Positions 1 to 64,000 of a DNA stretch of 64,000 nucleotides are shown in pieces; position 1 is the stretch's first letter; each line of letters begins with the position of its first letter. The notes under the pieces are model-generated. The model was not told the DNA's origin and ran no database searches. It saw only the letters and a list, made by a program, of their open reading frames with translations. The stretch lies in the NCBI RefSeq assembly GCF_014697415.1, contig NZ_JACJRT010000002.1, positions 1 to 64,000 on the forward strand. Reading direction: 5' to 3'. The position numbers and the translations under genes were made by a program. Source of the DNA: Cyanobium sp. FACHB-13342. Its GTDB lineage: Bacteria; Cyanobacteriota; Cyanobacteriia; PCC-6307; Cyanobiaceae.

Positions 1-216
1 ACGCACGTCGGAGAACTGGTTGACGCTGGTCACCTGATTTTTCGATCGCCAGGCCTTGAGCTCGTCGATCTCCTGCTGCTCCATGTAGTCGTTAATGGCC
101 TCACGACTATTCAGCGACGCCAGCTCACCCGCGGCGGCGGTTGTCGGGCCGATCGCAGTGGGCAGCACCAGGCCAAGGGTGGCGGGGGCCAGCAGGATGC
201 GCTGGAAAGCGTTCAT
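1..216 (-). CDS. SLH-domain porin (OprB/iron-uptake porin type), N-terminal part
   Basis: Only the first 72 codons are in the window; the gene runs off the left edge. The product begins with a signal peptide (MNAFQRILLAPATLGLVLP, ending near the AAAG stretch), followed by a segment with VTSVNQFSDVR. That motif is typical of the linker just before the SLH domain in cyanobacterial outer-membrane porins of the Som/OprB type. These proteins anchor to peptidoglycan through the SLH domain and form the main solute pores. The start at 216 is set by a strong GAGGAG ribosome-binding site immediately upstream. The family is inferred from the short N-terminus alone. Confidence 0.8.
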   Translation of the reverse strand, partial: MNAFQRILLAPATLGLVLPTAIGPTTAAAGELASLNSREAINDYMEQQEIDELKAWRSKNQVTSVNQFSDVR

Positions 217-218
217 GA

Positions 219-228
219 ACTCCTCACA
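219..228 (-). promoter_or_regulatory. Porin RBS complementary to the Yfr1 sRNA core
   Basis: The + strand here reads ACTCCTCACA, identical to the first 10 of 11 bases of the conserved unpaired Yfr1 core (ACUCCUCACAC). The porin mRNA therefore carries the reverse complement exactly across its Shine-Dalgarno sequence, three bases before AUG. Yfr1 is known to repress som porin mRNAs in Prochlorococcus by pairing at the start region. Regulation here is inferred; the Yfr1 gene itself is not in this window. Confidence 0.5.
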
Positions 229-424
229 ACAGAAGTGGAAGGATTCCCGTTTCTCGGGAATGACCTGCGCCCACGTCTATTGGATGAAGGTCGCCCGATT
301 GGGCGACTTCGATTCATTCTTGGGTATCAAACATGACACCTTGGGGTGGCCGTGCCGATCCGCGCTTGCGATGTCTTGACGTCGAGCCCAGCGTTCCCTG
401 GAAGGGACAGTTCTGGCTTTGAAT

Positions 425-568
425 TCAGGAGTGTCGCCGTACCCGAACGGGCACCAGTACCGGTTGCATCAGGCCTCCGCCGCCGTTGTCGTCATCGGAG
501 TCGGTGGTGAGCCAGAAGGCCAAGCCGAAGAGGGCGAGAACGCCGGAGAAAAGAATCAGTTCGGCCAT
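425..568 (-). CDS. Small single-span membrane protein, unknown function
   Basis: A 47-residue protein starting MAELILFSGVLALFGLAFWL, which is one clear membrane helix at residues 3-20. It is followed by an acidic/Gly stretch (TTDSDDDNGGGG) and a basic C-terminus (VPVRVRRHS). A longer reading upstream is possible, but the ATG at 568 gives a clean N-terminal membrane anchor. The charge pattern suggests one pass through a membrane, which could be thylakoid or plasma membrane. It stands alone between the porin and hupE. No family was recognised. Confidence 0.55.
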   Translation of the reverse strand: MAELILFSGVLALFGLAFWLTTDSDDDNGGGGLMQPVLVPVRVRRHS

Positions 569-647
569 GGCGTTCTTATTGGCTCGCCACACGGTAGCCA
601 GCTTGGCCAGGCGTGGTGTAGCGAAAACGGCCGTTTTGGGGCGGTTC

Positions 648-1229
648 TTACACCAGGGTGGCGAGGGCGAGCAGCCCACCGGCCAGGCCGAGGACGGCAG
701 CCAGCCGCAGCGTCCAGCTGGGGCCCAGGTGACGCAGGGTCAGGAAACTGGCCGTCACCACAGCAGTGGAGGCCAGTGCGGCACCACACCACCAGCCCAG
801 CAGGCTGGCGGCCGTGCCCGTGGCTTCCTGGCCGTGGAGCATGGCGTGGATCGCCACCCCTGCCGCCAGGACCACGGCCAGCAGGGGGCTTTGGCGCCGC
901 CGCACGAGCAGGGTGACGCCCAGGGCTGAAACCGCCAGCGCCGCCAGCACCTCCGCGGCAGGAAGGCTGCCGCCGAAGGCTCCAAACAGGCTTCCCCCTG
1001 TAGCGCCACCGAGAGCCACCAGCAGCACGGCGGGGCCCGCCAGGGCTGCGGCCCCGCCCACGCCAACCAGCAGGAGCAGATGGTCGAGGCCCAGTAGGGG
1101 GTGGCTGGCACCGGCCACCAGCCCCCCCGTGGCCACCCCATGGGCACCGGCCGGCAGGGCTGACAGCAGGCTGAGTCCCAGTCCGGCTGCGGCGGCGAGG
1201 GCCAGTTGACGGGTGGCTTGGGGAGTCAT
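648..1229 (-). CDS. hupE: HupE/UreJ family metal permease
   Basis: About 193 residues. After a signal-like first helix ending in LPAGAHG come six hydrophobic segments and the family signature HPLLGLDHLLLLVGVG at about residues 43-58. A second His motif, HAMLHGQE, lies near residue 135. HupE/UreJ proteins carry nickel or cobalt across the plasma membrane, and some cyanobacterial members are linked to cobalt supply. It lies 33 bases downstream of the CobW-type GTPase on the same strand, so the two are probably co-transcribed. The ATG at 1229 is preferred over an upstream TTG at 1250. The metal is not determined by the sequence. Confidence 0.85.
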   Translation of the reverse strand: MTPQATRQLALAAAAGLGLSLLSALPAGAHGVATGGLVAGASHPLLGLDHLLLLVGVGGAAALAGPAVLLVALGGATGGSLFGAFGGSLPAAEVLAALAVSALGVTLLVRRRQSPLLAVVLAAGVAIHAMLHGQEATGTAASLLGWWCGAALASTAVVTASFLTLRHLGPSWTLRLAAVLGLAGGLLALATLV

Positions 1230-1262
1230 GGCGAACGTGGGGCCTTCCAATCAGTATCCCGC

Positions 1263-2399
1263 TCAGGCGAAGCCCTTGCCGGAATCCTTGGCCACGCACG
1301 CCTGGAGCTGGCGCCGCAGTTGGTCGTGGTTGAGGTTCTTGCCGATCAACACCACCTGGTTCTTGCGGGTGGCGTCGGGCCAGTCGGAGTCGTCGATCGA
1401 GAAACGCTTGCCGGCCAGATGAAACACATGGCGCCGTTCGCTCTCGTTGAACCACAGGATGCCCTTGGCCCGGAACACCTCCGCGGGCAACTGGTTGTCG
1501 AGGAAGTTCTGGAATTTGCGCAGGGCAAAGGGGCCCTCGGCCGCAAACGACAGCGACGTAAAGCCCTCGATGGCGGCGTGGTCGGGATGGGCGGCGTGGT
1601 CGTGGTGATCGCCGTGGTGATGGTCGTGGTGATGCTCCTCGTGATGGCTGTGCGTCTGACGACTGGGCGCGTGATGGTGGTCGTGGTCGTGTTCGCAGTG
1701 GCCATGGGCATGGTCGCAATCGCTGTGGTCCTGCTGCGCCACGATCTTGTCGCTCTCAAACAGGCCCACGCTCAGCAGCAGCGGCAGGGGCACCTCACCC
1801 TTCACCGACCGCAGGATGCGCGCGTCCGTTTTGATCTGGCGCAGTTGCGCTTCCAGGGCGTTGAGCCGCTCTTCGGCCACCAGGTCGCACTTGTTGAGCA
1901 GGAGCATGTCGCTGTACACGATCTGGGCCCGGGCCACCTCCCCCTCCAGCAGCTCATCGCTGAAGTTCTCCGCATCCACCAGGGTGATGATCGAGTCGAG
2001 GCGGGTGGCGTCGCGCAGGTCGCTGCCCAGGAAGGTCATGGCCACCGGCAGCGGGTCGGCCAGGCCGGTGGTCTCCACCACCAGGTAGTCGACCGGCTCG
2101 GGGCGATCGAGGATCCGATACACCGCTTCGAGCAGCTCGCCGTTGATCGAGCAGCAAATGCAGCCGTTGCTCAGCTCCACCATGTCTTCGCCGGTGGCCA
2201 CGATCAGGTCGTTGTCGATGCCGATTTCGCCGAATTCATTCACCAGCACCGCCGTTTTCAGGCCCTGCTGGTTGTTGAGGATGTGGTTGAGCAAAGTGGT
2301 TTTCCCCGCCCCCAGAAAGCCGGTGAGGATCGTCACCGGCAGGCCCGTGGGAGCCGCTGCCATCACGGTGGATTCGCTGGGGGTGGCGCTGGCGGTCAT
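1263..2399 (-). CDS. CobW/COG0523 family metallochaperone GTPase
   Basis: 378 residues. The P-loop GFLGAGKT is at residues 27-34, the metal-binding motif CICC at 80-83, and the guanine-specificity motif NKCD at 169-172. A strikingly His-rich linker spans about residues 225-274 (over 20 His with interspersed Asp and Glu), followed by the CobW C-terminal domain. COG0523 GTPases deliver Zn, Co or other metals to client proteins. The His linker, the adjacent hupE and the nearby znu/zur genes all point to Zn or Co handling. No clear Zur box was seen just upstream, so the metal remains open. Confidence 0.9.
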   Translation of the reverse strand: MTASATPSESTVMAAAPTGLPVTILTGFLGAGKTTLLNHILNNQQGLKTAVLVNEFGEIGIDNDLIVATGEDMVELSNGCICCSINGELLEAVYRILDRPEPVDYLVVETTGLADPLPVAMTFLGSDLRDATRLDSIITLVDAENFSDELLEGEVARAQIVYSDMLLLNKCDLVAEERLNALEAQLRQIKTDARILRSVKGEVPLPLLLSVGLFESDKIVAQQDHSDCDHAHGHCEHDHDHHHAPSRQTHSHHEEHHHDHHHGDHHDHAAHPDHAAIEGFTSLSFAAEGPFALRKFQNFLDNQLPAEVFRAKGILWFNESERRHVFHLAGKRFSIDDSDWPDATRKNQVVLIGKNLNHDQLRRQLQACVAKDSGKGFA

Positions 2400-2481
2400 C
2401 GATGCAGGGGATTGCCGTATGACGTTGACCTTAGGAAGGGCGTGATGGTGGATTCCGGATCCGGGCCTGGCTCCTCGCGCC

Positions 2482-3303
2482 TTACAGCTGCTGTTGCAGC
2501 TTTTGCAGCTGGGCTGTGCCCATCACGGTTGTGCGCGGGGGGATCACCGTTGGGAAGGCCTGCAACATGGTGGCAATGGCGCGCTGCTTGTCGCTGAGTT
2601 GGACCGCGGCAGCCGGTTGGCTGGCCGCGGCTTGGCCGAGCAGCCGTTGGGCCTCCAGCAGGAAGCCCCGTGCGTCCTGGTATTCGATCGCTTCCACAAC
2701 CTGGTTCCCCGTCACTGCGGCTCCGTATTCGTCCAGGGCCGTCTCCGCCAGCTGCCGCACCACGGCCGTCACCATTTGGGTGTCTGCGGCCCCACCTCCA
2801 GACAGGGCTTGGGCTGCGGCGGCGATGGCCTGCTGGGCCCTGGCCAGTTTCTGGGCCGTGGCAGGGGCCTGGGGATTGAGCCGCACCTGCTGGCGCAGGT
2901 CTTCCAGGGTGGCCAGGAACGGGGCGATCCGGCGACGTTGCAGGGCCGGCTCCACGGCGCCGTAGAGCTCATCGATCGGATGGCCCACGTGGGGCTCGGC
3001 TGCGCTGTAGAGCCGTTGGTTCAACAGCTCCTGGGCCACCAGCAGGTGGCCCTGCATCTGGGCCAGCACCACCAGTAGATCGAGGTCGGTTTGGGCGCTG
3101 GCCGCCCGACCACCCTCTCCCCCTTCCCCGCCTTCTCCCCCTTCCCCACCCTCGGCGAGGGTGGCCTGGCTCGGGCTCGACGACGCTGGCCCGTGCTGGC
3201 TGTGCTGGGCCAGGGCCTGGCACGGCTGGAGTGTGATGCCGAGCACCCCTGTGCTCACGCCCACGCTCAGGAAGATCTCCAGGGCTTTGCGGGGGCGTGG
3301 CAT
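2482..3303 (-). CDS. Secreted helical protein with (EGG)5 repeat, possible metal-binding partner of the adjacent multicopper oxidase
   Basis: 273 residues. There is a signal peptide at residues 1-32, then a linker with His pairs and five perfect EGG triplets at 51-65. The rest is an all-helical domain. Its most conserved-looking part, around residues 85-110, has regularly spaced metal-ligand candidates (QMQGHLLVAQELL, then AEPHVGHPIDELY). That GHL / HxxHPxxExY pattern resembles periplasmic iron-uptake helical domains (EfeO-like or the periplasmic part of FTR1-type permeases), but this is a resemblance only. It is the last gene of an operon with the multicopper oxidase (98 bases upstream) and a small EGG-repeat protein. 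No firm family was recognised. Confidence 0.75.
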   Translation of the reverse strand: MPRPRKALEIFLSVGVSTGVLGITLQPCQALAQHSQHGPASSSPSQATLAEGGEGGEGGEGGEGGRAASAQTDLDLLVVLAQMQGHLLVAQELLNQRLYSAAEPHVGHPIDELYGAVEPALQRRRIAPFLATLEDLRQQVRLNPQAPATAQKLARAQQAIAAAAQALSGGGAADTQMVTAVVRQLAETALDEYGAAVTGNQVVEAIEYQDARGFLLEAQRLLGQAAASQPAAAVQLSDKQRAIATMLQAFPTVIPPRTTVMGTAQLQKLQQQL

Positions 3304-3401
3304 GGGACAGGTCTTCAGTACAGCCAGGATCCTGCACGCCCCGCCCTTATGCCGTTCTTTTGCTATCGGGGGAGGTGATCAAAGGCACCGCGACGGGTGC
3401 C

Positions 3402-4364
3402 TCAGGCCGGCACCACCTCAAACAACCCCATGCAGCCCCGTTCGGCGATTGGGTCCTGGTGGGGGTGAACCATGTAGCGGCCGGTAAAGGGGAAGGACCA
3501 CTCCAGGATCTGCCGTTCGGCCATCCCGAGAGTCACCACGTCCGTGGTGTCGCTCCAACTCGGATGGATCACCCGGAATTCGTTGGCATGGAGATGGAAG
3601 GTGAGTGGTGCCTCCAGTTCCGTCATGTTCAGCAGGTAGAGCCGCACCAGCTGGTGCTGCCGGATGCGGATCGGCTGGTGCATGTAGGCATCAGGGATGC
3701 CGTTGAAGGCATACAGCTCGTTGCGCCCGTCATTGTTGAGGTCGTAGCCACCCATCACCAGCACCAGTTCATCGGCGGGGGGGCGGGGCGTGATCGGATC
3801 CACCACCAGCAGCCCGAACAGGCCCTTGCCCACATGCCGCGCCACCGGCGCCACATGGCAGTGATAGGGGTAAAGGCCGGCCCGCGGCAGATCGAACTCA
3901 TACACGGCAGTCCGTCCCTTGAGCACCGGCTCCACGCCATCCATGGCGGCAGGGTGAGTGCCATGAAAATGCAGGCTGTGGGAGGTGCTGTCGCCGTTGT
4001 GGAAGAGCACGCGGATGCGTTCTCCCTCCTGGGCACGCAGCGTCGGCCCGGGCACGCGGCCATTGAGGGTCCAGGCCTTGAACAGCACCTCTCCGCCCAG
4101 GGGAAGGGTGATGCTGCGGGCTTCCACCTCGAAGACCCGGATCCGTTGGCCGTTCTCCGCAATCAGGCGGCCCTGCTCAAAGCTGCGCAGGCACTCCTGG
4201 GGATCGAAGGGCAAGGGCGCTGATTTCGCGGGCGATGCCATCGGCGTCTCCATGGCCCGACTCCGGGCTCCCAGGCCTGCTCCCAGCAGGCCGGCACCGG
4301 CCATGAGCCATCCCCCGGCCCGGAGCAGCTGACGGCGATGGAGGGTGTTGGGGATTGGCTGCAC
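3402..4364 (-). CDS. Two-domain multicopper oxidase, Tat-exported
   Basis: 320 residues with a Tat-like signal (HRRQLLRAGGW, twin Arg at 10-11). Copper motifs are HSLHFHGTH (about 129-137), YHCH at 167-170 with a following His177, HLHAN at 257-261, and MVHPHQD at 298-304. The first cupredoxin domain therefore keeps the type 1 Cys, while the second has Pro at the equivalent place. Size and motifs fit a compact two-domain multicopper oxidase, possibly trimeric, acting in the periplasm on metal ions such as Fe2+, Cu+ or Mn2+, or on organic substrates. It lies in one operon between two EGG-repeat proteins, which favours metal oxidation. The substrate is not shown. Confidence 0.85.
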   Translation of the reverse strand: MQPIPNTLHRRQLLRAGGWLMAGAGLLGAGLGARSRAMETPMASPAKSAPLPFDPQECLRSFEQGRLIAENGQRIRVFEVEARSITLPLGGEVLFKAWTLNGRVPGPTLRAQEGERIRVLFHNGDSTSHSLHFHGTHPAAMDGVEPVLKGRTAVYEFDLPRAGLYPYHCHVAPVARHVGKGLFGLLVVDPITPRPPADELVLVMGGYDLNNDGRNELYAFNGIPDAYMHQPIRIRQHQLVRLYLLNMTELEAPLTFHLHANEFRVIHPSWSDTTDVVTLGMAERQILEWSFPFTGRYMVHPHQDPIAERGCMGLFEVVPA

Positions 4365-4375
4365 GCCCTTTCTCC

Positions 4376-4564
4376 TCAGCTTTCGCCCCCTTCTCCCCCC
4401 TCACCCCCCTCGCCCGCATCCCGATTGTCGGGCGGGTTGGGGCTGCGCAGTTCCTGGTTGTCGGAGCCCCCCTCCTCGCCGGCCTCGGGGGCTTGGCCGC
4501 AGGCCACGGTGCCGCCGGCCAGGGCCAGGGTGCTCAGAAAGAGGGCGATGCTGGAGCGATTCAT
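4376..4564 (-). CDS. Small exported EGG-repeat protein, possible lipoprotein
   Basis: 62 residues. The N-terminal signal segment ends in GGTVACGQ, a weak lipobox with Cys22. The mature part is very acidic and ends in (GEG)-type triplets (DAGEGGEGGEGGES, residues 49-62). It is the first gene of the three-gene operon, with its stop 11 bases before the multicopper oxidase start. The same EGG triplet appears in the third gene, so the two proteins probably share a partner, a processing step or metal-related chemistry. No recognised family; function unknown. Confidence 0.7.
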   Translation of the reverse strand: MNRSSIALFLSTLALAGGTVACGQAPEAGEEGGSDNQELRSPNPPDNRDAGEGGEGGEGGES

Positions 4565-4669
4565 CGGGCTGGATGGGATCAGAGCCTGCTTCGATCCTGA
4601 ACGGATTGCGGCCCCTGCGCATGGGTTCTGCAATCTGATCACAGCTCGCCGTCGCAATCGTCACGTCCC

Positions 4670-5335
4670 ATGCGTTTTCTGATTGAGCCGCTGGTGCCTG
4701 CAGCGCAATGCCGCTCCTGGGTCGAGCAGCTGCAGCGGGCGGGTGAGGCCTGGCGGCCCGGCACGGACACGGCCGGCTGGCACGCCCGGGAGGTGAAGGC
4801 CAACCACCAGCTCGATCGCCAATGTGCGCTGCATCAGACCCTGGCTGCGGAGCTGCTGGACCAGTTGCGGCGCCATCCCTTGATCCAGGCGGCGGCGTTT
4901 CCGCGCCAGATCCATGGCCTCCTATTCAGTCGCAGTGGCGTGGGGGAGGGCTATGGGCGCCATGTCGACAATGCCTGGATGGCGGGAGGCCGCAGCGATC
5001 TTTCGTTCACCATCGCCTTGAGCGATCCCGATGGCTACCAGGGGGGAGCCCTGGTGCTCGAATCGCCGAGTGGGGAGGATGCCTTTCGCCTGCCGGCCGG
5101 CCATGCCCTGGTGTACCCCAGCACCCTGCTGCACCGGGTGGAGCCGGTGACCGCCGGCGAGCGGCTGGTGGCGGTGGGCTGGATCGAGAGCCGCATCCGC
5201 CATGGGGACCAGCGGGAGTTGCTGTTCGAACTGGATACGGCGCGCCGGACCCTGTTTGAGCGCAGCGGCAAAGATGAGGTGTTCGATCTGATCAGCCGCA
5301 GCTACACCAACCTGTTGCGCCGCTGGGAGCGTTAG
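4670..5335 (+). CDS. PKHD-type Fe(II)/2-oxoglutarate hydroxylase (PiuC/YbiX-like)
   Basis: 221 residues, the usual length of this family. The iron triad is His98 and Asp100 (GRHVDNA) and His155 (LLHRVEP), with Arg165 (GERLVAVGW) placed to hold 2-oxoglutarate. In proteobacteria these enzymes often sit beside iron/siderophore receptors, which fits the surrounding metal genes. It diverges from the EGG/multicopper oxidase operon, and its last 4 bases overlap the convergent znuA stop. The hydroxylated substrate is unknown. Confidence 0.9.
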   Translation: MRFLIEPLVPAAQCRSWVEQLQRAGEAWRPGTDTAGWHAREVKANHQLDRQCALHQTLAAELLDQLRRHPLIQAAAFPRQIHGLLFSRSGVGEGYGRHVDNAWMAGGRSDLSFTIALSDPDGYQGGALVLESPSGEDAFRLPAGHALVYPSTLLHRVEPVTAGERLVAVGWIESRIRHGDQRELLFELDTARRTLFERSGKDEVFDLISRSYTNLLRRWER

Positions 5336-6315
5336 CGGCCGATCGCCTGCCACCGCTGCACCAGGGCCTGCTGACTGGCCCGGTCGCACCGGCCCTTGAG
5401 CCCGGTGACGATCAGACAGGTGTTGTCCGTGAGGGTGGCCACCAGGGTGGCGAATCCACGGCTGGCGGGGGCCAGGCCATCCGCCACCAGGGGGGCTGGG
5501 GCCAGGGGCACCCCGCTCAGGGCGCTGATGCGTTGCAGGGCCTTGCTGGCCGGCAGCTGTTCCGGGAACAGCATGGGCACCTGCTCCCGCTTCAGTTGGG
5601 CCACCACGGCCTGAAAGGCCTGGGGCCGCAGGGTGTCACTGCTGCTGCTGGCATCCACCAGCGGCAGCTCCTTGAGCTTGTAGGCCCGCGCCAGGCTGGG
5701 GAAGGCCCGGTGCCCGGTGGCGAGGGGGCTGCTGGCGGGAATGGTGGCCAGCTGCTGGCGGTTCCAGCGGTCGAGCTCGCCGAGCACGGTGGTCATCTCC
5801 AGGGCCCGCGCGGCAATGCGGCTGCGGGCCTCGGGGTTGCGGGCTTCCAGTCTCTGGGCCACCAGCCGCACCATGGCGCTGGCTTGGACGGGGTCGTGCC
5901 ACACGTGGGGATCCCGGTCGCCGTGATCGTGGCCGGCGTCGTGATGCGGGTCATGACCCACCACGGGGCTGCCTGGGACGGCCAGCTCAGCCACCGCCAC
6001 GGCCCTGGTTAGGTCGCCCAGGGCAGGGGTGAGGCTGTAGCCGTTGATCAGCACCAGCGGGGCCTGGCGGAGCTCGCGGCTCTGCTGGGGTGTCAGCCTG
6101 AACTGGTGGGGGTCGTCTCCGGGACGGAGCAGGCAACGCACCTCGAGGTCGGCTGCGGCAAGGCGCTGGCTGAGGTCACACAGCACCCCATCGGCGGCGA
6201 CCACCTCTGGGGGGCGGGACGTCCTGCAGCCGGCCAGGGCCACAAGGCCTGCCAGGGCGAGCGCCAGGGCCAGGCCGGCAGGGGGCGACGTTGGCGATCG
6301 GAGCGTCACAGGCAC
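5332..6315 (-). CDS. znuA: Zinc ABC transporter substrate-binding lipoprotein ZnuA
   Basis: 327 residues. Lipoprotein signal with lipobox LAGC (Cys30). Zinc ligands are recognisable as His70 (DDPHQF), His137/His140 (DPHVWHDP) and His202 (TGHRAF). A His/Asp-rich loop at about 121-131 (HDPHHDAGHDHG) is typical of zinc-type cluster 9 binding proteins. It captures periplasmic Zn2+ for ZnuC/ZnuB. It is transcribed away from znuC across a 119-base spacer holding a Zur-box-like palindrome, so both genes are probably repressed by Zur when zinc is plentiful. Confidence 0.95.
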   Translation of the reverse strand: MPVTLRSPTSPPAGLALALALAGLVALAGCRTSRPPEVVAADGVLCDLSQRLAAADLEVRCLLRPGDDPHQFRLTPQQSRELRQAPLVLINGYSLTPALGDLTRAVAVAELAVPGSPVVGHDPHHDAGHDHGDRDPHVWHDPVQASAMVRLVAQRLEARNPEARSRIAARALEMTTVLGELDRWNRQQLATIPASSPLATGHRAFPSLARAYKLKELPLVDASSSSDTLRPQAFQAVVAQLKREQVPMLFPEQLPASKALQRISALSGVPLAPAPLVADGLAPASRGFATLVATLTDNTCLIVTGLKGRCDRASQQALVQRWQAIGR

Positions 6316-6343
6316 AGGCTGGCCATCCCCGGAATTGGGCGAA

Positions 6344-6358
6344 TGATAATGGTTCTCA
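6344..6358. promoter_or_regulatory. Zur-box-like palindrome between znuA and znuC
   Basis: TGATAATGGTTCTCA matches the 7-1-7 Fur-family pattern TGATAATnATTATCA: the left half is perfect and the right half matches 5 of 7 bases. It lies 28 bases from the znuA start and about 76 bases before znuC, so one site could serve both divergent promoters. The neighbouring zur gene makes Zur the likely binder; Fur is the alternative. Confidence 0.7.
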
Positions 6359-6434
6359 TCTTTTCGAGCTGGTTGGGGTCGTGGTCGTCTTGGCGCGACC
6401 CTCGTTAGCTTTGGGCCAGGCCTGAAGGCGTTGC

Positions 6435-7130
6435 GTGTCGCTTGAGGTGAGTCAGCTGCGAGTTCGCCGCGGCGACCAGCTGGCCCTGGAGGGCGTGAGC
6501 TTCGCGCTCGAGCCCGGCACCCTCACCGCCCTGGTGGGCCCCAACGGAGCCGGCAAGAGCACCCTGCTGCAGGCCATCGAGGGGCAATTGCCGCTGGAGA
6601 GTGGCGCCATCCGTCTCGATGGGCTGCCCCTCACCCCGGCCCTGGTGCGGCAGCAGCTGGCCCTGATGCCCCAGCGGGGGGAGATCGCCTGGCACTTCCC
6701 CATCAGCGTGCGGGAGCTTGTGGCCCTCGGGCGGATGGCCGCCCAGCGCCCGGGGTGCTGCGATGTGGAGGCCGCCCTGCAGCGGGTGGGCTTGGCCGGG
6801 TTGGCGGGGCGTCGCCTGGATCAGTTGTCGGGGGGGCAGCAGCAGCGGGCCCTGCTGGCGCGCACCCTGGTGCAGCCGGCCCGGGTGTTGCTGCTCGATG
6901 AGCCCTGCGCCGCCATCGACCCCCCCTCGCGTACGGAGCTGCTCAAGGTGATGGGCCAGCTGCGCGATGCCGGCCTCACCCTGCTGGTGAGCAGCCACGA
7001 CTGGGGGCGTGACCTCGATGCCTACGACCGGGTGCTGGTGCTCGATCGCTGCCTGCTGGCCGACGGCAGTCCCCAGCAGGTGCGCCATGCCCTCGGCGAC
7101 CTGCGCGTGGGCAACCACTGCTGCGGTTAG
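6435..7130 (+). CDS. znuC: Zinc ABC transporter ATP-binding protein ZnuC
   Basis: 231 residues, GTG start. Walker A GPNGAGKST at 35-43, Q-loop MPQRG near 79, ABC signature LSGGQQQR at 131-138, Walker B VLLLDEP at 151-157 and H-loop SSHDW near 192. It powers import through ZnuB. Unusually it is separated from znuB by zur on the opposite strand: the znuC stop overlaps the zur stop by 4 bases. Its partner znuA lies divergently across the Zur-box-like site. Confidence 0.95.
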   Translation: MSLEVSQLRVRRGDQLALEGVSFALEPGTLTALVGPNGAGKSTLLQAIEGQLPLESGAIRLDGLPLTPALVRQQLALMPQRGEIAWHFPISVRELVALGRMAAQRPGCCDVEAALQRVGLAGLAGRRLDQLSGGQQQRALLARTLVQPARVLLLDEPCAAIDPPSRTELLKVMGQLRDAGLTLLVSSHDWGRDLDAYDRVLVLDRCLLADGSPQQVRHALGDLRVGNHCCG

Positions 7131-7558
7131 CTGGCCCGCGCAGATGCCGGCTGGGTTGCACCGGCCTGGCGCTGCTGGCAGCTGGGGCACAGACCGAAGA
7201 ACTCCAGGGTGTGGAACAGCAGCCGGAAGCCGGAGGTCTGCACGTCATGCAAGTGCACATCGTGCATGGGGCAGTGTTCGAGCACGGCGGTGCAGCCGCA
7301 GTCGACGCAGGTGAGGTGGTGCTCGTCACGGTCGGTGGGGGCGAACAGGCCCTCGCCACTGGGCAGGTGACGGCAGCGAATCAGGCCCCGTTGCTGCAGC
7401 TGACGCAGGTGGCGGTACACCGTGGCCAGCCCCATGGGCTGGGGGCCCTGGCGCAGCAGGGCGTGGAGGTCTTGGCCGGAGAGTTCCCGGTCGGCCCGGC
7501 GCAGGGCGGCCAGCAGCAGCTGCTGGCGATCGCTCGGGGCGGCAACCTGGGTGGACAT
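7127..7558 (-). CDS. zur: Zinc uptake regulator Zur (Fur family)
   Basis: 143 residues from the ATG at 7558; a longer upstream reading is a shadow of znuB. The winged-helix DNA-binding region includes MGLATVYRHLRQLQQRGL at about 42-59. The dimerisation domain carries DEHHLTC and the structural zinc pairs CVDC (84-87) and CPSC (124-127). Zur with bound zinc represses uptake genes. It sits convergent to znuC and divergent from znuB, only 34 bases from the znuB start, so the zur and znuB promoters must overlap or lie inside the neighbouring genes. Confidence 0.93.
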   Translation of the reverse strand: MSTQVAAPSDRQQLLLAALRRADRELSGQDLHALLRQGPQPMGLATVYRHLRQLQQRGLIRCRHLPSGEGLFAPTDRDEHHLTCVDCGCTAVLEHCPMHDVHLHDVQTSGFRLLFHTLEFFGLCPSCQQRQAGATQPASARAS

Positions 7559-7592
7559 GGCCGGGCCGGTGACGGCGGAGTGCGCTGATCCT

Positions 7593-8405
7593 ATGGAGAG
7601 TCTCTGGTGGCTGCTGCCGCTGTTGCTGGCCCTGGTGATCGGTGGGCTGTGTCCCCTGGCGGGCACCCTGCTGCTGGTGCAGCGACGGCTGTTTTTGGCC
7701 AACCTGGTGTCCCACGCCGTGTTGCCGGGGCTGGCCCTAGCGGTGGCGTTGCGCCTGGATCCGGGCCTGGGCGGCGTGATCAGTGGCCTGGCCGGCGCCC
7801 TGCTGGCGGAGCGGCTCAGCCGCGCTGATCGTCCCGGGGAAGGGGGCGATGAGGCCGTGCTCAACACCGTGCTGGCGGGTTTTCTGGGGCTGGGGGTGCT
7901 GTTAATTCCCCTGCTGCAGATCCGCGTCGACCTAGAGGCGGTGCTGTTCGGCGACCTGCTGGCCGCCGCGCCGGCCGACCTGCTGCGCAGCCTGCTGGCC
8001 CTGGCGGCCGTGCTGCTGCTGTTGGCCTTGCGCTACCGCCACTACGTGTATCTGGGCGTGGATCCCCTGGGCGCCGCCGGGGCGGGCCTGCCCGTGCAGC
8101 GGCTGCGGCTGCTGCTCACGTTCGTGACCGCCTTCACGGTGGTGAGTGCCATGACCGCCGTGGGCGTGGTGTTGGTGATCGCCCTGATGGGTGCACCGGC
8201 CCTGGTGGCCCTGGCCGGTGCCGCCAGCCTGCGCCAGGCCCTCTGGCGCTCGGCCCTGGTGGGCATGGCCATCAGTGGGGCGGGCTTCCTGCTGGCGATC
8301 CAGCCGCTGGTGAACCTCCCCCCTGGCCCCCTGATCGGCGTGCTCTGCCTGGGACTGCTGCCCCTGGCGGGGCTGCGGGAACGGCGTCTGTTAGCCCGCC
8401 GGTAG
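7593..8405 (+). CDS. znuB: Zinc ABC transporter permease ZnuB
   Basis: 270 residues with 7-8 hydrophobic segments. Family landmarks are LANLVSHAVLPGLALAV (about 34-50) and the coupling region AMTAVGVVLVIALMGAPA near 185-202. It forms the membrane channel for zinc with ZnuA and ZnuC. The start at 7593 gives a short N-terminus ahead of the first helix; the longer frame upstream is antisense to zur. The 3' end overlaps the convergent 439-residue gene by 15 bases. Confidence 0.93.
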   Translation: MESLWWLLPLLLALVIGGLCPLAGTLLLVQRRLFLANLVSHAVLPGLALAVALRLDPGLGGVISGLAGALLAERLSRADRPGEGGDEAVLNTVLAGFLGLGVLLIPLLQIRVDLEAVLFGDLLAAAPADLLRSLLALAAVLLLLALRYRHYVYLGVDPLGAAGAGLPVQRLRLLLTFVTAFTVVSAMTAVGVVLVIALMGAPALVALAGAASLRQALWRSALVGMAISGAGFLLAIQPLVNLPPGPLIGVLCLGLLPLAGLRERRLLARR

Positions 8406-9710
8406 CCACAGGGCCCACCGCACCGGCTTGTTGACCGGCTGGAGTTGCAGGGTTTGGCCATCCACCAGCACGGCCAGTGCCCCCGCCGTGGCGCGGGCCC
8501 GGGGCCGCAGGGTGAGCAGCAGCTGCTGGCGGGTGGGATCGAAGGCCATGGCGCTGCCGGGCTCCAACTCCCAGCCCGTCAGGGTCCGTTGCTGGACCAG
8601 CTGGCCGCGGCGATTCAGGGCCAGCAGCTGGGGCTGGGCCCCCTTCTTCCAATCGCTGATCACCAGCCAGACGCGCTCGCCACCCCGGTCGCAGGCGCTG
8701 GCCAGCACGGCTTCAGTGCCGATCCAGAGTTGGCGCGGGGGCTGGCCCGGTTCCACCAGCTCGAGGGAGCGGCGGTAGTCGGGCCAGTGGCGCACCAGCA
8801 GGGCCCGGCCACTCACCGGACAGAAGCTGCTGAGCTCCCGGCTGCCGGGCAGCAGCTGGCGCCGGCTGGGTTGTCCGGGCAGGGAATGGAGGGTCAGGCC
8901 TTCCAGTTCCGGCACCACCACTCCGCCGCCCTCCGGCAGCAGCTGCATCGGTCCGGAGGCCTTCTGAACCAGGGGCTGGCGTTCGCCCCGGCGGGTGTGG
9001 AGCACGGTGGTCCCCGGCTCCAGGGCGGTGGTTGAGGCCTGCACCAGCAGGTCGCCGCGGCGGTTGCTGCTGAGGTGGGCAAACAGCAGGGGCTCCCCAC
9101 TGAGGGGCGCCAGCTGGCCAGGCTTGGGTTCACCCAGGCCGCCGGGCTCGCGCACCAGATTGCGCTGGTGCAGGGGCAGGCGCCAGAGCCGATGGGAGCC
9201 CTGGCCATCGCCGCTGAGCAGGGCCACGCCGGAGCCGTCGCCCAGGGGCATCACCTGGGCTAGCTGGGGCCACACCCGCGTCAGCGGCAGCCAGCTGCCA
9301 TCGCGGCGCTGCAGTTGCAGCTGCTCTCCCCCCGCCACCGGCACCACCGCCAGCAGCCGGGGCCGGGGGTCCCAGCGCCAGCGCTGGGGTTGGAGCGAGA
9401 GGCCGCGGCGGTCGGTCCCCGCCAACAACAGCTGCAGGGGGCCCGTGAGGGTCTGCTGGGGCAGCAGCAGCAGGCGCAGGGGATTGCCCTCCCCCAGCCA
9501 GCGCCTGGCCAGCCCCGGTTCCAGGGCACTGGAGCGCTCCAGGCTGGAGCGCTGCATCGGCCGGCTGAAGCGCAGATCCAGGGCGGCGGGGCCCGAGCTG
9601 GCCGTGGTGGAGCTGATCTCCACCAGCCGGGGTGGGCGCCGCAGCAGCAGCTGTTGCTGCAGGGCTGCGAGCGCTACTCCGCCCCCCAACACCAGCAGCA
9701 CCCGCCTCAT
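8391..9710 (-). CDS. Exported Ig-like/beta-propeller-like protein of a permease operon
   Basis: 439 residues with one N-terminal hydrophobic helix (VLLVLGGGVALAALQQQLLL). A segment follows with DLRFSRPMQRSSLERS and GPLQLLLAGT, resembling bacterial Ig-like domains that carry an FSRPM motif. The remainder is beta-rich with recurring Leu-Arg-Gly blade-like units, as in a six- or seven-bladed propeller. Its ATG overlaps the stop of the TIGR03943 gene by 4 bases, so it is translationally coupled to that gene and to the permease. It probably faces the periplasm. No named family was recognised and the role is unknown. Confidence 0.75.
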   Translation of the reverse strand: MRRVLLVLGGGVALAALQQQLLLRRPPRLVEISSTTASSGPAALDLRFSRPMQRSSLERSSALEPGLARRWLGEGNPLRLLLLPQQTLTGPLQLLLAGTDRRGLSLQPQRWRWDPRPRLLAVVPVAGGEQLQLQRRDGSWLPLTRVWPQLAQVMPLGDGSGVALLSGDGQGSHRLWRLPLHQRNLVREPGGLGEPKPGQLAPLSGEPLLFAHLSSNRRGDLLVQASTTALEPGTTVLHTRRGERQPLVQKASGPMQLLPEGGGVVVPELEGLTLHSLPGQPSRRQLLPGSRELSSFCPVSGRALLVRHWPDYRRSLELVEPGQPPRQLWIGTEAVLASACDRGGERVWLVISDWKKGAQPQLLALNRRGQLVQQRTLTGWELEPGSAMAFDPTRQQLLLTLRPRARATAGALAVLVDGQTLQLQPVNKPVRWALWLPAG

Positions 9711-10363
9711 GGCTCGAGCGGCCGGCTGGGCCGGGCGATGGGCGTGATCCGCTGGGCCACCACCACGCTGCGGCTCTGGCCGTGGTGCTCCTCCACCGCC
9801 ATGGTGCCCTGCACCGCCAGCCACTGATCGGCCCGGGGCACCTCGCCCGGCGGCCAGCGCACCGGCAGGCCCACCGGCGTGGCATCGGCGAGACAGCAGC
9901 GCACCAGCAGCCTGGCCAACTGGGGAGACTCCCCCGGCTGGGGCCACACAAAGCCGCTGATGCGCACCGGGTCACCGGCGTAGAGGCTGGGGTCGGGCTG
10001 GCTGCGCAGCAGGCGCACCCAGTCGGTGAGGCTGCGCTGGGCCGGCGGCAGCAGGAAGCTCAGCTCGGCCTCCTCACCCAGTTCGGCGGGGCGGTTGGCG
10101 GCCAGGTCGCTGAAGGAGGGGTTCGGGGGAAGCACCAGCACCAGCAGGGCCACGGCACCGCTCCACCACCAGGTTCTTGGGCTGGGTGGCCGACGGCCTG
10201 GCCCCAGCTCCGCTGGCAGTTGCAGGGCTGCTAGCACCAGCAGCACAACGCCGCTGAGGCCCACCAGGGGATGGAAGATCCCCCGCAGCAACAGGTCGAG
10301 CCGGCCACTGAGGCTGCTCACCAGCAGCACGAGTCCCCAGAGGGCGAGGGCGAGGGACCGCAT
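9707..10363 (-). CDS. TIGR03943 family putative permease subunit
   Basis: 218 residues. Two to three N-terminal membrane helices (residues 1-50 and about 65-85) precede a soluble C-terminal domain containing LYAGDPVRISGFV, RCCLADATPVGLPVRWP and DQWLAVQGTMAV. This is the usual layout of the TIGR03943 (YcgQ-like) family, which pairs with a DUF318/YraQ-type permease. That partner is directly upstream: the start here overlaps its stop at 10363. Homologous pairs in other bacteria are linked to metal, often zinc, control; transport of a metal here is inference. Confidence 0.85.
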   Translation of the reverse strand: MRSLALALWGLVLLVSSLSGRLDLLLRGIFHPLVGLSGVVLLVLAALQLPAELGPGRRPPSPRTWWWSGAVALLVLVLPPNPSFSDLAANRPAELGEEAELSFLLPPAQRSLTDWVRLLRSQPDPSLYAGDPVRISGFVWPQPGESPQLARLLVRCCLADATPVGLPVRWPPGEVPRADQWLAVQGTMAVEEHHGQSRSVVVAQRITPIARPSRPLEP

Positions 10364-11319
10364 CACAGCAACAGCAGGTTGACCCATTGGCCCAGCACCA
10401 GCACCGCCACTCCCGCGGCGGCGGCCGTCAGGGCAATGGCCCGGGGCTGAAACAACACCCGAAACAGGCCCAGCAGCTTCAGATCCACCACGGGGCCCAG
10501 CACCAGAAAGGCCAACAGCGCCCCCGGGGTGATCTGGGCGGCAAAGCCCAGGGCCAGAAAGGCATCCACGCTGGAGCACACCGACACCACCACCGCCAGC
10601 AGCATCAGGCTGAGCACCGACAGGGTGGGGGCTCCCCCCACGGCCAGCAGCCAGCTCCGGGGCAGGAGGGTTTGCACGGTGGCGGCGATGGCGCAGCCCA
10701 GCACCAGCAGGGCGGCCAGATCGAGAAATTCCCGGCTGCCGTGCTCCAGCACCTCCTGCAGGGGGGGACGGGACGGCTGAACCGGCAGCGGCGGGGGGCT
10801 CACGGTTCCCACCAGGCCCGAGCGTCTCTCCAGCAGTCCCACCTCCGCCAGAGGTTGACTGAGCCGCCGTTCCTCCAGGAGGGCGGGCGCCAGCAGGTGG
10901 GCCTCCGGCAGCAACCGCAGCACGCTGGCCAGCAGCAGGCTGAGCAGCAGGGCTCCCCCGGGACGGGCCGCCAGCAACCAGGGCTGGTTGGGGAAGGCGG
11001 CCCAGGTGCTGGCCAGCACGATCGGGTTCAGCACCGGAGCGGCGAACAGGAAGCCGAGGGCCGTGCCCAGGGGGGCCCCCCCCGCCAGCAGGCGCCGGGC
11101 CACCGGCACGTTGCCGCATTCACAGGCCGGCAGGGCAAAGCCCAGGGCGGCGCCGGTGAGGGGGCCGAGCAGGGCATGGCGGGGCAGCTTGCGCAGCCAG
11201 CCGCCCCCGGGGGCAAGCCAGCGGGCCAGGCTGGCGATGGCCACCCCGATCAGCAGGAAGGGGAGGGCTTCCAGCAGCAGCCCCTGAAAAATGGCCCAGG
11301 CGGTGGCCAGGCGCTCCAA
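10363..11319 (-). CDS. DUF318/YraQ-type membrane permease
   Basis: 318 residues, about eight membrane segments in two homologous halves. The signature ALPACECGNVPVARRLLA is at about 62-79, with the paired motif SVCSSVDAFLALGFAAQ in the second half (about 245-261). Conserved Cys in both motifs suggest soft-metal or metalloid transport; ArsP-type members export organoarsenicals. It is the first gene of a coupled three-gene operon with a TIGR03943 protein, lying just beyond the zinc genes, so zinc or another metal is a reasonable guess. The substrate is not established. Confidence 0.87.
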   Translation of the reverse strand: MERLATAWAIFQGLLLEALPFLLIGVAIASLARWLAPGGGWLRKLPRHALLGPLTGAALGFALPACECGNVPVARRLLAGGAPLGTALGFLFAAPVLNPIVLASTWAAFPNQPWLLAARPGGALLLSLLLASVLRLLPEAHLLAPALLEERRLSQPLAEVGLLERRSGLVGTVSPPPLPVQPSRPPLQEVLEHGSREFLDLAALLVLGCAIAATVQTLLPRSWLLAVGGAPTLSVLSLMLLAVVVSVCSSVDAFLALGFAAQITPGALLAFLVLGPVVDLKLLGLFRVLFQPRAIALTAAAAGVAVLVLGQWVNLLLL

Positions 11320-11378
11320 GGCTCAATCGATCACGGCCAGCCGACCATGGCACAAAAGCCCGGGCGCAGGTGCCTGCT

Positions 11379-11861
11379 TCAGCCTGGTTCCGGAGCCCTC
11401 GGGCCCCCAAACCAGCCGGGGATGGCTTCGTAGCAGGCGGCGTTCTTTTCGTTTTCCCGGGCCTCCACCTTCCAGCAGCAGGTGCGGCCGCCGTCGCGCC
11501 CCTGCAGCAGGGCGTTGGCCCACTCCCACACCAGCTGGGCGCTGGCCTCCATGCCCACGTTGTCCATCACCCGCAGGTCGAGGGCCCCTTGCTCATGCAG
11601 GGCCTGCCACTGCTCCAGCAGCGGGTCGTCGGCATTCACCAGAAAGGTGTGGTCAAACTGGGTCGCCAGCTGGCTCTCCAGGCTGCCCAGGCTGGAGAAA
11701 TCCACCACAAAGCCGTTGGCATCGAGGCTGGCGGCCCCGAACCAGCAGGTGAAGCTGCGGCTGTAGCCGTGCACGAAGCGGCAGTGGCCGGGGTGGCGCC
11801 ACTGGCGATGGCAGCAGGGGTAGCCGCTGAAGGTCTTCGAGCAGGTGAAGGCGGCGGTCAT
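11379..11861 (-). CDS. queD: 6-carboxytetrahydropterin synthase-like protein (QueD/PTPS family)
   Basis: 160 residues from the ATG at 11861, chosen for the GAGG-type ribosome-binding site just upstream; an upstream in-frame start at 11939 is less likely. Recognisable features are [41 protein letters not shown] (the FDHxxL motif) and PTPS-type end motifs. The catalytic zinc motif reads VHGYS rather than the usual HGHN, so one zinc ligand differs from classical QueD. Classical QueD makes the CPH4 precursor of queuosine and 7-deazapurines. Given the variant motif the exact reaction is uncertain. Confidence 0.75.
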
Positions 11862-11926
11862 TCCCTCGGGGAGCGGGGCGGGAGGTGGATCTTGCGGGAG
11901 GATCGGGGCAGATCGATCGGCAGCCC

Positions 11927-12619
11927 GTGCAGGCTTCATTTAAGGCCCCAGATCCGGCCTACACCGCGTCGCTTCAGGCCACCCTTCGTTTCAACGAGGC
12001 CGGGTTGATTCCTGCGGTGGCCCAGGACTGGCTCGATGGGGCCGTGCTGATGGTGGCCTGGATGAATCGCGAATCCATCGAGCGCACCCTGGCCAGCGGT
12101 GAAGTGCATTACTGGAGCCGCTCGCGGCAGGAGCTGTGGCACAAGGGGGCCACCAGCGGCGCCATCCAAACCCTGAAGGGCCTGCGCTACGACTGCGACG
12201 CCGATGTGCTGCTGCTCACGGTGGAGCAGCGCGGCGATGGGGCCTGCCACACCGGCGCCCGCAGCTGCTTCTACGACGATGGCCCCGTGCCTTCGAGCGG
12301 TGGGGCGTCCGCCCCGCAACCCCCGGCGGATGTCTGCACCGAGCTGATGCGGGTGATCGAGGGCCGGCGCGACCGGCCCGAGCCCGGCAGCTACACCAAC
12401 AAGCTGTTGGAGGGCGGCGACAACCGCATCCTCAAGAAGATCGGTGAGGAGAGCGCTGAATTTGTGATGGCCTGCAAGGACGCCAACGCCGCCGAGATTG
12501 CCGGCGAAGCCGCTGACATCGTGTTCCACCTCCAGGTGGCCCTGGCCCACCACGGCGTCAGTTGGCGCCAGGTGCAAGCGGTGCTGGCCCAGCGGCGGGG
12601 GGCGCCCCGGCGGGATTGA
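11927..12619 (+). CDS. hisIE: Bifunctional phosphoribosyl-AMP cyclohydrolase / phosphoribosyl-ATP pyrophosphatase
   Basis: About 230 residues catalysing steps 2 and 3 of histidine biosynthesis in the cytosol. The N-terminal HisI domain shows [31 protein letters not shown] and [12 protein letters not shown] (zinc Cys/His). The C-terminal HisE domain shows [25 protein letters not shown] and [13 protein letters not shown]. The start is unsure: a GTG at 11927 gives the usual short N-terminus, while a GTG at 11885 would add 14 residues. The 3' end overlaps the convergent protease gene by 62 bases. Confidence 0.93.
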
Positions 12620-13352
12620 CCGGTGCTGGATCGGCCAGTCCGGGTTGGGCCTGGAGCCAGCGCAGGGTGGCCCGGTCGCGGGGGCTCAGCTGCAGCACCG
12701 GTCGGCTGCCCGGAACGGCGCTGAGGGCATCGCCCGGCTGATCGCTGTGGCCCCAGAGCCCGAAGGCGTGGCCGAGCTCGTGCAGGGCGGTGGCCTCCAT
12801 GGCCGGCACCCCCTGGCCCGGACTGAGCTGCACGGTCACCTGGGGTTCGATCCGCCAGGGGCTGGCCGGTTGCCCGGGCTCACCCCGCCGCACCTCCACC
12901 AGCATCAAGGTGGCGCGGCCATGGCTGGCGCGCCCGTTCTGCACGGGGGGCCGGCGCCTCAGCAGCCGCACCTGGGCCCGCTCCGGATCGTCCACCACCG
13001 TGATCGGCAGATCCCGCTGCCAACTGGCCAGGGCTCCCTCCACGGCCTGGCGCCAGCGCCCATCCCACAGGGCCGCTGGCCCCGTGTTGGCCCCGGGCTC
13101 GATCCAGAGGCACCAGTGGGGGCGGCGCGCCCAGCCCAAGGGGGTGGGTCGCAGCTGGTGGCGGTAGTCGGCGTTGGTGGGGCTGGGGCTAGGGGCGGCG
13201 GGCGCTGGGGTGGCGGCCCTGGCAGCGGGGATTGGCCGCTGGTCCTGCAATGGTGGACAGGGATCGGCGGCCGCCGGGCCAGCGAGGGCGGGTCGGGCCA
13301 GGGCCATCAGGCCGGCCAGGCTCGCCAGCAGTGGCGCCTGGACCCGACCCAT
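12558..13352 (-). CDS. Secreted matrixin-like zinc metalloprotease
   Basis: 264 residues: signal peptide (to about ALAGPAA), a Pro/Ala-rich linker, then a catalytic domain with [13 protein letters not shown] at 191-203. His191, His195 and His202 fit the zinc ligands of the metzincin motif with one extra residue before the third His, as in WGHS-type matrixins. No clear Met-turn motif could be assigned. Its start codon overlaps the DUF2214 stop (TGATG), so the two are coupled. The open frame extends far upstream, but that part is antisense to DUF2214. Substrate unknown. Confidence 0.8.
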
Positions 13353-13840
13353 CAGGCGGGCAGGCCGACGCCCCGGGCCATCAAGGTGGCGAGCAGGGGC
13401 ACCAGGGCAAAACCGACGAGCTCGATGTTGAGGATCCAGCCCAGCCGTTTGGCGAGGGCTTCGCTCACCTGGGGCAGCTCGCCCTTGCGCAGGGGGATCG
13501 CCCAGAGGATGTAGGTGATGGTGGGGTACAGCGACAGGCCGCCCACACCCAGGTAGAGGCCCACCTTCCACCAAAACAGGGGGTTTTCCGTATAGAAGGC
13601 GCTGCCCTGGCCGAAGTACAGCACCCGCAGGATGCCGCTGCCCAGCAGGGCCAGGGCCGCGAGGCCGTACACCACATCCGTGATCACCATCAAGGTGGCA
13701 TCGGCCTTGCTGGGATTGGGCCTGATCAGCCGCCGCTCCAGCACTAGGGCGCCGAAGCAGAGCATGAAGCTCACGTAGTGCACATAGGCCACGCCAGCCC
13801 GGGAGAGCACCTCGGGGGGAATGGCGGCAAGACCTGGCAT
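13352..13840 (-). CDS. DUF2214 family membrane protein
   Basis: 162 residues, four membrane helices, with VHYVSFMLCFGALVLERRL near the N-terminus, LRVLYFGQGSAFYTENPLFW in the middle and WILNIELVGFALVPLLATLMARG at the end. This matches DUF2214, a widespread four-helix family of unknown function with conserved His and Arg near the membrane faces. It is the first gene of a two-gene unit with the matrixin-like protease. Plasma-membrane location is expected from the helices. Confidence 0.85.
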   Translation of the reverse strand: MPGLAAIPPEVLSRAGVAYVHYVSFMLCFGALVLERRLIRPNPSKADATLMVITDVVYGLAALALLGSGILRVLYFGQGSAFYTENPLFWWKVGLYLGVGGLSLYPTITYILWAIPLRKGELPQVSEALAKRLGWILNIELVGFALVPLLATLMARGVGLPA

Positions 13841-14043
13841 CGACAGAAGGCAGTGGCTCGCAACGGTAACCGCCGGGTCTGCCCCCCTGCTGCCGCATCT
13901 CGAACACCCTGCAAATCAGCAGCCATTGTGAAAACCGCAGCTGGTGTGAAATTGGGAAGGAAGGTTGAAAGTTGGAAGCTTTTCCGTTGGTTCCTTTTTG
14001 CTTGCTGATTGCCCTTAGGTTCAATTCATTGCACGGGTGAACC

Positions 14044-14967
14044 ATGGCGAGCTCCTTGAGCGCCTTTTTGGGTGAGATTGGTCGCCATCAGTTGTTGACC
14101 CCGGAGCAGGAGCTCACCCTGGGCCGCAAGGTGCAGGCCATGGCCGAGCTGCAAGAGCGCTGTCGCGAAGCCGGCGGGGCCGGCCCCGCCTGTGACTACA
14201 ACGACTTGGAACGCCGCACCCTGAAAACGGGCGAGCGGGCCAAGAACCAGATGATCACGGCCAACCTGCGCTTGGTGGTCAACCTGGCCAAGCGTTACCA
14301 GAACAAAGGTCTTGACCTGTTGGATCTGATTCAGGAGGGCACCTTGGGCCTCACCCGGGCCGTGGAGAAATATGACCCCACCCGCGGCCATCGCTTCAGC
14401 ACCTATGCCTACTGGTGGATTCGTCAGGGCCTCAATCGTGCCCTGTCCACCCAGAGCCGCACCATTCGCATTCCGGTGAATGTGAATGAAAAACTCACCA
14501 AATTGCGCGCGGCCAAGGCGCGCTATCTGCAGGCCAATGGCACCGCCCCCGCGCCGGCCCACTTGGCCCGGATGTTGAGCCTTCCCCTCGATGAGGTGGA
14601 AGATCTGCTGGGCTGTGAGTTGCGCAGCATCACGGTCAGTCTCCAGGGGGTGGTGAAGTCGAAGTCGGATCCCTCCGAGCTGGTGGATGTGTTGCCCAGT
14701 CCGGAGCTGCCGCCGATGGAGCGGGCCGAGCTCGCTGAGCGCACCGCCACGGTGTGGACCCTGCTGGATCGGGCCAACCTCACCCCCAAGGAGCGCACCG
14801 TGGTGATGCTGCGCTTTGGCCTGGATGGCAGCCACGAATGGCGCACTCTGGCGGAGGTGGCTCGTCAGCTCGAATGCAGCCGGGAGTATTGCCGCCAGGT
14901 GGTGCAACGGGCCCTGCGCAAGTTGCGGAAAACCGGCATCGAGAGTGGGTTGGTGGAGGTCGAGTAG
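14044..14967 (+). CDS. Group 2 sigma-70 family RNA polymerase sigma factor
   Basis: 307 residues. Region 1.2 (LLTPEQELTLGRKVQ), region 2 with NLRLVVNLAKRY, DLIQEGTLGLTRAVEKYDP and FSTYAYWWIRQ, region 3, and region 4 with LTPKERTVVMLRFGL and REYCRQVVQRALRKLR. The intact -10 recognition helix and short N-terminus fit the non-essential group 2 factors of cyanobacteria, which adjust transcription to light, nutrients or circadian time. The upstream 203 bases are unusually AT-rich for this window and probably contain the promoter. The gene is followed 18 bases later by ykvA. Confidence 0.92.
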   Translation: MASSLSAFLGEIGRHQLLTPEQELTLGRKVQAMAELQERCREAGGAGPACDYNDLERRTLKTGERAKNQMITANLRLVVNLAKRYQNKGLDLLDLIQEGTLGLTRAVEKYDPTRGHRFSTYAYWWIRQGLNRALSTQSRTIRIPVNVNEKLTKLRAAKARYLQANGTAPAPAHLARMLSLPLDEVEDLLGCELRSITVSLQGVVKSKSDPSELVDVLPSPELPPMERAELAERTATVWTLLDRANLTPKERTVVMLRFGLDGSHEWRTLAEVARQLECSREYCRQVVQRALRKLRKTGIESGLVEVE

Positions 14968-14985
14968 CTGGCGCCTGGTTCTTGA

Positions 14986-15378
14986 ATGGGAGGGTTGGTT
15001 GCCGATCTGCCCGTGACGGATTCCGTGCATTCCGCCCCCGTGGATGCCCAGGTGCTTGAGAGCACCGTGGTGGATGAGGCGGTGCTGCTCAAGTTGCTGC
15101 GGCGTGCCGGACGCACCCTGGCCCGTCCGGCCCTCGAGTGCCTGGAGTTGCTGCTCGATCCCCACACCCCGGCTTCGGCCAAGCTCACCGTGCTGGCTGC
15201 CCTCACCTATCTGTTGGTGCCGCTCGATCTGATTCCGGATTTCATCCCTGCCGCCGGCTTCAGCGATGATCTGGTGGCGGTGACCGCCCTGCTCGGGCTC
15301 TGCACCCGCCATCGCACCCCGGCGGTGCGGATGCGGGCCCAGCGTCGCCTGGACCGTTGGTTCCCTGTGGATCGCTGA
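14986..15378 (+). CDS. YkvA/DUF1232 family protein
   Basis: 130 residues. The DUF1232 core is at about 68-95 (KLTVLAALTYLLVPLDLIPDFIP followed by GFSDDLVAVTALL). This short amphipathic or membrane-associated motif has an unknown role. It lies 18 bases after the sigma factor and 5 bases before the next gene, suggesting one transcript. A GTG at 15013 would remove nine residues; the ATG is kept because it is the first in frame. Confidence 0.85.
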   Translation: MGGLVADLPVTDSVHSAPVDAQVLESTVVDEAVLLKLLRRAGRTLARPALECLELLLDPHTPASAKLTVLAALTYLLVPLDLIPDFIPAAGFSDDLVAVTALLGLCTRHRTPAVRMRAQRRLDRWFPVDR

Positions 15379-15383
15379 AGTCG

Positions 15384-15710
15384 ATGTCGATCCTCACCAG
15401 CGACCAGCTCGAAGACCTGCAGGCCTTCCTCAAAGACTGGTTGCGGCACACCGGCCGCACCCAGGCGGATCTGCGCCGGGCCCTCCACGCCGCCTCGATT
15501 CGGATGCCGGTGCTGCTGGAGGTGCTGCAGCGCACTTACACCCGCCAGGGGCTGCCCGGGCTGGCCGAACAGCTCTGTGGTGTTGAAGAGCTCTGGCATC
15601 GGGAAGACGGCGCCGCCGAGGGGGGAAATGCCTCCTTGCCCGGCCTGGATGCCTCCTTGGGCCAGCTGGATCTGCTGTTGCAGGAAATTCGTCAGGAGCA
15701 GCAGCCCTGA
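15384..15710 (+). CDS. Conserved-looking hypothetical protein
   Basis: 108 residues, mostly helical and soluble. The N-terminal half (DQLEDLQAFLKDWLRHTGRTQADL) resembles a helix-turn-helix start, and the C-terminal helix (LDASLGQLDLLLQEIRQEQQ) could form a coiled coil. It follows ykvA by 5 bases in the same direction, so it is probably part of the sigma factor-ykvA transcript. It is not a Nif11 protein. Function unknown; a DNA-binding role is only a guess from the helix pattern. Confidence 0.7.
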   Translation: MSILTSDQLEDLQAFLKDWLRHTGRTQADLRRALHAASIRMPVLLEVLQRTYTRQGLPGLAEQLCGVEELWHREDGAAEGGNASLPGLDASLGQLDLLLQEIRQEQQP

Positions 15711-15751
15711 GGTTTTCTGTCCAGAGTGGGGCGATGCCGCTTCTTCCTTGA

Positions 15752-16009
15752 ATGCAGACAATGCACAGAATGCAGAGTGTTCTGGCCGCCGCATCGATCG
15801 GTCTGGGTTCTGTGCTCGGCGGAGCCCCTGCCCTGGCCCAGTCCGAGAGCTTTTTGGTGGGCCCTGGAAGTTCCGTCGGCCCTGCCACCAGGGTGAAGCC
15901 CAAGAACTGCGTCACCGGCTCGGATGGATCGATCACCTGTGACACCCAGCTGGAAAACTCGCCCAGCGACACCCAGGCACGTCCGGTCTTCGAGCAGTTC
16001 AAGAACTGA
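15752..16009 (+). CDS. Small secreted protein with two cysteines
   Basis: 85 residues from the first ATG; later in-frame ATGs at 15761 and 15770 would give a tighter signal peptide (MQSVLAAASIGLGSVLGG, cut after ALAQ). The mature part of about 55 residues carries NCVTGSDGSITCDTQ, two Cys ten residues apart that could form a disulfide. It precedes the psiE-like gene by 10 bases. It resembles small periplasmic proteins common in marine and brackish Synechococcus, but no family was recognised. Confidence 0.6.
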   Translation: MQTMHRMQSVLAAASIGLGSVLGGAPALAQSESFLVGPGSSVGPATRVKPKNCVTGSDGSITCDTQLENSPSDTQARPVFEQFKN

Positions 16010-16019
16010 AGGCCCCGGC

Positions 16020-16511
16020 ATGACGCGCTTCAGACAGATCTTGCAGGACAGCAGCTATCTCAGGCTGATCGACCGCAGTGAGCAGGTGCTCACCAAGGTG
16101 TTGGGCCTGGTGCTGCTGGTGGTCATGGTGGCGGCCACGGTTCAGCTGATCGGTGTGGTGGGGTTGGCCGTGGTGCAACCGGGCACCCCTTGGCTCTCCA
16201 CAACCCTCAACACCGTGCTCGGTGATCTGCTAACCCTGCTGATTGCCCTGGAGGTTCTCCAGAACATCACCTCCTATCTGCGCCACCACGTGGTGCAGAT
16301 CGAATTGGTGCTGCTCACGGCCATGACCGCGGTGGCGCGGAAGGTGATCGTGCTGCCGCCTGGCGCTGAAAACAAGCCCGAATTGTTGGGTGGGCTCGGC
16401 GTTGCGGTACTCGCCTTGGCGGCCGCCTTTTGGTTGGTGCGCAGTCTCAACATCCGCAAGCCTCCCGCCAGAACAGGGCCAGCCATACGGAACCCGGAGC
16501 CGGATCGGTAG
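16020..16511 (+). CDS. Phosphate-starvation-inducible PsiE-like membrane protein
   Basis: 163 residues, four membrane helices, with the PsiE-family core LIALEVLQNITSYLRHHVVQ and ELVLLTAMTAVARKVIVLPPG. A second copy at 48687-49127 shares this core almost exactly. PsiE proteins are inner-membrane proteins of unknown mechanism; the E. coli gene responds to phosphate limitation and carbon signals, but no Pho box was recognised here. The last 65 bases overlap the convergent Nif11-cupin gene, so the basic C-terminal tail is encoded on both strands. Confidence 0.85.
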   Translation: MTRFRQILQDSSYLRLIDRSEQVLTKVLGLVLLVVMVAATVQLIGVVGLAVVQPGTPWLSTTLNTVLGDLLTLLIALEVLQNITSYLRHHVVQIELVLLTAMTAVARKVIVLPPGAENKPELLGGLGVAVLALAAAFWLVRSLNIRKPPARTGPAIRNPEPDR

Positions 16512-17013
16512 ACACCAGCCGGTGCCGGCGGTGGGCCGGAATCAGCAGGCTGTCGCCCCGGCACAGTTGCCGCACCTGAGCTTCATCTTCAAAGGCAATT
16601 TGGGCGCTCCCCTGCAGCAGCAGCACCCATTCATGGTCGTTCTGGTCGTACCAGAAGTCCGGTGGACTTGAGGCCTGGCAGGAATGGATCCGCTCGAGTC
16701 GCCAGTCGGCTTGCTCCAGCAACACGCTGGTGACCTCTTGGCCCGGTGCTGGACAGGGGGGCATCAACAGGTTGTCGTGACCTGCCAGCGGAGGGTCTGT
16801 TTCCCCCCAGCGCCTGCCGATCTCAAAACCCTGGCTGCGGGCCAGGGCCACCACGCCATGGTGGTCACTGCAATCGCGCAGAGCCTGGCGCAGAACCGGG
16901 TCGGTTTCGCTGCGGGCCACGAACGCATTCAGTTGGCGCACCTTCTCCAGAAATTGCTGCAGCTGGGCTTCAGCCACCGATGGTCTCCGCCTGTTGGTTG
17001 TCCAATCCCCCAT
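16447..17013 (-). CDS. Nif11 domain / cupin domain fusion protein
   Basis: 188 residues in two parts. Residues about 13-65 are a Nif11-type domain (AEAQLQQFLEKVRQLNAF, DPVLRQALRDCSDHHGVVAL, ARSQGFEIG), a fold known from nitrogen-fixation loci and RiPP leader peptides. Residues about 115-180 are a cupin barrel (WYDQNDHEWVLLLQGSAQI, GDSLLIPAHRRHRLVST) with His/Glu metal-ligand candidates. The N-terminal part probably serves recognition rather than cleavage, as no GG cleavage site precedes the cupin. Its start overlaps the GNAT gene by 44 bases, so the two are co-expressed. Function unknown. Confidence 0.8.
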   Translation of the reverse strand: MGDWTTNRRRPSVAEAQLQQFLEKVRQLNAFVARSETDPVLRQALRDCSDHHGVVALARSQGFEIGRRWGETDPPLAGHDNLLMPPCPAPGQEVTSVLLEQADWRLERIHSCQASSPPDFWYDQNDHEWVLLLQGSAQIAFEDEAQVRQLCRGDSLLIPAHRRHRLVSTDPAPGSVWLALFWREACGC

Positions 17014-17503
17014 GGGGTTGGATCAGGGGCTTGATCATCCGCCATCGCAGGAAGGCCTCCCCGGCAAACATCACCGTTTCTTCGGCGTCGATCCGCCAGC
17101 CGAGCCGTAACAGCAGGGGTTTGGACAACTGGCTGGCCTCGGTATGCCACTGCCTGCAACCCTGATGCCAGGCATGGTGTTCAAGGGCCCGCAGGATGGT
17201 GCTGCTGCGTCCCTGCCGGCAGGAGCGTCCACGGCAATAGAGCAGGGAAAGCCTCTGGATCGGATCCAGCAAGCCAAAGGCCTCAATCTGGGTTGGATCG
17301 TTTTCAGCGCAGCTGGCCAGGCCATAGCCCCGGCTGAGGGCGTCCCGCACAGCGTTGCTGGTGTGGGCGTGGTTCGACCAGGCTGCAATCTGGGCGGGGC
17401 TGTAGAGACCTTCGGCCTGGCTGATCACCGCATCGCGATACACCGCTGCCACTTGATCCAGATCGTCCGGATGCAGCTTGCGCAGGCTCGCCATCCATGT
17501 CAT
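16970..17503 (-). CDS. GNAT family N-acetyltransferase
   Basis: 177 residues starting MTWMASLRKLHPDDLDQVA. The acetyl-CoA pyrophosphate loop is seen as CRGRSCRQGRSSTILRALE, an RxxGxG-like variant, followed by HAWHQGCRQWHTEASQ and SKPLLLRLGWR, the usual beta6-alpha4 end motif. The acceptor cannot be told from sequence. It is upstream of, and overlaps, the Nif11-cupin gene, forming a two-gene operon that diverges from cyAbrB. Confidence 0.82.
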   Translation of the reverse strand: MTWMASLRKLHPDDLDQVAAVYRDAVISQAEGLYSPAQIAAWSNHAHTSNAVRDALSRGYGLASCAENDPTQIEAFGLLDPIQRLSLLYCRGRSCRQGRSSTILRALEHHAWHQGCRQWHTEASQLSKPLLLRLGWRIDAEETVMFAGEAFLRWRMIKPLIQPHGGLDNQQAETIGG

Positions 17504-17607
17504 GGGATCAGCTTGCTTTCTATCACTGTTACGCGCGGGCTGGCTAAAGGTCTGAATCTTCCTGGATTGATTTGATCGGCAAAGCTTGGCAGCAGCAGTT
17601 AATGGTG

Positions 17608-17622
17608 TACATTCTGGATGTA
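17608..17622. promoter_or_regulatory. Inverted repeat upstream of cyAbrB
   Basis: TACAT-TCTGG-ATGTA is a perfect 5-base inverted repeat 45 bases before the cyAbrB start, in an AT-rich stretch between two divergent genes. It could be an operator for autoregulation. It does not fit the NtcA pattern GTAN8TAC. No direct evidence of use. Confidence 0.3.
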
Positions 17623-17667
17623 ATCCCTGGGGTGAATCCCCAACCATCCCACCAATCCCCTAAATCA

Positions 17668-18033
17668 ATGCTCACCGGATCGGAACTGCTGGCCAAGGTC
17701 AAAGAACTTGGCGATGTGGGTAAGTCGGAGATCGTCCGGGCTTGCGGGTATGTGTCCAGCAAGAAAGACGGTGGCGATCGGCTCAACTTCACGGCCTTCT
17801 ACGAAGCCCTGCTGGAGGCCAAAGGGGTGGAGCTCGGTGGCTCCGGCAAGGTCGGCAAGGGCGGCCGCAAGCTCAGCTATGTCGCCACCGTGCAAGGCAA
17901 TGGCAACCTGTTGATTGGCAAGGCCTACACCGCCCTGCTCGACCTCAAGCCCGGCGATGAATTCGAAATCAAGCTCGGCCGTAAGCAAATTCGCCTGATC
18001 CCCGCCGGTGCCACCGACGAAGACGAAGAGTGA
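17668..18033 (+). CDS. cyAbrB family transcriptional regulator
   Basis: 121 residues. The N-terminal region (LLAKVKELGDVGKSEIVRACGY, then LNFTAFYEALLEAKG) and the C-terminal AbrB-like barrel (YVATVQGNGNLLIGKAYTAL, GDEFEIKLGRKQIRLIP) are characteristic of cyAbrB proteins. These global DNA-binding regulators of cyanobacteria affect nitrogen, carbon and CO2-uptake genes, so control of the sbtA or ndhF/D region here is conceivable. The ATG at 17668 matches the family N-terminus. A strong terminator follows. Confidence 0.92.
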   Translation: MLTGSELLAKVKELGDVGKSEIVRACGYVSSKKDGGDRLNFTAFYEALLEAKGVELGGSGKVGKGGRKLSYVATVQGNGNLLIGKAYTALLDLKPGDEFEIKLGRKQIRLIPAGATDEDEE

Positions 18034-18089
18034 TCGCTCCCGTGACGGCCTCTGAGGCTTTGTCACCGGACCCCATCCGTCTCAATGCA

Positions 18090-18116
18090 ACCCCCGGCTG
18101 GACCGGGGGTTTTTTG
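18090..18116 (+). terminator. Rho-independent terminator after cyAbrB
   Basis: ACCCCCGG / CCGGGGGT stem of 8 pairs with a 5-base loop followed directly by six T residues (ending TTTTTTG). It lies 57 bases after the cyAbrB stop. Confidence 0.9.
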
Positions 18117-18154
18117 TGACCGCCGAGCCCCAGACTGATAGTCGCCCTGAACGG

Positions 18155-18550
18155 ATGGTCGGAATGCTTCAGCTGATGCGTCGCCATACCGCCAGCGTCC
18201 TGGCGATGCTCTTGACGGCAGCTCTTGCGGTCATGGGATTCGGCCTGTTGCAGGCTCCCGCTCCGGCGCTGGCCGCGTTGGCTCCCGAACAGTCCGCCGG
18301 AGCTGGCTTGTTTGAGCAGCACTGCGTGGGCTGCCATGTCAATGGCGGCAACATCATTCGCCGCGGCAAAACCCTGCGAATGGCCGCGTTGGAGCGCAAC
18401 GGCATCAACGGGCCGGAGCAGATTGCGGCCATCGCTGCAGGCGGTCAGGGCCAGATGTCGGCCTACGGAGCTGTGCTCGGCGAGGGGGGCCCGCAGGCTG
18501 TGGCGGCCTATGTGTGGCAACAGGCCCAGCTGGATTGGCCCAAGGGCTGA
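18155..18550 (+). CDS. c-type cytochrome, cytochrome c6-like (c6B/c6C type)
   Basis: 131 residues: signal peptide to about ALA40, then a class I c-type domain. The heme motif CVGCH is at 57-61 and the axial Met at 101 (GQMSAYG). The sequence after the heme (VNGGNIIRRGKTLRMAALERNG) is closer to the c6B/c6C branch than to plastocyanin-replacing c6. It would be a lumenal or periplasmic electron carrier. Two other ATGs at 18164 and 18176 are possible starts; a GTG at 18116 lies inside the terminator and is unlikely. Confidence 0.88.
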   Translation: MVGMLQLMRRHTASVLAMLLTAALAVMGFGLLQAPAPALAALAPEQSAGAGLFEQHCVGCHVNGGNIIRRGKTLRMAALERNGINGPEQIAAIAAGGQGQMSAYGAVLGEGGPQAVAAYVWQQAQLDWPKG

Positions 18551-18565
18551 GCCCTCTGGAACCTC

Positions 18566-18582
18566 GGCCAACAACATTGGCC
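18566..18582. terminator. Hairpin between convergent genes
   Basis: GGCCAA-CAACA-TTGGCC, a perfect 6-base inverted repeat, lies between the ends of the cytochrome gene and the convergent YciI gene. It may act as a two-way terminator, although no T-run follows on either side. Confidence 0.45.
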
Positions 18583-18601
18583 CGGGTCAACGCCTCCCCG
18601 C

Positions 18602-18868
18602 TCAGAATGCCTGGATCCAGGGATAGACCTGCACGGCCGTCCAGATGCCGTGGCGCCAGTACACATCGCCCTTCACCAGGGTCTCCACCTGCTCCAGACT
18701 TTCGGCCTCATAAATCCCAAACACGTGGGTGCTGCCCTCGGTGGGGCCCAGGGTGATCAGTGTGCCGGCGTCCTTGAGCTGCTGCAGTCCGGCCAGATGT
18801 TCGTCCCGGTAGGGGGTGCGCTTTTCCAGCGCGTTGTCGCAGTAGGTGCCCCAAAGCACAAAGCGCAT
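18602..18868 (-). CDS. YciI family protein
   Basis: 88 residues with the YciI fold: an N-terminal strand MRFVLWGTYCDNAL, then HLAGLQQLKDAGTLITLGPT (conserved His and Gly-Pro) and a ferredoxin-like C-terminus with ESLEQVETLVKGDVYWRHGIW. YciI proteins are small cytosolic dimers of unknown or dehalogenase-like activity with a conserved His-Asp pair. The gene is monocistronic and convergent with the cytochrome gene. Confidence 0.88.
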   Translation of the reverse strand: MRFVLWGTYCDNALEKRTPYRDEHLAGLQQLKDAGTLITLGPTEGSTHVFGIYEAESLEQVETLVKGDVYWRHGIWTAVQVYPWIQAF

Positions 18869-18966
18869 GCTGTTGTCAGGAGGTGGATGGCTTCTGAGGG
18901 TAGGGGCTTGGCGGTTGGTGGTAGGACTATTCAGAAGTTGACCGGTGCTCGTTGCCGGCCCCGTTC

Positions 18967-19242
18967 ATGGTTTCCGCTCCGATGCTTCGCCCCACCCTCC
19001 TGCTCGCCTGTGCGGTCCTGATTGCGGCTCCCGCCCACGCCAACATGGTTCAACAGATCATCGTGGGCAAGTGTTCCCAGGCCATGCAGGACGACTTCAA
19101 GAAGGCCGGGAAAACTCCGCCGGCCGGCATGGTGGATGACACCTGTGGCTGCATCGCCGACGGCATGCTCAAGAAACGCCAGAGCCTCGATCAGGCCAAG
19201 ACCATCTGTGTCAAGCAGACCACGGCCAAATACAACCCCTAA
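18967..19242 (+). CDS. Small secreted Cys-containing protein
   Basis: 91 residues from the ATG at 18967; another ATG at 18982 (MLRPTLLL) also fits. The signal peptide ends at AHA/N. The mature part of about 67 residues has four Cys (KCSQ, DTCGCIAD, TICVKQ), probably two disulfides in the periplasm, and a helical Lys/Gln-rich C-terminus. It looks like the small periplasmic helical proteins common in Synechococcus, but no family name can be supported. Confidence 0.65.
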   Translation: MVSAPMLRPTLLLACAVLIAAPAHANMVQQIIVGKCSQAMQDDFKKAGKTPPAGMVDDTCGCIADGMLKKRQSLDQAKTICVKQTTAKYNP

Positions 19243-19277
19243 GCCACTTGCCAACGGTGGAGCCCGTAGCTAGGGGT

Positions 19278-19361
19278 GAAGTGTTGCCGAGGTCGGGAAG
19301 CGGCCACCAGCTCCCGCACTGTTCCAAACCGGCGGCATCGGGCGTCCCGTTAGGGGCGCCC
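19278..19361 (+). ncRNA. Structured leader, possible cobalamin-riboswitch-like element
   Basis: The 136-base leader before the aminotransferase contains GTCGGGAAGCGG and then AGCTCCCGCACTGT. These resemble the GGGAA and GCTGNCCCCGCAACTGT core segments of AdoCbl riboswitches, though with deletions and a shorter P4 region. A strong 9-pair hairpin (19340-19361, GGGCGTCCC / GGGGCGCCC, loop GTTA) lies 17 bases before the start codon and could be the expression platform. The match is partial, so this is a candidate only. Confidence 0.3.
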
Positions 19362-19378
19362 CCAACCTTTCCCCAGCC

Positions 19379-20611
19379 GTGAGCCAGCCCATCGCCGCGC
19401 ACACCCCGGGGCCGGCGCGGCGGCTGCAGGCCGTGCTCAGTCCGGTGATCCCCGAGCTGGCGGCCCTGGTGCGCGACACCCCGGGCACCCTGTCGCTGGC
19501 CCAGGGCATGGTGGCCTGGGATCCCCCCGAGACCGTTGCCGCCGCCGTGGCGGCGGCCCTGGCCGCCGGCGGCCCCGACTTGCATCGCTATGGCGCCCTG
19601 CAGGGCGACCCCCAGCTTCTGGAGGCCATTGCCGCCAAGTTGACGGCCCACAACCGGCTGGAGCTTGAGGGCTCGGCGCTGGTGGTGACCGCCGGCAGCA
19701 ACATGGCCTTCCATGCCGTGGCCCAGGCGATCGCCGAGGGGCCGCCTGGGGAGCCCAGCGAGGTGATTCTGCCCCTCCCCTACTACTTCAACCACGTGAT
19801 GGCGGTGCAGCTCGCCGGTGCCGTGCCGGTGCTGGTGGAGGGGGGTGCCATTCCCGATCCCGAGCGTCTGGCGGCGGCGATCACGCCGCGCACCCGAGCC
19901 ATCGTCACGGTGTCGCCGAACAACCCCAGCGGGGTGGTGATTCCGGCGCCGGTGTTGGCCGCGATCAACCGGCTCTGCGCCTTGCACGGCCTGTTTCACA
20001 TCAGCGATGAGGCCTACGAGTTGTTTGTGCACGGCCCTGAACCCCATTGGAGTGCGGGCTCCCTGCCCGGCAGTGCGGCCCACACCGTGTCGCTGCACTC
20101 CCTCTCCAAGGCCTACGGCATGGCCGGCTGGCGGCTGGGCTACATGGCGGTGCCCGCCGCCCTGCTGCCGGCGTTGCACAAGGTGCAGGACACGGTGCTG
20201 ATCTGTCCGCCGCGGCTCACCCAGCACGCGGCTCGAGCCGCCTTGGCCGCGGGGTCGGCCTGGTGCGCGCCGCGGATTGCCGCCCTGGCTGGCCGGCGTC
20301 AGCAGCTGCTGGATGCGGTGGCCAGCCAGCGGGACCAGGGGTTGCCGGTGCGCGTGCTGGCCGAGCCGGATGGGGCCTTTTATGCCCTGTTGCAGCTCGA
20401 TGGTGCTGCCGCTGGCCGCCTCAGTGGCGACACCGTGATGCGCCGTCTGGTGCGGGAGCACCGGGTGGCGGCCCTCAGTGGCGAGAGCTTTGGGCTCGCT
20501 GCTGGCCGCGGCGGGCCGGTGCTGCGGCTCAGCTACGGCATGCTCGGCGCCGCCGACTTGGCCGAAGCCCTCGACCGGCTCTTCCGGGGCCTGGGGCTTC
20601 TGCTGGCTTGA
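19379..20611 (+). CDS. PLP-dependent class I/II aminotransferase
   Basis: 410 residues from a GTG start. Fold type I motifs: YGALQGDPQLLEAIA (about 76-90), TAGSNMAF, SPNNPSGVV (about 180-188), HISDEAYELFVH and the PLP-lysine motif SLSKAYGMAGWRLGY near 241-255. The C-terminal Arg for the substrate carboxylate is in PVLRLSYGM. It resembles aspartate/methionine-type aminotransferases; the amino acid is not determined. The leader is highly structured. It is convergent with trpA (11 bases between). Confidence 0.88.
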   Translation: MSQPIAAHTPGPARRLQAVLSPVIPELAALVRDTPGTLSLAQGMVAWDPPETVAAAVAAALAAGGPDLHRYGALQGDPQLLEAIAAKLTAHNRLELEGSALVVTAGSNMAFHAVAQAIAEGPPGEPSEVILPLPYYFNHVMAVQLAGAVPVLVEGGAIPDPERLAAAITPRTRAIVTVSPNNPSGVVIPAPVLAAINRLCALHGLFHISDEAYELFVHGPEPHWSAGSLPGSAAHTVSLHSLSKAYGMAGWRLGYMAVPAALLPALHKVQDTVLICPPRLTQHAARAALAAGSAWCAPRIAALAGRRQQLLDAVASQRDQGLPVRVLAEPDGAFYALLQLDGAAAGRLSGDTVMRRLVREHRVAALSGESFGLAAGRGGPVLRLSYGMLGAADLAEALDRLFRGLGLLLA

Positions 20612-20622
20612 GCCGCCAGGGA

Positions 20623-21468
20623 TCAGCTGTCCAGGGCAGCCCGCAGCTCGGCGCAGAAGCGACCCGCCGCCGCGGACACGTCGCCCTGCTGGCCGTGGGC
20701 TTCCGCCATCACCTTCACCAGGGCGCTGCCCACGATCGCCCCGTCGGCACCCCAGTCGCGCACCTGACGGGCCTGCTCGGGGCCGGAAATGCCGAAACCC
20801 ACCGCCACGGGGGTGTCGCCCTGGCCCTTGAGCTGGCCCACCAGGGGGCCCACCCGGGATTCCAGGCTGGTGCGCACTCCGGTCACGCCGGTGACACTCA
20901 CCAGATAGGTGAAACCGCGGCTGGCGTGGTGGATCCGGCCCATGCGCTCGGCCGGGGTGGTGGGAGCCACCAACAACACCAGATCGAGGCCAGCGGCGGC
21001 GGCAATGGCCGAGAGTTTTTCGGCTTCCTCCAGGGGGAGGTCGGGCACCACCAGGCCCGCGGCTCCAGCGGCGGCGGCGGCGGCGCAGAAGGCCTCCATG
21101 CCCCGGTTGAGCAGGGGGTTGCTGTAGGTGAACAACACCACCGGGATTGTGAGCTCGCCCTTGAGGGAGCTGAGCATCTCCAGCACCCGGGCCGGCGTGG
21201 TGCCGGCGCCGAGGGCCCGGCTAGCGGCGGCCTGGATCACCGGGCCATCGGCCAAAGGGTCGCTGTAGGGGATGCCCAGCTCCACCAGGTCGGCACCGTT
21301 GGCTTCCAGGGCCAGCAGGCAGGAGCGGGTGTGGGCCAGATCTGGGTCGCCCGCCATCAGAAAGGGCATCAGGGCGCAGCGACCCTGTTGGCGCAGGGCG
21401 CTGAATCGCTGCTGGATCGGGGTGGGGGCAGAAGACACAGCAGCAGTGGCAGACACAGCAGCGGGCAC
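20623..21468 (-). CDS. trpA: Tryptophan synthase alpha subunit
   Basis: 281 residues, TIM barrel. Catalytic Glu is in [18 protein letters not shown] and catalytic Asp in [10 protein letters not shown]. The phosphate-binding loops SVTGVTGVR and PVAVGFGIS are present. It cleaves indole-3-glycerol phosphate and passes indole to TrpB. It follows DUF3007 and ndhL on the same strand, an order often seen in cyanobacteria, and the spacing (17 bases) suggests one transcript. Confidence 0.96.
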
Positions 21469-21485
21469 GGCTTTGGCCAGTGAGC

Positions 21486-21827
21486 CTATGCCTCGCCCGG
21501 GGGCGCGTCTTGCAGCTGTCCTGTCTCCCGCAGCAGGCGCTCCTGTTCTTCAGGGCTGAGGGCGTCGAACTTGCGCTGCAGGGCTTCCGTGGTGAAGGCG
21601 TCGTAGGCCTCCCGGTACTCGCGGCGCTGCTGGATGAAGGTCATCTGGCCGGTGACCACCCGGAACAGGTAGCTGCCCGTCCAGGCCAGCACCAGAACCA
21701 TCAGCAGGGCCGAAGCGGCAATGCCGGCGGAGAACCCCTCAAAGCCCCCCAGCTGGAACAGTCCATAGCCAGCGGCTCCCAGGCCAAAGACGCCCAGGGC
21801 GAGCACCAGGGCCTTTCCGTTGGTCAT
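21486..21827 (-). CDS. DUF3007 family membrane protein
   Basis: 113 residues: two membrane helices (about 7-27 and 34-56), then a charged helical tail ([34 protein letters not shown]). DUF3007 is specific to oxygenic phototrophs; plant relatives are plastid proteins. It starts inside the last 4 bases of ndhL, so translation is coupled, which suggests a role with the NDH-1 complex or its assembly. Confidence 0.9.
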
Positions 21828-22081
21828 GGCTGCAGGTCACCCTGGCCGGCCATGCGCAGATTGATGAAGGGGGAAAACAGGATCAGGCCAGGAAAAAACA
21901 GGAACACCAGGCCGTAGACCCCGAAGCGCTCCAGTTTGCCCATCAGCGTCCAGCGCTTGATCATCCAGGCGTAGAGGAGCAGGGGCACCACAACGAGGTA
22001 AGTGCCGCCGAGTACCGCATAGCCGGCAAGCACGAGCAGGGTGTCCTGCGGAATGGATTGGAGGAATCCGGGCAGCGGCAC
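21824..22081 (-). CDS. ndhL: NAD(P)H-quinone oxidoreductase subunit L
   Basis: 85 residues with two membrane helices ([25 protein letters not shown] and the [18 protein letters not shown] segment), joined by [15 protein letters not shown]. This is NdhL, a cyanobacterial/plastid-specific subunit of the thylakoid NDH-1 complex (formerly IctA, needed for CO2 uptake). It leads the ndhL-DUF3007-trpA unit, and its start is 49 bases from the divergent tRNA-Leu gene. Confidence 0.95.
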
Positions 22082-22130
22082 GGCAGGCCTGCGGTGGGTG
22101 GTGATGTGGTGAATTTAGGATGGTCCGGCT

Positions 22131-22214
22131 GGGGGCATGGCGGAATTGGTAGACGCAGCGGACTTAAAATCCGCAGACGGCAACGTTGTGGGGGTTCAAG
22201 TCCCCCTGCCCCCA
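22131..22214 (+). tRNA. tRNA-Leu(UAA), intronless
   Basis: A 7-pair acceptor stem GGGGGCA/TGCCCCC, D-arm GCGGAATTGGTAGACGC, anticodon stem-loop GCGGA-CTTAAAA-TCCGC with anticodon TAA, a long type II variable arm and T-arm GGGGG-TTCAAGT-CCCCC, with A as discriminator. CCA is not encoded. The anticodon loop is not interrupted, unlike the group I intron found at this site in many beta-cyanobacteria and plastids. Confidence 0.97.
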
Positions 22215-22511
22215 CTGGCGTTCTGTCGGCCTTGGCCCGAGGTTCGCGACGCAAACACGGACTGGGTTCGAGATTCGGTCTAAGATGTGTGCAACCGGCA
22301 GAAGCCGGCGGGCTTCGAGCCCGCGCACGCCGGTCCCAGCACCTTGCATCCCCTTCGCTTCCTGGGGAAGGCCTCTCAAGTCAGACGATCGAGCCAGGTT
22401 TCCAGACCGATCGATGTCCCATTGACTGTCCAGCCGGACTGTCTTGTGTGATTCCCCCCTTGGGAGGAATGGCAGTCCTCCGGTGCGAGACCCATATCTG
22501 TTGAACCGTCC
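22215..22511 (+). other. Structured non-coding stretch after tRNA-Leu
   Basis: No convincing gene in these 297 bases. It contains several strong hairpins: GCGGGCT-TCG-AGCCCGC (about 22308-22324), CCGGCAGAAGCCGG just before it, and GGAGGA-ATGGCAG-TCCTCC (about 22463-22481). A possible -10 element, TAAGAT, lies near 22280. It could be a long 5' leader for the small frame at 22512, or an independent small RNA. Confidence 0.4.
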
Positions 22512-22673
22512 ATGTCTCCTGTTGTGTCCCCGACATCCTTCTCAGCGACCCCGACCTTGTCGTCTCCCCTTTCCGGCCGCTCCAGTGGCCCCAGCTGCCC
22601 TTTGCATCAACGCCCCCAAGGGCGCCCGGCATCCCAGCCGCTCACGTGGGAGGAGTTGCTCGGCCAGCGCTGA
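22512..22673 (+). CDS. Candidate small protein, Ser/Pro-rich
   Basis: A 53-residue frame starting MSPVVSPTSFSATPTLSS and ending QPLTWEELLGQR. The Ser/Thr/Pro-rich body and helical end are low in complexity, so the reading is tentative. A 6-pair inverted repeat, AGCGCT-GAGC-AGCGCT, overlaps the stop region. The last 32 bases overlap the convergent gene at 22642. In favour: it is the only ATG-led frame fitting the gap after the structured leader. Against: no strong ribosome-binding site and no recognised family. Confidence 0.3.
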   Translation: MSPVVSPTSFSATPTLSSPLSGRSSGPSCPLHQRPQGRPASQPLTWEELLGQR

Positions 22674-23091
22674 GCAGCGCTTGAAAGTGCCGGCCCTCAT
22701 CTCCCGGAGTGTCCGACGTGTTGAACAGCACGTCCAGATGCTCGCCCAGGCGCACCGTCAGTTCTTCCAGAACCAGTTCCTGGGGACATTCCCCCAGCCA
22801 GCTGACATTGAGGTAAACCGTCTGGCGGCTGTCCGAGAAATGGCTCTTGGCACCGGGCAAGTCGTCGTCGGTCACCAGCTCCACGGCCGGTAGGCCGCGG
22901 AAGTCTCCCTGGGCCAGCGCCTCGGCCAGGCTCACCAGGGCCGCCGGGGGCTCGCCCAGCCCCAGGGCGTGCACGGAGGCGCTCACCAGGCTGCCATCGG
23001 CGGCCCAGTCCAAAACCTGTTGACGCCAGGCCTCCAGGCACGCTCCAAGCTGTTCACTCGTGGATGGCGACGAGGATGGCGACACGGTCAT
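22642..23091 (-). CDS. Hypothetical protein with DTPGDEG motif
   Basis: 149 residues. The C-terminal half (FRGLPAVELVTDDDLPGAK, QTVYLNVSWL, LVLEELTVRLGEHLDVLFN, TSDTPGDEGRHFQALL) resembles the conserved domain of cyanobacterial RTX/hemolysin-type secreted proteins that carries LEExGHxxD...DTPGDEG, but the usual His after the Glu is absent. It follows a Nif11 gene by 31 bases on the same strand, so the two are probably co-transcribed. Whether it is secreted is unknown, as no signal peptide is seen. Confidence 0.7.
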   Translation of the reverse strand: MTVSPSSSPSTSEQLGACLEAWRQQVLDWAADGSLVSASVHALGLGEPPAALVSLAEALAQGDFRGLPAVELVTDDDLPGAKSHFSDSRQTVYLNVSWLGECPQELVLEELTVRLGEHLDVLFNTSDTPGDEGRHFQALLSAGRATPPT

Positions 23092-23122
23092 CGGCTGTTG
23101 AAGAGGGGGCTGGGGAGATGGG

Positions 23123-23419
23123 CTAGGGCGCCTGCAGGCGCTCCCGCTGCAGATAGACCCGGATCAATTTTTCATCCATCAGCCCCTGGCGGGCCAGGGG
23201 GGCTTCATTGCAGCGCTCGAACAGCCCCAGCAGGGTGGCGGCCTGGAACTGGAAACCGTGAGCGGCCCCGATGGCCACCACATCCGGAGCTGTGATCACC
23301 TCGTTGAGCTGGTCGCGCAGGCCCTGATCCTGCTGAATCCGGCCCAGAAAACGGAACAGGGCCTCCAACTCACTGGCCTTGCTGCCGGGTTCGGCGCTCG
23401 GGTTGGCGTCCAGGTCCAT
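23123..23419 (-). CDS. Nif11-like domain protein
   Basis: 98 residues. Residues about 15-65 fit the Nif11 pattern (ASELEALFRFLGRIQQDQ, LRDQLNEVITAPDVVAIGAA, HGFQF). The C-terminal part (LLGLFERCNEAPLARQGLMDEKLIRVYLQRERLQAP) lacks Cys/Ser/Thr core residues and a GG site, so it is unlikely to be a lanthipeptide precursor. It is the first gene of a two-gene operon with the DTPGDEG protein. The role is unknown; Nif11 proteins in Synechococcus often exist without modification enzymes nearby. Confidence 0.82.
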   Translation of the reverse strand: MDLDANPSAEPGSKASELEALFRFLGRIQQDQGLRDQLNEVITAPDVVAIGAAHGFQFQAATLLGLFERCNEAPLARQGLMDEKLIRVYLQRERLQAP

Positions 23420-23540
23420 CAGGGGTGCCTCGCGCGGCGCTGAAAGGAGAGCCAAAGCTAGGCGGGTTCGGCTCGGCGACCACCCCGGGGTGGGTGACCG
23501 TTCAGAATCGCCACACCTAGCCGACCCGTGTCCTGACGCG

Positions 23541-24608
23541 ATGACCCTTTTGCCCAGTGCCATCGAGATCATCGTGGGCATCCTGCTGCTCTTCGGCGGT
23601 GGCGAATTGTTTGTGGGCGGCTCCACCGCCCTGGCCCTGCTGCTGGGGATTCCCCAGATCGTGATCGGTCTCACGGTGGTGTCGCTGGGCACCAGCGCGC
23701 CGGAGTTGTTCGTGAGCCTGATCTCCACGATTCAGGGCGGCGACGACATCGCCGTGAGCAACATCGTGGGCAGCAACATCTTCAATGTGCTGGTGGTGCT
23801 GGGCCTCAGCGCCCTGGTGGTGCCCCTGCGGGTGAAGAGCCGGCTGGTGCGCCGCGATGTGCCCCTGTTGCTGGGGGTGTCGATGGCGGTGTGGGGCATG
23901 GCGTCTGGCGGCCGCCTTACCTGGCAGGCCGGTGTTGCCTTGCTGGTGGGCACCGTGATCAACCTCGTGTGGGAGATGCGCACAGCTGGGGAGAACCCCG
24001 ATGAAGCCGGGGATATCGACGACAACGACCGCGCCACCCCACCGGTGGCGGCCGCCAAATTGGCGGGGGGGCTGGTACTGCTGGTGGTGGGATCCCAGGT
24101 GCTGGTGAAAGGGGCGACCACCGCGGCGATTGCCCTGGGGGTGAGCCAGACCGTGATCGGCCTCACCATCGTGGCGGCCGGCACCTCCATGCCCGAACTG
24201 GTGACCTCCCTGGTGGCGGCCTATCGCGGCAAGGCCGACCTGGCCATCGGCAACGTGGTGGGCAGCAACCTGCTCAACCAGCTGGTGATCCTGGGGCTCT
24301 GCGGTGTTGCCTCAGGAGGTGCCGGGCTCACGGTGGATCCGGTGATGGTGAACCGCGATTTCCCGATCATGGTGCTCACGACCCTGGCCTGCCTGCCCAT
24401 CTTCTGGACCAATGGGGTGATCACCCGGCTGGAGGGAGGAATCCTGGTGGGTCTCTATGGCCTTTACCTGGTGGAACAGGTGCTCACCAACACGGTGACC
24501 TCAGCGGTGGATGAATTCCGGCTGGTGGCGCTGGTGGTGGTGGTGCCGTTGGTGCTGGTCTTCCTGGTGTGGCAAACCCTGCGTTGGCGTCAGGAACGGC
24601 ACGCATGA
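23541..24608 (+). CDS. Calcium/sodium antiporter (CaCA family, YrbG-like)
   Basis: 355 residues, about ten membrane helices with the two inverted alpha repeats of cation/Ca2+ exchangers: VSLGTSAPELFVSLIST with NIVGSNIFNVLVVLGLS, and VAAGTSMPELVTSLVAA with NVVGSNLLNQLVILGL. The acidic residue of each SAPE/SMPE motif binds the cation. It exchanges Ca2+ for Na+ or H+ across the plasma membrane. An acidic linker (GDIDDNDRA) separates the halves. Its last 4 bases overlap the DedA start, so the genes are coupled. Confidence 0.92.
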   Translation: MTLLPSAIEIIVGILLLFGGGELFVGGSTALALLLGIPQIVIGLTVVSLGTSAPELFVSLISTIQGGDDIAVSNIVGSNIFNVLVVLGLSALVVPLRVKSRLVRRDVPLLLGVSMAVWGMASGGRLTWQAGVALLVGTVINLVWEMRTAGENPDEAGDIDDNDRATPPVAAAKLAGGLVLLVVGSQVLVKGATTAAIALGVSQTVIGLTIVAAGTSMPELVTSLVAAYRGKADLAIGNVVGSNLLNQLVILGLCGVASGGAGLTVDPVMVNRDFPIMVLTTLACLPIFWTNGVITRLEGGILVGLYGLYLVEQVLTNTVTSAVDEFRLVALVVVVPLVLVFLVWQTLRWRQERHA

Positions 24609-25261
24609 GCCTTCTGGCCAGCAGTGTTGTTCCACCCCTGAGCACCACCGGCCTGCAGGAGCTGCTCCAGATCTGGGGCTACGGGATTATTTTTCTGGCC
24701 ATGCTGCTGGAAAGCGCGGGCCTGCCGCTTCCGGGAGAAACCATCACTCTCGTGGGCGGCTATGCGGCCGGTAGTGGGCAGCTGCAGGTGCTGGGGGTGA
24801 TCGCCGCCGCCGCCAGTGGAGCGATCATTGGCGACAGCCTGGGCTACTGGATCGGGCGCCGGGCGGGCTGGCCCTTGCTGCTGCGGCTTGGGGCCTTGCT
24901 GCGCCAATCGCCGGAGCAGCTGGAGGGCTACCGCTCGGGGTTCCTGCGCCACGCCGGCAAGTCGGTGTTTCTGGGCCGTTTCGTGGCGGTGCTGCGGGTG
25001 GTGGCTGGCCCCATGGCCGGTGCGGTGGGCATGCCCTACCGGCGCTTTCTGGTTTGCAACTGTGCCGGCGCGGTGCTCTGGGCCACCACGATGGTGAGCC
25101 TGGCCTGGCTCGGTGGGCGCTGGGTGCCCCTGGATCGGATGCTCGAAGGGGTGTTCGAGTTTGGTCTCGGCGCCCTGCTGTTGGTTTCACTGGTGCTGCT
25201 GCTGCCCAGGCTGCTCTCCTGGTGGGAGCGCCGCCAACTCGATTCCGGGGATGGTCCCTAG
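24605..25261 (+). CDS. DedA family membrane protein
   Basis: 218 residues. DedA/SNARE-associated domain: LLESAGLPLPGETITLVGGYAA, GDSLGYWIGRRAGW, FLGRFVAVLRVVAGPMAGAVGMPYRRF, with a C-terminal tail of basic residues. DedA proteins are lipid scramblases or proton-dependent transporters that keep membrane homeostasis; some move undecaprenyl phosphate. The ATG overlaps the antiporter stop, and the MFS carrier follows 2 bases later. A second DedA is at 38765. Confidence 0.92.
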   Translation: MSLLASSVVPPLSTTGLQELLQIWGYGIIFLAMLLESAGLPLPGETITLVGGYAAGSGQLQVLGVIAAAASGAIIGDSLGYWIGRRAGWPLLLRLGALLRQSPEQLEGYRSGFLRHAGKSVFLGRFVAVLRVVAGPMAGAVGMPYRRFLVCNCAGAVLWATTMVSLAWLGGRWVPLDRMLEGVFEFGLGALLLVSLVLLLPRLLSWWERRQLDSGDGP

Positions 25262-25263
25262 GG

Positions 25264-26541
25264 ATGGACCTCACCCCCCAGCAGCGGCGCGCCGCCACCC
25301 TGGCTGCCCTGCTGGGCAATGCCCTCGAGTGGTTTGACTTTGCCGTTTACGGCTATGTGGCCACCCCCCTGGGCCAGGCCTTTTTCCCGGCCGAGGATCC
25401 GGGCCTGCAGGCCGTAGCCGCCTTCGGTGTGTTTGCGGTGGGCTATCTGATGCGGCCCGTGGGCAGCCTGGTGCTCGGCCCCATCGGCGACCTGCTCGGG
25501 CGCCGCAACATGCTCAGCCTCAGCATCGTTCTGATGGGCGCCGCCAGCCTGTTGATCGCCCTGTTGCCCACCCATGCCCAATGGGGGGCGGGGGCTGGAC
25601 TGGCCCTGCTGGGCCTGCGCATGGTGCAGGGGTTTTCGGTGGGCGGTGAATTCACCGGTTCGATGACCTACGCCACCGAGGCGGCCCGCCCCGGTCAGCA
25701 GGGGATGTTGGCCAGCTTGGCCACCGCCGGTGGCCTGGTGGGGTTCAGCCTGGGCTCCCTCACCGTGGCCCTGTTGGCCCGGGCCCTGGGTGACGCGGCC
25801 ATGGACGCCTGGGGCTGGCGGCTCCCCTTCGCCCTGGGTGGGGGCGTGGCTCTCCTGGGTCTGTGGATGCGGCGGCGCATGCCGGAAACCCTGGAGCCCC
25901 ACCACCGCGATCCCCAGCCCGTGGGTGCGGTTGGGTTGCTGCGGGCCATGGGGGGCCGGTTGGCTGAGGTGCGTCAGCAGGGGCCGCTGGTGCTGCGGAT
26001 CGTGGCGTTGGTGTCCTTCGCCAACGTGGTGTTTTACGTGCTGTTTGTCTACCTGGTGGACTACAGCGGCCACCAGGCCGGCTCCAGCCTGGCCCAGGCC
26101 AATGCCACCTCCACCGTGATCCAGACCCTGGGGCTGCCCCTGGTGGTGTTGGGCGGGGTGCTGGCGGATCGCTGGGGCAAGCTGCCGGTGAACCGGTTTG
26201 GCACGCTGCTGCTGGCCCTGCTGGCACCGATCGCCTTACCGGTGGTGCAGCTGGCTGGCCCCGGCGGCCTGGCCATGGGTCAGCTGCTCGGGGTGTTGCC
26301 CGTGATGCTGTCCATGGGGGCCCAGGGGGTCTTGGCGGTGGAGTGGGTGCCGGTGCGGCAGCGCTGCACGGTGTTTTCGATCGCCTACAGCCTGGCGATG
26401 GCCCTGTTCGCGGGCACCGCTCCGGTGGTGTGCAGCTGGCTGCTGGAGGAGCAGGGCTGGCAGTGGGGGCCGGCCCTCTATTGCACCCTGTTTGCCCTGC
26501 CGGCGTGGTGGGCGTTGCAGGGCCGCGGCCCACGGCCCTGA
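25264..26541 (+). CDS. MFS transporter, metabolite:H+ symporter type (ProP-like)
   Basis: 425 residues, 12 membrane helices. MHS-type signatures: GNALEWFDFAVYGYVA near the N-terminus, FGVFAVGYLMRPVGSLVLGPIGD, DLLGRRNMLSLSI and RMVQGFSVGGEFTGSMTYATE. These resemble ProP (proline/betaine) and dicarboxylate MHS carriers, so the likely substrate is a compatible solute or small organic acid, symported with protons. It is third in a unit with the CaCA antiporter and DedA. The 3' end runs up to the broken UPF0114 gene on the other strand. Confidence 0.9.
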   Translation: MDLTPQQRRAATLAALLGNALEWFDFAVYGYVATPLGQAFFPAEDPGLQAVAAFGVFAVGYLMRPVGSLVLGPIGDLLGRRNMLSLSIVLMGAASLLIALLPTHAQWGAGAGLALLGLRMVQGFSVGGEFTGSMTYATEAARPGQQGMLASLATAGGLVGFSLGSLTVALLARALGDAAMDAWGWRLPFALGGGVALLGLWMRRRMPETLEPHHRDPQPVGAVGLLRAMGGRLAEVRQQGPLVLRIVALVSFANVVFYVLFVYLVDYSGHQAGSSLAQANATSTVIQTLGLPLVVLGGVLADRWGKLPVNRFGTLLLALLAPIALPVVQLAGPGGLAMGQLLGVLPVMLSMGAQGVLAVEWVPVRQRCTVFSIAYSLAMALFAGTAPVVCSWLLEEQGWQWGPALYCTLFALPAWWALQGRGPRP

Positions 26542-26544
26542 CCT

Positions 26545-26923
26545 AAGGGTGGTGGGTCTTTTGCCGCCAGCCACCAGCCAGGCGCTCAGGGCCAACAGAA
26601 ATACGCTGCCGCTGAAGACCAGCAGGTTGGTGGTGCCGGTGATGGGGAAGATCAACATGGCCTTGAAGGCGGCCACGATCAAGGCCACCACGATCACCTT
26701 GACCAGCTTTTCCTTGAGATCATCAAGGCTGCGAATGTCGAGCAGGCCGCTGCCGTCGCCTTTGCCGTCTTGATGCGCCGCTTCGATGTTGGAGATCAGC
26801 AGCTCGTACACGCCGTAGCCAAAGATCAGCAGGGCGATGCCGAACCGGCACAATCGCGATCAGCCGGAAGCGCCACAACCACCGCTCAAACCAGCGCTCC
26901 AGTCTGTGCTGCCTGGCCGACAT
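26545..26923 (-). pseudogene. Degraded UPF0114/YqhA-like membrane protein gene
   Basis: Two frames together make a shortened family member. Frame one (from ATG 26923) reads LERWFERWLWRFRLIAIVPV and is then lost near 26850. The other frame continues with RFGIALLIFGYGVYELLIS, LDIRSLDDLKEKLVKVIVVAL and LLVFSGSVFLLALSAWLVAG. Intact relatives of this type have roughly 60 or more residues, including a membrane helix, between these parts, so an internal deletion with frame change is inferred. The original stop also seems lost, since the second frame runs on into the antisense of the MFS gene. Confidence 0.75.
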
Positions 26924-27035
26924 CGCTCTGCCCAAGGTGAGTTCTGAACCTGGGGGCGGAAATCCTGACTGTCCGCGGCGGGTGCGAGCAGGGGCCCAGC
27001 TTTGCTGCCAAACTGCGCCGATTGCCGAAGTCTCC

Positions 27036-28097
27036 ATGGCCCTGCTGCGCCGCCTGGCTGCCGCCCTTCCCCTGCTCGCCTCCTTGGCCTTGGTGGGCTG
27101 TGCTTCCGATGACGGCACGATTCAGAGCCAGAAACTCTCCGCCATCAAGGCCCGCGGCAGCCTGATCTGCGGGGTGGACGGCAAGTCGCCGGGATTCAGC
27201 TTCGTGGGCCCCGATGGCAGCTACAGCGGCCTGGATGTGGATGTCTGCAAGGCGGTGGCCGCCGCCCTGTTTGGCGATCCCACCAAGGTGGACTTCCGCG
27301 ACCTCAACTCCAGCGAGCGCTTCGCGGCGCTGGCCAGCGGAGAGGTGGATCTGTTGTCGCGCAACACCACCTACACCCTCAGCCGCGATGCGGCGGGCGG
27401 CAACGGCCTGAGCTTCGCGCCCACCGTCTTCTATGACGGTCAGGGGGTAATGGTGCCCAACGCCAGCGGCATCAAGACCCTCAAAGACCTCGCCGGCAAG
27501 CCCATCTGCGTGGAGACCGGCACCACCACCGAGCTCAACCTCGCCGATCGCATGCGCGAGCTCAACACCGCCTACACCCCTCTCAAGTTCCAGACCGGCG
27601 ACCAGACCTACGCCGCCTACCTGCAGGGGCGCTGCGTGGCGGTCACCAGTGACCGCTCCCAGCTGGCTGCCAAGCGCACCAGCTTCCCCGACCCGGCCGC
27701 TCACACCGTGCTGCCGGATGTGCTGAGCAAGGAGCCGCTCTCCCCCGCCACCGTGAATGCCGATCCGGCCTGGGCCGATGCGGTGCGATGGACCGTGTAT
27801 GCCCTGATGCAGGCCGAGGAGATCGGCATCACCCAGGCCAATGTGGACGCCAAGGTGGCCGAGGCCAAGGCCAGTACCAACCTGGCCGACCTGCGCCGTT
27901 TCCTTGGCGTGGAGGGTGATTTCGGCCAGCAGCTAGGCCTGCCGGCCAACTTCGTGGTGCAGGTGGTGAAGGCGGTGGGCAATTACGGCGAGATCTTTGA
28001 GCGCAACGTGGGCACCGGCTCGCCCCTCAAGATCGAGCGCGGCCTCAACCGCCAGTGGAAGCAGGGCGGCCTGATCTACTCGCCGCCCTTCCGCTGA
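27036..28097 (+). CDS. Amino-acid ABC transporter substrate-binding lipoprotein (AapJ/BztA type)
   Basis: 353 residues; lipobox LVGC (Cys22). Family 3 binding-protein features: LICGVDGKSPGFSFVGPDGSYSG..., LDVDVCKAVAAALFGDP, FAALASGEVDLLSRNTTYTL and the C-terminal LPANFVVQVVKAVGNYGEIFERN, typical of the AapJ/BztA group for general L-amino acids. It captures amino acids in the periplasm. It is first in a four-gene operon with 1-4 base overlaps (stop/start TGATG at 28095-28099). Confidence 0.93.
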   Translation: MALLRRLAAALPLLASLALVGCASDDGTIQSQKLSAIKARGSLICGVDGKSPGFSFVGPDGSYSGLDVDVCKAVAAALFGDPTKVDFRDLNSSERFAALASGEVDLLSRNTTYTLSRDAAGGNGLSFAPTVFYDGQGVMVPNASGIKTLKDLAGKPICVETGTTTELNLADRMRELNTAYTPLKFQTGDQTYAAYLQGRCVAVTSDRSQLAAKRTSFPDPAAHTVLPDVLSKEPLSPATVNADPAWADAVRWTVYALMQAEEIGITQANVDAKVAEAKASTNLADLRRFLGVEGDFGQQLGLPANFVVQVVKAVGNYGEIFERNVGTGSPLKIERGLNRQWKQGGLIYSPPFR

Positions 28098-29053
28098 TGG
28101 CAACGGCAGGCCTGCCCTGGTGGCGCAACCGGCGCCTGATCCCCTGGCTGGTGCAGGCCGGCGTGGGCCTGGCCGTGCTGGTGCTGGTGGCTTTCCTGGT
28201 GACCAACCTGGTGCGCAACCTCACCGCCGCGGGCCTGCTGCTCAGCTGGAGCTGGCTGGATAACCCTGCAGGCTTCGACATCGCCGAAACTTGGCTGCCC
28301 TTCGACGCCGGCCTGCCCTATTGGCGCGGCCTGCTGGCCGGGCTGGTGAACACGCTTCGGGTGGTGGTGCTCGGCCTGGTGGGCTCCACCCTGCTGGGCA
28401 CCCTGGCGGGCACCGCCTCCTTCAGCGGCAACGCCCTGCTGCGCAGCCTGGCCCGGGTGTATGTGGAAGTGATCCGCAATGTGCCGCTGCTGCTGCAGCT
28501 GGTGTTTTGGTATTTCGTGGTGTTTCTGCAGCTACCCAACGGCAGCGCCGCGATCCAGATCCCCGGGCTGGTGCTGGCCAAATCCGGCCTCTATCTGGGC
28601 CAGCCCGAGCTCGTGAATGGCGTCTGGCAGGCGTCCATGCGGGTGAGCGTGGAATTCGGCGCCCTGCTCACCGGCCTGGTGGTGTACACCGGCGCCTTCA
28701 TCGCCGAGGTGGTGCGCGGCGGGGTGGCGGCGGTGCCCGCCGGCCAGTGGGAGGCCGCCCGTTCGCTGGGATTCTCGCCACTGCAAACCCTGCGCAGCAT
28801 CGTGCTGCCCCAGGCCCTGCGCGCGATCGTGCCCGGCCTCAACAGCCAATACATTTCCCTTGCCAAGAACTCCTCGCTGGCCGTGGCCTGCGGTTACACC
28901 GATCTCTATTCCGTGGCTGAAACCACCCTCAACCAGACCGGGCGGGCGGTGGAGGTGGTGCTGATCCTGCTGGGCTCCTACCTGGTGATCGACCTGACGA
29001 TCTCCGCCCTGATGAACGGCCTCAACCAGCTGGTGCAACTCAAGGAGCGCTGA
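28097..29053 (+). CDS. Amino-acid ABC transporter permease (AapQ/BztB type)
   Basis: 318 residues. HisM/GlnP-type permease with the long N-terminal extension of the Aap/Bzt group. EAA loop: GQWEAARSLGFSPLQTLRSIVLPQALRAIVPGL. LLQLVFWYFVVFLQLP and SLAVACGYTDLYSVAETT are typical for BztB-like proteins. It forms the membrane heterodimer with the next gene. Start and stop each overlap a neighbour by one base, so expression is stoichiometric. Confidence 0.93.
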   Translation: MATAGLPWWRNRRLIPWLVQAGVGLAVLVLVAFLVTNLVRNLTAAGLLLSWSWLDNPAGFDIAETWLPFDAGLPYWRGLLAGLVNTLRVVVLGLVGSTLLGTLAGTASFSGNALLRSLARVYVEVIRNVPLLLQLVFWYFVVFLQLPNGSAAIQIPGLVLAKSGLYLGQPELVNGVWQASMRVSVEFGALLTGLVVYTGAFIAEVVRGGVAAVPAGQWEAARSLGFSPLQTLRSIVLPQALRAIVPGLNSQYISLAKNSSLAVACGYTDLYSVAETTLNQTGRAVEVVLILLGSYLVIDLTISALMNGLNQLVQLKER

Positions 29054-30264
29054 TGGACTCCCCGCTTCTGCGGCGCCTGCGGCGCGACCTGTTTGCCACC
29101 CCGCTCGACGGCCTGATCTCGATCGTGTTGGTCGTGGCCCTCGCCGCTTCCGCCGCTGGCCTGCTGCACTGGGCACTGGTGCAGGCCCAATGGGCGGTGA
29201 TCCAGGCCAACAGCACCCTGTTTGCCGTGGGGCGCTATCCGCTCGATCAGCAGTGGCGCCTCTGGCTGCTCACCATCTTGCTGGCGGCGGCCACGGGTCT
29301 GAGCTGGGGCCTGCTGCGGGCCCTGCCCCGTCCCGATCGCCCCGCCCGCCTCTGGCCGTTCAACGACCGCCTGGCGGCGGTTCTGCTGGCGGGCCTGGCC
29401 CTGGGGCTGCCGCTGCTGCTGCGGCTGGGCACGGCGATCCAACTGCGCTGGTGGGTGATCACGGCCCTGTTGCTGCTGGCCCGCTGGGCCGCCGGACGAT
29501 GGGGTCGCCGCATCCCCGATCCGGTGCGGCGCTGGATTCCCCTGATCTGGCCCCTGCTCTACCTGCTGGGCATGGTGCTGATCAGCGGCGGGCTGGGTCT
29601 GGTGAACGTGTCGCCCTCCGAGTGGGGCGGACTGCTACTGACCCTGCTGGAGGCCAGCTTCGCGATCCTGCTCTGCTTCCCCCTGGGGGTGTTGCTTGCC
29701 CTCGGACGCCGCAGTGCGCTGCCGCTACTGCGCTGGGGCGCGGTGCTCTACATCGAGTTCATCCGCGGGGCCCCGCTGATCACCCTGCTCTTCCTCGGGC
29801 AGAACATCCTCGGTTTCCTGCTGCCGGGCGGGCTGGCGCCGGAGCGGGTGTGGCGGGCGGCCTGGGTGCTCACCTTCTTCGCCGCGGCCTATGTGGCCGA
29901 GGCGGTGCGCTCGGGCTTGGCGGCCGTGCCGCTCGGCCAGCTGGAAGCCGCCCGCTCGCTCGGGCTGGCCATGCCCCAGGCCCTGATCCACGTGGTGCTT
30001 CCCCAGGCCCTGCGGGTGGCGTTGCCGGCCACGGTGGGGCAATTCATCACCCTGCTGCAGGACACCACCCTGCTCTCGCTGATCGGCCTGCTCGATCTGC
30101 TGGGCACAGCCCGTACGGTGATGGCCAATCCCGCCTTCCTGGGTAAAAACGCCGAGGTCTACCTCGTTCTGGCCGTGCTGTTCTGGGGCTGCTGCGCCGC
30201 CCTGGGCCTGGGCAGCCGCGCCCTGGAAACCCGCCTCAACACCCACTCCACCGCCAAGGCATGA
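29053..30264 (+). CDS. Amino-acid ABC transporter permease (AapM/BztC type)
   Basis: 403 residues, longer than most HisM-type permeases, as expected for AapM/BztC. The N-terminal half holds extra helices; the C-terminal domain has IEFIRGAPLITLLFLGQNIL, the EAA loop GQLEAARSLGLAMPQALIHVVLPQALRVALPAT and QDTTLLSLIGLLDLLGTART. Its 3' end overlaps the ATPase gene by 4 bases (ATGA). It pairs with the upstream permease. Confidence 0.93.
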   Translation: MDSPLLRRLRRDLFATPLDGLISIVLVVALAASAAGLLHWALVQAQWAVIQANSTLFAVGRYPLDQQWRLWLLTILLAAATGLSWGLLRALPRPDRPARLWPFNDRLAAVLLAGLALGLPLLLRLGTAIQLRWWVITALLLLARWAAGRWGRRIPDPVRRWIPLIWPLLYLLGMVLISGGLGLVNVSPSEWGGLLLTLLEASFAILLCFPLGVLLALGRRSALPLLRWGAVLYIEFIRGAPLITLLFLGQNILGFLLPGGLAPERVWRAAWVLTFFAAAYVAEAVRSGLAAVPLGQLEAARSLGLAMPQALIHVVLPQALRVALPATVGQFITLLQDTTLLSLIGLLDLLGTARTVMANPAFLGKNAEVYLVLAVLFWGCCAALGLGSRALETRLNTHSTAKA

Positions 30265-31001
30265 GCACCGCAACGATGATCGAGGCCCGTGGGGTCGAGA
30301 AGTGGTACCCCAATGGCTTCCACGCCCTGCGGGGGGTGGATCTCACCGTGGAGCAGGGGGAGGTGGTGGTGATCATGGGGCCCTCGGGCTCGGGCAAGAG
30401 CACCTTCCTGCGCACCTTCAATGCCCTCGAGGATTTTCAGAAGGGGGCGATCACCGTTGACGGCATCACCCTCAGCGACGATCTGCGCCACATCGACGCC
30501 ATCCGCCGCGAGGTGGGCATGGTGTTTCAACAGTTCAACCTCTTCCCGCACCTCACCGTGCTGGAGAACCTCACCCTGGCGCCAGTGCTGGTGCGCAAGC
30601 TGCCCAAGGCGGAGGTGCAACGCCGGGCCCTGGACCTCTTGGAGCGGGTGGGGATCGCCGAGCAGGCCCACAAGTACCCCGGCCAGCTCTCCGGTGGCCA
30701 GCAACAGCGGGTGGCCATTGCCCGCTCCCTTTGCATGGAGCCCCGCATCCTCCTGTTCGATGAACCCACCAGTGCCCTCGATCCGGAGATGGTGCAGGAG
30801 GTGCTGGAGGTGATGCAGGGTCTGGCCCGCGATGGCATGACCATGGTGGTGGTGACCCACGAGGTGCGCTTTGCCCGCCAGGTGGCCCACCGGGTGGTGC
30901 TGATGGATGCCGGCGTGGTGGTGGAGAGCGCGCCGCCCGAGCAGTTCTTTGCCAACCCCCAGCACGAGCGCAGCCGGCAGTTCCTCAGCCAGATCAGCTG
31001 A
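30261..31001 (+). CDS. Amino-acid ABC transporter ATP-binding protein (AapP/BztD type)
   Basis: 246 residues. Walker A GPSGSGKST near 40-48, Q-loop VFQQFNLFPHLTV, signature LSGGQQQRVAIARSL, Walker B ILLFDEPTSALDP, H-loop VVVTHEV. The QFNLFPHLT and FDEPTSALDPEMV sequences are typical of polar amino-acid transporters (GlnQ group). Last gene of the operon; an ATG at 30276 is an alternative start. No recognisable NtcA box was found upstream of the operon. Confidence 0.95.
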   Translation: MSTATMIEARGVEKWYPNGFHALRGVDLTVEQGEVVVIMGPSGSGKSTFLRTFNALEDFQKGAITVDGITLSDDLRHIDAIRREVGMVFQQFNLFPHLTVLENLTLAPVLVRKLPKAEVQRRALDLLERVGIAEQAHKYPGQLSGGQQQRVAIARSLCMEPRILLFDEPTSALDPEMVQEVLEVMQGLARDGMTMVVVTHEVRFARQVAHRVVLMDAGVVVESAPPEQFFANPQHERSRQFLSQIS

Positions 31002-31084
31002 GCGCGATCCGCGGTCCAGACCTGCTTGGTCAGCGCTCGGGGAGTTGCCTAACCTCAGCCCATTCCCCTGCGGGCCGAGGTTCC

Positions 31085-33865
31085 TTGCACTCCCCTTCCA
31101 CACCGGCCTGGCATGCACTCCCTGGGGAGGCCTGCCTGGAGCAGCTCCAGAGCCCTGCGGGTGGATTGGACACCCCGGAGGTGACCCGTCGCCGGGAGGA
31201 GGTGGGGCCGAACCGGTTGGAGCTGGCGGCGGGCCGCAGCAACTGGCAGATCCTCTGGGACCAGTTCAGCAACGTGATGCTGATCATGTTGCTGGCGGTG
31301 GCGGCCGTCTCCGCTGGGGTGGCCTATGTGGAGCAGAAGTTCCCCAAGGATGCGATCGCCATCGTGCTGATCGTGGGCCTCAACGGCCTGTTGGGGTACC
31401 TGCAGGAAAGCCGGGCCCAGCAGGCCCTGCTGGCGCTGCGGGAGTTGGCCCAGCCCCTGGTGCAGGTGCGCCGTGATGGCCAGTGGCAACGGCTCTCCAG
31501 CGATGAGCTGGTGCCGGGAGACCTGATCCGGCTCGAGGCGGGCGATCGGGTGCCCGCCGATGCCCGGCTGCTGGAAACCGCCGACCTGGGGGTGCGGGAG
31601 GCCGCTCTCACCGGCGAATCGGATGCGGTGTTCAAGCGGGCCGAGCTGCTGCTGGAAGCCTCCACGCCGGTGTTGGAGCGTCTCAATTGCCTGTTCCAGG
31701 GCACCGAGGTGGTGCGGGGGCGGGGGGTGGCCGTGGTCACCGCCACGGGCATGGCCACCGAGCTCGGCCAGATCGCCACCTTGATCAACACCGCCGGTGG
31801 CGAGAGCACCCCGTTGCAGGAGCGTCTGGACGGCCTGGCCAAGGTGCTGGTGGGCAGCTCCCTGGCCCTGGTGGCGGTGGTGGTGGGCCTGGGGTTGCTG
31901 CTGGGCCAGGACCCGCTCAACCTCCTCGAGGTGTCGCTGTCGATGGCCGTGGCGATCGTGCCGGAGGGTCTGCCCGCCGTGATCACCGTGACCTTGGCCA
32001 TCGGCACCCAGCGGATGGTGCGGCGGGCCGCCCTGATCCGGCGCTTGCCCGCCGTGGAGGCCCTGGGTTCGGTCACCGTGATCTGTTCCGACAAGACCGG
32101 CACCCTCACCCAGAACCGCCAGGTGGTGCAGGAGCTGCGGCTCGGCACGGCGGCGGTGGCCGTCAGTGGCCTGGGCTATGAGCCCACCGGGGCGTTCACG
32201 GCCACGGCCCTGGCGGCCCCGGCCGGAGCGGTTGCCGGTACTCCGGCGGGCCTTCAGGACCTGCTGGTGCAGGCTGCCGTGCTCTGCAGCGACGCCGAAC
32301 TGCGCCAGGACGGGGAGGGCCGCTGGGAGGTGCTCGGCGATCCCACCGAAGGGGCCTTGGCCGTGGTGGCGGGCAAGGCCAACTACGACGACTTCGAGGT
32401 GCGGCAGCGCTATCCGCGCCAGGCCGAGATCCCCTTCAGCTCCGAGCGCCAGCTGATGGCGGTGTGGGTGGAAGACCGGGACGGCAGCCTGCAGGCGCCC
32501 CTGGGCTCCCTGGCCCAGGGCTCCCACCAGCTGCTGATCAGCAAGGGGGCACCGGAGGTGATCATCGCCAACTGCAGCCGTTGGGTGGACGGCTCCGGTG
32601 TGGTGTCCCTCAGCGGCGACCAACGTCAGTGGTGGCTCGATCAGGCCCAGGGTCTGGCGGCCTCTGGCCTGCGGGTGCTGGCCTTCGCCTGTGCTCCCAA
32701 CCACCCCAGCCCGGAGCAGGACCTCGGCGGTCAGGTGCTGCTGGGTCTGATGGCCCAGTTGGATCCGGCGCGGCCGGAGGTGGCCGTGGCGGTGGCCACC
32801 TGCCGCACCGCCGGCATCCGGCCCGTGATGATCACTGGGGATCACCCGCTCACGGCCCGGGCCATCGGGGCCAGCATTGGCCTCACCACCGCCGACGCGG
32901 AGGTGGTGCTGGGCAAGGAGCTGGAGGCCTGCAGCGCGGAGGAGCTGCGCGCCGTGGTGGCCCGCTGCAGCGTCTATGCCCGGGTGGCCCCCGAGCAGAA
33001 ACTGCGCATCGTCAAGGCCCTGCAGGCCAACGGCCAGGTGGTGGCCATGACCGGTGATGGCGTCAACGACGCCCCCGCCCTGAAGCAGGCCCACATCGGC
33101 GTGGCCATGGGGATCACCGGCACGGAGGTGAGCAAGGAAGCCTCCGACATGGTGCTGCTTGACGACAATTTCGCCACGATCGTCAGTGCGGTGGAGGAAG
33201 GCCGGCTGGTGTACGCCAACATCCGCCGCTTCGTCAAATACATCCTCGGCAGCAATGTGGGGGAATTGATCACGATTGCGTCTGCTCCCCTGTTGGGGGT
33301 CTTAGGGGTGCCCATGACCCCGTTGCAGATTCTCTGGATGAATCTGGTGACCGACGGGGTGCCGGCCCTGGCCCTGGCCCTGGAGCCCGCAGAAGACGGC
33401 TTGATGCAGCGGGAGCCCGCCCGCCCGGGGGAATCGATCTTTGCCCGGGGCATTGGCCGCTACATCCTGCGGGTGGGCGTGGTGTTCGCCCTGATCGTGA
33501 TTGCCGTGATGCTCTGGAGTTACCGCACCGCGGGCCCCACCGGACCGTGGAAGACCGTGGTCTTCACCACCCTCTGTCTCGCCCAGATGGGCCACGCCCT
33601 CTCCGCCCGCAGCGACCGGCCCCTGTTCCAGGTGAACCCCTTCAGCAATCCTGCCCTGCTCTGGGCCGTGATCCTCACCAGCGGTCTGCAATTGCTGCTG
33701 CTCTACGTGCCCTGGCTGGCCAAATTCTTTGGAACCGTGCCCCTGTCGGCGTCGGATCTCGGCGTGTGTGTGGGCGTCAGCCTGATCTTCTTCGTCTATC
33801 TGGAGGCCGAAAAGCTGTTGCGCCTGTGGTGGCGTCATCGCACGTCCAATGCCACCACGGGTTGA
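31085..33865 (+). CDS. P2-type cation-transporting ATPase (Ca2+-ATPase-like)
   Basis: 926 residues from a TTG start that has GAGG five bases upstream; no better ATG exists in frame. N-terminal cation ATPase domain, TGES at 176-179, membrane Ca2+-site motif VAIVPEGLPAV (about 295-305), phosphorylation motif DKTGTLT with Asp336, KGAPE, and hinge motif GDGVNDAP around Asp658. The C-terminal helices include NLVTDGVPALAL. The PEGLP and NLVTDG motifs fit PacL/SERCA-type Ca2+ pumps or related P2A/P2D enzymes; Ca2+ or Na+ export is likely, Mn2+ possible. It is convergent with the SLC13 gene. Confidence 0.92.
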   Translation: MHSPSTPAWHALPGEACLEQLQSPAGGLDTPEVTRRREEVGPNRLELAAGRSNWQILWDQFSNVMLIMLLAVAAVSAGVAYVEQKFPKDAIAIVLIVGLNGLLGYLQESRAQQALLALRELAQPLVQVRRDGQWQRLSSDELVPGDLIRLEAGDRVPADARLLETADLGVREAALTGESDAVFKRAELLLEASTPVLERLNCLFQGTEVVRGRGVAVVTATGMATELGQIATLINTAGGESTPLQERLDGLAKVLVGSSLALVAVVVGLGLLLGQDPLNLLEVSLSMAVAIVPEGLPAVITVTLAIGTQRMVRRAALIRRLPAVEALGSVTVICSDKTGTLTQNRQVVQELRLGTAAVAVSGLGYEPTGAFTATALAAPAGAVAGTPAGLQDLLVQAAVLCSDAELRQDGEGRWEVLGDPTEGALAVVAGKANYDDFEVRQRYPRQAEIPFSSERQLMAVWVEDRDGSLQAPLGSLAQGSHQLLISKGAPEVIIANCSRWVDGSGVVSLSGDQRQWWLDQAQGLAASGLRVLAFACAPNHPSPEQDLGGQVLLGLMAQLDPARPEVAVAVATCRTAGIRPVMITGDHPLTARAIGASIGLTTADAEVVLGKELEACSAEELRAVVARCSVYARVAPEQKLRIVKALQANGQVVAMTGDGVNDAPALKQAHIGVAMGITGTEVSKEASDMVLLDDNFATIVSAVEEGRLVYANIRRFVKYILGSNVGELITIASAPLLGVLGVPMTPLQILWMNLVTDGVPALALALEPAEDGLMQREPARPGESIFARGIGRYILRVGVVFALIVIAVMLWSYRTAGPTGPWKTVVFTTLCLAQMGHALSARSDRPLFQVNPFSNPALLWAVILTSGLQLLLLYVPWLAKFFGTVPLSASDLGVCVGVSLIFFVYLEAEKLLRLWWRHRTSNATTG

Positions 33866-33867
33866 GG

Positions 33868-33891
33868 CGGGCTCTGACTGATTAGAGCCCG
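33868..33891. terminator. Inverted repeat between convergent genes, likely two-way terminator
   Basis: CGGGCTCT-GACTGATT-AGAGCCCG is a perfect 8-pair stem with an 8-base loop. It lies 3 bases after the P-type ATPase stop and overlaps the last codons of the convergent SLC13 gene. There is no T-run, so termination is inferred from position and symmetry. Confidence 0.55.
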
Positions 33892-35693
33892 AATTGCCGG
33901 CACACCAGCAGGGGCACCAGCAGTGTCATCACCACGGTGAGGGGCAGGCCGTAGCGGGCCACATCGAGGAAGCGGTAGCGGCCTGGTCCGAACACCATCA
34001 GGTTGGTCTGGTAGCCGACCGGGCTGAGAAAGCTCTGGCTGGCACCGAACAGCACGGTGAAGATCATCGCCATCGGAGCCACGCCCAGCCCGATGGCGAG
34101 CTTGCCCACGATCGGAATCACCATGGCCACGGTGGCGGCATTGCTCATCACCTCGGTGAGCAGGGTGGTGAACAGAAACACCGCCGCCAGGGCCCAGTAG
34201 ATCGGCCAACCGTGCAGCCCCCCCAACAGGCCCTTGGCCATGGCTTCGGCCAGGCCCGTTTTCTCCAGCGCCACGCTGAAACTGCCCAGGGAGCCCAGCA
34301 GCAGGATCACATCGAGCCGGATCGAGCGCTGCAGTTCGCCGCTGCGCAGGCAGCCGGTGGCCACCATGGCCACGGTGGCGAGCAACACCGAGGCCACCAG
34401 CGGCAACAGCCCGAACCCGGGCAACAGGATCGCCAGCACGGCGATCGCCAGGGCCAGCCGCTTGCGACTCACCGTGGGCAGGTCATCTTCCAGCTGTTCC
34501 AGCACCACCAGGTCGTTGTTGGCCTGCAGGCCCCGGATCGCGTCCTTGGGCCCCTGGATCAGCAGCACATCCCCTTCTCGCAGCATGGCCTTGCCCAGGC
34601 GCTCCCGCAGCACGGCGTTGCCGCGGCGCAGGGCCAGCACGGTGGCGTTGTAGCGCTGGCGGAAGCGCAGGTCGCGCAGGCACCCCCCGGCCAGGCTGGA
34701 GCCCGAGGGCAGCAGCACCTCCACCATCCGCTGGCTGCCCGCCACCGTGTCGGCGTTCTCGTTGGGGCCTTCCGGCGTGGGGGCTAGCACGATCGTGTGT
34801 TCCTGCTGCAGCCGCAGCAGATCGGCTCGGGTGCAACGCAGCAACAGGCGGTCACCTTCCCGCAGGGGCCGGTCGGCCAGCGGCGGGGTGAAGCGTTCCG
34901 GGCCCCGGTGCAGCTCCAGCACGTCAACGTCAAAGCGGCGCTGCAGGCGGCTGTTGTGCAGCGACTGGCCCACCAGCTCCGATCCGGCGGGGATCATCAC
35001 CTCGGTGAGGTAGCCACTGGCGGCGAGGTTGGACACCAGGTCGTCGTCATTGCTGCCGCGGTCGGGCAGGAAGCGATCGGAGAGCAGGGCCATCACCAGG
35101 CTGCCCACCAGCCACACGCCGATGCCGATGCCGGTGAAGCTGAACAGCCCGAAGGCGCCGTAGCCCAGTTTTTCGCTCACTTCGCTGGCCAGCAGGTTCA
35201 CCGAACTGCCCAGCAGGGTCATGGTGCCCCCCAGCACGGTGGCAAACGACAGGGGCAGCAGCACCTTGGAGGGGGAGATGCGGCGCCGTTGGCACCAGCC
35301 CTCCACCACCGGCAGGAGGGACGCCACGATCGGTGTGTTGGGCACAAAGGCCGAGACCGGTCCCACCACGGCGGACAACAGCACGATCATGCGCTTGGGG
35401 GAGCGCACCGCATCCGAGCCGATCAGCCCCCGCAGCCGATCCAGGGCTCCGGAACGGAACAGGCCTGCCGAGAGGGCAAACAGGGCCATCACCGTGAGCA
35501 GGGCTGGGCTGCCGAATCCCGCCAGCGCTTCGCCGGGCTTCAGCACCCCGGTGGCCATCAGCAGGCCCACCGCCAGCAGGCCGGTGACCTCCGGGGCGAT
35601 CACGCCCCACACGAACAGCACAACCGAGAGCACCAGCACCGCCAGGGTGATCAGGGCACCGGGCTGGAGGGAGGCCTGCAGCAGCACGTTCAC
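33882..35693 (-). CDS. SLC13 family transporter with two RCK_C (TrkA_C) domains
   Basis: 603 residues. Membrane helices in the first third (VVGPVSAFVPNTPIVASLLPV and the GGTMTLLGSSVNLLASEV re-entrant motif) and the last third (LLTEVMSNAATVAMVIPI, SFLSPVGYQTNLMVFGPG). Between them are two cytosolic RCK_C domains (about 225-305 and 320-400, each with a GDxLL motif). This is the plan of the DASS/SLC13-type sulfate transporters of algae and cyanobacteria, with Na+ coupling. It is at the head of a region with GAP-family and Ktr genes on the same strand, all concerned with ions. Confidence 0.9.
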   Translation of the reverse strand: MNVLLQASLQPGALITLAVLVLSVVLFVWGVIAPEVTGLLAVGLLMATGVLKPGEALAGFGSPALLTVMALFALSAGLFRSGALDRLRGLIGSDAVRSPKRMIVLLSAVVGPVSAFVPNTPIVASLLPVVEGWCQRRRISPSKVLLPLSFATVLGGTMTLLGSSVNLLASEVSEKLGYGAFGLFSFTGIGIGVWLVGSLVMALLSDRFLPDRGSNDDDLVSNLAASGYLTEVMIPAGSELVGQSLHNSRLQRRFDVDVLELHRGPERFTPPLADRPLREGDRLLLRCTRADLLRLQQEHTIVLAPTPEGPNENADTVAGSQRMVEVLLPSGSSLAGGCLRDLRFRQRYNATVLALRRGNAVLRERLGKAMLREGDVLLIQGPKDAIRGLQANNDLVVLEQLEDDLPTVSRKRLALAIAVLAILLPGFGLLPLVASVLLATVAMVATGCLRSGELQRSIRLDVILLLGSLGSFSVALEKTGLAEAMAKGLLGGLHGWPIYWALAAVFLFTTLLTEVMSNAATVAMVIPIVGKLAIGLGVAPMAMIFTVLFGASQSFLSPVGYQTNLMVFGPGRYRFLDVARYGLPLTVVMTLLVPLLVCRQFGL

Positions 35694-35779
35694 AGCAGCA
35701 CGGAACGGGTTGGAGCAAGATTGTACGGTTTCATGGTCGGGGATTCGTAGTTAATTGATGGTGCGGGCTGCTCGGGCGC

Positions 35780-36472
35780 TCACAGTGTCAACTGGTGCAG
35801 GCCTTCGAGGCCCTGCCAGCCCAGGTAGACCCCCAACACCAGGGCGAACACCCCCACCAGCCATTCGGCCCGGTGCACGAGCCAATCGTTGAGGGTCGTG
35901 AGCGGGGCCCGCAGTCGCTGTTCGCCTCCCAGCAGCCACAGCAGGGGCGGCAGCAGCAGCAGGGAGGTGGTGATGGCGACAAACACCCCGCCCACCTCCA
36001 GATCGCCGCGCAGGCTGGTGTGGTTCGTGAGCAGCATGCCGCCCTCCTTCACGTAAAACACCAGGTTTTCCGGGCTCACCAGGGCACAGCCCGCCCCCAG
36101 GGCCAGCAGTGGCCCCGCCCCCAGCTCAGGCAGCTTGGCCATCAGCTGCATGGCCCAGTTTTCTTCGCCGATGGTCACCGCTGGGGTGAGCTGGAACAGC
36201 CCCAACCCCACCAGCGCCCCGGCCCCGATCAGATCCATCAGGATCTGGCCGCGGCTGCCCAGGTGCATGGCCCAGCTCAGGCGACCCCCCACCGCCACCA
36301 CCAGACCCAGGGCCCCACCGTTGGCGAGCATCCAGCCGGCGAGGAAGGTGCAACAGCGGCGCAGGGGCTGGGTGCCCAGCAGCAGCAGGGCCACCAGTGC
36401 GATGTTGATCGGACTGAAGGAAATCCCCAGACCCAGGGCAATCGTCTGGGTAAGCCAATGGAAGGGAAGCAT
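35780..36472 (-). CDS. GAP family membrane protein (SfLAP-like)
   Basis: 230 residues, six membrane helices of the LysE-like fold: LGLGISFSPINIALVALLLLGTQPLRRC at the N-terminus and LALGAGCALVSPENLVFYVKEG in the middle, with Pro/Asn motifs in repeated halves. The family (PF11139) includes mycobacterial Gap and sulfolipid-addressing proteins that help export lipids; in cyanobacteria the cargo is unknown. It lies 86 bases upstream of the SLC13 gene on the same strand. Confidence 0.8.
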   Translation of the reverse strand: MLPFHWLTQTIALGLGISFSPINIALVALLLLGTQPLRRCCTFLAGWMLANGGALGLVVAVGGRLSWAMHLGSRGQILMDLIGAGALVGLGLFQLTPAVTIGEENWAMQLMAKLPELGAGPLLALGAGCALVSPENLVFYVKEGGMLLTNHTSLRGDLEVGGVFVAITTSLLLLPPLLWLLGGEQRLRAPLTTLNDWLVHRAEWLVGVFALVLGVYLGWQGLEGLHQLTL

Positions 36473-36527
36473 GGACCGCCGCGATCGAGAGCAGGCTGTC
36501 AGAGATCCAGCCCCGCCGTGGAGCCCT

Positions 36528-37232
36528 TCAGCTGCCGGGCAGTTGGGCCAGGGCTTCGCTGGCCCCCATCACCACCAGCAACTCGCCAGCTTCGAGCACG
36601 TGGGAGGCGGGGGGGTTGACGGTGAGCTGGTTGTCGGGACCGGCGGCCAGCACGCTCACGTTGTAGTTCTTGCGCAGGTTGATGTCGCGCAGTGACTGGC
36701 CGATGAAGGCCGCCGGCACCCGGATCTCCTCGATGCTGTTGCGGTCGTCGAGGCGCAGCCGCTCCAGCAGGTTGGGGCGCACCAGCTCCATGCCCAGCCG
36801 GTGACCCTGCATCTTCGAGGGGAACACCACCCGATCGGCCCCAACCCGCTGCAGCATCTTCATGTGCAGATCGCTGGTGGCGCGGGCGATCACCTGCTTC
36901 ACCTGGCTGCCGGGGCTGTCCTTGACGATCAGGGTGGCGGTCACGCTGGCCTCGATCGGCTCGCTCATGGCCACCACCACCGTGGTCATGTCGAGCACGC
37001 CGGCGGCCCGCAGGGCCTCTTCGTCGGTGCAATCCACCACCCGCGCTTCGATGGCGGGATCGATCTGGCGCAGCTCGTCGATCGCCCGCTGGCTGGCATC
37101 GATTGCCAGCACTTCAGCCCCGGCCTTGATCAGTTCGCTGCACACGGAGGAGCCGAAGCGCCCCACCCCGATCACGGCGAAGCCGCCCTTGACGGCGCCC
37201 TCCGAAGCATTCCAGTGCCACCAGTTGGTCAT
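36528..37232 (-). CDS. ktrA: Potassium uptake regulatory subunit KtrA (TrkA-type RCK)
   Basis: 234 residues. RCK_N Rossmann domain with GVGRFGSSVC (about 22-31) and acidic residue DAS near 45, then an RCK_C domain with VPAAFIGQSLRDINLRKNYNVSV and VLEAGELLVVMG. KtrA rings bind ATP/ADP or NAD(H) and gate the KtrB channel at the cytosolic face. It follows ktrB by 10 bases on the same strand. Confidence 0.93.
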   Translation of the reverse strand: MTNWWHWNASEGAVKGGFAVIGVGRFGSSVCSELIKAGAEVLAIDASQRAIDELRQIDPAIEARVVDCTDEEALRAAGVLDMTTVVVAMSEPIEASVTATLIVKDSPGSQVKQVIARATSDLHMKMLQRVGADRVVFPSKMQGHRLGMELVRPNLLERLRLDDRNSIEEIRVPAAFIGQSLRDINLRKNYNVSVLAAGPDNQLTVNPPASHVLEAGELLVVMGASEALAQLPGS

Positions 37233-37242
37233 GGGTTGGATC

Positions 37243-38649
37243 TCAGATGTAGAGCTCTTCGCGGGGGTAGCCCACCCGGGGTTGGGGCCGGTTGCCGTAG
37301 ATGGCTGAGAGCAGCAGCAGGATCCCCAGTCTGCCCACGAACATGCCCACCATCAGAACCAGCTGGCCCCAGCGGTTGAGCTGGGCGGTCACGCCCAGGT
37401 CGAGCCCCACGGTGCCGAAGGCGGACATGCAGGTGAACAGCTTCTCGAGGAAGCTGAAACTGGTGCGGGTGGGTTCCCCTGCGGTGGTGGGGCCGATGCC
37501 CAGCAGCAGAGCCATCAGGATCACAAACAGCGCCGAGGCCAGGGTGACCCCCACGGCCCGCAGCACCACGGTGTCGGGGATCTGACGCCGGTGGATCACC
37601 ACCTCTTCGCGCCCCTGCAGGGTGGAGCGGGTGGCTCCCATCAGGGTGGCGAAGGTGGTGGTTTTGATGCCGCCGCCGGTGCCGCCCGGGCTGGCGCCGA
37701 TGAACATCAACACGATCAGCAGCAGCAGCCCCGCATCGGAGAAGGTCTGAATCGAGAGGGGCACGGTGTTGAAGCCGGCGGTGCGGGCCGTGATCGATTG
37801 GAACAGGGTCACCTGAATCCGTTGCCACCAGGCCAGGTTCTCCATCACGCCGCCGGCGGCGAAGTGCTCGGTGAACAGCAGTCCCAGGGCCCCGAAGACG
37901 ATCAGCAGGGCGGTGCTGCGCACCACCAGGCGGGTGTGCAGGCTGAGCCGGCGCAGCTGTTGCAGGCGCTTGCGGTTGCTCCAGAGGTCGTTGATCACCC
38001 GCCAGCCGATGCCGCCCACCACGATCATCGAGGCGATCACCCCGTTCACCACCGGGTTGTCGCGGTAGCGCACCAGGTTGTCGCTCCAGAGGCCGAAGCC
38101 GGCGTTGTTGTAGGCGCTGATGCAGTGAAACAGGGAGGCCCAGAGGCGCTCGAGGGGATTGCCGATGTCGGTGAAGCCGAAGGCGTAGAGCACCACCGTG
38201 CCCAGCCCCATCACGCAGAAGCCCGTGATCAGGATGCTGTTGAAGGTGGGGCCGATGCCGCCCACCCCGAACTCATCGAGGGCCCGGCCCTTGTCGAGCC
38301 GGTGGCGCAGGCCGGAGCGGCCCTGCACGAACCCCTGCAGAAAGGTGGTGATCGCCATCAGCCCCAGCCCGCCGGTGATGATCAGCCCCGCCAGGGTCAC
38401 CTGGCCAAAGCCGGTGAGATCGCGGCTGATGTCGATGATCGAGAGGCCGGTCACGGTGATCGCTGAGGTCACCGTGAACAGGGCCTCCCACAGGCCCACG
38501 TCGTCGGTGGAGCAGAGCGGACTGGCCAGCACCACCGTGCCAACGGCGATCACCAGGGCACCGGTGACCACGGTGAACTGCGGCACGGTGAGCTGCTGGC
38601 GCCACTTCTGGAGGCTGCTCCAGGGGGTGCGGTTGAGACCGGGAAGCAC
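37243..38649 (-). CDS. ktrB: Potassium/sodium transporter KtrB (TrkH family)
   Basis: 468 residues, four M1-P-M2 repeats. Filter-region motifs: SAITVTGLSIID (about 63-74), LFHCISAYNNAGFGL, SITARTAGFNTVPL and MFIGASPGGTGGGIKTTT, with CMSAFGTVGLDLGVT last. The Gly residues of the filters are retained. In Synechocystis KtrB is Na+-dependent and important for osmotic stress. It is the first gene of ktrB-ktrA and diverges from the DedA gene. Confidence 0.94.
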   Translation of the reverse strand: MLPGLNRTPWSSLQKWRQQLTVPQFTVVTGALVIAVGTVVLASPLCSTDDVGLWEALFTVTSAITVTGLSIIDISRDLTGFGQVTLAGLIITGGLGLMAITTFLQGFVQGRSGLRHRLDKGRALDEFGVGGIGPTFNSILITGFCVMGLGTVVLYAFGFTDIGNPLERLWASLFHCISAYNNAGFGLWSDNLVRYRDNPVVNGVIASMIVVGGIGWRVINDLWSNRKRLQQLRRLSLHTRLVVRSTALLIVFGALGLLFTEHFAAGGVMENLAWWQRIQVTLFQSITARTAGFNTVPLSIQTFSDAGLLLLIVLMFIGASPGGTGGGIKTTTFATLMGATRSTLQGREEVVIHRRQIPDTVVLRAVGVTLASALFVILMALLLGIGPTTAGEPTRTSFSFLEKLFTCMSAFGTVGLDLGVTAQLNRWGQLVLMVGMFVGRLGILLLLSAIYGNRPQPRVGYPREELYI

Positions 38650-38764
38650 GCGGATCGGCTGGCGGCGGGTGGGTGGAGAAACCTGATCGCCTCTAGCCTA
38701 AGCACCCTCTTCCTCCGGGATTCCCCTGGAGGCGCACCTTGGGGCCCGCTGTGTTGATCCAGCC

Positions 38765-39424
38765 GTGTTGACCCAGGACTGGATGGAGGGCCTGCCCCAG
38801 CTGATGGGCCAGGCGGTGGAGGCCAGCCCAGCGATGGGCTATCTGGCGGTGGGCCTGGTGATGCTGCTGGAAAACCTGATCCCCCCGATTCCCTCCGAAG
38901 TGGTGATGCCCTTCGCCGGCTATCTGGTGGGCCAGGGCCGTCTCGACCTGGTGCCCACCGTGCTGGCCGGGTTGCTGGGCACCGTGCTGGGGGCGTGGTT
39001 CTGGTACGGGATCGGCCGCTTGATTCCCGAGCCCAGGCTGGCCCAGTGGGTGGAGGGGCAGGGCCGCTGGCTGGGGATCCGGGCCGAGCAGCTGGCCAGG
39101 AGCCGCGACTGGTTCCAGCGCCACGGATCGGCCCTGGTGTTCTGGGGTCGGCTGGTGCCCGGGGTGCGCACCCTGGTGTCCGTGCCGGCTGGGATCGAGC
39201 GGATGCCCCAGGGGCCTTTTCTGGTCTGGACTACCGCGGGCAGTTTGGTGTGGACCCTGCTGCTCACCCTCGCTGGGAAGGCCCTGGGCCAGGGCTATGA
39301 ACGGGTGCAGGGCTGGCTTTCCCCCTGGGCCCAGGGGATCGAACGGGGGCTGGGCCTGGCTTTGGTGGCTGGGCTGCTGATTTGGGCGGCCCGGCTGCTT
39401 GGGCAGAGCCGCCAGGCCGATTGA
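38765..39424 (+). CDS. DedA family membrane protein (second copy)
   Basis: 219 residues from a GTG start. DedA signatures: LLENLIPPIPSEVVMPFAGYL, GTVLGAWFWYGIGRLI, FWGRLVPGVRTLVSVPAGIERMP, GSLVWTLLLTLAGKALG. The sequence differs clearly from the copy at 24605, so they are old paralogs. It is divergent from ktrB across 115 bases and convergent with the zinc-ribbon gene 3 bases later. Lipid or scramblase role inferred from the family. Confidence 0.9.
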   Translation: MLTQDWMEGLPQLMGQAVEASPAMGYLAVGLVMLLENLIPPIPSEVVMPFAGYLVGQGRLDLVPTVLAGLLGTVLGAWFWYGIGRLIPEPRLAQWVEGQGRWLGIRAEQLARSRDWFQRHGSALVFWGRLVPGVRTLVSVPAGIERMPQGPFLVWTTAGSLVWTLLLTLAGKALGQGYERVQGWLSPWAQGIERGLGLALVAGLLIWAARLLGQSRQAD

Positions 39425-39427
39425 CGG

Positions 39428-39682
39428 CTACTCGCGGCGCTCCAAGCCGGCCGGTTCGCTGAGGGGGGAGCGGTCACGGGTGACCGCATCGGAGAGGAAG
39501 GAGAGCGCCGTGGCCACCCCGGCAATCGCCAGCAGCAGGGCCACGCTGCTGAGCTGACTCCACTGAAATCCACCTCCCTCCAGGCAAGGGTCCTGTGGAT
39601 GGCCGCAGTCGGCGCAGATCAGCAGCGTTCTGGAGCGCCCCACCTTGGTGAGCAGGCGGCACCCGCACTTGGGGCAGGCCAT
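39428..39682 (-). CDS. Small zinc-ribbon membrane protein
   Basis: 84 residues. An N-terminal treble-clef-like zinc ribbon (CPKCGC at 3-8, CADCGH at 23-28), then one membrane helix (about 44-63, SVALLLAIAGVATALSFL) and an acidic/basic tail. The ribbon would face the cytosol or stroma side. Function unknown; small ribbon-plus-helix proteins often act as assembly or regulatory factors. Isolated between a DedA gene and the divergent ndhF promoter region. Confidence 0.75.
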   Translation of the reverse strand: MACPKCGCRLLTKVGRSRTLLICADCGHPQDPCLEGGGFQWSQLSSVALLLAIAGVATALSFLSDAVTRDRSPLSEPAGLERRE

Positions 39683-39837
39683 CTGGGGGCATCAGTTAAG
39701 GGCGAATTATGGCCGGATCAGTGCTGGGCTCGAGCGCTGGCGGGATGGATTAAGGCTGCTGTTCAGGCCGATAGTCCATGCCGTTCTGATGGAAGCCCCA
39801 ACCCCGTTTCAAGGGCCCTAGGGTTCGCTCCAATTCA

Positions 39838-39862
39838 TTCGATTGGGCCGGTTTCCATTGAA
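39838..39862 (+). promoter_or_regulatory. Possible LysR-type operator before the NDH-1MS operon
   Basis: TTCGATTG-N9-CCATTGAA is an imperfect inverted repeat (6 of 8 pairs) 34 bases before the ndhF start. It contains half-sites like those of CcmR/NdhR (ATTGxx...CATTGA), although the spacing differs from the published motif. It lies in the AT-rich intergenic region. Confidence 0.3.
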
Positions 39863-39896
39863 CTTTTGTTGTGATCTCCCGTGATTGGTTGACACG

Positions 39897-41804
39897 ATGA
39901 CCGTCTTTCTTCTCCAGGCAGCCTGGCTGATTCCCGCCTATCCGCTGCTGGCGGCGTTGGCCTCGCTGGCCTGGTCGCCGGGGTTGATCTCCCGCACCGG
40001 CCCCCGGCCCTGCGGCTACCTCAATCTGTTGATGGTGGCGGTGGCCTTCGGCCACAGCCTGGTGGCGCTCACCGCCCTGCACACCAACGCCCGCGCCGGA
40101 GCCGAGGCCCTCTACCGGCCGATCAGCTTCGGCTGGACCTGGCTCAACTCCGGTGGCCTGCGGGTGGGATTTGACGGGCTGGTGACCGAACCGGCCCTGA
40201 TCGCCATGGCGGTGATCACGGGTCTCCACCTGCTGGTGCAGATCTATGCGATCGGCTACCTGGAAATGGACTGGGGCTGGCCCCGCTTCTTCGGCTCCCT
40301 CAGCTTCTTCGAGGCAGGGCTGTGCGCCCTGGTGCTCACCGATTCGGTGTTCTTCAGCTACGTGATCCTCGAGCTGCTCACCCTGGGCACCTACCTGATC
40401 GTGGGCACCTGGTACAACCAGCCCCTGGTGGTGAAGGGGGCCCGGGACGCCTTTCTCACCAAGCGGATTGGCGACCTCATTCTCCTGGCCGGGGTGATTG
40501 CCCTGCTGCCGATGACCGGCACCTGGAACTTCCACGGTCTGCAGGGGTGGGCCGCCGATCTCACCAACAACGGCACGCCCTTGCCCATGGGCTTCCAGCT
40601 GATCCTGCTGGCCCTGATTGCCGGGCCGATGGGCAAGTGCGCCCAGATTCCCCTGCACCTCTGGCTCGATGAGGCGATGGAGAGCCCCCTGCCGTCCACC
40701 GTGCTGCGCAATTCGGTGGTGGTGGTGGGCGGCGCCTGGGTGCTGCTGCGGTTGGAGCCCCTGCTGGAGCTCAGCCCCTTTGTGCAGGCCGTGTTGGTGG
40801 TGGTGGGTGGCTCCACCGCCGTGGTGGCTTCGCTGATCGCCCTGGCCCAGGTGGATGTGAAGCGGGCCCTCTCCTTTCTGGTGAGCAGCTGGCTGGGGCT
40901 GCTGTTCGTGGCGGTGGGCCTGGGCGGCACCGCCGTGGCCGACCACCTGCTCCTGGTTTATCCCCTGCCGATGGCCCTGCTGCTGATGGCGATCGGCACG
41001 ATCGTGATCAGCAACGTGACCCAGGACCTCACCCAGCTGGGGGGGCTCTGGAGCAAGCGGCCTTTGATCGGCATCGCCTTCCTCGCCGGTGCGGCCGGCC
41101 TGATGGGTCTGCCGCCGTTCGCCAGTTTTGCGGCCCTGCGGGAACTGCTCGCCCTCACGGCGGCCAGTGCCCATGCCGTGCTGTTGGGGGGCGTGGTGCT
41201 GGTCACCAATGCCCTGATCAGTGCGGGCCTGATCCGGGTGTTCGGCCAGATCTGGGGCGGTCGCCCCACTCCGTTCACCACCCGTTCTCCGGAGGTGCTC
41301 TGGTTGATGGTGCTGCCCACCATGGTGCTGGTGGGCATGGTGCTCCATCTCCCCATGCTCCTGGTGGCCAATGGGGTGTATTCCCTCACCCCCCTCGCCG
41401 GTTGGGGGCCCCTGGCCTGGCCTCTGATCGTCTCCACGTTGGTGGGCGGTGGCCTCTCGGCCGCCTTCTACCTGCGCCCCCACGGCCTGGCCCAGCTGCC
41501 CACCTTCCTCGGAGGCCTGCAGGACTGGCTGGCCCACGACATGCAGACCGAGCGCTTCTATCACCGCACCGTGGTGGCCCTGGTGCTGGCCCTGGCCCGC
41601 TTCGGGGCCTGGAGTGACAGTCGCCTGGTGGATGGCTTCAGCGGCGGCACCGGTGCCGTGGCCCTGGAGGGGGCCCGGCGCCTCAGCCTCACGACCTCCG
41701 GTCGCTCCCAGGCCTACGCCCTCACCCTGGTGCTCGGGGTGTTGCTGATGGCGGCCTGGCTGATCGCCGTTGATCTGTCGCCCGTGTCCACCGCTCTGCC
41801 CTGA
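39897..41804 (+). CDS. ndhF3: NDH-1MS subunit NdhF (CO2-uptake type)
   Basis: 635 residues, about 16 membrane helices. Start MTVFLLQAAWLIPAYPLLAAL and the TGPRP...NLLM segment are typical of CO2-uptake NdhF3/NdhF4 proteins. Proton-antiporter motifs include GPMGKCAQIPLHLWLDEAMESPLP and SFLVSSWLGLLFVAVGLGG. Together with NdhD and the CO2 hydration protein it replaces respiratory NdhF/D in a thylakoid NDH-1MS complex that turns CO2 into bicarbonate. The choice of F3 over F4 rests on cupS at the operon end. An upstream TTG would add four residues. Confidence 0.87.
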   Translation: MTVFLLQAAWLIPAYPLLAALASLAWSPGLISRTGPRPCGYLNLLMVAVAFGHSLVALTALHTNARAGAEALYRPISFGWTWLNSGGLRVGFDGLVTEPALIAMAVITGLHLLVQIYAIGYLEMDWGWPRFFGSLSFFEAGLCALVLTDSVFFSYVILELLTLGTYLIVGTWYNQPLVVKGARDAFLTKRIGDLILLAGVIALLPMTGTWNFHGLQGWAADLTNNGTPLPMGFQLILLALIAGPMGKCAQIPLHLWLDEAMESPLPSTVLRNSVVVVGGAWVLLRLEPLLELSPFVQAVLVVVGGSTAVVASLIALAQVDVKRALSFLVSSWLGLLFVAVGLGGTAVADHLLLVYPLPMALLLMAIGTIVISNVTQDLTQLGGLWSKRPLIGIAFLAGAAGLMGLPPFASFAALRELLALTAASAHAVLLGGVVLVTNALISAGLIRVFGQIWGGRPTPFTTRSPEVLWLMVLPTMVLVGMVLHLPMLLVANGVYSLTPLAGWGPLAWPLIVSTLVGGGLSAAFYLRPHGLAQLPTFLGGLQDWLAHDMQTERFYHRTVVALVLALARFGAWSDSRLVDGFSGGTGAVALEGARRLSLTTSGRSQAYALTLVLGVLLMAAWLIAVDLSPVSTALP

Positions 41805-41814
41805 GGCCGCCGCC

Positions 41815-43335
41815 ATGACCCTGCTGCTGTTGCTCCTGCTTCCCCTGCTGGTGGGCTTGCTGCTGCCCCTGCTGCCGCCAGGCCGCCCCGGACTGGTGCG
41901 CTGGCTGGCCGCCGGTGCCGCCCTGGCCCAGCTGGTGGTGGGCCTGTTGGCCTGGCGCCAGCCGCCCGCTCCCCTCAGCCTCGAATGGCTGCCCCGGCTG
42001 GGGCTGGGCCTGGATCTGGGCCTCGATGGGCTGTCGCTGCCACTGGTGCTGCTCACCGGCCTGATCACCGCCATGGCGGTGCTGGCCTCCCCCGCAGACC
42101 AGGGTCGCCCCCGTCTCTATTTCGCCCTGATGCTGGCCACCAACCTGGGGGTGGTGGGGGCATTCCTGGCCCGCAATGCCCTGCTGTTCGTGCTCGCCTT
42201 TGAGCTGGTGCTGATCCCCACCACCCTGCTGGTGGCCATCTGGGGCGGCGAACGCCGGGCCGGGGCCGCCGTGCGCTTTCTGCTCTATGGGGCGGTGTCG
42301 GGCCTGAGCCTGCTGGGTGGTGTGTTGGCCTTCGGCTGGTTCGGCCAGGGCGCCGCCGGCGCCGACACCGCCGTGAGCTTCAGCTTCGAGGCCCTGGCGG
42401 CCACGCCCCTGCCGGCCTCGGCCCAGCGCTGGGTGCTGGCCCTGCTGGTGCTTGGTTTCGGCATCAAGCTGCCGGTGGTGCCCCTGCATGGCTGGCAGCC
42501 GATCAGCTACGCCGAAGCCCCGCCGCCGGTGGTGATGCTGCTGGGGGGGGTGGTTTCGAAGCTGGGGGCCTACGGCTTGCTGCGCTTCGGTGTGGGCCTG
42601 CTGCCCGACGCCTGGACTGCCTTTTCGCCCTGGATCGCCGCCGCCGGTGCCGTGAGCGCGGTGTATGGCGCCCTCAATGCCGTGGCTGCCACCGACATCC
42701 GTCGCCTGATGGCCTACAGCTCCCTGGGCCACATGGGCCTGTTGGTGCTGGCCCTGGCGGCCGCCACGCCGATGAGCCTGCAGGGAGCCATGGCCCAGGT
42801 GCTCGCCCATGGCCTGATCGTGGCCCTGCTGTTCGACTGTGTGGGACTGATCCAGCGCAGGACCGGCACCACGCTGATCGCCGAGCTTTCCGGCCTGATG
42901 AACCCGATCCGGGGTCTGCCCTTCACCATGGCCCTGATGCTGCTCGCCCTGATGGCCGCCGCCGGCATCCCCGGCCTGGCGGGCTTCCCGGCCGAACTCC
43001 TGGTGTTCGAGGGCAGCTGGACCGTGTTCCCCCGGGCAACCCTGATCTGCCTGGTGGCCTCGGGCTTCACCGCCGTCTACGCGGTGCGGCTGTTCAACCG
43101 GGTGGGCTTCGGCCGGCTCGACAACAGCCGCGCCGACTGGCAAAGCACCCGATTGTCTGAACGGCTGCCGGCCGCGGTGCTCACCACGCTGGTGGTGCTC
43201 GCCGGCATCTGGCCTGTGGGGCTCACCGCCTGGAGCGAGGCCAGCACGGCCGCCATAGCCCTGCGCCACAGCGATCCGGTGGTACAAACCCTGGCCCTGG
43301 CCCCCCCCTCTCCCTCGTCGACCCTGCCCGCATGA
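41815..43335 (+). CDS. ndhD3: NDH-1MS subunit NdhD (CO2-uptake type)
   Basis: 506 residues, about 14 membrane helices of the complex I antiporter family. Conserved features: ELVLIPTTLLVAIWGGERR (key Glu in helix 5), GFGIKLPVVPLHGWQPISYAEAPPPVVMLLGG, MAYSSLGHMGLLVLAL, and HGLIVALLFDCVGLI. The PPPVVMLLGG variant is usual for NdhD3/D4 rather than NdhD1. It works with ndhF (10 bases upstream). The last 4 bases overlap the CO2 hydration gene. Confidence 0.9.
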   Translation: MTLLLLLLLPLLVGLLLPLLPPGRPGLVRWLAAGAALAQLVVGLLAWRQPPAPLSLEWLPRLGLGLDLGLDGLSLPLVLLTGLITAMAVLASPADQGRPRLYFALMLATNLGVVGAFLARNALLFVLAFELVLIPTTLLVAIWGGERRAGAAVRFLLYGAVSGLSLLGGVLAFGWFGQGAAGADTAVSFSFEALAATPLPASAQRWVLALLVLGFGIKLPVVPLHGWQPISYAEAPPPVVMLLGGVVSKLGAYGLLRFGVGLLPDAWTAFSPWIAAAGAVSAVYGALNAVAATDIRRLMAYSSLGHMGLLVLALAAATPMSLQGAMAQVLAHGLIVALLFDCVGLIQRRTGTTLIAELSGLMNPIRGLPFTMALMLLALMAAAGIPGLAGFPAELLVFEGSWTVFPRATLICLVASGFTAVYAVRLFNRVGFGRLDNSRADWQSTRLSERLPAAVLTTLVVLAGIWPVGLTAWSEASTAAIALRHSDPVVQTLALAPPSPSSTLPA

Positions 43336-44636
43336 CCACCTCCACTGCTGCTGCGGGCACCAAGACGCCCCTGATTCCGCCTTCCACCCACCGTTACGCC
43401 GAGGTGATCCACCGGCTTGAAGCCGGTGGATCGATGCTGCCCGATACGCCGGAGAACCTCCAGCAGATCATCGGCATCTACAAGGCCTACGCCGTGCCGA
43501 TGGACTTCTATTGGCGCGACCTGCTCTACATCGCCGAGCAGGTGTTCCTCAATCCGCTGCCGGCGTTCAAGTACTTCATTTCCCAGGAGTATTTAGACCG
43601 GCCCAACAGCTACGCCGGCGACCAATCCCAGCTGCGCATCTGGCGCGGCACGGAGAAGGCCCACCCGGAGCTGCTGGAGTTTATGGAACGGGGCGAAACC
43701 CGCAGAATGCCCAAACTCCTGCATCACCTCTGGCATGACCGGGTGAACATGGAGTTCGCCGAGGCCTGCATGCAGGCCATGCTCTGGCACCAGGGCATGG
43801 GTGGTCGCTTCAACGACTATTTGGAGAGCGACGCCTACAGGGCCAACGCCGACCGCGCCATCAAGGCCTACTTCCGCGGCAATCCGCTGATGCTGGGGCT
43901 GTACAAGTTGTTCCCGGACATGGTCCTGGAGCAGGTGAAGCAGCTGAGCTACACCGCCAACCTGGGCCTGTTCTGGGAGGTGATGGCGCCGGTGTTCTTC
44001 GAGATGAGCGACCTCTACGACGAGGGCAAGCTCACCTCAGTGCCCCAGGCAATGGACTTCCTGGTGAACGGCATTTTCGCCGTGGCGGGCCGGCCGATCT
44101 ACCACCACGTGTTCATCCGCGGTGAATGCTTCGAGATCATCCCCAAGAGCGAGGGATTCACCTGGCTCTACGAGGCGGCCCTCCCCTACGTGGAGGCGGT
44201 GTTCTACCGCACCTCCCCCTTCCGCGGCACCAAGAGCTACAACGCCCAGGCGGGCCAGGTGCCGGCCAACCAGGCGGATTTCCACTACGGCATCCTCTAC
44301 GCCGATGTGTTTCCGGTGGGTTCGGCGGGCATTCCGCCCACCCTGCTGATGCAGGACATGCTCCATTTCCTGCCCCCCTATCTGCAGGAGATGTACAAGA
44401 CCCATAAGCGCGGTGAGGAAGACCAGCTCATCCAGCTGGGCATCACCTTCCAGCGCTCGATGTACAACGTCACCTCGGCCGTGATCCAGGCCCTGCGCTG
44501 CGCCCTGCTCTATCCGCTGGATGACACCGATCCGGAGCATCTGGCGGCCAATCGTCAGTTCTTCGAGGCCCAGATGGATCGCTTCCTGCGGCCTGAGGCC
44601 CGCCTGAGCGACATCCAGAGCCAGGACTACCGCTGA
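43332..44636 (+). CDS. cupA: CO2 hydration protein (CupA/ChpY family)
   Basis: 434 residues, soluble. Typical segments: [66 protein letters not shown] and [24 protein letters not shown]. CupA/CupB proteins sit on the NDH-1MS membrane arm and carry a zinc-linked carbonic-anhydrase-like site. The gene overlaps ndhD by 4 bases. CupA (high affinity, inducible) is preferred over CupB because the fasciclin-type cupS follows. Confidence 0.9.
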
Positions 44637-44650
44637 TCCCTCGCACTCCC

Positions 44651-45052
44651 ATGGCCACCATCCTTGACACCGCAGCCAGCGCCGGCTGCTTCACCACCCT
44701 GCTGGCCGCTGTGGATGCCGCAGGCCTGCGCGGAGCCCTGGAGGGCCCCGGTCCCTTCACCGTGTTTGCGCCGGTGGATGACGCCTTTGCCGCCCTGCCC
44801 CCCGGCACGGTGCAGACCCTGGTGGACAACCCGCCCCAGCTGGCGCGGATCCTCAAGTACCACGTGCTGGCTGGCGCCCACGGCCGCAGCGCCCTGGTGG
44901 GTCAGCCGGAGTGGCCGAGCCTGGAGGGGGCGCCGATCCCGATTCGTCGCAGCGAGCCGTTCGAGGTGAAAAACGCCACAGTGGTGACCGCAGACATCGC
45001 CTGCGACAACGGCATGGTGCACGTGATTGATCGCGTGATCCTGCCGGGCTGA
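44651..45052 (+). CDS. cupS: Fasciclin-domain protein, CupS-like NDH-1MS subunit
   Basis: 133 residues, a single FAS1 domain without signal peptide. FAS1 motifs: [20 protein letters not shown] (H1 box) and ILKYHVLAG, with H2-like [27 protein letters not shown]. CupS in Synechocystis (sll1735) is exactly such a protein, the last gene of ndhF3-ndhD3-cupA-cupS, attached to NDH-1MS on the cytosolic side. The spacing of 14 bases supports the same operon here. Confidence 0.85.
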
Positions 45053-45073
45053 TCCACCTTCGCCCCCACCCGC

Positions 45074-46264
45074 TTGGGTTCCTCCCTGCTCACCACCCTG
45101 CTGCTGTTGTTGGTGGGGGCGCTGCTGGCCCGGTTGACGGCCACCCGGCTGGCCCGCTGGGCGGTGCCGGCCATCGTGCTGGAGCTGGGGGTGGGCTTTG
45201 TCCTGGGCAACACCGTGCTGCCCTTCGAGCAGATCCGCCCCCTGTCCGGTCTGCTGGAGCTGGGGGTGCTCACCCTGTTTTTCCAGGTGGGTCTGGAGGT
45301 GCGCGGGGGACTGTTGGGGTCTAGGCCGGCGGCCGTGCTGCGCACGGTGTTGCTGTCGGCGCTGACGCCGCTGCTGGCCTGGTGGCCGTTGCAGCAGGGC
45401 TTTGGCCTTTCCATGGCCACCACCCTGTTGTGTGTGGCCGTTCTCAGCGCCACCGGCACCGGGGTGACCCTGCGGGCCCTCGGCCAGCTCGGCGCCTTGA
45501 ACACCCCCTCCGGCCGGCTGCTGGTGGGGGTGTCGGTGCTCGACGATCTACCCGCCATCGCCCTGCTCACCGGCTCCCTGCTGTTGGCGGGCACCCGCCT
45601 CGGCGGGGCTGCGGCGTCGGCCGGGTCGGGGTGGCTGGTGCTGCTCGGCCCGGCCCTGGCCCTGCTGAGCGTGCCGCTGTCGCGCTGGTGGCTGCAACGC
45701 CAGGGGCCCTGGCAGCCGGGGCCCCTGGGGGTGTTGCTGCTGTTGATCGGCTGCAGCTGGATCGGCGAGGTCACCGGGGTGACCAGCCTGCTGGGGGCGC
45801 TCTGGGGTGGGGTGCTGTTCAATCGCCTGGCGCCCATGGGGGAAGGCAGTAGCGAAGCCCGGGAGTTGCGGGGCCATCTGGCCCTGCTGTCGGAGGTGTT
45901 TTTGCCCCTCTATTTCCTTGGGGTGGGGATGCGCATCGAGGCGGCCACCCTGGTGCAGCCGTCGGCCTGGTGGCTGGCCCTGGTGCTGTTGCTGCTGGCG
46001 ATCGGCTGCAAGTTGATCTGCGGGCTGGGGATCAGCGCCCGGGATCAGCAGGCCGGCGTGGATCGCTGGGTGGTGGTGTTTGGCCTGATCCCCCGGGGCC
46101 TGCCGGGGCTGGTGTTTGCCTCCACGGCCCTGGCCAGTGGGGTGATCACCGCCGCCCAGTTCTCGGCCCTGGTGCTGATGGTGAGTGGCACCACGGTGCT
46201 GGGCCTGCTGTTGCTGGGTCGGCGGTTGCTGGGCCAGCGGTTGGCGACTGTCCAGAACGGCTAG
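45074..46264 (+). CDS. Cation:proton antiporter (CPA2 family)
   Basis: 396 residues from a TTG start, 12 or so membrane helices. Na+/H+ exchanger motifs: LELGVLTLFFQVGLEVRGGLL, ATGTGVTLRALGQLGALN, SVLDDLPAIALLTGSLL (the DD pair) and GLIPRGLPGLVFASTALASG. No RCK domain. It follows cupS by 21 bases, so co-transcription with the CO2-uptake operon is likely. Such an antiporter could balance the H+ released when CO2 is hydrated, or restore Na+. The ion is unproven. Confidence 0.88.
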   Translation: MGSSLLTTLLLLLVGALLARLTATRLARWAVPAIVLELGVGFVLGNTVLPFEQIRPLSGLLELGVLTLFFQVGLEVRGGLLGSRPAAVLRTVLLSALTPLLAWWPLQQGFGLSMATTLLCVAVLSATGTGVTLRALGQLGALNTPSGRLLVGVSVLDDLPAIALLTGSLLLAGTRLGGAAASAGSGWLVLLGPALALLSVPLSRWWLQRQGPWQPGPLGVLLLLIGCSWIGEVTGVTSLLGALWGGVLFNRLAPMGEGSSEARELRGHLALLSEVFLPLYFLGVGMRIEAATLVQPSAWWLALVLLLLAIGCKLICGLGISARDQQAGVDRWVVVFGLIPRGLPGLVFASTALASGVITAAQFSALVLMVSGTTVLGLLLLGRRLLGQRLATVQNG

Positions 46265-46273
46265 TGCAAGGTT

Positions 46274-47548
46274 TCAGCCCGGCAGCAGCGCGTCCAGGGC
46301 CTGCCTCACCGCCGCGTAGCAGCGCTGCAGCTGGTCGTCGCGGATGCCCAGGGGGGGCAGGAGATACACCACGTGGCCCAGGGGCCGGAGATACACGCCC
46401 TGCTCCAGGCAGTGGCGCTGGATCTGTTTGCCCACGGGGTTGAGGTAGCTGGCTTCGCCAGCCTCCACCTCAAAGGCCGCCATGGTGCCAACACAGCGGG
46501 GGCGCCGCACGAGTGGGTGGGCGGCCAGCTCCTTCAGCAGGGGCGTGTGGCGTCCCTCAAACTGCTGGAAGCGCTCGGGGTTGGCCTGGAGCAGATCGAG
46601 GCTGGCCAGGGCGGCGGCACAGCCCAGGGGATTGGCGGTGAAGCTGTGGCCGTGGAAGAAGGTGGCCTCGGGCCGCTCGCTGATGAACCCCTGGTAGAGG
46701 CGTTCGCTGGCCATTGTCACCCCCATCGGCAGGAAGCCGCCGGTGAGCCCTTTGGAGAGGGCCATCAGGTCGGGCTGGATGCCGGCCCGGCGGCAGGCGA
46801 ACAGATCGCCCGTGCGGCCAAAGCCCGTGAACACCTCATCGGCGATCAACAGGGCGCCTGCGGCCCGCACCCGCTCGGCCACGGCCCGCAGGAAGCCCGG
46901 CCGCACCACCCGCATGCCGCTAGCCCCCTGGATCAGGGGTTCGAGGATCACGGCCGCGGTGGGGGTCTCCAGGGCCTGGTCGAGCTGGCGCAGGGCCGCT
47001 GCCTCCCGCTCCTCCACCGCCGCGTCGCCCCAGTGGCTGTGGGGCCAGGCCACCCGGGCCACCCCAAACAGCAAGGGCTCGTAGGGGTCGGTGAACAGGG
47101 AGCGCTCCCCCAGGGCCATCGCCCCGAAGGTGTCGCCGTGGTAGGCCCCCTCAAACGCAATCACCTGGTGGCGTTCGCTGCCCTGGTTGCGCCACCACTG
47201 CCAGGCGATCTTCAGGGCCACTTCCACGGCGGTGGAGCCGTTGTCCGAGAAGAACAGCCGCTCGAGGCCCGTGAGCGGGCTGAGGCGGGTGGCGAGCTGC
47301 TCGGCGGGTTCGTGGCTGAAGTTGGCGAAGATCACCTGCTCCAGCTGCTGGGCCTGGCGGGCGATCGCCGCCCCGATGGCGGGCTCAGCGTGGCCGTGCA
47401 GGGTGACCCACCAGCTGCTGATCGCATCGATCAGGCGCCGGCCATCGCTGAGCTCCAGCTCGCAGCCGCGGGCCGAACGCACCTGCAGCGGCTCGGGGCT
47501 GGAGGCCACCTGGGTGGTGGGGTGCCAGAGGTGGGGGTGCCAGGGCAT
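46274..47548 (-). CDS. bioA: Adenosylmethionine-8-amino-7-oxononanoate aminotransferase
   Basis: 424 residues, class III PLP aminotransferase of biotin synthesis (KAPA to DAPA). Motifs: IDAISSWWVTLHGHAEP (BioA-specific WW), FFSDNGSTAVEVALKIA, EGAYHGDTFGAMALG, LIADEVFTGFGRTG, and the PLP Lys in MALSKGLTGGFLPMG. HGHSFTANPLGCAAALASL completes the site. The ATG at 47548 lies 4 bases after the sigma factor stop, so the genes are co-transcribed. Other bio genes are not in the window. Confidence 0.95.
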   Translation of the reverse strand: MPWHPHLWHPTTQVASSPEPLQVRSARGCELELSDGRRLIDAISSWWVTLHGHAEPAIGAAIARQAQQLEQVIFANFSHEPAEQLATRLSPLTGLERLFFSDNGSTAVEVALKIAWQWWRNQGSERHQVIAFEGAYHGDTFGAMALGERSLFTDPYEPLLFGVARVAWPHSHWGDAAVEEREAAALRQLDQALETPTAAVILEPLIQGASGMRVVRPGFLRAVAERVRAAGALLIADEVFTGFGRTGDLFACRRAGIQPDLMALSKGLTGGFLPMGVTMASERLYQGFISERPEATFFHGHSFTANPLGCAAALASLDLLQANPERFQQFEGRHTPLLKELAAHPLVRRPRCVGTMAAFEVEAGEASYLNPVGKQIQRHCLEQGVYLRPLGHVVYLLPPLGIRDDQLQRCYAAVRQALDALLPG

Positions 47549-47552
47549 CGGC

Positions 47553-48524
47553 TCAGGCTTCGAGATGGTCCAGGTAACGCGTCGACAGTCGCCGAATCGA
47601 AGCATTGGCCCGCCGTTCCAGGCCCCGGGCCGTGTCCCGGGTGATGCCCATCTGCCGGGCCGTGGCGCTCAGGCTCAAGGGTTCCCCCGCGGCGATGCCG
47701 TAGCGCAGGCGCAGCAGCTCGGCTTCCTGTTCGGGGAGTTCATCGAGCAGCTGATGGATGTCTTCCTGCATCAGGGTGGCATCCACTTGCTCCTGGGGCT
47801 TGCTGACCTCGCAGGCCAGGCTGTCGAGCAGGCTCAACTCGGACTGGGAGGCCTGGTGCCCATCCAGGCTCAGGGGTTCCTGGGCCCGGAACAGCACCTC
47901 GCGAATGTCCAGGGGCTTCAGGCCCGTGGCAGCGGCCAACTCCTCCAGGTTGGGGTCGCGTCCCAGCTGCTGGCTTAGGGATTGCTGGGTCTGGCGCAGC
48001 CGATACAACTGATCCACCATCGAGGCGGGCAAGCGGATGGTGCGGCCCTTGGCCACCAGGGCACTGGTGATCCCGTCACGGATCCACCAGGTGGCGTAGG
48101 TGGAAAACCGGTAGCCGCGGCTGGGGTCAAACCGTTCCACGGCCCGGATCAGGCCGATGGTGCCCTCCTGGATCAGGTCCTCCAGCTCGCCGGGGGTGTG
48201 CTGGTAGCGGCGGGCCATGCTCACCACCAGACGGATGTTGGCGAGCACCATGCGACTGCGGGCCTGGTTGGCTTTCCGCAGGCAGCGCTGCAGCTCGCGA
48301 ACCTCCATGCCGGCTTCTTGGGCCCAAGCCGTCAGGCTGGGGGCCACACCGCCGGCTCGCAAAGTCATCTCCTGGGCGATGTCGGTGGCTCGGCAGCCGC
48401 TTTGCACCAGCCTGGCCAGGCTGATTTCTTCCTCTGGGCTCAGCAACGCAATGCGGCCGATGGCGCGCATGTGCTGGCTGAGTGCGTCGCAGCCGCCCTT
48501 GGGGCGTTTCTGTGGCGCAGGCAT
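47553..48524 (-). CDS. Group 2 sigma-70 family RNA polymerase sigma factor
   Basis: 323 residues. Region 1.2 (LLSPEEEISLARLVQ), region 2 with NIRLVVSMARRY, DLIQEGTIGLIRAVERFDP and FSTYATWWIRDGI, region 3, and region 4 with LPEQEAELLRLRYGI and TRDTARGLERRANASIRRL. It is clearly different from the copy at 14044 (for instance YATWWIRDG against YAYWWIRQG). It is upstream of bioA on the same strand. The upstream 162 bases include an inverted repeat and a palindrome. Confidence 0.92.
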   Translation of the reverse strand: MPAPQKRPKGGCDALSQHMRAIGRIALLSPEEEISLARLVQSGCRATDIAQEMTLRAGGVAPSLTAWAQEAGMEVRELQRCLRKANQARSRMVLANIRLVVSMARRYQHTPGELEDLIQEGTIGLIRAVERFDPSRGYRFSTYATWWIRDGITSALVAKGRTIRLPASMVDQLYRLRQTQQSLSQQLGRDPNLEELAAATGLKPLDIREVLFRAQEPLSLDGHQASQSELSLLDSLACEVSKPQEQVDATLMQEDIHQLLDELPEQEAELLRLRYGIAAGEPLSLSATARQMGITRDTARGLERRANASIRRLSTRYLDHLEA

Positions 48525-48623
48525 CGGACTGTCGTCTGCAGTGGGGTCGGGAAACGTTACTGGCTGTTTTTTAAGGCTGGGTTTTTTTGGCCTTGCTTAT
48601 CAACCAGGACCTGTAATCCCTGC

Positions 48624-48640
48624 GATCAGAAAAGCTGATC
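48624..48640. promoter_or_regulatory. Inverted repeat upstream of the sigma factor gene
   Basis: GATCAG-AAAAG-CTGATC, a perfect 6-base repeat 100 bases before the sigma factor start and 46 bases after the psiE-like stop. A 10-base palindrome, TTGGCGCCAA (48653-48662), is close by. It may be an operator; no T-run makes termination less likely. Confidence 0.3.
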
Positions 48641-48686
48641 AATACCTTAATTTTGGCGCCAAGGCTTGGTTGCTATTGGGGAGGAA

Positions 48687-49127
48687 TCAGGCTGAATGCT
48701 GATCGTGCCTGGCCCGTTTGACCAGCCAATAGGCCGCGGCAAGGCCTACCACAATCACGCCAAAACCGGCCATGAGTTGGGGTTTGCTTTCGGTGCCTGG
48801 TGGAAGCACAATCACTTTCCTGGCCACGGCAGTCATGGCCGTGAGCAGCACCAACTCGATCTGCACCACCTGGTCGCGCAGATAGGCGGTCACGTTTTGG
48901 AGCACTTCCAAGGCGATGAAAATCAGCAGCAACCGGTCGAGCAGTTTGATCAGTCCTCCATCAAACCAATCAGGCTGAAATTGCGCAATTTTGATGCCAG
49001 ACTCCACGACCAATTCGAAGACGGCGAAGCCGATGACGATGGCCAGTAAAAGGGCTAGCAGCTTTGCGAGTTGGCGCTCATAGCTGTGAATTCCTCGAAG
49101 GAATCGATCATCGCTGAGAAGCTTCAT
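48687..49127 (-). CDS. PsiE-like membrane protein (second copy)
   Basis: 146 residues with four membrane helices. It shares FIALEVLQNVTAYLRDQ and ELVLLTAMTAVARKVIVLPPG with the copy at 16020. The start at 49127 follows the family N-terminus; an earlier codon would extend into the sbtB terminator. Base composition is lower in G+C than the genes on either side of the block, matching sbtAB. It lies downstream of sbtB beyond a terminator, so it may be transcribed separately. Confidence 0.85.
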   Translation of the reverse strand: MKLLSDDRFLRGIHSYERQLAKLLALLLAIVIGFAVFELVVESGIKIAQFQPDWFDGGLIKLLDRLLLIFIALEVLQNVTAYLRDQVVQIELVLLTAMTAVARKVIVLPPGTESKPQLMAGFGVIVVGLAAAYWLVKRARHDQHSA

Positions 49128-49159
49128 GTTCTGGATCGCAAATACCAAGGTTGGAGCAC

Positions 49160-49195
49160 AAAAAAGCCCGCCCATGCGAAGGTGCAAAGGCGGGC
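49160..49195 (-). terminator. Rho-independent terminator after sbtB
   Basis: On the minus strand, a 7-pair stem GCCCGCC / GGCGGGC with a loop of about 16 bases is followed by TTTTTTG. It lies 40 bases downstream of the sbtB stop and ends the sbtA-sbtB transcript. Confidence 0.85.
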
Positions 49196-49234
49196 GTCGA
49201 AAAGGCGAGTGATGGGTGCTCGCCCGCTACCGCT

Positions 49235-49549
49235 TCAGAACTTGTGGTCGCGGAGAGCTTCCACAGGATAGATGTAGGTGATGATGGAGAAATCGGCGTA
49301 ATACTTCGCTTCAATCTCGCGAGTGATTTTGTCTGCCAGCTCGCGGGTGCCGGTTAGCACTTCGATTTTGACATTGGAGAGGGTGTGGGACACGCTTGGT
49401 TCTCCGGTGGAGCGCACGTTGCGGCTGCCTTCCCCGCCGGCTGCATTCACGGTGTAACCGGTGGCGCCGGCTTCCTTGATCAGCTTGGTCAGTTTTTTGG
49501 AAAGGATTTCTTCCGCAACAATAACGAGTTTCCAGACTTGTTGGCTCAT
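49235..49549 (-). CDS. sbtB: PII-like carbon-sensing protein SbtB
   Basis: 104 residues. PII-type ferredoxin fold: [21 protein letters not shown]-loop [15 protein letters not shown] (about 39-53) with the SbtB hallmark GSRNVRS, then [14 protein letters not shown] and [16 protein letters not shown]. SbtB binds AMP/ADP/cAMP and blocks SbtA from the cytosolic side. Compared with Synechocystis SbtB, this protein ends at the phenylalanine and lacks the C-terminal CGPEGC redox hairpin. It follows sbtA by 36 bases. Confidence 0.96.
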
Positions 49550-49585
49550 GGATTTGATCTCGGAGTGGTTGTTTTGATGAGACGC

Positions 49586-50584
49586 CTAGCGGCCGAGCAT
49601 CATTTCGGCAATTCCGATGAAGAGCGGAATGCAGATGGCGATTGCCACTGGGGTGCCGATGGCTGTCGAGGCCCCGATGTAGGCCGAAGGGTTTGCCGAG
49701 GGAATGCCAGCCCGAAGGGTGGGAGGGCCAGAGATGTCAGAGCTCGAGGCCGCAATCACCGCTAGCACGACAGAGCCACCAATGCTGAAGCCGGTCAGCT
49801 TGTGCAGGATCAGGCCTACGCCGAAGCCCAGGAAGCCATGCACGATCGGAGCAATGAAGGCATATATGGCAAACCACTGGGCGACTTTGCGCAGCTCATT
49901 CATGCGCTGGGCAGCCTCCATTCCCATGATGATCATCAGAACGGCGAGGAAGCCGCGGAACAGGGGGTTGAAGAAGCTTTCGTAGACAGGTTCTGGCTTG
50001 GTGAGAATGCCCAGTGCCACGCCAAGGAGCATGGCCGTCACAGCTGAGCTCTGCAGACTTTCTTTGATGATGGGCCAGATCTCTACTTTCTCTGCAGTGT
50101 TGCCGGTTTTCTTGCCGATGTAGAGACTGGCCATCACGATCGCGGCCACCAGGGCCGGGATGTCCATGAACGGGTAGAGGGCGGCGGTCCAGGCCTCATA
50201 GGGGACCTTGGCCGTATCCAGCTGCGGCAGGACTGCCGCCAGGGTGGAGCCACTCACCGCTCCAAAGAGCCCCCCCGTGGCCACGGCGTCAGGCACCTTG
50301 ATGCCAGGCAGTTTGCCGAGGGTGTATCGGCTGATCAGCACAATCACGATACCAATCCCCACAGCGCCAAGAGCTGGGAGGATGATTTCGGAGAAATTCG
50401 AATTGCGGATGGCAATGCCTCCAGTCAAGCCGATCTTCATCAGTAGGAAGAAGCTGATGAACTTGTAGATCGAATCGGGAATGGCCAGCTGGCTGCCAAG
50501 AGATGCCACAACAATGCCGCCGATTAGAAAGCCCAGCGTCGGCGATTGAAGTTGCTCAATAAAGAGAGGCAGAAAGTCTGTCAA
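49586..50584 (-). CDS. sbtA: Sodium-dependent bicarbonate transporter SbtA
   Basis: 332 residues, ten membrane helices in two inverted repeats (5+5). Family motifs: SPTLGFLIGGIVVASLGSQL, FISFFLLMKIGLTGG, GGLFGAVSGSTLAAVLP and AASSSDISGPPTLRAGIPSANPSAYIGASTA. The two GSTLAAV / SSSDISGP crossover regions bind Na+ and HCO3-. The ribosome-binding site GGAGGA is 9 bases before ATG. It is a high-affinity carbon uptake system of the plasma membrane, usually induced at low CO2. The gene is visibly lower in G+C than its surroundings. Confidence 0.97.
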   Translation of the reverse strand: MTDFLPLFIEQLQSPTLGFLIGGIVVASLGSQLAIPDSIYKFISFFLLMKIGLTGGIAIRNSNFSEIILPALGAVGIGIVIVLISRYTLGKLPGIKVPDAVATGGLFGAVSGSTLAAVLPQLDTAKVPYEAWTAALYPFMDIPALVAAIVMASLYIGKKTGNTAEKVEIWPIIKESLQSSAVTAMLLGVALGILTKPEPVYESFFNPLFRGFLAVLMIIMGMEAAQRMNELRKVAQWFAIYAFIAPIVHGFLGFGVGLILHKLTGFSIGGSVVLAVIAASSSDISGPPTLRAGIPSANPSAYIGASTAIGTPVAIAICIPLFIGIAEMMLGR

Positions 50585-50797
50585 GTTGATTCCTCCAGAG
50601 TGTGTTGGTTACGCATTGGGCTTTCAGCGGTGTGAAGTTAGGCGCCCTGCTGAGAAATTGGGGATCGTTTCCCAGCGGGAGTCGTCAGCGAAAGTCGTCT
50701 GACTGGATCGACTGCCGAGCCTCAGGCGCCGAACCATAGGCAGCGTTCCCAAAAGCTGGGTTGCCCTAGCCCAACCCAGTTGCAGTCCGTTCTGCCC

Positions 50798-50986
50798 ATG
50801 ATCGCTGCGCTCCCTGGCAGCTCCCCCATGACCCTGCTCCTGCTCGTCGGCGTTGGCTGGTTAAGCCTGCGCACGGTGTTGTTGCTCACTCAGGTGTCAC
50901 GCCATAGCAGAGAGGCCCAGCTGGGGAGGGCCTTTCAGCAGGAACTCAGGGATCGCGGCCTGATCGATGTCTCCCCGCATCGTTAA
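50798..50986 (+). CDS. Candidate small membrane protein
   Basis: 62 residues starting MIAALPGSSPMTLLLLVGVGWLSL: one membrane helix at about 11-28, then a charged amphipathic helix (SREAQLGRAFQQELRDRGLID). It is 81 bases before the Na+/H+ antiporter and may be in its transcript. No family recognised; the hydrophobic-then-charged design is plausible for a real small protein. Confidence 0.45.
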   Translation: MIAALPGSSPMTLLLLVGVGWLSLRTVLLLTQVSRHSREAQLGRAFQQELRDRGLIDVSPHR

Positions 50987-51067
50987 TCCGATCAGCGGCC
51001 TTCTCGCTTTGAAGGCCCCAATCGCTGTGTCACTGCCCCTATAAACCCGCCTTCCCGTCGGTTCACG

Positions 51068-52423
51068 ATGCTTCCCATACCTCCTCTTCTGCTGGAGTTC
51101 AGTTCCCACCAGCTCGAAGTGGCCGAAACCCTGATTCAGGTGGGCCGTTTTGTGGTGATCTTCTTTGCCGCCCGGGCCATCGCTGAAGTGATGGTGCGTC
51201 TGCAGCTGCCCACGATCCTGGGAGAGCTGGTGGCCGGGGTGCTGATTGGTGTTTCAGGCCTGCACCTGATCGTGCCTCCCGCCGTGCAGGCCCAGCTCAG
51301 CGCCGGGGTGACAGGGCTGGTGGGTTCCCTGGCCCAGATCAGCCCGGACGCGGTGCAGGAGGTCTACAACGAGACCTTCCCCAGCCTGCAGGCCGTATCC
51401 CAGCTCGGCCTGTTTGCCCTGCTGTTTCTCACCGGTCTGGAGAGCGAACTCGATGAGCTGGTGGCCGTGGGGGTGCAGGCGAGCACCGTGGCGGTGGCTG
51501 GTGTGATGCTGCCCTTTGCATTGGGCACCGCCGGCCTCTATTTCCTCTTTCATGTGCCGCTGATTCCAGCCGTGTTTGCCGGTGCGGCGATGACGGCCAC
51601 GTCGATCGGCATCACCGCCAGCGTGTTTGGCGAGCTCAAGTGGCTCAAGCGCAAGGAGGGCCAGATCGTGATCGGTGCCGCCGTGCTCGACGACATCATC
51701 GGCATCGTGATCCTGGCCGTGGTGGTGGCCATCGTGGGTGGCGGTGCCTTCAGCCTCGGCCCCGTGCTGAAGCTGTGTTTGGCGGCGGTGGCCTTCGTGG
51801 CCGTGGCCCTGGTGCTGAGCCGCACGGCCGCCCCTGCCTTCGACTGGGTGGTGGACCGGCTCAAGGCCCCTGGCGATGTGGCCGTGGCCAGTTTTCTGGT
51901 GCTCACCGTGTGCTGTTTTGCCGCCCAGGCCATCGGCCTGGAGGCGGCCCTGGGTGCCTTCGCCGCGGGGCTGATCCTCAGTGCCTCGAAGCACACTCAC
52001 GACATCGATGCGGCTGTGAAGCCCCTGGTGGCCCTGTTTGCCACCGTGTTTTTCGTGTTGATCGGCACGGGCCTGGATCTCTCCGTGCTCAACCCCCTCG
52101 ATCCGGCCAACCGGGAGGGATTGGTGGTGGCCGCGTTTCTGCTGGCGGTGGCGATCGCCGGCAAGGTGGCCGCCGGCTGGAGTTACCTCAGCAAGGAACC
52201 CACCAACCGCCTGGTGGTGGGGCTGGGCATGATGCCCCGCGGCGAGGTGGGCTTGATCTTCCTGGGCCTCGGCAGCCAGGCCGGCATCCTCACGCCCGCC
52301 CTGGAGGCCGCCATCCTGCTGATGGTGATTGGCACCACCTTCCTGGCCCCGATCCTGCTGCGGCTGGTGATTCCCCGCGAACCCGGCGAGGGCCCAACGG
52401 TGGCCGCTGAGCAGCCTGCTTAA
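51068..52423 (+). CDS. nhaS3: Na+/H+ antiporter, NhaS3-like (CPA2)
   Basis: 451 residues (Synechocystis NhaS3 has 461), 12-13 membrane helices. Motifs: LPTILGELVAGVLIGVSG, FALLFLTGLESELDEL, MTATSIGITASVFGEL, IGAAVLDDIIGIVILAVV (the DD ion pair) and GLGMMPRGEVGLIFLGLGS. NhaS3 is essential in Synechocystis and located in thylakoids. Near sbtA it could supply the Na+ gradient used for HCO3- import. The next gene starts 4 bases after its stop. Confidence 0.88.
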   Translation: MLPIPPLLLEFSSHQLEVAETLIQVGRFVVIFFAARAIAEVMVRLQLPTILGELVAGVLIGVSGLHLIVPPAVQAQLSAGVTGLVGSLAQISPDAVQEVYNETFPSLQAVSQLGLFALLFLTGLESELDELVAVGVQASTVAVAGVMLPFALGTAGLYFLFHVPLIPAVFAGAAMTATSIGITASVFGELKWLKRKEGQIVIGAAVLDDIIGIVILAVVVAIVGGGAFSLGPVLKLCLAAVAFVAVALVLSRTAAPAFDWVVDRLKAPGDVAVASFLVLTVCCFAAQAIGLEAALGAFAAGLILSASKHTHDIDAAVKPLVALFATVFFVLIGTGLDLSVLNPLDPANREGLVVAAFLLAVAIAGKVAAGWSYLSKEPTNRLVVGLGMMPRGEVGLIFLGLGSQAGILTPALEAAILLMVIGTTFLAPILLRLVIPREPGEGPTVAAEQPA

Positions 52424-52427
52424 CTCC

Positions 52428-53282
52428 GTGCCGTTGGCTTCGCCCTATGGGGGCCAGCGCCTCTGCCTTGCCACCCACCACGGCAAGCAGCGGGCCCTGG
52501 CCCTCCCCTTTGCCTTGGGCCTGGGAGCCACGCTCGAGGTGTGCGACTGCGACACCGACAGCCTGGGCACCTTCAGTGGGGAGGTGCAGCGGCTCGACGA
52601 TGCCCTCAGCACCTGCCAACGCAAGGCACGGATGGGCCTTGAGCACAGCGGCCTGAGGCTCGGGTTGGCCAGCGAGGCGAGCTTTGGCCCCCATCCCGCG
52701 GTGCCGCTGCTGGCCGTGGGGCAAGAACTGCTGGTGTTTGTCGATCTCGATCGCGAGCTCACCCTGGTGGAGCAACGGCTCGATTGGCGCACCAACTACT
52801 CCCAGACGCGCCTCGGCCCGGAGCAAGACCCCTCGGCCTGGCTGACGCAGGTGGGTTTCCCTTCCCATGGGGTGATCGTCCGTCCGTTGCATCAGCCCGA
52901 AGGGCCTTATTTCAAAGATCTGATCAGTCCGGGGGCCCTTCAGGAGGCCCTGGATGCTTGCCGCAGTCTTGATTCCCGCGGAGAGGTCTGGCTGGAAACC
53001 GACATGCGAGCCCACCGCAATCCCACCCGGATGCGCTCGATTCGCCGCCTGGGTGTGACCCTCGTTCGGCGTCTGGGGTCAGCTTGTCCCGGCTGCGGGG
53101 CCCCGGGCTGGGGGGTGATCGACCGGCAGCCGGGGCTCCCCTGCCGTTGCTGCGGAACCCCAACCGAGCTCCTGGCGGTGGAGGTGTGGGGCTGTGCCCG
53201 TTGCGATCTTCAGGTGCCGCGGGCGCGCCGGGACGGCATGGAGGTTGCCGATCCACAGCACTGCCCGTGGTGCAACCCCTGA
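52428..53282 (+). CDS. DUF6671 family protein
   Basis: 284 residues from a GTG start. Features: ATHHGKQRALALPFALGLG near the start, TDSLGTFSGEV, ETDMRAHRNPTRMRSIRRLG (about 190-209) and a C-terminal zinc-ribbon pair (ACPGCGAPGWG, CRCCG, GCARCDLQ, CPWC). DUF6671 has no known activity; conserved Asp/His in the HxN motif and the ribbon suggest an enzyme. It is likely co-transcribed with nhaS3. Confidence 0.82.
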   Translation: MPLASPYGGQRLCLATHHGKQRALALPFALGLGATLEVCDCDTDSLGTFSGEVQRLDDALSTCQRKARMGLEHSGLRLGLASEASFGPHPAVPLLAVGQELLVFVDLDRELTLVEQRLDWRTNYSQTRLGPEQDPSAWLTQVGFPSHGVIVRPLHQPEGPYFKDLISPGALQEALDACRSLDSRGEVWLETDMRAHRNPTRMRSIRRLGVTLVRRLGSACPGCGAPGWGVIDRQPGLPCRCCGTPTELLAVEVWGCARCDLQVPRARRDGMEVADPQHCPWCNP

Positions 53283-53295
53283 GGCTGGGGGGAGG

Positions 53296-53454
53296 TCAGT
53301 TCTGGCTGCTGCGGGCGGGAACCCACTGGTTGATTAGCTGCTCGAGGCGCACCAGCTGGTAGCGGGTCTGCTCGTTGGGCTGTTGGGAGTAGGCGCTGCG
53401 CAGGCTGCTCAGCTCCGCATCAAGGGACAGCAGCACGGGATGGTTCTCGTTCAA
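53296..53454 (-). CDS. Small soluble hypothetical protein
   Basis: 52 residues from a TTG start with GAGGG six bases upstream. Reads MNENHPVLLSLDAELSSLRS, then AYSQQPNEQTRYQLVRLEQL and INQWVPARSSQN: two or three amphipathic helices, no membrane segment. Codon pattern and the well-placed ribosome-binding site argue for a real gene although it is short. It is convergent with the DUF6671 gene. No family recognised. Confidence 0.55.
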   Translation of the reverse strand: MNENHPVLLSLDAELSSLRSAYSQQPNEQTRYQLVRLEQLINQWVPARSSQN

Positions 53455-53528
53455 GGCAACCCTCTGGACCAGATCTCACAATCTTAAGCCTTTCTAAAGC
53501 TGTTTGGCTCGGTTGTGGCGAGGTTGGT

Positions 53529-53897
53529 TCAGCTCGTGGCCGCTGGCAGGGGGCCATCCCGGTCGGAGCGGAAGCTCAGAACCATGGTCTGCACGTGCGT
53601 TTCGATCAGATCCAGCAGTCGCTCAAAGGTCTGGCGGGTGTGGGGTGCGGTGGATCCCATCGCCTCCCGGCTGAGCACCACCAGCTCCAACACCCTGCCG
53701 TTGGCCTTCGACTGCACATCGGCAAACAGCTGCATCCGCTGGCTTTCGCCGCCGCCGCGAATCATGGCGCTGAGGTGGGCCGGAGTGCGGTGTTCGATTT
53801 CGGCGTTCAGGCCCTGCAACACGGGCTGAAGGGCCTCGAGCATGGCCGCCGCCTCCATGGCCCCGCTGGGTTTGAGCACCACCAGAAAACGGGCCAT
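53529..53897 (-). CDS. Hypothetical protein
   Basis: 122 residues from the ATG MARFLVVLKPSGAMEAAAML; the seven codons before it are probably leader. A small alpha/beta protein with EHRTPAHLSAMIRGGGESQRM and GRVLELVVLSREAMGSTAPHTRQTFERLL. The ferredoxin-like pattern suggests a dimer. It lies 23 bases after the DCC-family gene on the same strand. Function unknown. Confidence 0.65.
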   Translation of the reverse strand: MARFLVVLKPSGAMEAAAMLEALQPVLQGLNAEIEHRTPAHLSAMIRGGGESQRMQLFADVQSKANGRVLELVVLSREAMGSTAPHTRQTFERLLDLIETHVQTMVLSFRSDRDGPLPAATS

Positions 53898-53920
53898 GGT
53901 TACGTCCTTTGTCGCCAACG

Positions 53921-54349
53921 CTACCTGCTGCGGACTGGGTCCCCTGGCTGGTCGGGATCCACGGGCAGCCCCCGCAGGCCCAGGGCCAGGCGCCGTGCCA
54001 GCAGCAGCAGGGGATAGGTGCGCCGTGCCCGTTCTCGCGTGGCCAGCAGGGGCCCCAGCAGCTGGAGCAGGGGGGCACTGGGGTTCATGCGGCTACACAT
54101 CCACTGGATCGCCTCGGCCCCATGCAGCACCTGCCCCTCTGCCAGCACCACCGCCCCCTCGCTCAGGTCCCAACCCTGGGCGCGCAACTGCCGCCGTAGA
54201 TCGTGGTCGCTGCGGCCATCGCGGATGGTCAGGCCGGGAATGCCGCTGCGCAGTTCCGCCAGCTCGGCGAAGTGCCGGCAGAAGGGGCAGCCGCCGTCAA
54301 ACACCAGCACCGGTGCCTCAGATGCCGGTCGCCCAACCATGGGCTGCAA
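53921..54349 (-). CDS. DCC family thiol-disulfide oxidoreductase-like protein (DUF393)
   Basis: 142 residues. The defining motif VFDGGCPFCRHFAEL (DGxCxxC, about 16-30) is a thioredoxin-like active site. VVLAEGQVLHGAEAIQWMC gives the cis-Pro-side region, and the C-terminal YPLLLLARRL is typical of the family. The role is unproven. It diverges from a renalase-like FAD protein by 23 bases, a pairing that may reflect related redox work. Confidence 0.88.
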   Translation of the reverse strand: MQPMVGRPASEAPVLVFDGGCPFCRHFAELAELRSGIPGLTIRDGRSDHDLRRQLRAQGWDLSEGAVVLAEGQVLHGAEAIQWMCSRMNPSAPLLQLLGPLLATRERARRTYPLLLLARRLALGLRGLPVDPDQPGDPVRSR

Positions 54350-54372
54350 CCGCGTAGATCGCTGTCATCCTG

Positions 54373-55602
54373 ATGGCATCACCGCCTTCGTTGTTGTCGA
54401 TGCCCCTGTCGGGCCCTGGATCCATTGCCGTCATCGGTGCCGGGGTCTCGGGTTGTGCCTTGGTGGCCCAGCTGCGGCGCCTCGGCTTTGAGGGCTCGAT
54501 CAGCCTCTGGGAAACGGGCCGGGGCCCGGGGGGACGGGCCAGCACCCGCCGCTCCCGCCACGATGCAGAGCTGCGCATCGACCACGGTGCCCCCCTGCTC
54601 AACATCACCGGTGAAACGGCGCCGCTGCTGCTCCAGCCGCTGCTGGAGGGGGGCTGGATCGAGCCCTGGCAGGGGGCCATTGCCCAGCTGCAGGGGGAGT
54701 CAACCCTGCGGCCCGGCAAGGCGGATGCCCTGGGGCTGGGCCATCTGTACCGGGGTCTGGGGGGGATGGATCATCTCTGCCGGGGTCTGTTGAGCCTGGC
54801 CGGCGATGGCTGCGACGCCCATTACGGCACCCTGGTGCGCCACCTGCACTGGGAGGATGGCCTCTGGCATTTGCTGGGGCGCCACCGGGAGCTGCTGGGG
54901 CAGGCCGACTGGCTGGTGCTGAGCAGCACCCTGCTGGCCCATCCCCGCAGCCGGATGATCTTCGGCTGGGAGGACGTGCCCCTGCAGGTGGCCGCAGCCC
55001 CCCTGGGGGACCTCCAGCTCGAGCACGCCCTCACCGTGATCGCCGGCATCCGCAGCGAGGCCCGCAGCAATCTGTTGGTGGTGCTGGATCCCAAGGCCGC
55101 CGGGCCCTGGCGGGACCTGCCCTTCAGCCTGCTCCATTTCGATGCGGCAGCCCAGCAGCGCTGGGGGCTGCAGCGAATCACGATCCAGCCCCAGCAGGAC
55201 GGCCGCTGTGCCGTGGTGGCCCACTCCACCAAGGCCTTCGCCGCCGACCACCTCGACGTTTACGGCACCCACTCCGCCGTGGCCCGCATGCTCCAGCTGC
55301 CCCCAGATGAGGGGCGGGAGGACACGGTGATCGCGGCCCTCACCACGGCCCTCGAACAGGTGATGGCCCCGTGGTTACCGGGGCTGGATCTCGGCCCTGC
55401 CCAGCGTCAGCTGATGCGCTGGGGGGCCGCCTTTCCCCTGGCCCCCGGCTTGCCTTCCGAGCTGATGTTCTGTCCCCGCAGTCGGGTGGGCTTCTGCGGC
55501 GACTTCATTGCCGGGGTGGGCTTTGGCCGCATTGAAGGGGCCCTGCGCAGCGGCGAACAGCTGGCGATCGAGCTCCGTGCCGCGGCGGATCGTTGCGTTT
55601 GA
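54373..55602 (+). CDS. FAD-dependent oxidoreductase, renalase-like
   Basis: 409 residues. N-terminal dinucleotide-binding motif IAVIGAGVSGCALVAQL (about 18-34), then ETGRGPGGRASTRRS, the GR-GGR motif of the renalase/amine-oxidase group, and C-terminal VGFCGDFIAGVGFGRIEGALRSGEQLA holding the FAD ribityl. Substrate unknown; renalases oxidise miscyclised NAD(P)H, but bacterial relatives vary. An internal ATG at 54400 could also start it. Confidence 0.87.
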   Translation: MASPPSLLSMPLSGPGSIAVIGAGVSGCALVAQLRRLGFEGSISLWETGRGPGGRASTRRSRHDAELRIDHGAPLLNITGETAPLLLQPLLEGGWIEPWQGAIAQLQGESTLRPGKADALGLGHLYRGLGGMDHLCRGLLSLAGDGCDAHYGTLVRHLHWEDGLWHLLGRHRELLGQADWLVLSSTLLAHPRSRMIFGWEDVPLQVAAAPLGDLQLEHALTVIAGIRSEARSNLLVVLDPKAAGPWRDLPFSLLHFDAAAQQRWGLQRITIQPQQDGRCAVVAHSTKAFAADHLDVYGTHSAVARMLQLPPDEGREDTVIAALTTALEQVMAPWLPGLDLGPAQRQLMRWGAAFPLAPGLPSELMFCPRSRVGFCGDFIAGVGFGRIEGALRSGEQLAIELRAAADRCV

Positions 55603-55724
55603 TGCAGCGTTGCAACAGATCGCCCGGTCGGTAGCCAATGCGATTGCATCGCCCCGCCCGCAGGGTTATCTCTGGGGTGAGAAGGCGTTCCTCGCGTCCG
55701 CCGTCCCGCCTGTCTGGGAGTGCG

Positions 55725-56228
55725 ATGCGTCTTGTTCCCCCACCACTGGTTCCCCCACCCCTAGAAGCGGCGTCCATCAACGGTCCGGGTGATCGGCATG
55801 GCCCGCCCCGGCGGCGCCGCCGGATGGAGGTGGCCCGCCCCTTCCTCCCGGTGGCGCCCACCCAGCAGCTGGAGGTGGTGAACCGGGCCGGCCACTACTT
55901 CGCCCACCACTTCGCCGAGGACATCCAACTCGAGGTGCTGGCCACCTCGATTGGGGTGAGTGCGGAGTGGCTCGACCTCTGTTTCGACCACTGCCGCGGC
56001 AAGACGCCCTTTCAGGCCCTGCAGCACTTTCGCCTCAGCCGTCTGTTCGAGGGCATTGCCGAGCAACCCCAGACCACCCTGCAACAGCAGGTGCACCGCT
56101 GCGGCCTGGCCTCGGTGATGGCGGCCAACCGCCTCTTTGAAGAGCTGTTCGGCATCGGACTGGCTCCCTTCCGCCGGGTTTGCCGTCAGGCGGCGGCCGA
56201 TCGCCAGCTGCACCGTCACCGGCGCTGA
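55725..56228 (+). CDS. AraC-type helix-turn-helix regulator
   Basis: 167 residues from the ATG with GGGAG five bases upstream. A short Pro/Arg-rich N-terminus leads to a tandem HTH: HHFAEDIQLEVLATSIGVSAEWLDLCF, then KTPFQALQHFRLSRLFEGI and HRCGLASVMAANRLFEELFGIGLAPFRRV, matching the AraC C-terminal domain. There is no separate sensor domain, so it may act as a stand-alone DNA-binding protein. It precedes a glycosyltransferase by about 50 bases. Confidence 0.8.
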   Translation: MRLVPPPLVPPPLEAASINGPGDRHGPPRRRRRMEVARPFLPVAPTQQLEVVNRAGHYFAHHFAEDIQLEVLATSIGVSAEWLDLCFDHCRGKTPFQALQHFRLSRLFEGIAEQPQTTLQQQVHRCGLASVMAANRLFEELFGIGLAPFRRVCRQAAADRQLHRHRR

Positions 56229-56279
56229 TCCCTGGCCCTTCCCGTCCCCGGGCTGATCACCCTGGCCAGTGGCCTGGGG

Positions 56280-57434
56280 GTGATCTCCTGCGTGGGTCTG
56301 GCCGTGATGCTGGTCCTGTTGGAGCGCACCTTCGCGGTGGCCCCCTCCCTGCAGGCCGCCCCATCGGATGCCGACCAGGAGGACACCTCCTGCACCGTGG
56401 TGGTGCCGGCCTACAACGAAGCCGCCAACATTGCCGACTGCGTGCGGGCCCTGCTCGCCAGTGAGCCGCCTTGCCAGCGCTGGACGCTGGTGGTGGTCGA
56501 TGACGACTCCAGCGATGCCACCGCCGAACTGGCCCGGGCCGCGGCGGAGGGCGAGTCCCGTTTTGTTCTGCTCGCTGCCGGTCCCCGTCCGCCCGGGGAG
56601 CGCTGGGTGGGCAAGAACTGGGCCTGTCACCGGGCCACCCAGGGGCTCAACAGCGACTGGGTGGCCTTCATTGATGCCGATGTGCGGGTGGAGCCCGGGG
56701 CCCTGCGGGCCGCCTTGGCCGATGGGATTGCCAGCGGCGCCGATCTGCTCACCCTGGCGCCCCGGCTGCGCTGTGGCTGCCTGGCGGAGTGGTTGGTGCA
56801 GCCGATCATTGCCAGCCTGCTGGGCCTGGGGTTCCCGATCCAGCGGGCCAACGACCCGGCCGACCCCCTGGCCTTTGCGGCGGGCCCGTTTTTGTTGTTC
56901 CGCAGCCAGGCCTACCGGGCCATCGGCGGCCATGCCGCCGTGGCTGGCGAGGTGGTGGAAGACCTCGCCCTGGCGCGGGCGATCAAGGGTCAGGGGTTGC
57001 GGCTGCGCTACCTGCTGGGCCTCGACTGGCTCACCCTGCGGATGTACCGGGATTTCGCCGGCCTCTGGGAGGGCTGGACCAAAAACTGGCTGTTGGGCCT
57101 CGACCGCGACGTGTTCAAGGCGCTGGGGGCCGGTGCGGTGGTGGTGCAGGTCTACGCCGTGCCCTGGCTGCTGCTCCCGCCCGCCCTGGTGCTGGGTGTG
57201 CTGGGTTCCGCTCCCCTGGCGTTCCTGCCGCTGCTGGTGGCGCTGCTGGCCATCGGCCTGCAGCTGGCCATTCGCTTCTGGAGTCGCCGGCGGTTCGGAA
57301 CCCCGCTCGACTGGTGGTGGCTGGCCGGGGTCGGGGGGCTGGTGATCGGCGCGATCGCTCCGGTGTCGGTGTGGAAGACCCTCAGTGGCCGCGGCTGGAC
57401 CTGGCGGGGGCGCTCCTTGCAGAGCCCGGGCTAG
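56280..57434 (+). CDS. Glycosyltransferase family 2, carotenoid/lipid type (CruC/CrtQ-like)
   Basis: 384 residues from a GTG start (true start could be slightly earlier). N-terminal helix, then GT-A domain: CTVVVPAYNEAANIADCVRAL, VVVDDDSSDATAELA, WVGKNWACHRATQGLNSDW, AFIDADVRVEPGAL (DxD) and VEDLALARAIKGQG (catalytic ED). C-terminal helices end in WTWRGRSL. WVGKxWA and the trailing helices recall CruC/CruG and staphyloxanthin CrtQ. A paralog with the same motifs is at 58961. The acceptor is unknown. Confidence 0.82.
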   Translation: MISCVGLAVMLVLLERTFAVAPSLQAAPSDADQEDTSCTVVVPAYNEAANIADCVRALLASEPPCQRWTLVVVDDDSSDATAELARAAAEGESRFVLLAAGPRPPGERWVGKNWACHRATQGLNSDWVAFIDADVRVEPGALRAALADGIASGADLLTLAPRLRCGCLAEWLVQPIIASLLGLGFPIQRANDPADPLAFAAGPFLLFRSQAYRAIGGHAAVAGEVVEDLALARAIKGQGLRLRYLLGLDWLTLRMYRDFAGLWEGWTKNWLLGLDRDVFKALGAGAVVVQVYAVPWLLLPPALVLGVLGSAPLAFLPLLVALLAIGLQLAIRFWSRRRFGTPLDWWWLAGVGGLVIGAIAPVSVWKTLSGRGWTWRGRSLQSPG

Positions 57435-57477
57435 CGCCATACGTTGAGGGCACCACGCCAGCGGGGTTGCCCCAGGG

Positions 57478-57756
57478 ATGCAGAGCCCATTCGGCGATTG
57501 GTTGCCCGAGGTGGTGGTGTTCCATCCCACCCGCTTTGAGGAGGCCGAGTGGATCGTGCACCACGTGCGCGAGCGCAAGACGGTGGTGGTGCATGCCGGC
57601 GCGATGGAGCCCAGGGAGGCCCAGCGCCTGATCGATTTCGTGGCCGGCGGTGTCAGCGCCATCGACGGTCAGGCGGAGTGCCTCGATCCGCTCACCTTTG
57701 TCTTCGTGCCGGAGATCGTGGCCCTGCGGCGCGATCCAGGGGAGCCCCCCTCCTAG
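57478..57756 (+). CDS. SepF-like protein
   Basis: 92 residues, the core of a SepF domain: VVVFHPTRFEEAEWIVHHVR, ERKTVVVHAGAMEPREAQRLIDFVAGGVSAIDGQAE and LTFVFVPEIV. SepF helps FtsZ assemble at the division site. It lacks the N-terminal membrane-binding helix of full-length SepF, so a septation role is uncertain. It sits between a glycosyltransferase and a desaturase. Confidence 0.75.
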   Translation: MQSPFGDWLPEVVVFHPTRFEEAEWIVHHVRERKTVVVHAGAMEPREAQRLIDFVAGGVSAIDGQAECLDPLTFVFVPEIVALRRDPGEPPS

Positions 57757-57775
57757 GGTTGGCGATCACCCGGGA

Positions 57776-58633
57776 GTGGGCTTGGTTCCCCGTTTGCGTC
57801 GCGTCCTGTACTCCTGCGGGCCCGTTCTGATCGTTGCCAGTCACCTGGGCTGCCTGCTGCTGTTCTGGACCGGGCTGGGGATTGGGGCCGCCCTCTGGGC
57901 CCTGGCCCTCTACCTGCTGCGGATGCTGGCCACCACGGCCATCTATCACCGGCTGATCACCCACACCAGCTATCGGGCGCCCCGCCCCGTGGCCTGGATT
58001 GGGGCCGCCGTGGCGGCCTCGGCGGGCCAGATGGGCCCCAGCTGGTGGAAGGCCCACCACCTGGCCCACCACCGCCATGTGGACACCGCCGCCGATCCCC
58101 ACACCCCCCTGGCTCCTTCCGCCGGCTGGCGAGGGCTGTGGCGTTCCCAGGCGGGCTGGTTGCTCAGTTCCAGCTTCTTTCCGGCCACTCTGCCCGCCGA
58201 TGTGGAGGCCGATCCGGTGCTGCGCCTGATCGACCGGCTGCACTTCGTTCCGGTGTTGCTTCTGGCGGGCCTGTCGTGGCAACTGGGCGGTTGGCCCTGG
58301 CTAGCGGCCTTTTGCTTGAGCACCACCCTGTTGTTCCACGGCGTGGCCAGCGTCAATTCCCTGGCCCACTTGCTGGGGGATCAGCCCTTTGCCACCGGAG
58401 ACGCCAGCCGCAACAACCTGTTTGTGGCGCTGATCACCCTGGGCGAGGGCTGGCACAACCTCCACCACGCCTTCCAGGCCTCCGTGCGCCAGGGCATCAC
58501 CCTGGAGGCTGGACGCCCACGGCTGCTGGTGGATCCCACCTACCGCTTCATCCGACTGCTCGAACGCTGTGGCTGGGCCTGGGATTTGCGGGTTCCGAGC
58601 GATCGTGCCCTGTTGGCCCGGGCCGCCGATTGA
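57776..58633 (+). CDS. Acyl-lipid / acyl-CoA-type fatty acid desaturase
   Basis: 285 residues from a GTG start (a nearby TTG is possible). Membrane desaturase with the three histidine boxes HRLITH, HHLAHHRHVD and HNLHH, spaced as in the DesC/delta-9 group, holding the di-iron centre. Hydrophobic segments lie between the boxes. It probably introduces the first double bond into membrane lipid acyl chains. The regiospecificity is inferred, not shown. Confidence 0.88.
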   Translation: MGLVPRLRRVLYSCGPVLIVASHLGCLLLFWTGLGIGAALWALALYLLRMLATTAIYHRLITHTSYRAPRPVAWIGAAVAASAGQMGPSWWKAHHLAHHRHVDTAADPHTPLAPSAGWRGLWRSQAGWLLSSSFFPATLPADVEADPVLRLIDRLHFVPVLLLAGLSWQLGGWPWLAAFCLSTTLLFHGVASVNSLAHLLGDQPFATGDASRNNLFVALITLGEGWHNLHHAFQASVRQGITLEAGRPRLLVDPTYRFIRLLERCGWAWDLRVPSDRALLARAAD

Positions 58634-58669
58634 GCGCCGCTGGCCAGCAGCCGCAGGCTGGGTTGCGGG

Positions 58670-58885
58670 CTAGATCGCTCCAGCCACCAGGCTGAGCTGC
58701 AGCCAGCATCCGCCTGGCGCCAGTTTCTCCACAACCACGGTCTGGAGCCGGTCGTGCGCCACCAGATGCGCAAACGTTTCGGCGTCGTCCCGGGTGCTGA
58801 ACCGCGCGGATTGCACCTGCAAGGGCACGCTTTGCTCCCGTTCGACGGCAGCGCGGACCCGATAACGACCAGAGGGATCAGCCAT
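58670..58885 (-). CDS. Small conserved-looking hypothetical protein
   Basis: 71 residues: MADPSGRYRVRAAVEREQSV, VQSARFSTRDDAETFAHLV, then QTVVVEKLAPGGCWLQLSL. An alpha/beta protein without membrane segments. It resembles small cyanobacterial soluble proteins but no family was recognised. It is about 75 bases upstream of the second GT2 gene on the same strand. Confidence 0.6.
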   Translation of the reverse strand: MADPSGRYRVRAAVEREQSVPLQVQSARFSTRDDAETFAHLVAHDRLQTVVVEKLAPGGCWLQLSLVAGAI

Positions 58886-58960
58886 GGCTGAATTCTGCAG
58901 CCAATTTCTGGGAATCGCGCCGCCCTTCAGGGTTTCAGAGAATTTGTTGGAGGGGGCACT

Positions 58961-60052
58961 TCAGCGGGTCGGAACCTGCCGGCCCTTCCAGGTGATGGCC
59001 CCCCGCTCCAGGTTGAGGATGGCCAGCACAAACACCCCCAGGAAAAACAGCACCGGCACCGGAAAGATCAGATTGATCCAGCCAAAGCTGCCCACTCGGC
59101 GCGTGATCACCAGCAGTTGCAGGGCATAGCCCCCATAGAGCACCAGGTTGGGCATCAGGGCAGGGCTGCCCACCATGGGCCAGTGCAGCAGCGCCGCAGG
59201 CAGGCACCAGGCCGCCCAGAACAGGCCCGACAGCCACAGCAACACCGCCAGCATCCGGGGCCAGCGCACCTCGCCGGCGGCGGTGGCGAAGTTCTTGTCG
59301 AACCCCACCACCATGTCGCCCAGGCCCCCTGGGTACATCCGGTAGGCCAGGCTGCCGTGGCCGATGAAGGCGCTCACCGGCAGGCCGGCGGCCTCGTAGC
59401 GGTGGGCCAGAAACCAGTCCTCCACCACCTTGTCAGCCACGGAGGCGTGGCCGCCAATCCGCTCGTAATCGCTGCGGCTGGTGGCCATCGCCGGACCGAA
59501 GGCCACCCCCACCCCTGCCCCCAGGGGCACCGCCATCAGTCCCACCAGGTTGAACAGCACCGAGAGCTGTTCGTAGGGCTGCTCGGTGCGGTGGAAGGGT
59601 TGCACCGACACGAGGCCGCCCTGCCGCTGCTGGTTGGCCACCAGCTGGGCCAGGAACGTCGGCCCGGGTTCCGTGTCGGCATCGAGAAAAACCAGCAGGT
59701 CGCCCTGGCTGTGGTCGGCCCCCTGCTGCAGGGCCCAGGTTTTGCCACACCAGCCCACCGGCAGCGGTGCTGCGGGCAGCACGGTGACCCCGGCGGCCTG
59801 GGCCAGGCTGGCGGTGGCATCGCTGGAGTGGTCGTCGATCACGATCACCTCCAGGGGTTGGAGGCTCTGGCGGGCCAGGGCCTCCAACAGCTGGGGCAGG
59901 GTGAGGGCCTCATTGCGGGCGGGAATGAGCACCGACACCCGCGGTTGCCCCTGGGGCGTGAGTTCGGGCAGGGCCGGCATGCGCAGGCACAGTAACCAGC
60001 CCAGCAGCCAGCGCACCAGCAGGGAAACGGCCAGGAGATCGGGGGGGGGCAT
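58961..60052 (-). CDS. Glycosyltransferase family 2 (CruC/CrtQ-like), second copy
   Basis: 363 residues. N-terminal helix, then GT-A domain: VSVLIPARNEALTLPQLLEAL, VIVIDDHSSDATASLA, GWCGKTWALQQGADHSQGD, LVFLDADTEPGPTF (DxD) and VVEDWFLAHRYEAAG (ED). The C-terminal three helices end in ITWKGRQVP. The GKTWA/DADTEPG/WKGR combination matches the copy at 56280. Membrane-bound transfer of a sugar to a lipid or carotenoid is the likely reaction. The lipase-like gene is 19 bases upstream on the same strand. Confidence 0.83.
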   Translation of the reverse strand: MPPPDLLAVSLLVRWLLGWLLCLRMPALPELTPQGQPRVSVLIPARNEALTLPQLLEALARQSLQPLEVIVIDDHSSDATASLAQAAGVTVLPAAPLPVGWCGKTWALQQGADHSQGDLLVFLDADTEPGPTFLAQLVANQQRQGGLVSVQPFHRTEQPYEQLSVLFNLVGLMAVPLGAGVGVAFGPAMATSRSDYERIGGHASVADKVVEDWFLAHRYEAAGLPVSAFIGHGSLAYRMYPGGLGDMVVGFDKNFATAAGEVRWPRMLAVLLWLSGLFWAAWCLPAALLHWPMVGSPALMPNLVLYGGYALQLLVITRRVGSFGWINLIFPVPVLFFLGVFVLAILNLERGAITWKGRQVPTR

Positions 60053-60071
60053 GGGGCTCAGGCTGGCTGGC

Positions 60072-60668
60072 TCATGGGCGCAGCAGCTCGCTCACGAGGG
60101 CCTCGAGGGCGGCCGGATGGCGCATCAGTTGCTGGTGGGTGAGCACGGGCAACGCCTGGCGTGGCCCCACGGGCAGCACGGCGCGCCAGCCGGGCCACAC
60201 CATCAGGTCGGGGGTGCAGAAGAAACTGGAACAGTCCACATCCCGCAGGGCGTCAACGTTTTCATTGAGCTGGCGCAGCAGGGGGCTGCCCAGTTTCATG
60301 TCGGCGATGCCGGCCAACAGCCACCGGGGCCAGGGTTGGGCGGTAAGGGTGCCCTGCTGGGGGCTGCCCACGCTGATGAACCGGCGGGTGCGGCGATGGC
60401 CCCCCGCCAGTTGGATCCAGGTGCGCCCGACCAGTCCCCCCATCGAGAAGCCGAGCAGGTCGATCGGGGTGTCGGGGCCGAAGGCTGCCCCAATCTCCTG
60501 GCCGAGCTGGTCGGCCAGAGCCCTGATGGGGGTGGTGCCCAGGCCATGGGGGAGGTGGGGGATCAACAGGGGCCCGCGGCGCTCAGCCAACATCTGCTGG
60601 AGGCGACGAAACAGGCGCGGGGTGTCCCACAGCCCGTGCACCAGCACCAGAGGGGGAGGGCTTGCCAT
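60072..60668 (-). CDS. Alpha/beta hydrolase, lipase class 2-like
   Basis: 198 residues. Oxyanion-hole motif VLVHGLWDTPRLFRRL (about 8-23), nucleophile elbow GFSMGGLVGR with Ser96 or so, and late catalytic His in LTHQQLMRHP. LPHGLGTTPIRALADQLGQEI resembles EstA-type lipases/palmitoyl thioesterases. No signal peptide, so cytosolic. It lies upstream of the GT2 gene and downstream of the rbp terminator. Confidence 0.85.
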   Translation of the reverse strand: MASPPPLVLVHGLWDTPRLFRRLQQMLAERRGPLLIPHLPHGLGTTPIRALADQLGQEIGAAFGPDTPIDLLGFSMGGLVGRTWIQLAGGHRRTRRFISVGSPQQGTLTAQPWPRWLLAGIADMKLGSPLLRQLNENVDALRDVDCSSFFCTPDLMVWPGWRAVLPVGPRQALPVLTHQQLMRHPAALEALVSELLRP

Positions 60669-60700
60669 GGCTCCAGGCTAGGTAGCCCAGCGGTGCCCAT

Positions 60701-60727
60701 TAAAAAACCGCCCCCGTGGGGGCGGTT
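60701..60727 (-). terminator. Rho-independent terminator after the RNA-binding protein gene
   Basis: Minus-strand stem AACCGCCCCC / GGGGGCGGTT of 10 pairs with a 2-base AC loop on top, followed by TTTTTTA. It lies 27 bases after the stop of the RRM gene. Confidence 0.92.
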
Positions 60728-60753
60728 GGAATTGGCCAAGGGCCTGGGGAGCT

Positions 60754-61104
60754 TCAGTAGCGGCTGCCGCCACCGCCGTAACCGCCGCCACCACCGCCAC
60801 CGCCGTAGCCACCGCCGCCACCGCCGAAATCGCGACGGCCGCCGCCACCACCACCACCGCTGCCGCGGGGCTCAGCTTTGTTGACGCGGATGGCGCGACC
60901 CATCCACTCAACATCCTGAAGATCTTCGATGGCTTTGGATTCCTCGGCCTCGCTGGCCATCTCAACAAAGGCGAAACCGCGCTTGCGGCCGGTGTCGCGA
61001 TCAAGGGGAAGGCTGCACTTGCTCACCTGCCCGTATTGGCTGAACAGGTGCTGGACATCTTCCGCTTCTGCATCGAAGGAAAGATTGCCGACGTAAATGG
61101 TCAT
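60754..61104 (-). CDS. rbp: Glycine-rich RRM RNA-binding protein (Rbp)
   Basis: 116 residues. One RRM at about 1-78 with RNP2 (IYVGNLSF) and RNP1 (KRGFAFVEM), then a disordered GGGGG/Y/R tail with GGYGGGG units. This is the cyanobacterial Rbp type, some of which are induced by cold or localise thylakoid-protein mRNAs. The monocistronic gene ends with a strong terminator. Poly-Gly codons make a GC-rich, repetitive stretch that can look like a tandem repeat. Confidence 0.95.
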   Translation of the reverse strand: MTIYVGNLSFDAEAEDVQHLFSQYGQVSKCSLPLDRDTGRKRGFAFVEMASEAEESKAIEDLQDVEWMGRAIRVNKAEPRGSGGGGGGGRRDFGGGGGGYGGGGGGGGYGGGGSRY

Positions 61105-61263
61105 GAACTCAGAAACTATGAATCGATCCTTCGACGGCCCAAGAGAAAGTGGTCAGCTCGCTAGAGAGAAATCTTTGAATCACCCATCACCCTACAGGTT
61201 GGATGGCGCGGCCTGATCGGCAAACTCTGGCTAGGGATAGGGGGTTCCACGCTCCGCCGTGCC

Positions 61264-61428
61264 ATGTCGAAATCCCAGCTCAACGCCTTCATGGTCAAAG
61301 TGGATGGCGATGCCGCCCTCAAGGCCCGGGTGGATGCGGCAGCCAGCGTGGATGCCATCGTGGCGATTGCCCTGGAACAGGGCCATGTCTTCTCGCCAGC
61401 GTCCTGGAGCCGTTCGCAACGGGCCTGA
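61264..61428 (+). CDS. Short Nif11-like protein
   Basis: 54 residues: MSKSQLNAFMVKVDGDAALK, then ARVDAAASVDAIVAIALEQG and HVFSPASWSR, the classic Nif11 layout (LxxFxxKVxxDxxLxxxVxxA...VxIAxExGxxF). There is no GG site or core peptide, so it is not a natural-product precursor. It diverges from rbp by about 160 bases and is convergent with the next gene (7 bases). Third Nif11 gene of the window. Confidence 0.82.
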   Translation: MSKSQLNAFMVKVDGDAALKARVDAAASVDAIVAIALEQGHVFSPASWSRSQRA

Positions 61429-61435
61429 GGCCTGA

Positions 61436-61837
61436 TCAGCTCCAGGCGCTGAAGGTCACCGGCTCGTATTTGGCAATGCTGACCCGCCAACCCCGCAGGG
61501 CCAGCTGTCGCAGTTCGGCCTGCAGGCTGGCCGTGTCCGCCCCGCCGATCCAGTTGGCCTTGAGCAGCGGCAGCCGTTCGCTGATCAGCTCGAGGGGAAT
61601 CTCCAGCAGCAGGAGGCTGTCCTCGCCGGCGGCCCGCTGGATGGGCCCCTCGTCGCTGCGTTGCCACAGCCGCAGCAGCAGCTCCAAGGCCAGGGCCCGC
61701 CCCTCTTCGCCCGGATCCGTGGCTGCGTCGGCCTCGGTGGTTTCGAGGGGCTTGCGGGACTTGCCATTGAGGGGCAGCAGCCGCTTGCCGTTCAGCTCAA
61801 CCAGCGCCAGGGCCACCAGATAGGGAGCATCAGCCAT
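61436..61837 (-). CDS. Hypothetical protein
   Basis: 133 residues from ATG MADAPYLVALALVELNGKRL. An alpha/beta protein, acidic in the middle (TEADAATDPGEEGRALALELLL) and with SLLLLEIPLELISERLP. Cytosolic by composition. It is convergent with the short Nif11 gene. No family was recognised. An earlier in-frame start at 61861 adds eight residues. Confidence 0.6.
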   Translation of the reverse strand: MADAPYLVALALVELNGKRLLPLNGKSRKPLETTEADAATDPGEEGRALALELLLRLWQRSDEGPIQRAAGEDSLLLLEIPLELISERLPLLKANWIGGADTASLQAELRQLALRGWRVSIAKYEPVTFSAWS

Positions 61838-62039
61838 TGAAACCTCGGCGAACCGCCACACCTTGGCGAAAGGTGCATCTCCGGTGTGGAAATTGACACG
61901 GAACGATTGCAGTGTCGGGATTCATGACGGCTGCTTATCTTTTTTGAGCGTGACTTGGCTTGTAAGCCCCCAAGATTCGGGATTTGGGAGCTAAGTTCGC
62001 CGTTGTTCGCGAGCGACTCCGTTCGGGAGTTCCCCTGTC

Positions 62040-62258
62040 ATGTCCAGTATCGCTGCCCAGTTGGAGACCTACCGCTCGGCCTTGGCGGAAGCCACGGCAC
62101 GGGGCGACCAGGCCGTGGCCCGGAAGATCGAGCAGCAGATCAAGGATCTGGAGGAATTCCAGGTTCGGCACCCCGAAGAAACCGAGGCCCCCACACCCTT
62201 TGAGGTGTTCTGCGACCTCAATCCCTCCGACGTCAATTGCCTCGTCTATGACGACTGA
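62040..62258 (+). CDS. CP12-like protein lacking the N-terminal cysteine pair
   Basis: 72 residues, helical N-terminal half (IAAQLETYRSALAEAT, ARKIEQQIKDLEEFQ) and a C-terminal end FEVFCDLNPSDVNCLVYDD that matches the CP12 tail (CxxNPxxxxCrvYdd; Cys58 and Cys67). The CP12 tail binds GAPDH when oxidised and helps switch the Calvin cycle off in the dark. The N-terminal PRK-side cysteines and the AWD_VEEL core are missing. A small hairpin (ACTCC-GTTCG-GGAGT) encloses the GGGAG ribosome-binding site 10 bases before ATG. Confidence 0.7.
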   Translation: MSSIAAQLETYRSALAEATARGDQAVARKIEQQIKDLEEFQVRHPEETEAPTPFEVFCDLNPSDVNCLVYDD

Positions 62259-62300
62259 TTGAGATCAATTGTCCCCATTCGGGGGTAGACGGGGGTGGCC

Positions 62301-63434
62301 TCAATTCGCCATGACATCCACGCTTTTGATGGCGGGACCCAGAAGTTGGGTGAATGCATCCAGTTGCTTTTGGCTTCCCATCACCACCAGCATTTGGCCC
62401 GGTGCCAGTCGGGTGTCGCCCCCAGGGTTGGCGATCAGTGAGGGGCCTTCGCTGTTGGAGCGGGTGCCGCGATATAGACGCGGCTCCAGACCATCCTTGG
62501 ACTTGGGCGGAACGATCGCCAGCACCAGGGCTCCTGAGCGGGCGCCGAGTTGGAGTTCGGCCAGGGAAGCCCCATTGAGGGAGCCCAGGTCGGCGGGATT
62601 GCTGCTGAGCAGAAACTCCTCGACCTCGCAGTCCGAGCCCACCAACAGATCCATGAAGGTCACGGCCAACGGGCGTAGGGCCGTGGCGGCCATGGCCCGG
62701 CCCCCACTCACATAGGGGCTCACCACCTGATCGGCCCCCGCGAGACGGAGCTTGCGCTCGGCTTCCTCGCTGTCGGAGCGGGCGATCAGGCGGCAGTTGG
62801 GGGCCATGCCCCGGGCGCTGAGCACCACGTAGAGGTTGGAGGCGTTGTTGGGCAGGGCGGCCACCAGCGCCCGGCAGCGATGGATGCCCGCTTCCACCAG
62901 GGTCTCATCGAGGGTGGCATCCGCCATCAGCACGGCAAGTCCCCGCTCCTCGGCAGCTTCCCGCCGCTCCCCATCCATCTCCACCACCAGCAAGGGAACG
63001 TTTTCTCGGGTGAGTTGTTCGGCGATTTCGCGGCCGATGCGGCCGTAGCCGCACAGAATCACGTGGTTGTGCATGGTGAAGAGCCAGCGGCGGAAGCGCC
63101 GCTCGCGCAGGCGCCGGAAGTATCCGGATTCAGAGAGGCCCAGCACCCCCTGGATGCTGATCTGCACCACCACCAGGCCGCCCAGGATCAGCAGGGTGGT
63201 GACCAGCCGCCCCCCGGCGCTGAGGATCTGGGTGTGGCCATCGCTGAACCCCAGGGTGCTGAGGGTGATCAGCACCATCCAGTAGCAGTCGCCCCAGTCC
63301 CAGCCTTCGCTGAGCCGGTAGCCGAAGGCGCCGGCATTGACCAGCAGGGCGAGGGCCAGGGGCGCCCTCCAGGGCTTGCGGTTGCGCGTGGAGGGGGGTC
63401 GTCGGGGCCTGAAGCCCCAGAAACGCTTGGCCAT
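62301..63434 (-). CDS. Potassium channel family protein with RCK (TrkA_N/TrkA_C) domains
   Basis: 377 residues. Two membrane helices (about 25-45 and 75-98) bracket a pore loop MVLITLSTLGFSDGH at about 53-67. Then comes an RCK_N domain (VILCGYGRIGREIAEQL, NAD/nucleotide motif GxGxxG) and RCK_C (about 275-370, QMLVVMGSQ). This is the MthK/Kch plan. The filter reads TLGFS, unlike the usual TVGYG/TxGFG, so selectivity may differ. It is monocistronic, upstream of divergent chlN. Confidence 0.85.
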   Translation of the reverse strand: MAKRFWGFRPRRPPSTRNRKPWRAPLALALLVNAGAFGYRLSEGWDWGDCYWMVLITLSTLGFSDGHTQILSAGGRLVTTLLILGGLVVVQISIQGVLGLSESGYFRRLRERRFRRWLFTMHNHVILCGYGRIGREIAEQLTRENVPLLVVEMDGERREAAEERGLAVLMADATLDETLVEAGIHRCRALVAALPNNASNLYVVLSARGMAPNCRLIARSDSEEAERKLRLAGADQVVSPYVSGGRAMAATALRPLAVTFMDLLVGSDCEVEEFLLSSNPADLGSLNGASLAELQLGARSGALVLAIVPPKSKDGLEPRLYRGTRSNSEGPSLIANPGGDTRLAPGQMLVVMGSQKQLDAFTQLLGPAIKSVDVMAN

Positions 63435-63436
63435 GA

Positions 63437-64000
<564 letters not shown>

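Follow-up and report, generated by a model that had tools for sequence, protein, structure and literature searches.

A Cyanobium multicopper oxidase and its EGG-repeat helical partner as a candidate periplasmic iron module with FTR1-linked relatives

We analysed a window of 64,000 nucleotides from the small freshwater cyanobacterium Cyanobium sp. FACHB-13342 in which a two-domain multicopper oxidase (MCO) is encoded between two EGG-repeat proteins, named here EGG273 and EGG62 for their lengths. The features are as follows.

2482..3303, minus strand: EGG273, exported, 273 aa (ATG at 3303, ends at 2482), candidate Fe(III)-binding partner
3109..3153, minus strand: five perfect EGG repeats of EGG273, residues 51-65, seen in DNA and translation
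3402..4364, minus strand: two-domain MCO, 320 aa (GTG at 4364, ends at 3402), with a Tat-type signal and with Cu-oxidase_2 and Cu-oxidase_3 above cut-off
4376..4564, minus strand: EGG62, 62 aa (ATG at 4564, stop ends at 4376), with a lipobox-like TVAC, Cys22 and a C-terminal EGG tail
4385..4411, minus strand: three perfect EGG repeats of EGG62, residues 52-60, in the tail DAGEGGEGGEGGES
4565..4669, no strand: divergent intergenic region between the EGG62 operon and the PKHD dioxygenase gene, with a short stretch similar in five genomes
4670..5335, plus strand: PKHD-type Fe(II)/2OG dioxygenase, a recurrent neighbour (10/38 loci, and adjoining a Roseovarius relative)

Transcription runs from EGG62 through the MCO to EGG273, with intergenic gaps of 11 bp and then 98 bp. 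The reading of the locus from its letters in an earlier note stands in its observable parts: the oxidase does lie on one strand between two proteins that both carry EGG runs, its Tat-type export signal has an RR pair that is invariant in a 14-sequence alignment, and EGG273 contains the GHL (residues 85-87) and HxxHPxxExY (residues 105-114) patterns ascribed to it. A promoter and terminator scan found nothing, a sigma-70-like site being absent from 2300-4800, and scans of the window for tandem repeats, tRNAs and Rfam families returned nothing bearing on the operon. The MCO and 273-family genes are convergent in two genomes of the phylum sample (G481, G514), so the pair is not always an operon.

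Both multicopper oxidase Pfam domains score above cut-off in the MCO. Invariant across the 14 sequences are H129, HxH at 132-134, HCH at 168-170, H177, and HxH at 257-259 and 300-302, which we take to be the type 1 and trinuclear copper ligands. There are four HxH motifs; the T1-type Cys169/His177 lie in domain 1, to which the Cys ligand (HCH) is confined, domain 2 having HPH without Cys, an arrangement that presumably places the protein in the type C class of two-domain enzymes with T1 copper in domain 1. Its nearest solved chains, 3gdc (E 1e-66; presumably from Arthrobacter) and 7rab (E 8.8e-62), match over about 265 residues; neither is listed with a function. NCBIfam models for the three-domain oxidases CopA, CueO and laccase stay below their cut-offs (65.5/478.95, 31.5/525 and 27.9/558.9 bits), as does that for copper nitrite reductase (63.7/296.3 bits). 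The MCO is named here as a candidate ferroxidase, with the limit that its sequence alone cannot tell whether the substrate is Fe(II), Cu(I), Mn(II) or a phenol, which counts against an iron role.

In the predicted structure of EGG273 (mean pLDDT 83), residues 1-65, comprising the signal and the EGG linker, are of low confidence, and helices span residues 73-272; from residue 71 onward the ten-residue blocks score 87-99. An alignment of 19 sequences from four phyla leaves G85, H86, H105, H108, P109, E112, E192, Y193, E207, Y208, Q209 and D210 invariant. The protein matched no family in Pfam or NCBIfam at E up to 1, M75/imelysin included, and members of alignment A1 gave scattered weak matches to NCBIfam (best E 0.0014), none of them to an iron family. 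A sequence search of the PDB with EGG273 gave nothing usable; a profile search gave six chains, by name designed helical proteins save one of ambiguous name. Foldseek with the helical domain found no PDB match at E of 1e-3 or better, and VIA-align reached Z 12.7 against designed bundles over 86 residues, which is the stated noise range for helical bundles; vinculin, GPCR-fusion bundles and the imelysin-like 3pf0 (Z 6.9) were also returned, all within that noise. The helical domain thus has no PDB match of known function by Foldseek or VIA-align, and this too counts against an iron role.

Among 386 genomes of the cyanobacterial phylum, 65 carry both the 273 family and the MCO, 3 only the 273 family, 4 only the MCO and 314 neither (Fisher p 8e-65, a value inflated by the relatedness of the genomes). 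Two weak 273 matches (G318, G399) being set aside, 68 of 70 carriers were counted. Three of the MCO-only genomes (G320, G459, G518) hold distant paralogs, 38-45% identical to the pair of MCOs used as queries, and in the fourth, G380, the gene sits at a contig edge. At the level of the order, the 273 family occurs in 15/200 genomes, all 15 with the MCO; outside these 15 a close MCO is seen only in G183, where the gene is fragmented and the whole genome gives no match to the 273 family. The earlier note had staked its idea on co-occurrence with the oxidase in related genomes, and relatives of EGG273 are accompanied by it in 65/68 carriers of the phylum and 15/15 of the order. In the stretches examined beside 273 relatives outside cyanobacteria the MCO was not found, which counts against an iron role. 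A nearly complete pairing of the MCO with a family linked to FTR1 (see below) also makes it most improbable that the enzyme is a manganese(II) oxidase or a general laccase with incidental iron neighbours, even though two-domain MCOs do include laccases, for example chain 2zwn.

The family owes its tie to iron to the permease FTR1. An FTR1 gene lies within 5 kb of the 273 gene in 46/68 phylum carriers, on the same strand in all 46, and somewhere in the genome in 58/68. In a Deinococcus, FTR1 begins 3 bp downstream of the 273 relative, and in Chloroflexota it follows on the same strand in 7/8 loci (6 directly, 1 after about 0.8 kb; the count rests on tblastn, including for L158 and L159). Further, the C-terminal bundle of EGG273 matches the extension at the N-terminus of long FTR1 permeases by hhalign (E 1.7e-5, probability 78.6). 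The profile score is 48.4, whereas 40 column shuffles gave no more than 23.4 and reversal gave 15.6. Judged by these profiles, the bundle is homologous to the extension over the part that the match covers, EGG273 residues about 181-258. In the comparison with the EfeO/FTR1 families that the earlier note had proposed, EGG273 gave no Pfam or NCBIfam match to the EfeO domain, M75/imelysin, and did match the FTR1 extension. FTR1 is absent from the Cyanobium genome of the window, and a search of 200 genomes of the order gave none either. This absence of the partner that ties the family to iron counts against an iron role here. The FTR1-like iron route that the earlier note had suggested gains strong comparative support from adjacency and extension homology, but the permease that it thought missing from the operon is lacking from the whole genome. 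Among the 107 phylum-sample genomes that encode FTR1, 58 have the 273 family and 49 are without it; the module is therefore no universal partner of FTR1 in cyanobacteria, which again counts against the iron reading.

Other neighbours of 273-family loci add to this picture. A cluster that recurs at 17/38 loci had two members tested, and both scored above cut-off for the iron-uptake porin model NF033921; ferritin-like proteins were recognised in two tested members, and there is one FeoA and one ferric-binding-protein homologue, whose best solved match is the iron transport protein 2pt1. The Cyanobium genome itself encodes a homologue of the latter (46% identity, 375-aa frame). These genes bear on the possibility that the operon handles copper, with the MCO detoxifying copper in the periplasm, either as a cuprous oxidase like CueO/CopA or as a laccase, and the helical protein acting as a copper sink. 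The MCO fold, the weak scores of the enzyme against the NCBIfam models for CopA, laccase and CueO, and the conserved His residues of EGG273 would fit such a role; we nevertheless judge it unlikely, given that those three models all stay far below cut-off, that the partner family goes with FTR1, porin and ferritin-like genes, and that no copper gene is present among the identified part of the neighbour clusters.

The flanking metal genes in the window are mostly of zinc type, namely an ABC transporter, a Fur-family regulator and CobW. Only the PKHD dioxygenase among the flanks points to iron. Zinc-type ABC genes recur near the MCO/273 pair in L036, L047, L049, L052 and L122, and CobW in L031, L044, L047, L049, L050, L051, L052 and L110, a recurrence that counts against an iron role. 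It favours an operon belonging to a Zur-type regulon together with the zinc ABC transporter and CobW, in which the proteins would aid zinc acquisition or metallation. Yet the tight same-strand neighbour across the phylum sample is FTR1 (46/68), and redox-inert zinc gives a copper oxidase no obvious use; we regard the zinc explanation as very unlikely.

Both EGG runs use mixed synonymous codons and so are not the product of recent DNA slippage. The number of EGG triplets in the 273 family ranges from 0 to 15, and the earlier note's own counter-indication, their absence from close orthologs, was not found as such: most have EGG, two (L032, L036) are without it and L051 has just one. EGG is present in 0/45 of the 273 proteins adjacent to FTR1 versus 13/22 of the others (n=67, G250 left out for want of an ORF match; Fisher p 2e-8). 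This p value is inflated, since the FTR1-adjacent proteins fall within a single 48-row clade and 5 changes suffice for EGG on the 273-domain tree, a quick tree of 85 rows with long branches that leaves out G315 and G253, which are without the motif by which the domain was excised. A helix-hairpin-helix domain replaces the EGG linker in the FTR1-adjacent members. In the sequences compared, EGG is thus a recurrent variable linker, swapped for a helix-hairpin-helix domain where FTR1 adjoins; a view of the repeats themselves as the functional core of the system is not supported.

Relatives of EGG62 occur in L027, L028, L029 and L032. Set against the best lipoprotein N-termini of the 273 family, the N-terminus of EGG62 reaches scores of 74 and 70, compared with 41 for the best unrelated lipobox ORF (n=76; 76 of 77 lipobox ORFs, the EGG62 ORF of L029 having been set aside by eye). 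EGG62 is therefore probably the detached lipoprotein anchor and EGG linker of the 273-aa family. Its dN is below dS in 10/10 pairs, one of them with saturated dS, over the first 32 and last 10 codons only, a choice that favours conserved parts. As regards the repeats alone, we give even chances to their being a functionless flexible spacer, with EGG62 a vestigial fragment. The range of 0 to 15 triplets, the lack of EGG in the close orthologs L032 and L036 and the other domain that takes its position in FTR1-adjacent members all speak for a spacer. Against it, EGG occupies the same position in an alphaproteobacterium, and five genomes keep the EGG tail of EGG62, dN being lower than dS over the compared parts; the tail is retained in L032 though the 273-aa partner there is without EGG, and in G183 though the MCO gene is broken.

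Several lines of evidence suggest how these parts may work together. Since the MCO and the helical protein adjoin the FTR1 iron channel in other bacteria, they are probably an overlooked device for iron oxidation and delivery. We consider it fairly probable that the module is a periplasmic ferroxidase and its Fe(III)-binding partner from the FTR1 world, kept here without FTR1 and probably feeding FutABC. The Tat-exported two-domain MCO would oxidise Fe(II) to Fe(III) in the periplasm; the helical EGG273, near the membrane, would capture Fe(III) at its conserved His/Glu site and pass it to an importer. From the observed gene order, this importer would be the adjoining FTR1 in many cyanobacteria of other lineages, and likewise in Chloroflexota and Deinococcus, though there without the MCO. 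In the window's lineage, where FTR1 is absent, the iron would probably go to the ferric ABC transporter FutABC, of which a binding-protein homologue is present and to which hand-over may occur. The EGG repeats would serve as an acidic, flexible linker that joins the folded domain to its export signal or lipid anchor, and in this clade the anchor and linker part would also exist separately, as the lipoprotein-like EGG62.

Iron limits cyanobacteria, and a testable two-gene module is present in 58/107 FTR1-bearing genomes of the phylum sample, while some lineages retain it without the permease. The arrangement resembles the yeast ferroxidase/permease system Fet3p-Ftr1p, in the passages of PMC7676907 that treat it, in that many relatives of the module pair an MCO genetically with an FTR1-family permease; it differs in its two-domain Tat-type MCO, its extra helical partner and the lack of a permease in the Cyanobium genome. 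The cyanobacterial cFTR1 reduction/re-oxidation pathway (Xu et al. 2016, as cited in PMC7676907 and PMC11221513) likewise concerns FTR1-linked iron uptake. According to section 10 and the matched passages of PMC7676907, iron may be re-oxidised by oxygen in that route; they name no oxidase for cyanobacteria, and the module would supply one. The bacterial ferrous iron transporters EfeUOB and FtrABCD (PMC9174327, PMC11966278) offer a parallel in periplasmic iron-binding or oxidising proteins that feed an FTR1-type permease; unlike these, EGG273 is without a Pfam match and the oxidase is a two-domain MCO, not a single cupredoxin. In the permeases that plasmid records name cytochrome c/FTR1 family iron permeases, the extension homologous to the EGG273 bundle belongs to the same chain as the permease, a cytochrome c motif separating the two, while EGG273 is a stand-alone exported protein with further helices. 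An MCO and FTR route (FTR/Fet3p) appears in the annotation of a Nitrosococcus genome (PMC9723733), in a different phylum and with no helical partner mentioned in the relevant part of the text. Among the matches listed in the open-licence PMC literature we found, at the level of titles, abstracts and selected passages, no description of the pair, which does not prove novelty.

The nameless 273 family thereby gains a clear functional context in four phyla. More speculatively, and in our view doubtfully, it may be an unrecognised class of periplasmic Fe(III) carriers that with the MCO forms the missing ferroxidase arm of cyanobacterial FTR1 uptake; picocyanobacteria would then have re-wired the pair to run without FTR1, with the EGG tails on two proteins, one lipid-anchored and one soluble, serving either as a matched tether or to relay iron with low affinity. 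The EGGEGG motif had no on-topic publication among the matches listed at title and abstract level. In the 2.37-Mb genome, the DNA pattern for two consecutive EGG triplets has 9 matches, 6 of them in the EGG62 and EGG273 genes and 3 elsewhere.

The three genes claimed in the earlier note are all present as it described them, on the minus strand, and the EGG runs that it reported were confirmed as five triplets at residues 51-65 of EGG273, the 273-residue exported protein, and three at the end of EGG62, the 62-residue lipoprotein-like protein. Codons are mixed in both runs. A nucleotide pattern encoding EGG twice in a row occurs at nine places in the genome, six of them within these two genes. 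The host genome, 2.37 Mb in size and 99% complete, comes in 18 contigs, of which the window is contig 11. Among named genomes, the nearest relatives belong to Synechococcus, Cyanobium and Vulcanococcus strains or bins, and the host is probably a picocyanobacterium of this kind. The operon and its surroundings are:

648-1250, downstream side of the operon: HupE/UreJ protein
1263-2399, downstream side: CobW GTPase
2482-3303, minus strand: EGG273
3402-4364, minus strand: Tat-type two-domain multicopper oxidase (MCO)
4376-4564, minus strand: EGG62
4670-5335, upstream side, divergent: PKHD-type Fe(II)-dependent dioxygenase
5332-6315, 6435-7130 and 7422-8405, upstream side: zinc-type ABC transporter (NCBIfam matches strong but below model cut-offs)
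7127-7867, upstream side: Fur-family regulator (NCBIfam match strong but below model cut-off)

Short tandem repeats lie inside a His-rich stretch of the CobW GTPase adjoining the operon (1569-1647), and a permease about 6 kb away (10363-11319) shows weak likeness to models of SO_0444-type Cu/Zn efflux and of SaoE, below their cut-offs. A short stretch by the PKHD start (4565-4669) is conserved across five genomes and may resemble TGTGA-N6-TNACA, a CRP/NtcA-like pattern.

EGG273 matched no named family in Pfam or NCBIfam, and an NCBIfam scan of 14 members of its family (the 273 family) gave scattered weak matches at most. The AlphaFold model has low confidence for residues 1-65 and confident helices from 73 to 272. 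A 19-sequence alignment spanning Cyanobacteriota, Pseudomonadota, Deinococcota and Chloroflexota has among its invariant residues H86, H105, H108, E112, E192, Y193, E207, Y208, Q209 and D210, plausibly a metal-site set. Profile comparison revealed homology between the C-terminal bundle (~181-258) and the N-terminal extension of long cytochrome c/FTR1 iron permeases (E 1.7e-5), scoring 48.4 against 23.4 for the best of 40 column shuffles. The family's proteins in Chloroflexota carry an extra C-terminal segment resembling the part of FTR1 just before the permease domain, as does, by eye, the Deinococcus protein. In genome G112 the family gene is in two pieces ~1.6 kb apart, adjoined by a 351-residue MCO frame (L052:5756-8374).

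The survey of cyanobacterial genomes proposed in the earlier note bore out the pairing with the oxidase: across 386 genomes of the phylum, the 273 family (E < 1e-25) was found in 68, MCO (E < 1e-40) in 69 and both in 65. Within the window's order some MCO match occurs in 49 of 200 genomes, and a close one (best match E < 1e-70) in 16, comprising all 15 carriers of the 273 family plus G183. The latter has an MCO broken into pieces, PKHD as a piece only, no 273-family match and a surviving EGG62-like frame ending EGGEGGEGG, so the set seems to decay together. FTR1, present in 107 of the 386 genomes, is no more than 5 kb from the 273 gene and on the same strand in 46 of the 68 carriers, elsewhere in 12 and is missing from 10, the window's genome among them; none of the 200 order genomes has it. 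Conversely, 49 of the 107 FTR1-bearing genomes lack the family. The linkage extends to Chloroflexota, where 10 of 231 genomes have a family match and FTR1 follows on the same strand at seven of eight full-domain loci, directly at six (L157, L158 and L160-L163) and ~0.8 kb later at L159; the eighth, L156, has no FTR1 in the surrounding 10.5 kb and two FTR1 genes elsewhere in its genome. In Deinococcus taeanensis 3 bp separate the family gene from the FTR1 start. No MCO was found at these Chloroflexota loci or at L132 (Indioceanicola), L133 (Deinococcus) and L134. A hydantoinase/oxoprolinase-like protein, an unexplained conserved partner, follows the 273-family/FTR1 pair in Deinococcus, where it is so annotated, and at six Chloroflexota loci (tblastn, 41-48% identity):

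L133:9118-11187
L157:481-2580
L158:6935-8806
L160:843-2897
L161:6741-8879
L162:6942-8996
L163:864-2918

The family has two linker architectures, sampled in 67 phylum-level proteins. Among the 45 adjacent to FTR1, a helix-hairpin-helix (HHH) segment, called by pattern and confirmed as Pfam HHH_3 in one protein, is present in 44, while the contig ends within the remaining one; two EGG triplets occur in none of the 45. EGG repeats occur in 13 of the 22 without adjacent FTR1. The HHH segment sits between lipobox and helical domain, where the EGG linker would stand (e.g. L112:5511-6614), and we judged it unexpected in exported proteins such as these. In the tree the FTR1-adjacent proteins form one derived clade and EGG proteins fall in several other branches, indicating few events behind the split rather than 67 independent ones. 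The gap between 273 and MCO matches is 80-196 bp in those 12 EGG genomes that carry the two on a single contig and at least 381 bp in FTR1-adjacent genomes. At least two EGG triplets precede the folded domain in 24 of 74 distinct profile-recovered family entries, some partial, the longest single run being 11 perfect repeats. An alphaproteobacterial relative, from Indioceanicola, carries five where EGG273 has its run; other relatives have none (L032, L036) or one (L051). One cyanobacterial relative (L119:6583-7692) has a very long EGSEGG/EGAEGG tract with 15 EGG triplets and a convergent MCO gene.

Neighbour clusters (BLAST) over 38 loci, L033 and L043 being the same contig, included a porin (17 loci), PKHD (10), FTR1 (8) and a 144-residue ferritin-like protein (5). 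Both porins tested score above the NF033921 ('iron uptake porin') cut-off. Single loci contain FeoA, ferritin proteins and a FutA-like ferric-binding-protein homologue, whose best solved match is the iron transport protein 2pt1 and which falls below cut-off for NCBIfam aminoethylphosphonate and thiamine models. The gene next to the Roseovarius relative encodes an Fe(II) dioxygenase. The EGG-bearing Indioceanicola relative is followed, 3 bp downstream, by a di-heme protein of MauG type that has a cupredoxin domain at its C-terminus (L132:7634-8983), perhaps an alternative oxidase partner replacing MCO.

Both MCO Pfam domains of the oxidase exceed cut-off, 3gdc and 7rab come nearest to it among solved chains, and all copper-ligand motifs, like Leu182, are invariant in a 14-sequence alignment. 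Leu182 presumably sits where nitrite reductases hold an axial Met. Leucine as axial residue is linked to high-potential copper sites such as that of Fet3p. Together, the motifs and Leu182 fit a candidate ferroxidase but do not prove one.

We consider an iron function of the module as a whole moderately probable. Zinc ABC genes and CobW recur as well near picocyanobacterial 273 loci, which leaves a zinc function of the operon as a less probable reading. If the module handles iron, MCO would oxidise Fe(II), EGG273 would bind Fe(III), and the iron would be handed from EGG273 to the ferric ABC transporter FutABC; the window's own genome has a FutA-like homologue (C7:95572-96504, 46% identity). According to section 10 and the matched passages of PMC7676907, iron in cyanobacteria may be re-oxidised by oxygen and enter via cFTR1, and no oxidase is named there for it; slr0964 is listed as FTR1 in a paper whose main text lacks the word 'multicopper' (PMC11221513). 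Matched passages elsewhere call an FTR/Fet3p system in Nitrosococcus (PMC9723733), mention SAR11 ftr1 and multicopper oxidases apart from each other (PMC12636525) and treat FtrB as a possible ferrous oxidase (PMC11966278). The 273-family/MCO pair appears neither in the passages matched in PMC4005646 and PMC6103462 nor among the other literature matches listed.

At L044, L047, L049 and L051 the large 273-family protein looks like a lipoprotein too (N-terminus, for example, RRAIQLFLAVTSTAAVAVACG). The EGG62 N-terminus is similar, scoring 74 against L049/L050, 70 against L047 and ~50 against the members that come next, compared with 41 at most for 76 other lipobox ORFs. EGG62 is therefore probably the anchor-and-linker part of the family, now a separate gene in the clade where the large protein has lost its own lipobox, and would act as a tether. 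On the parts compared, dN is below dS in all ten EGG62 pairs (one dS saturated), and the gene is retained in the window and at L027, L028, L029 and L032.
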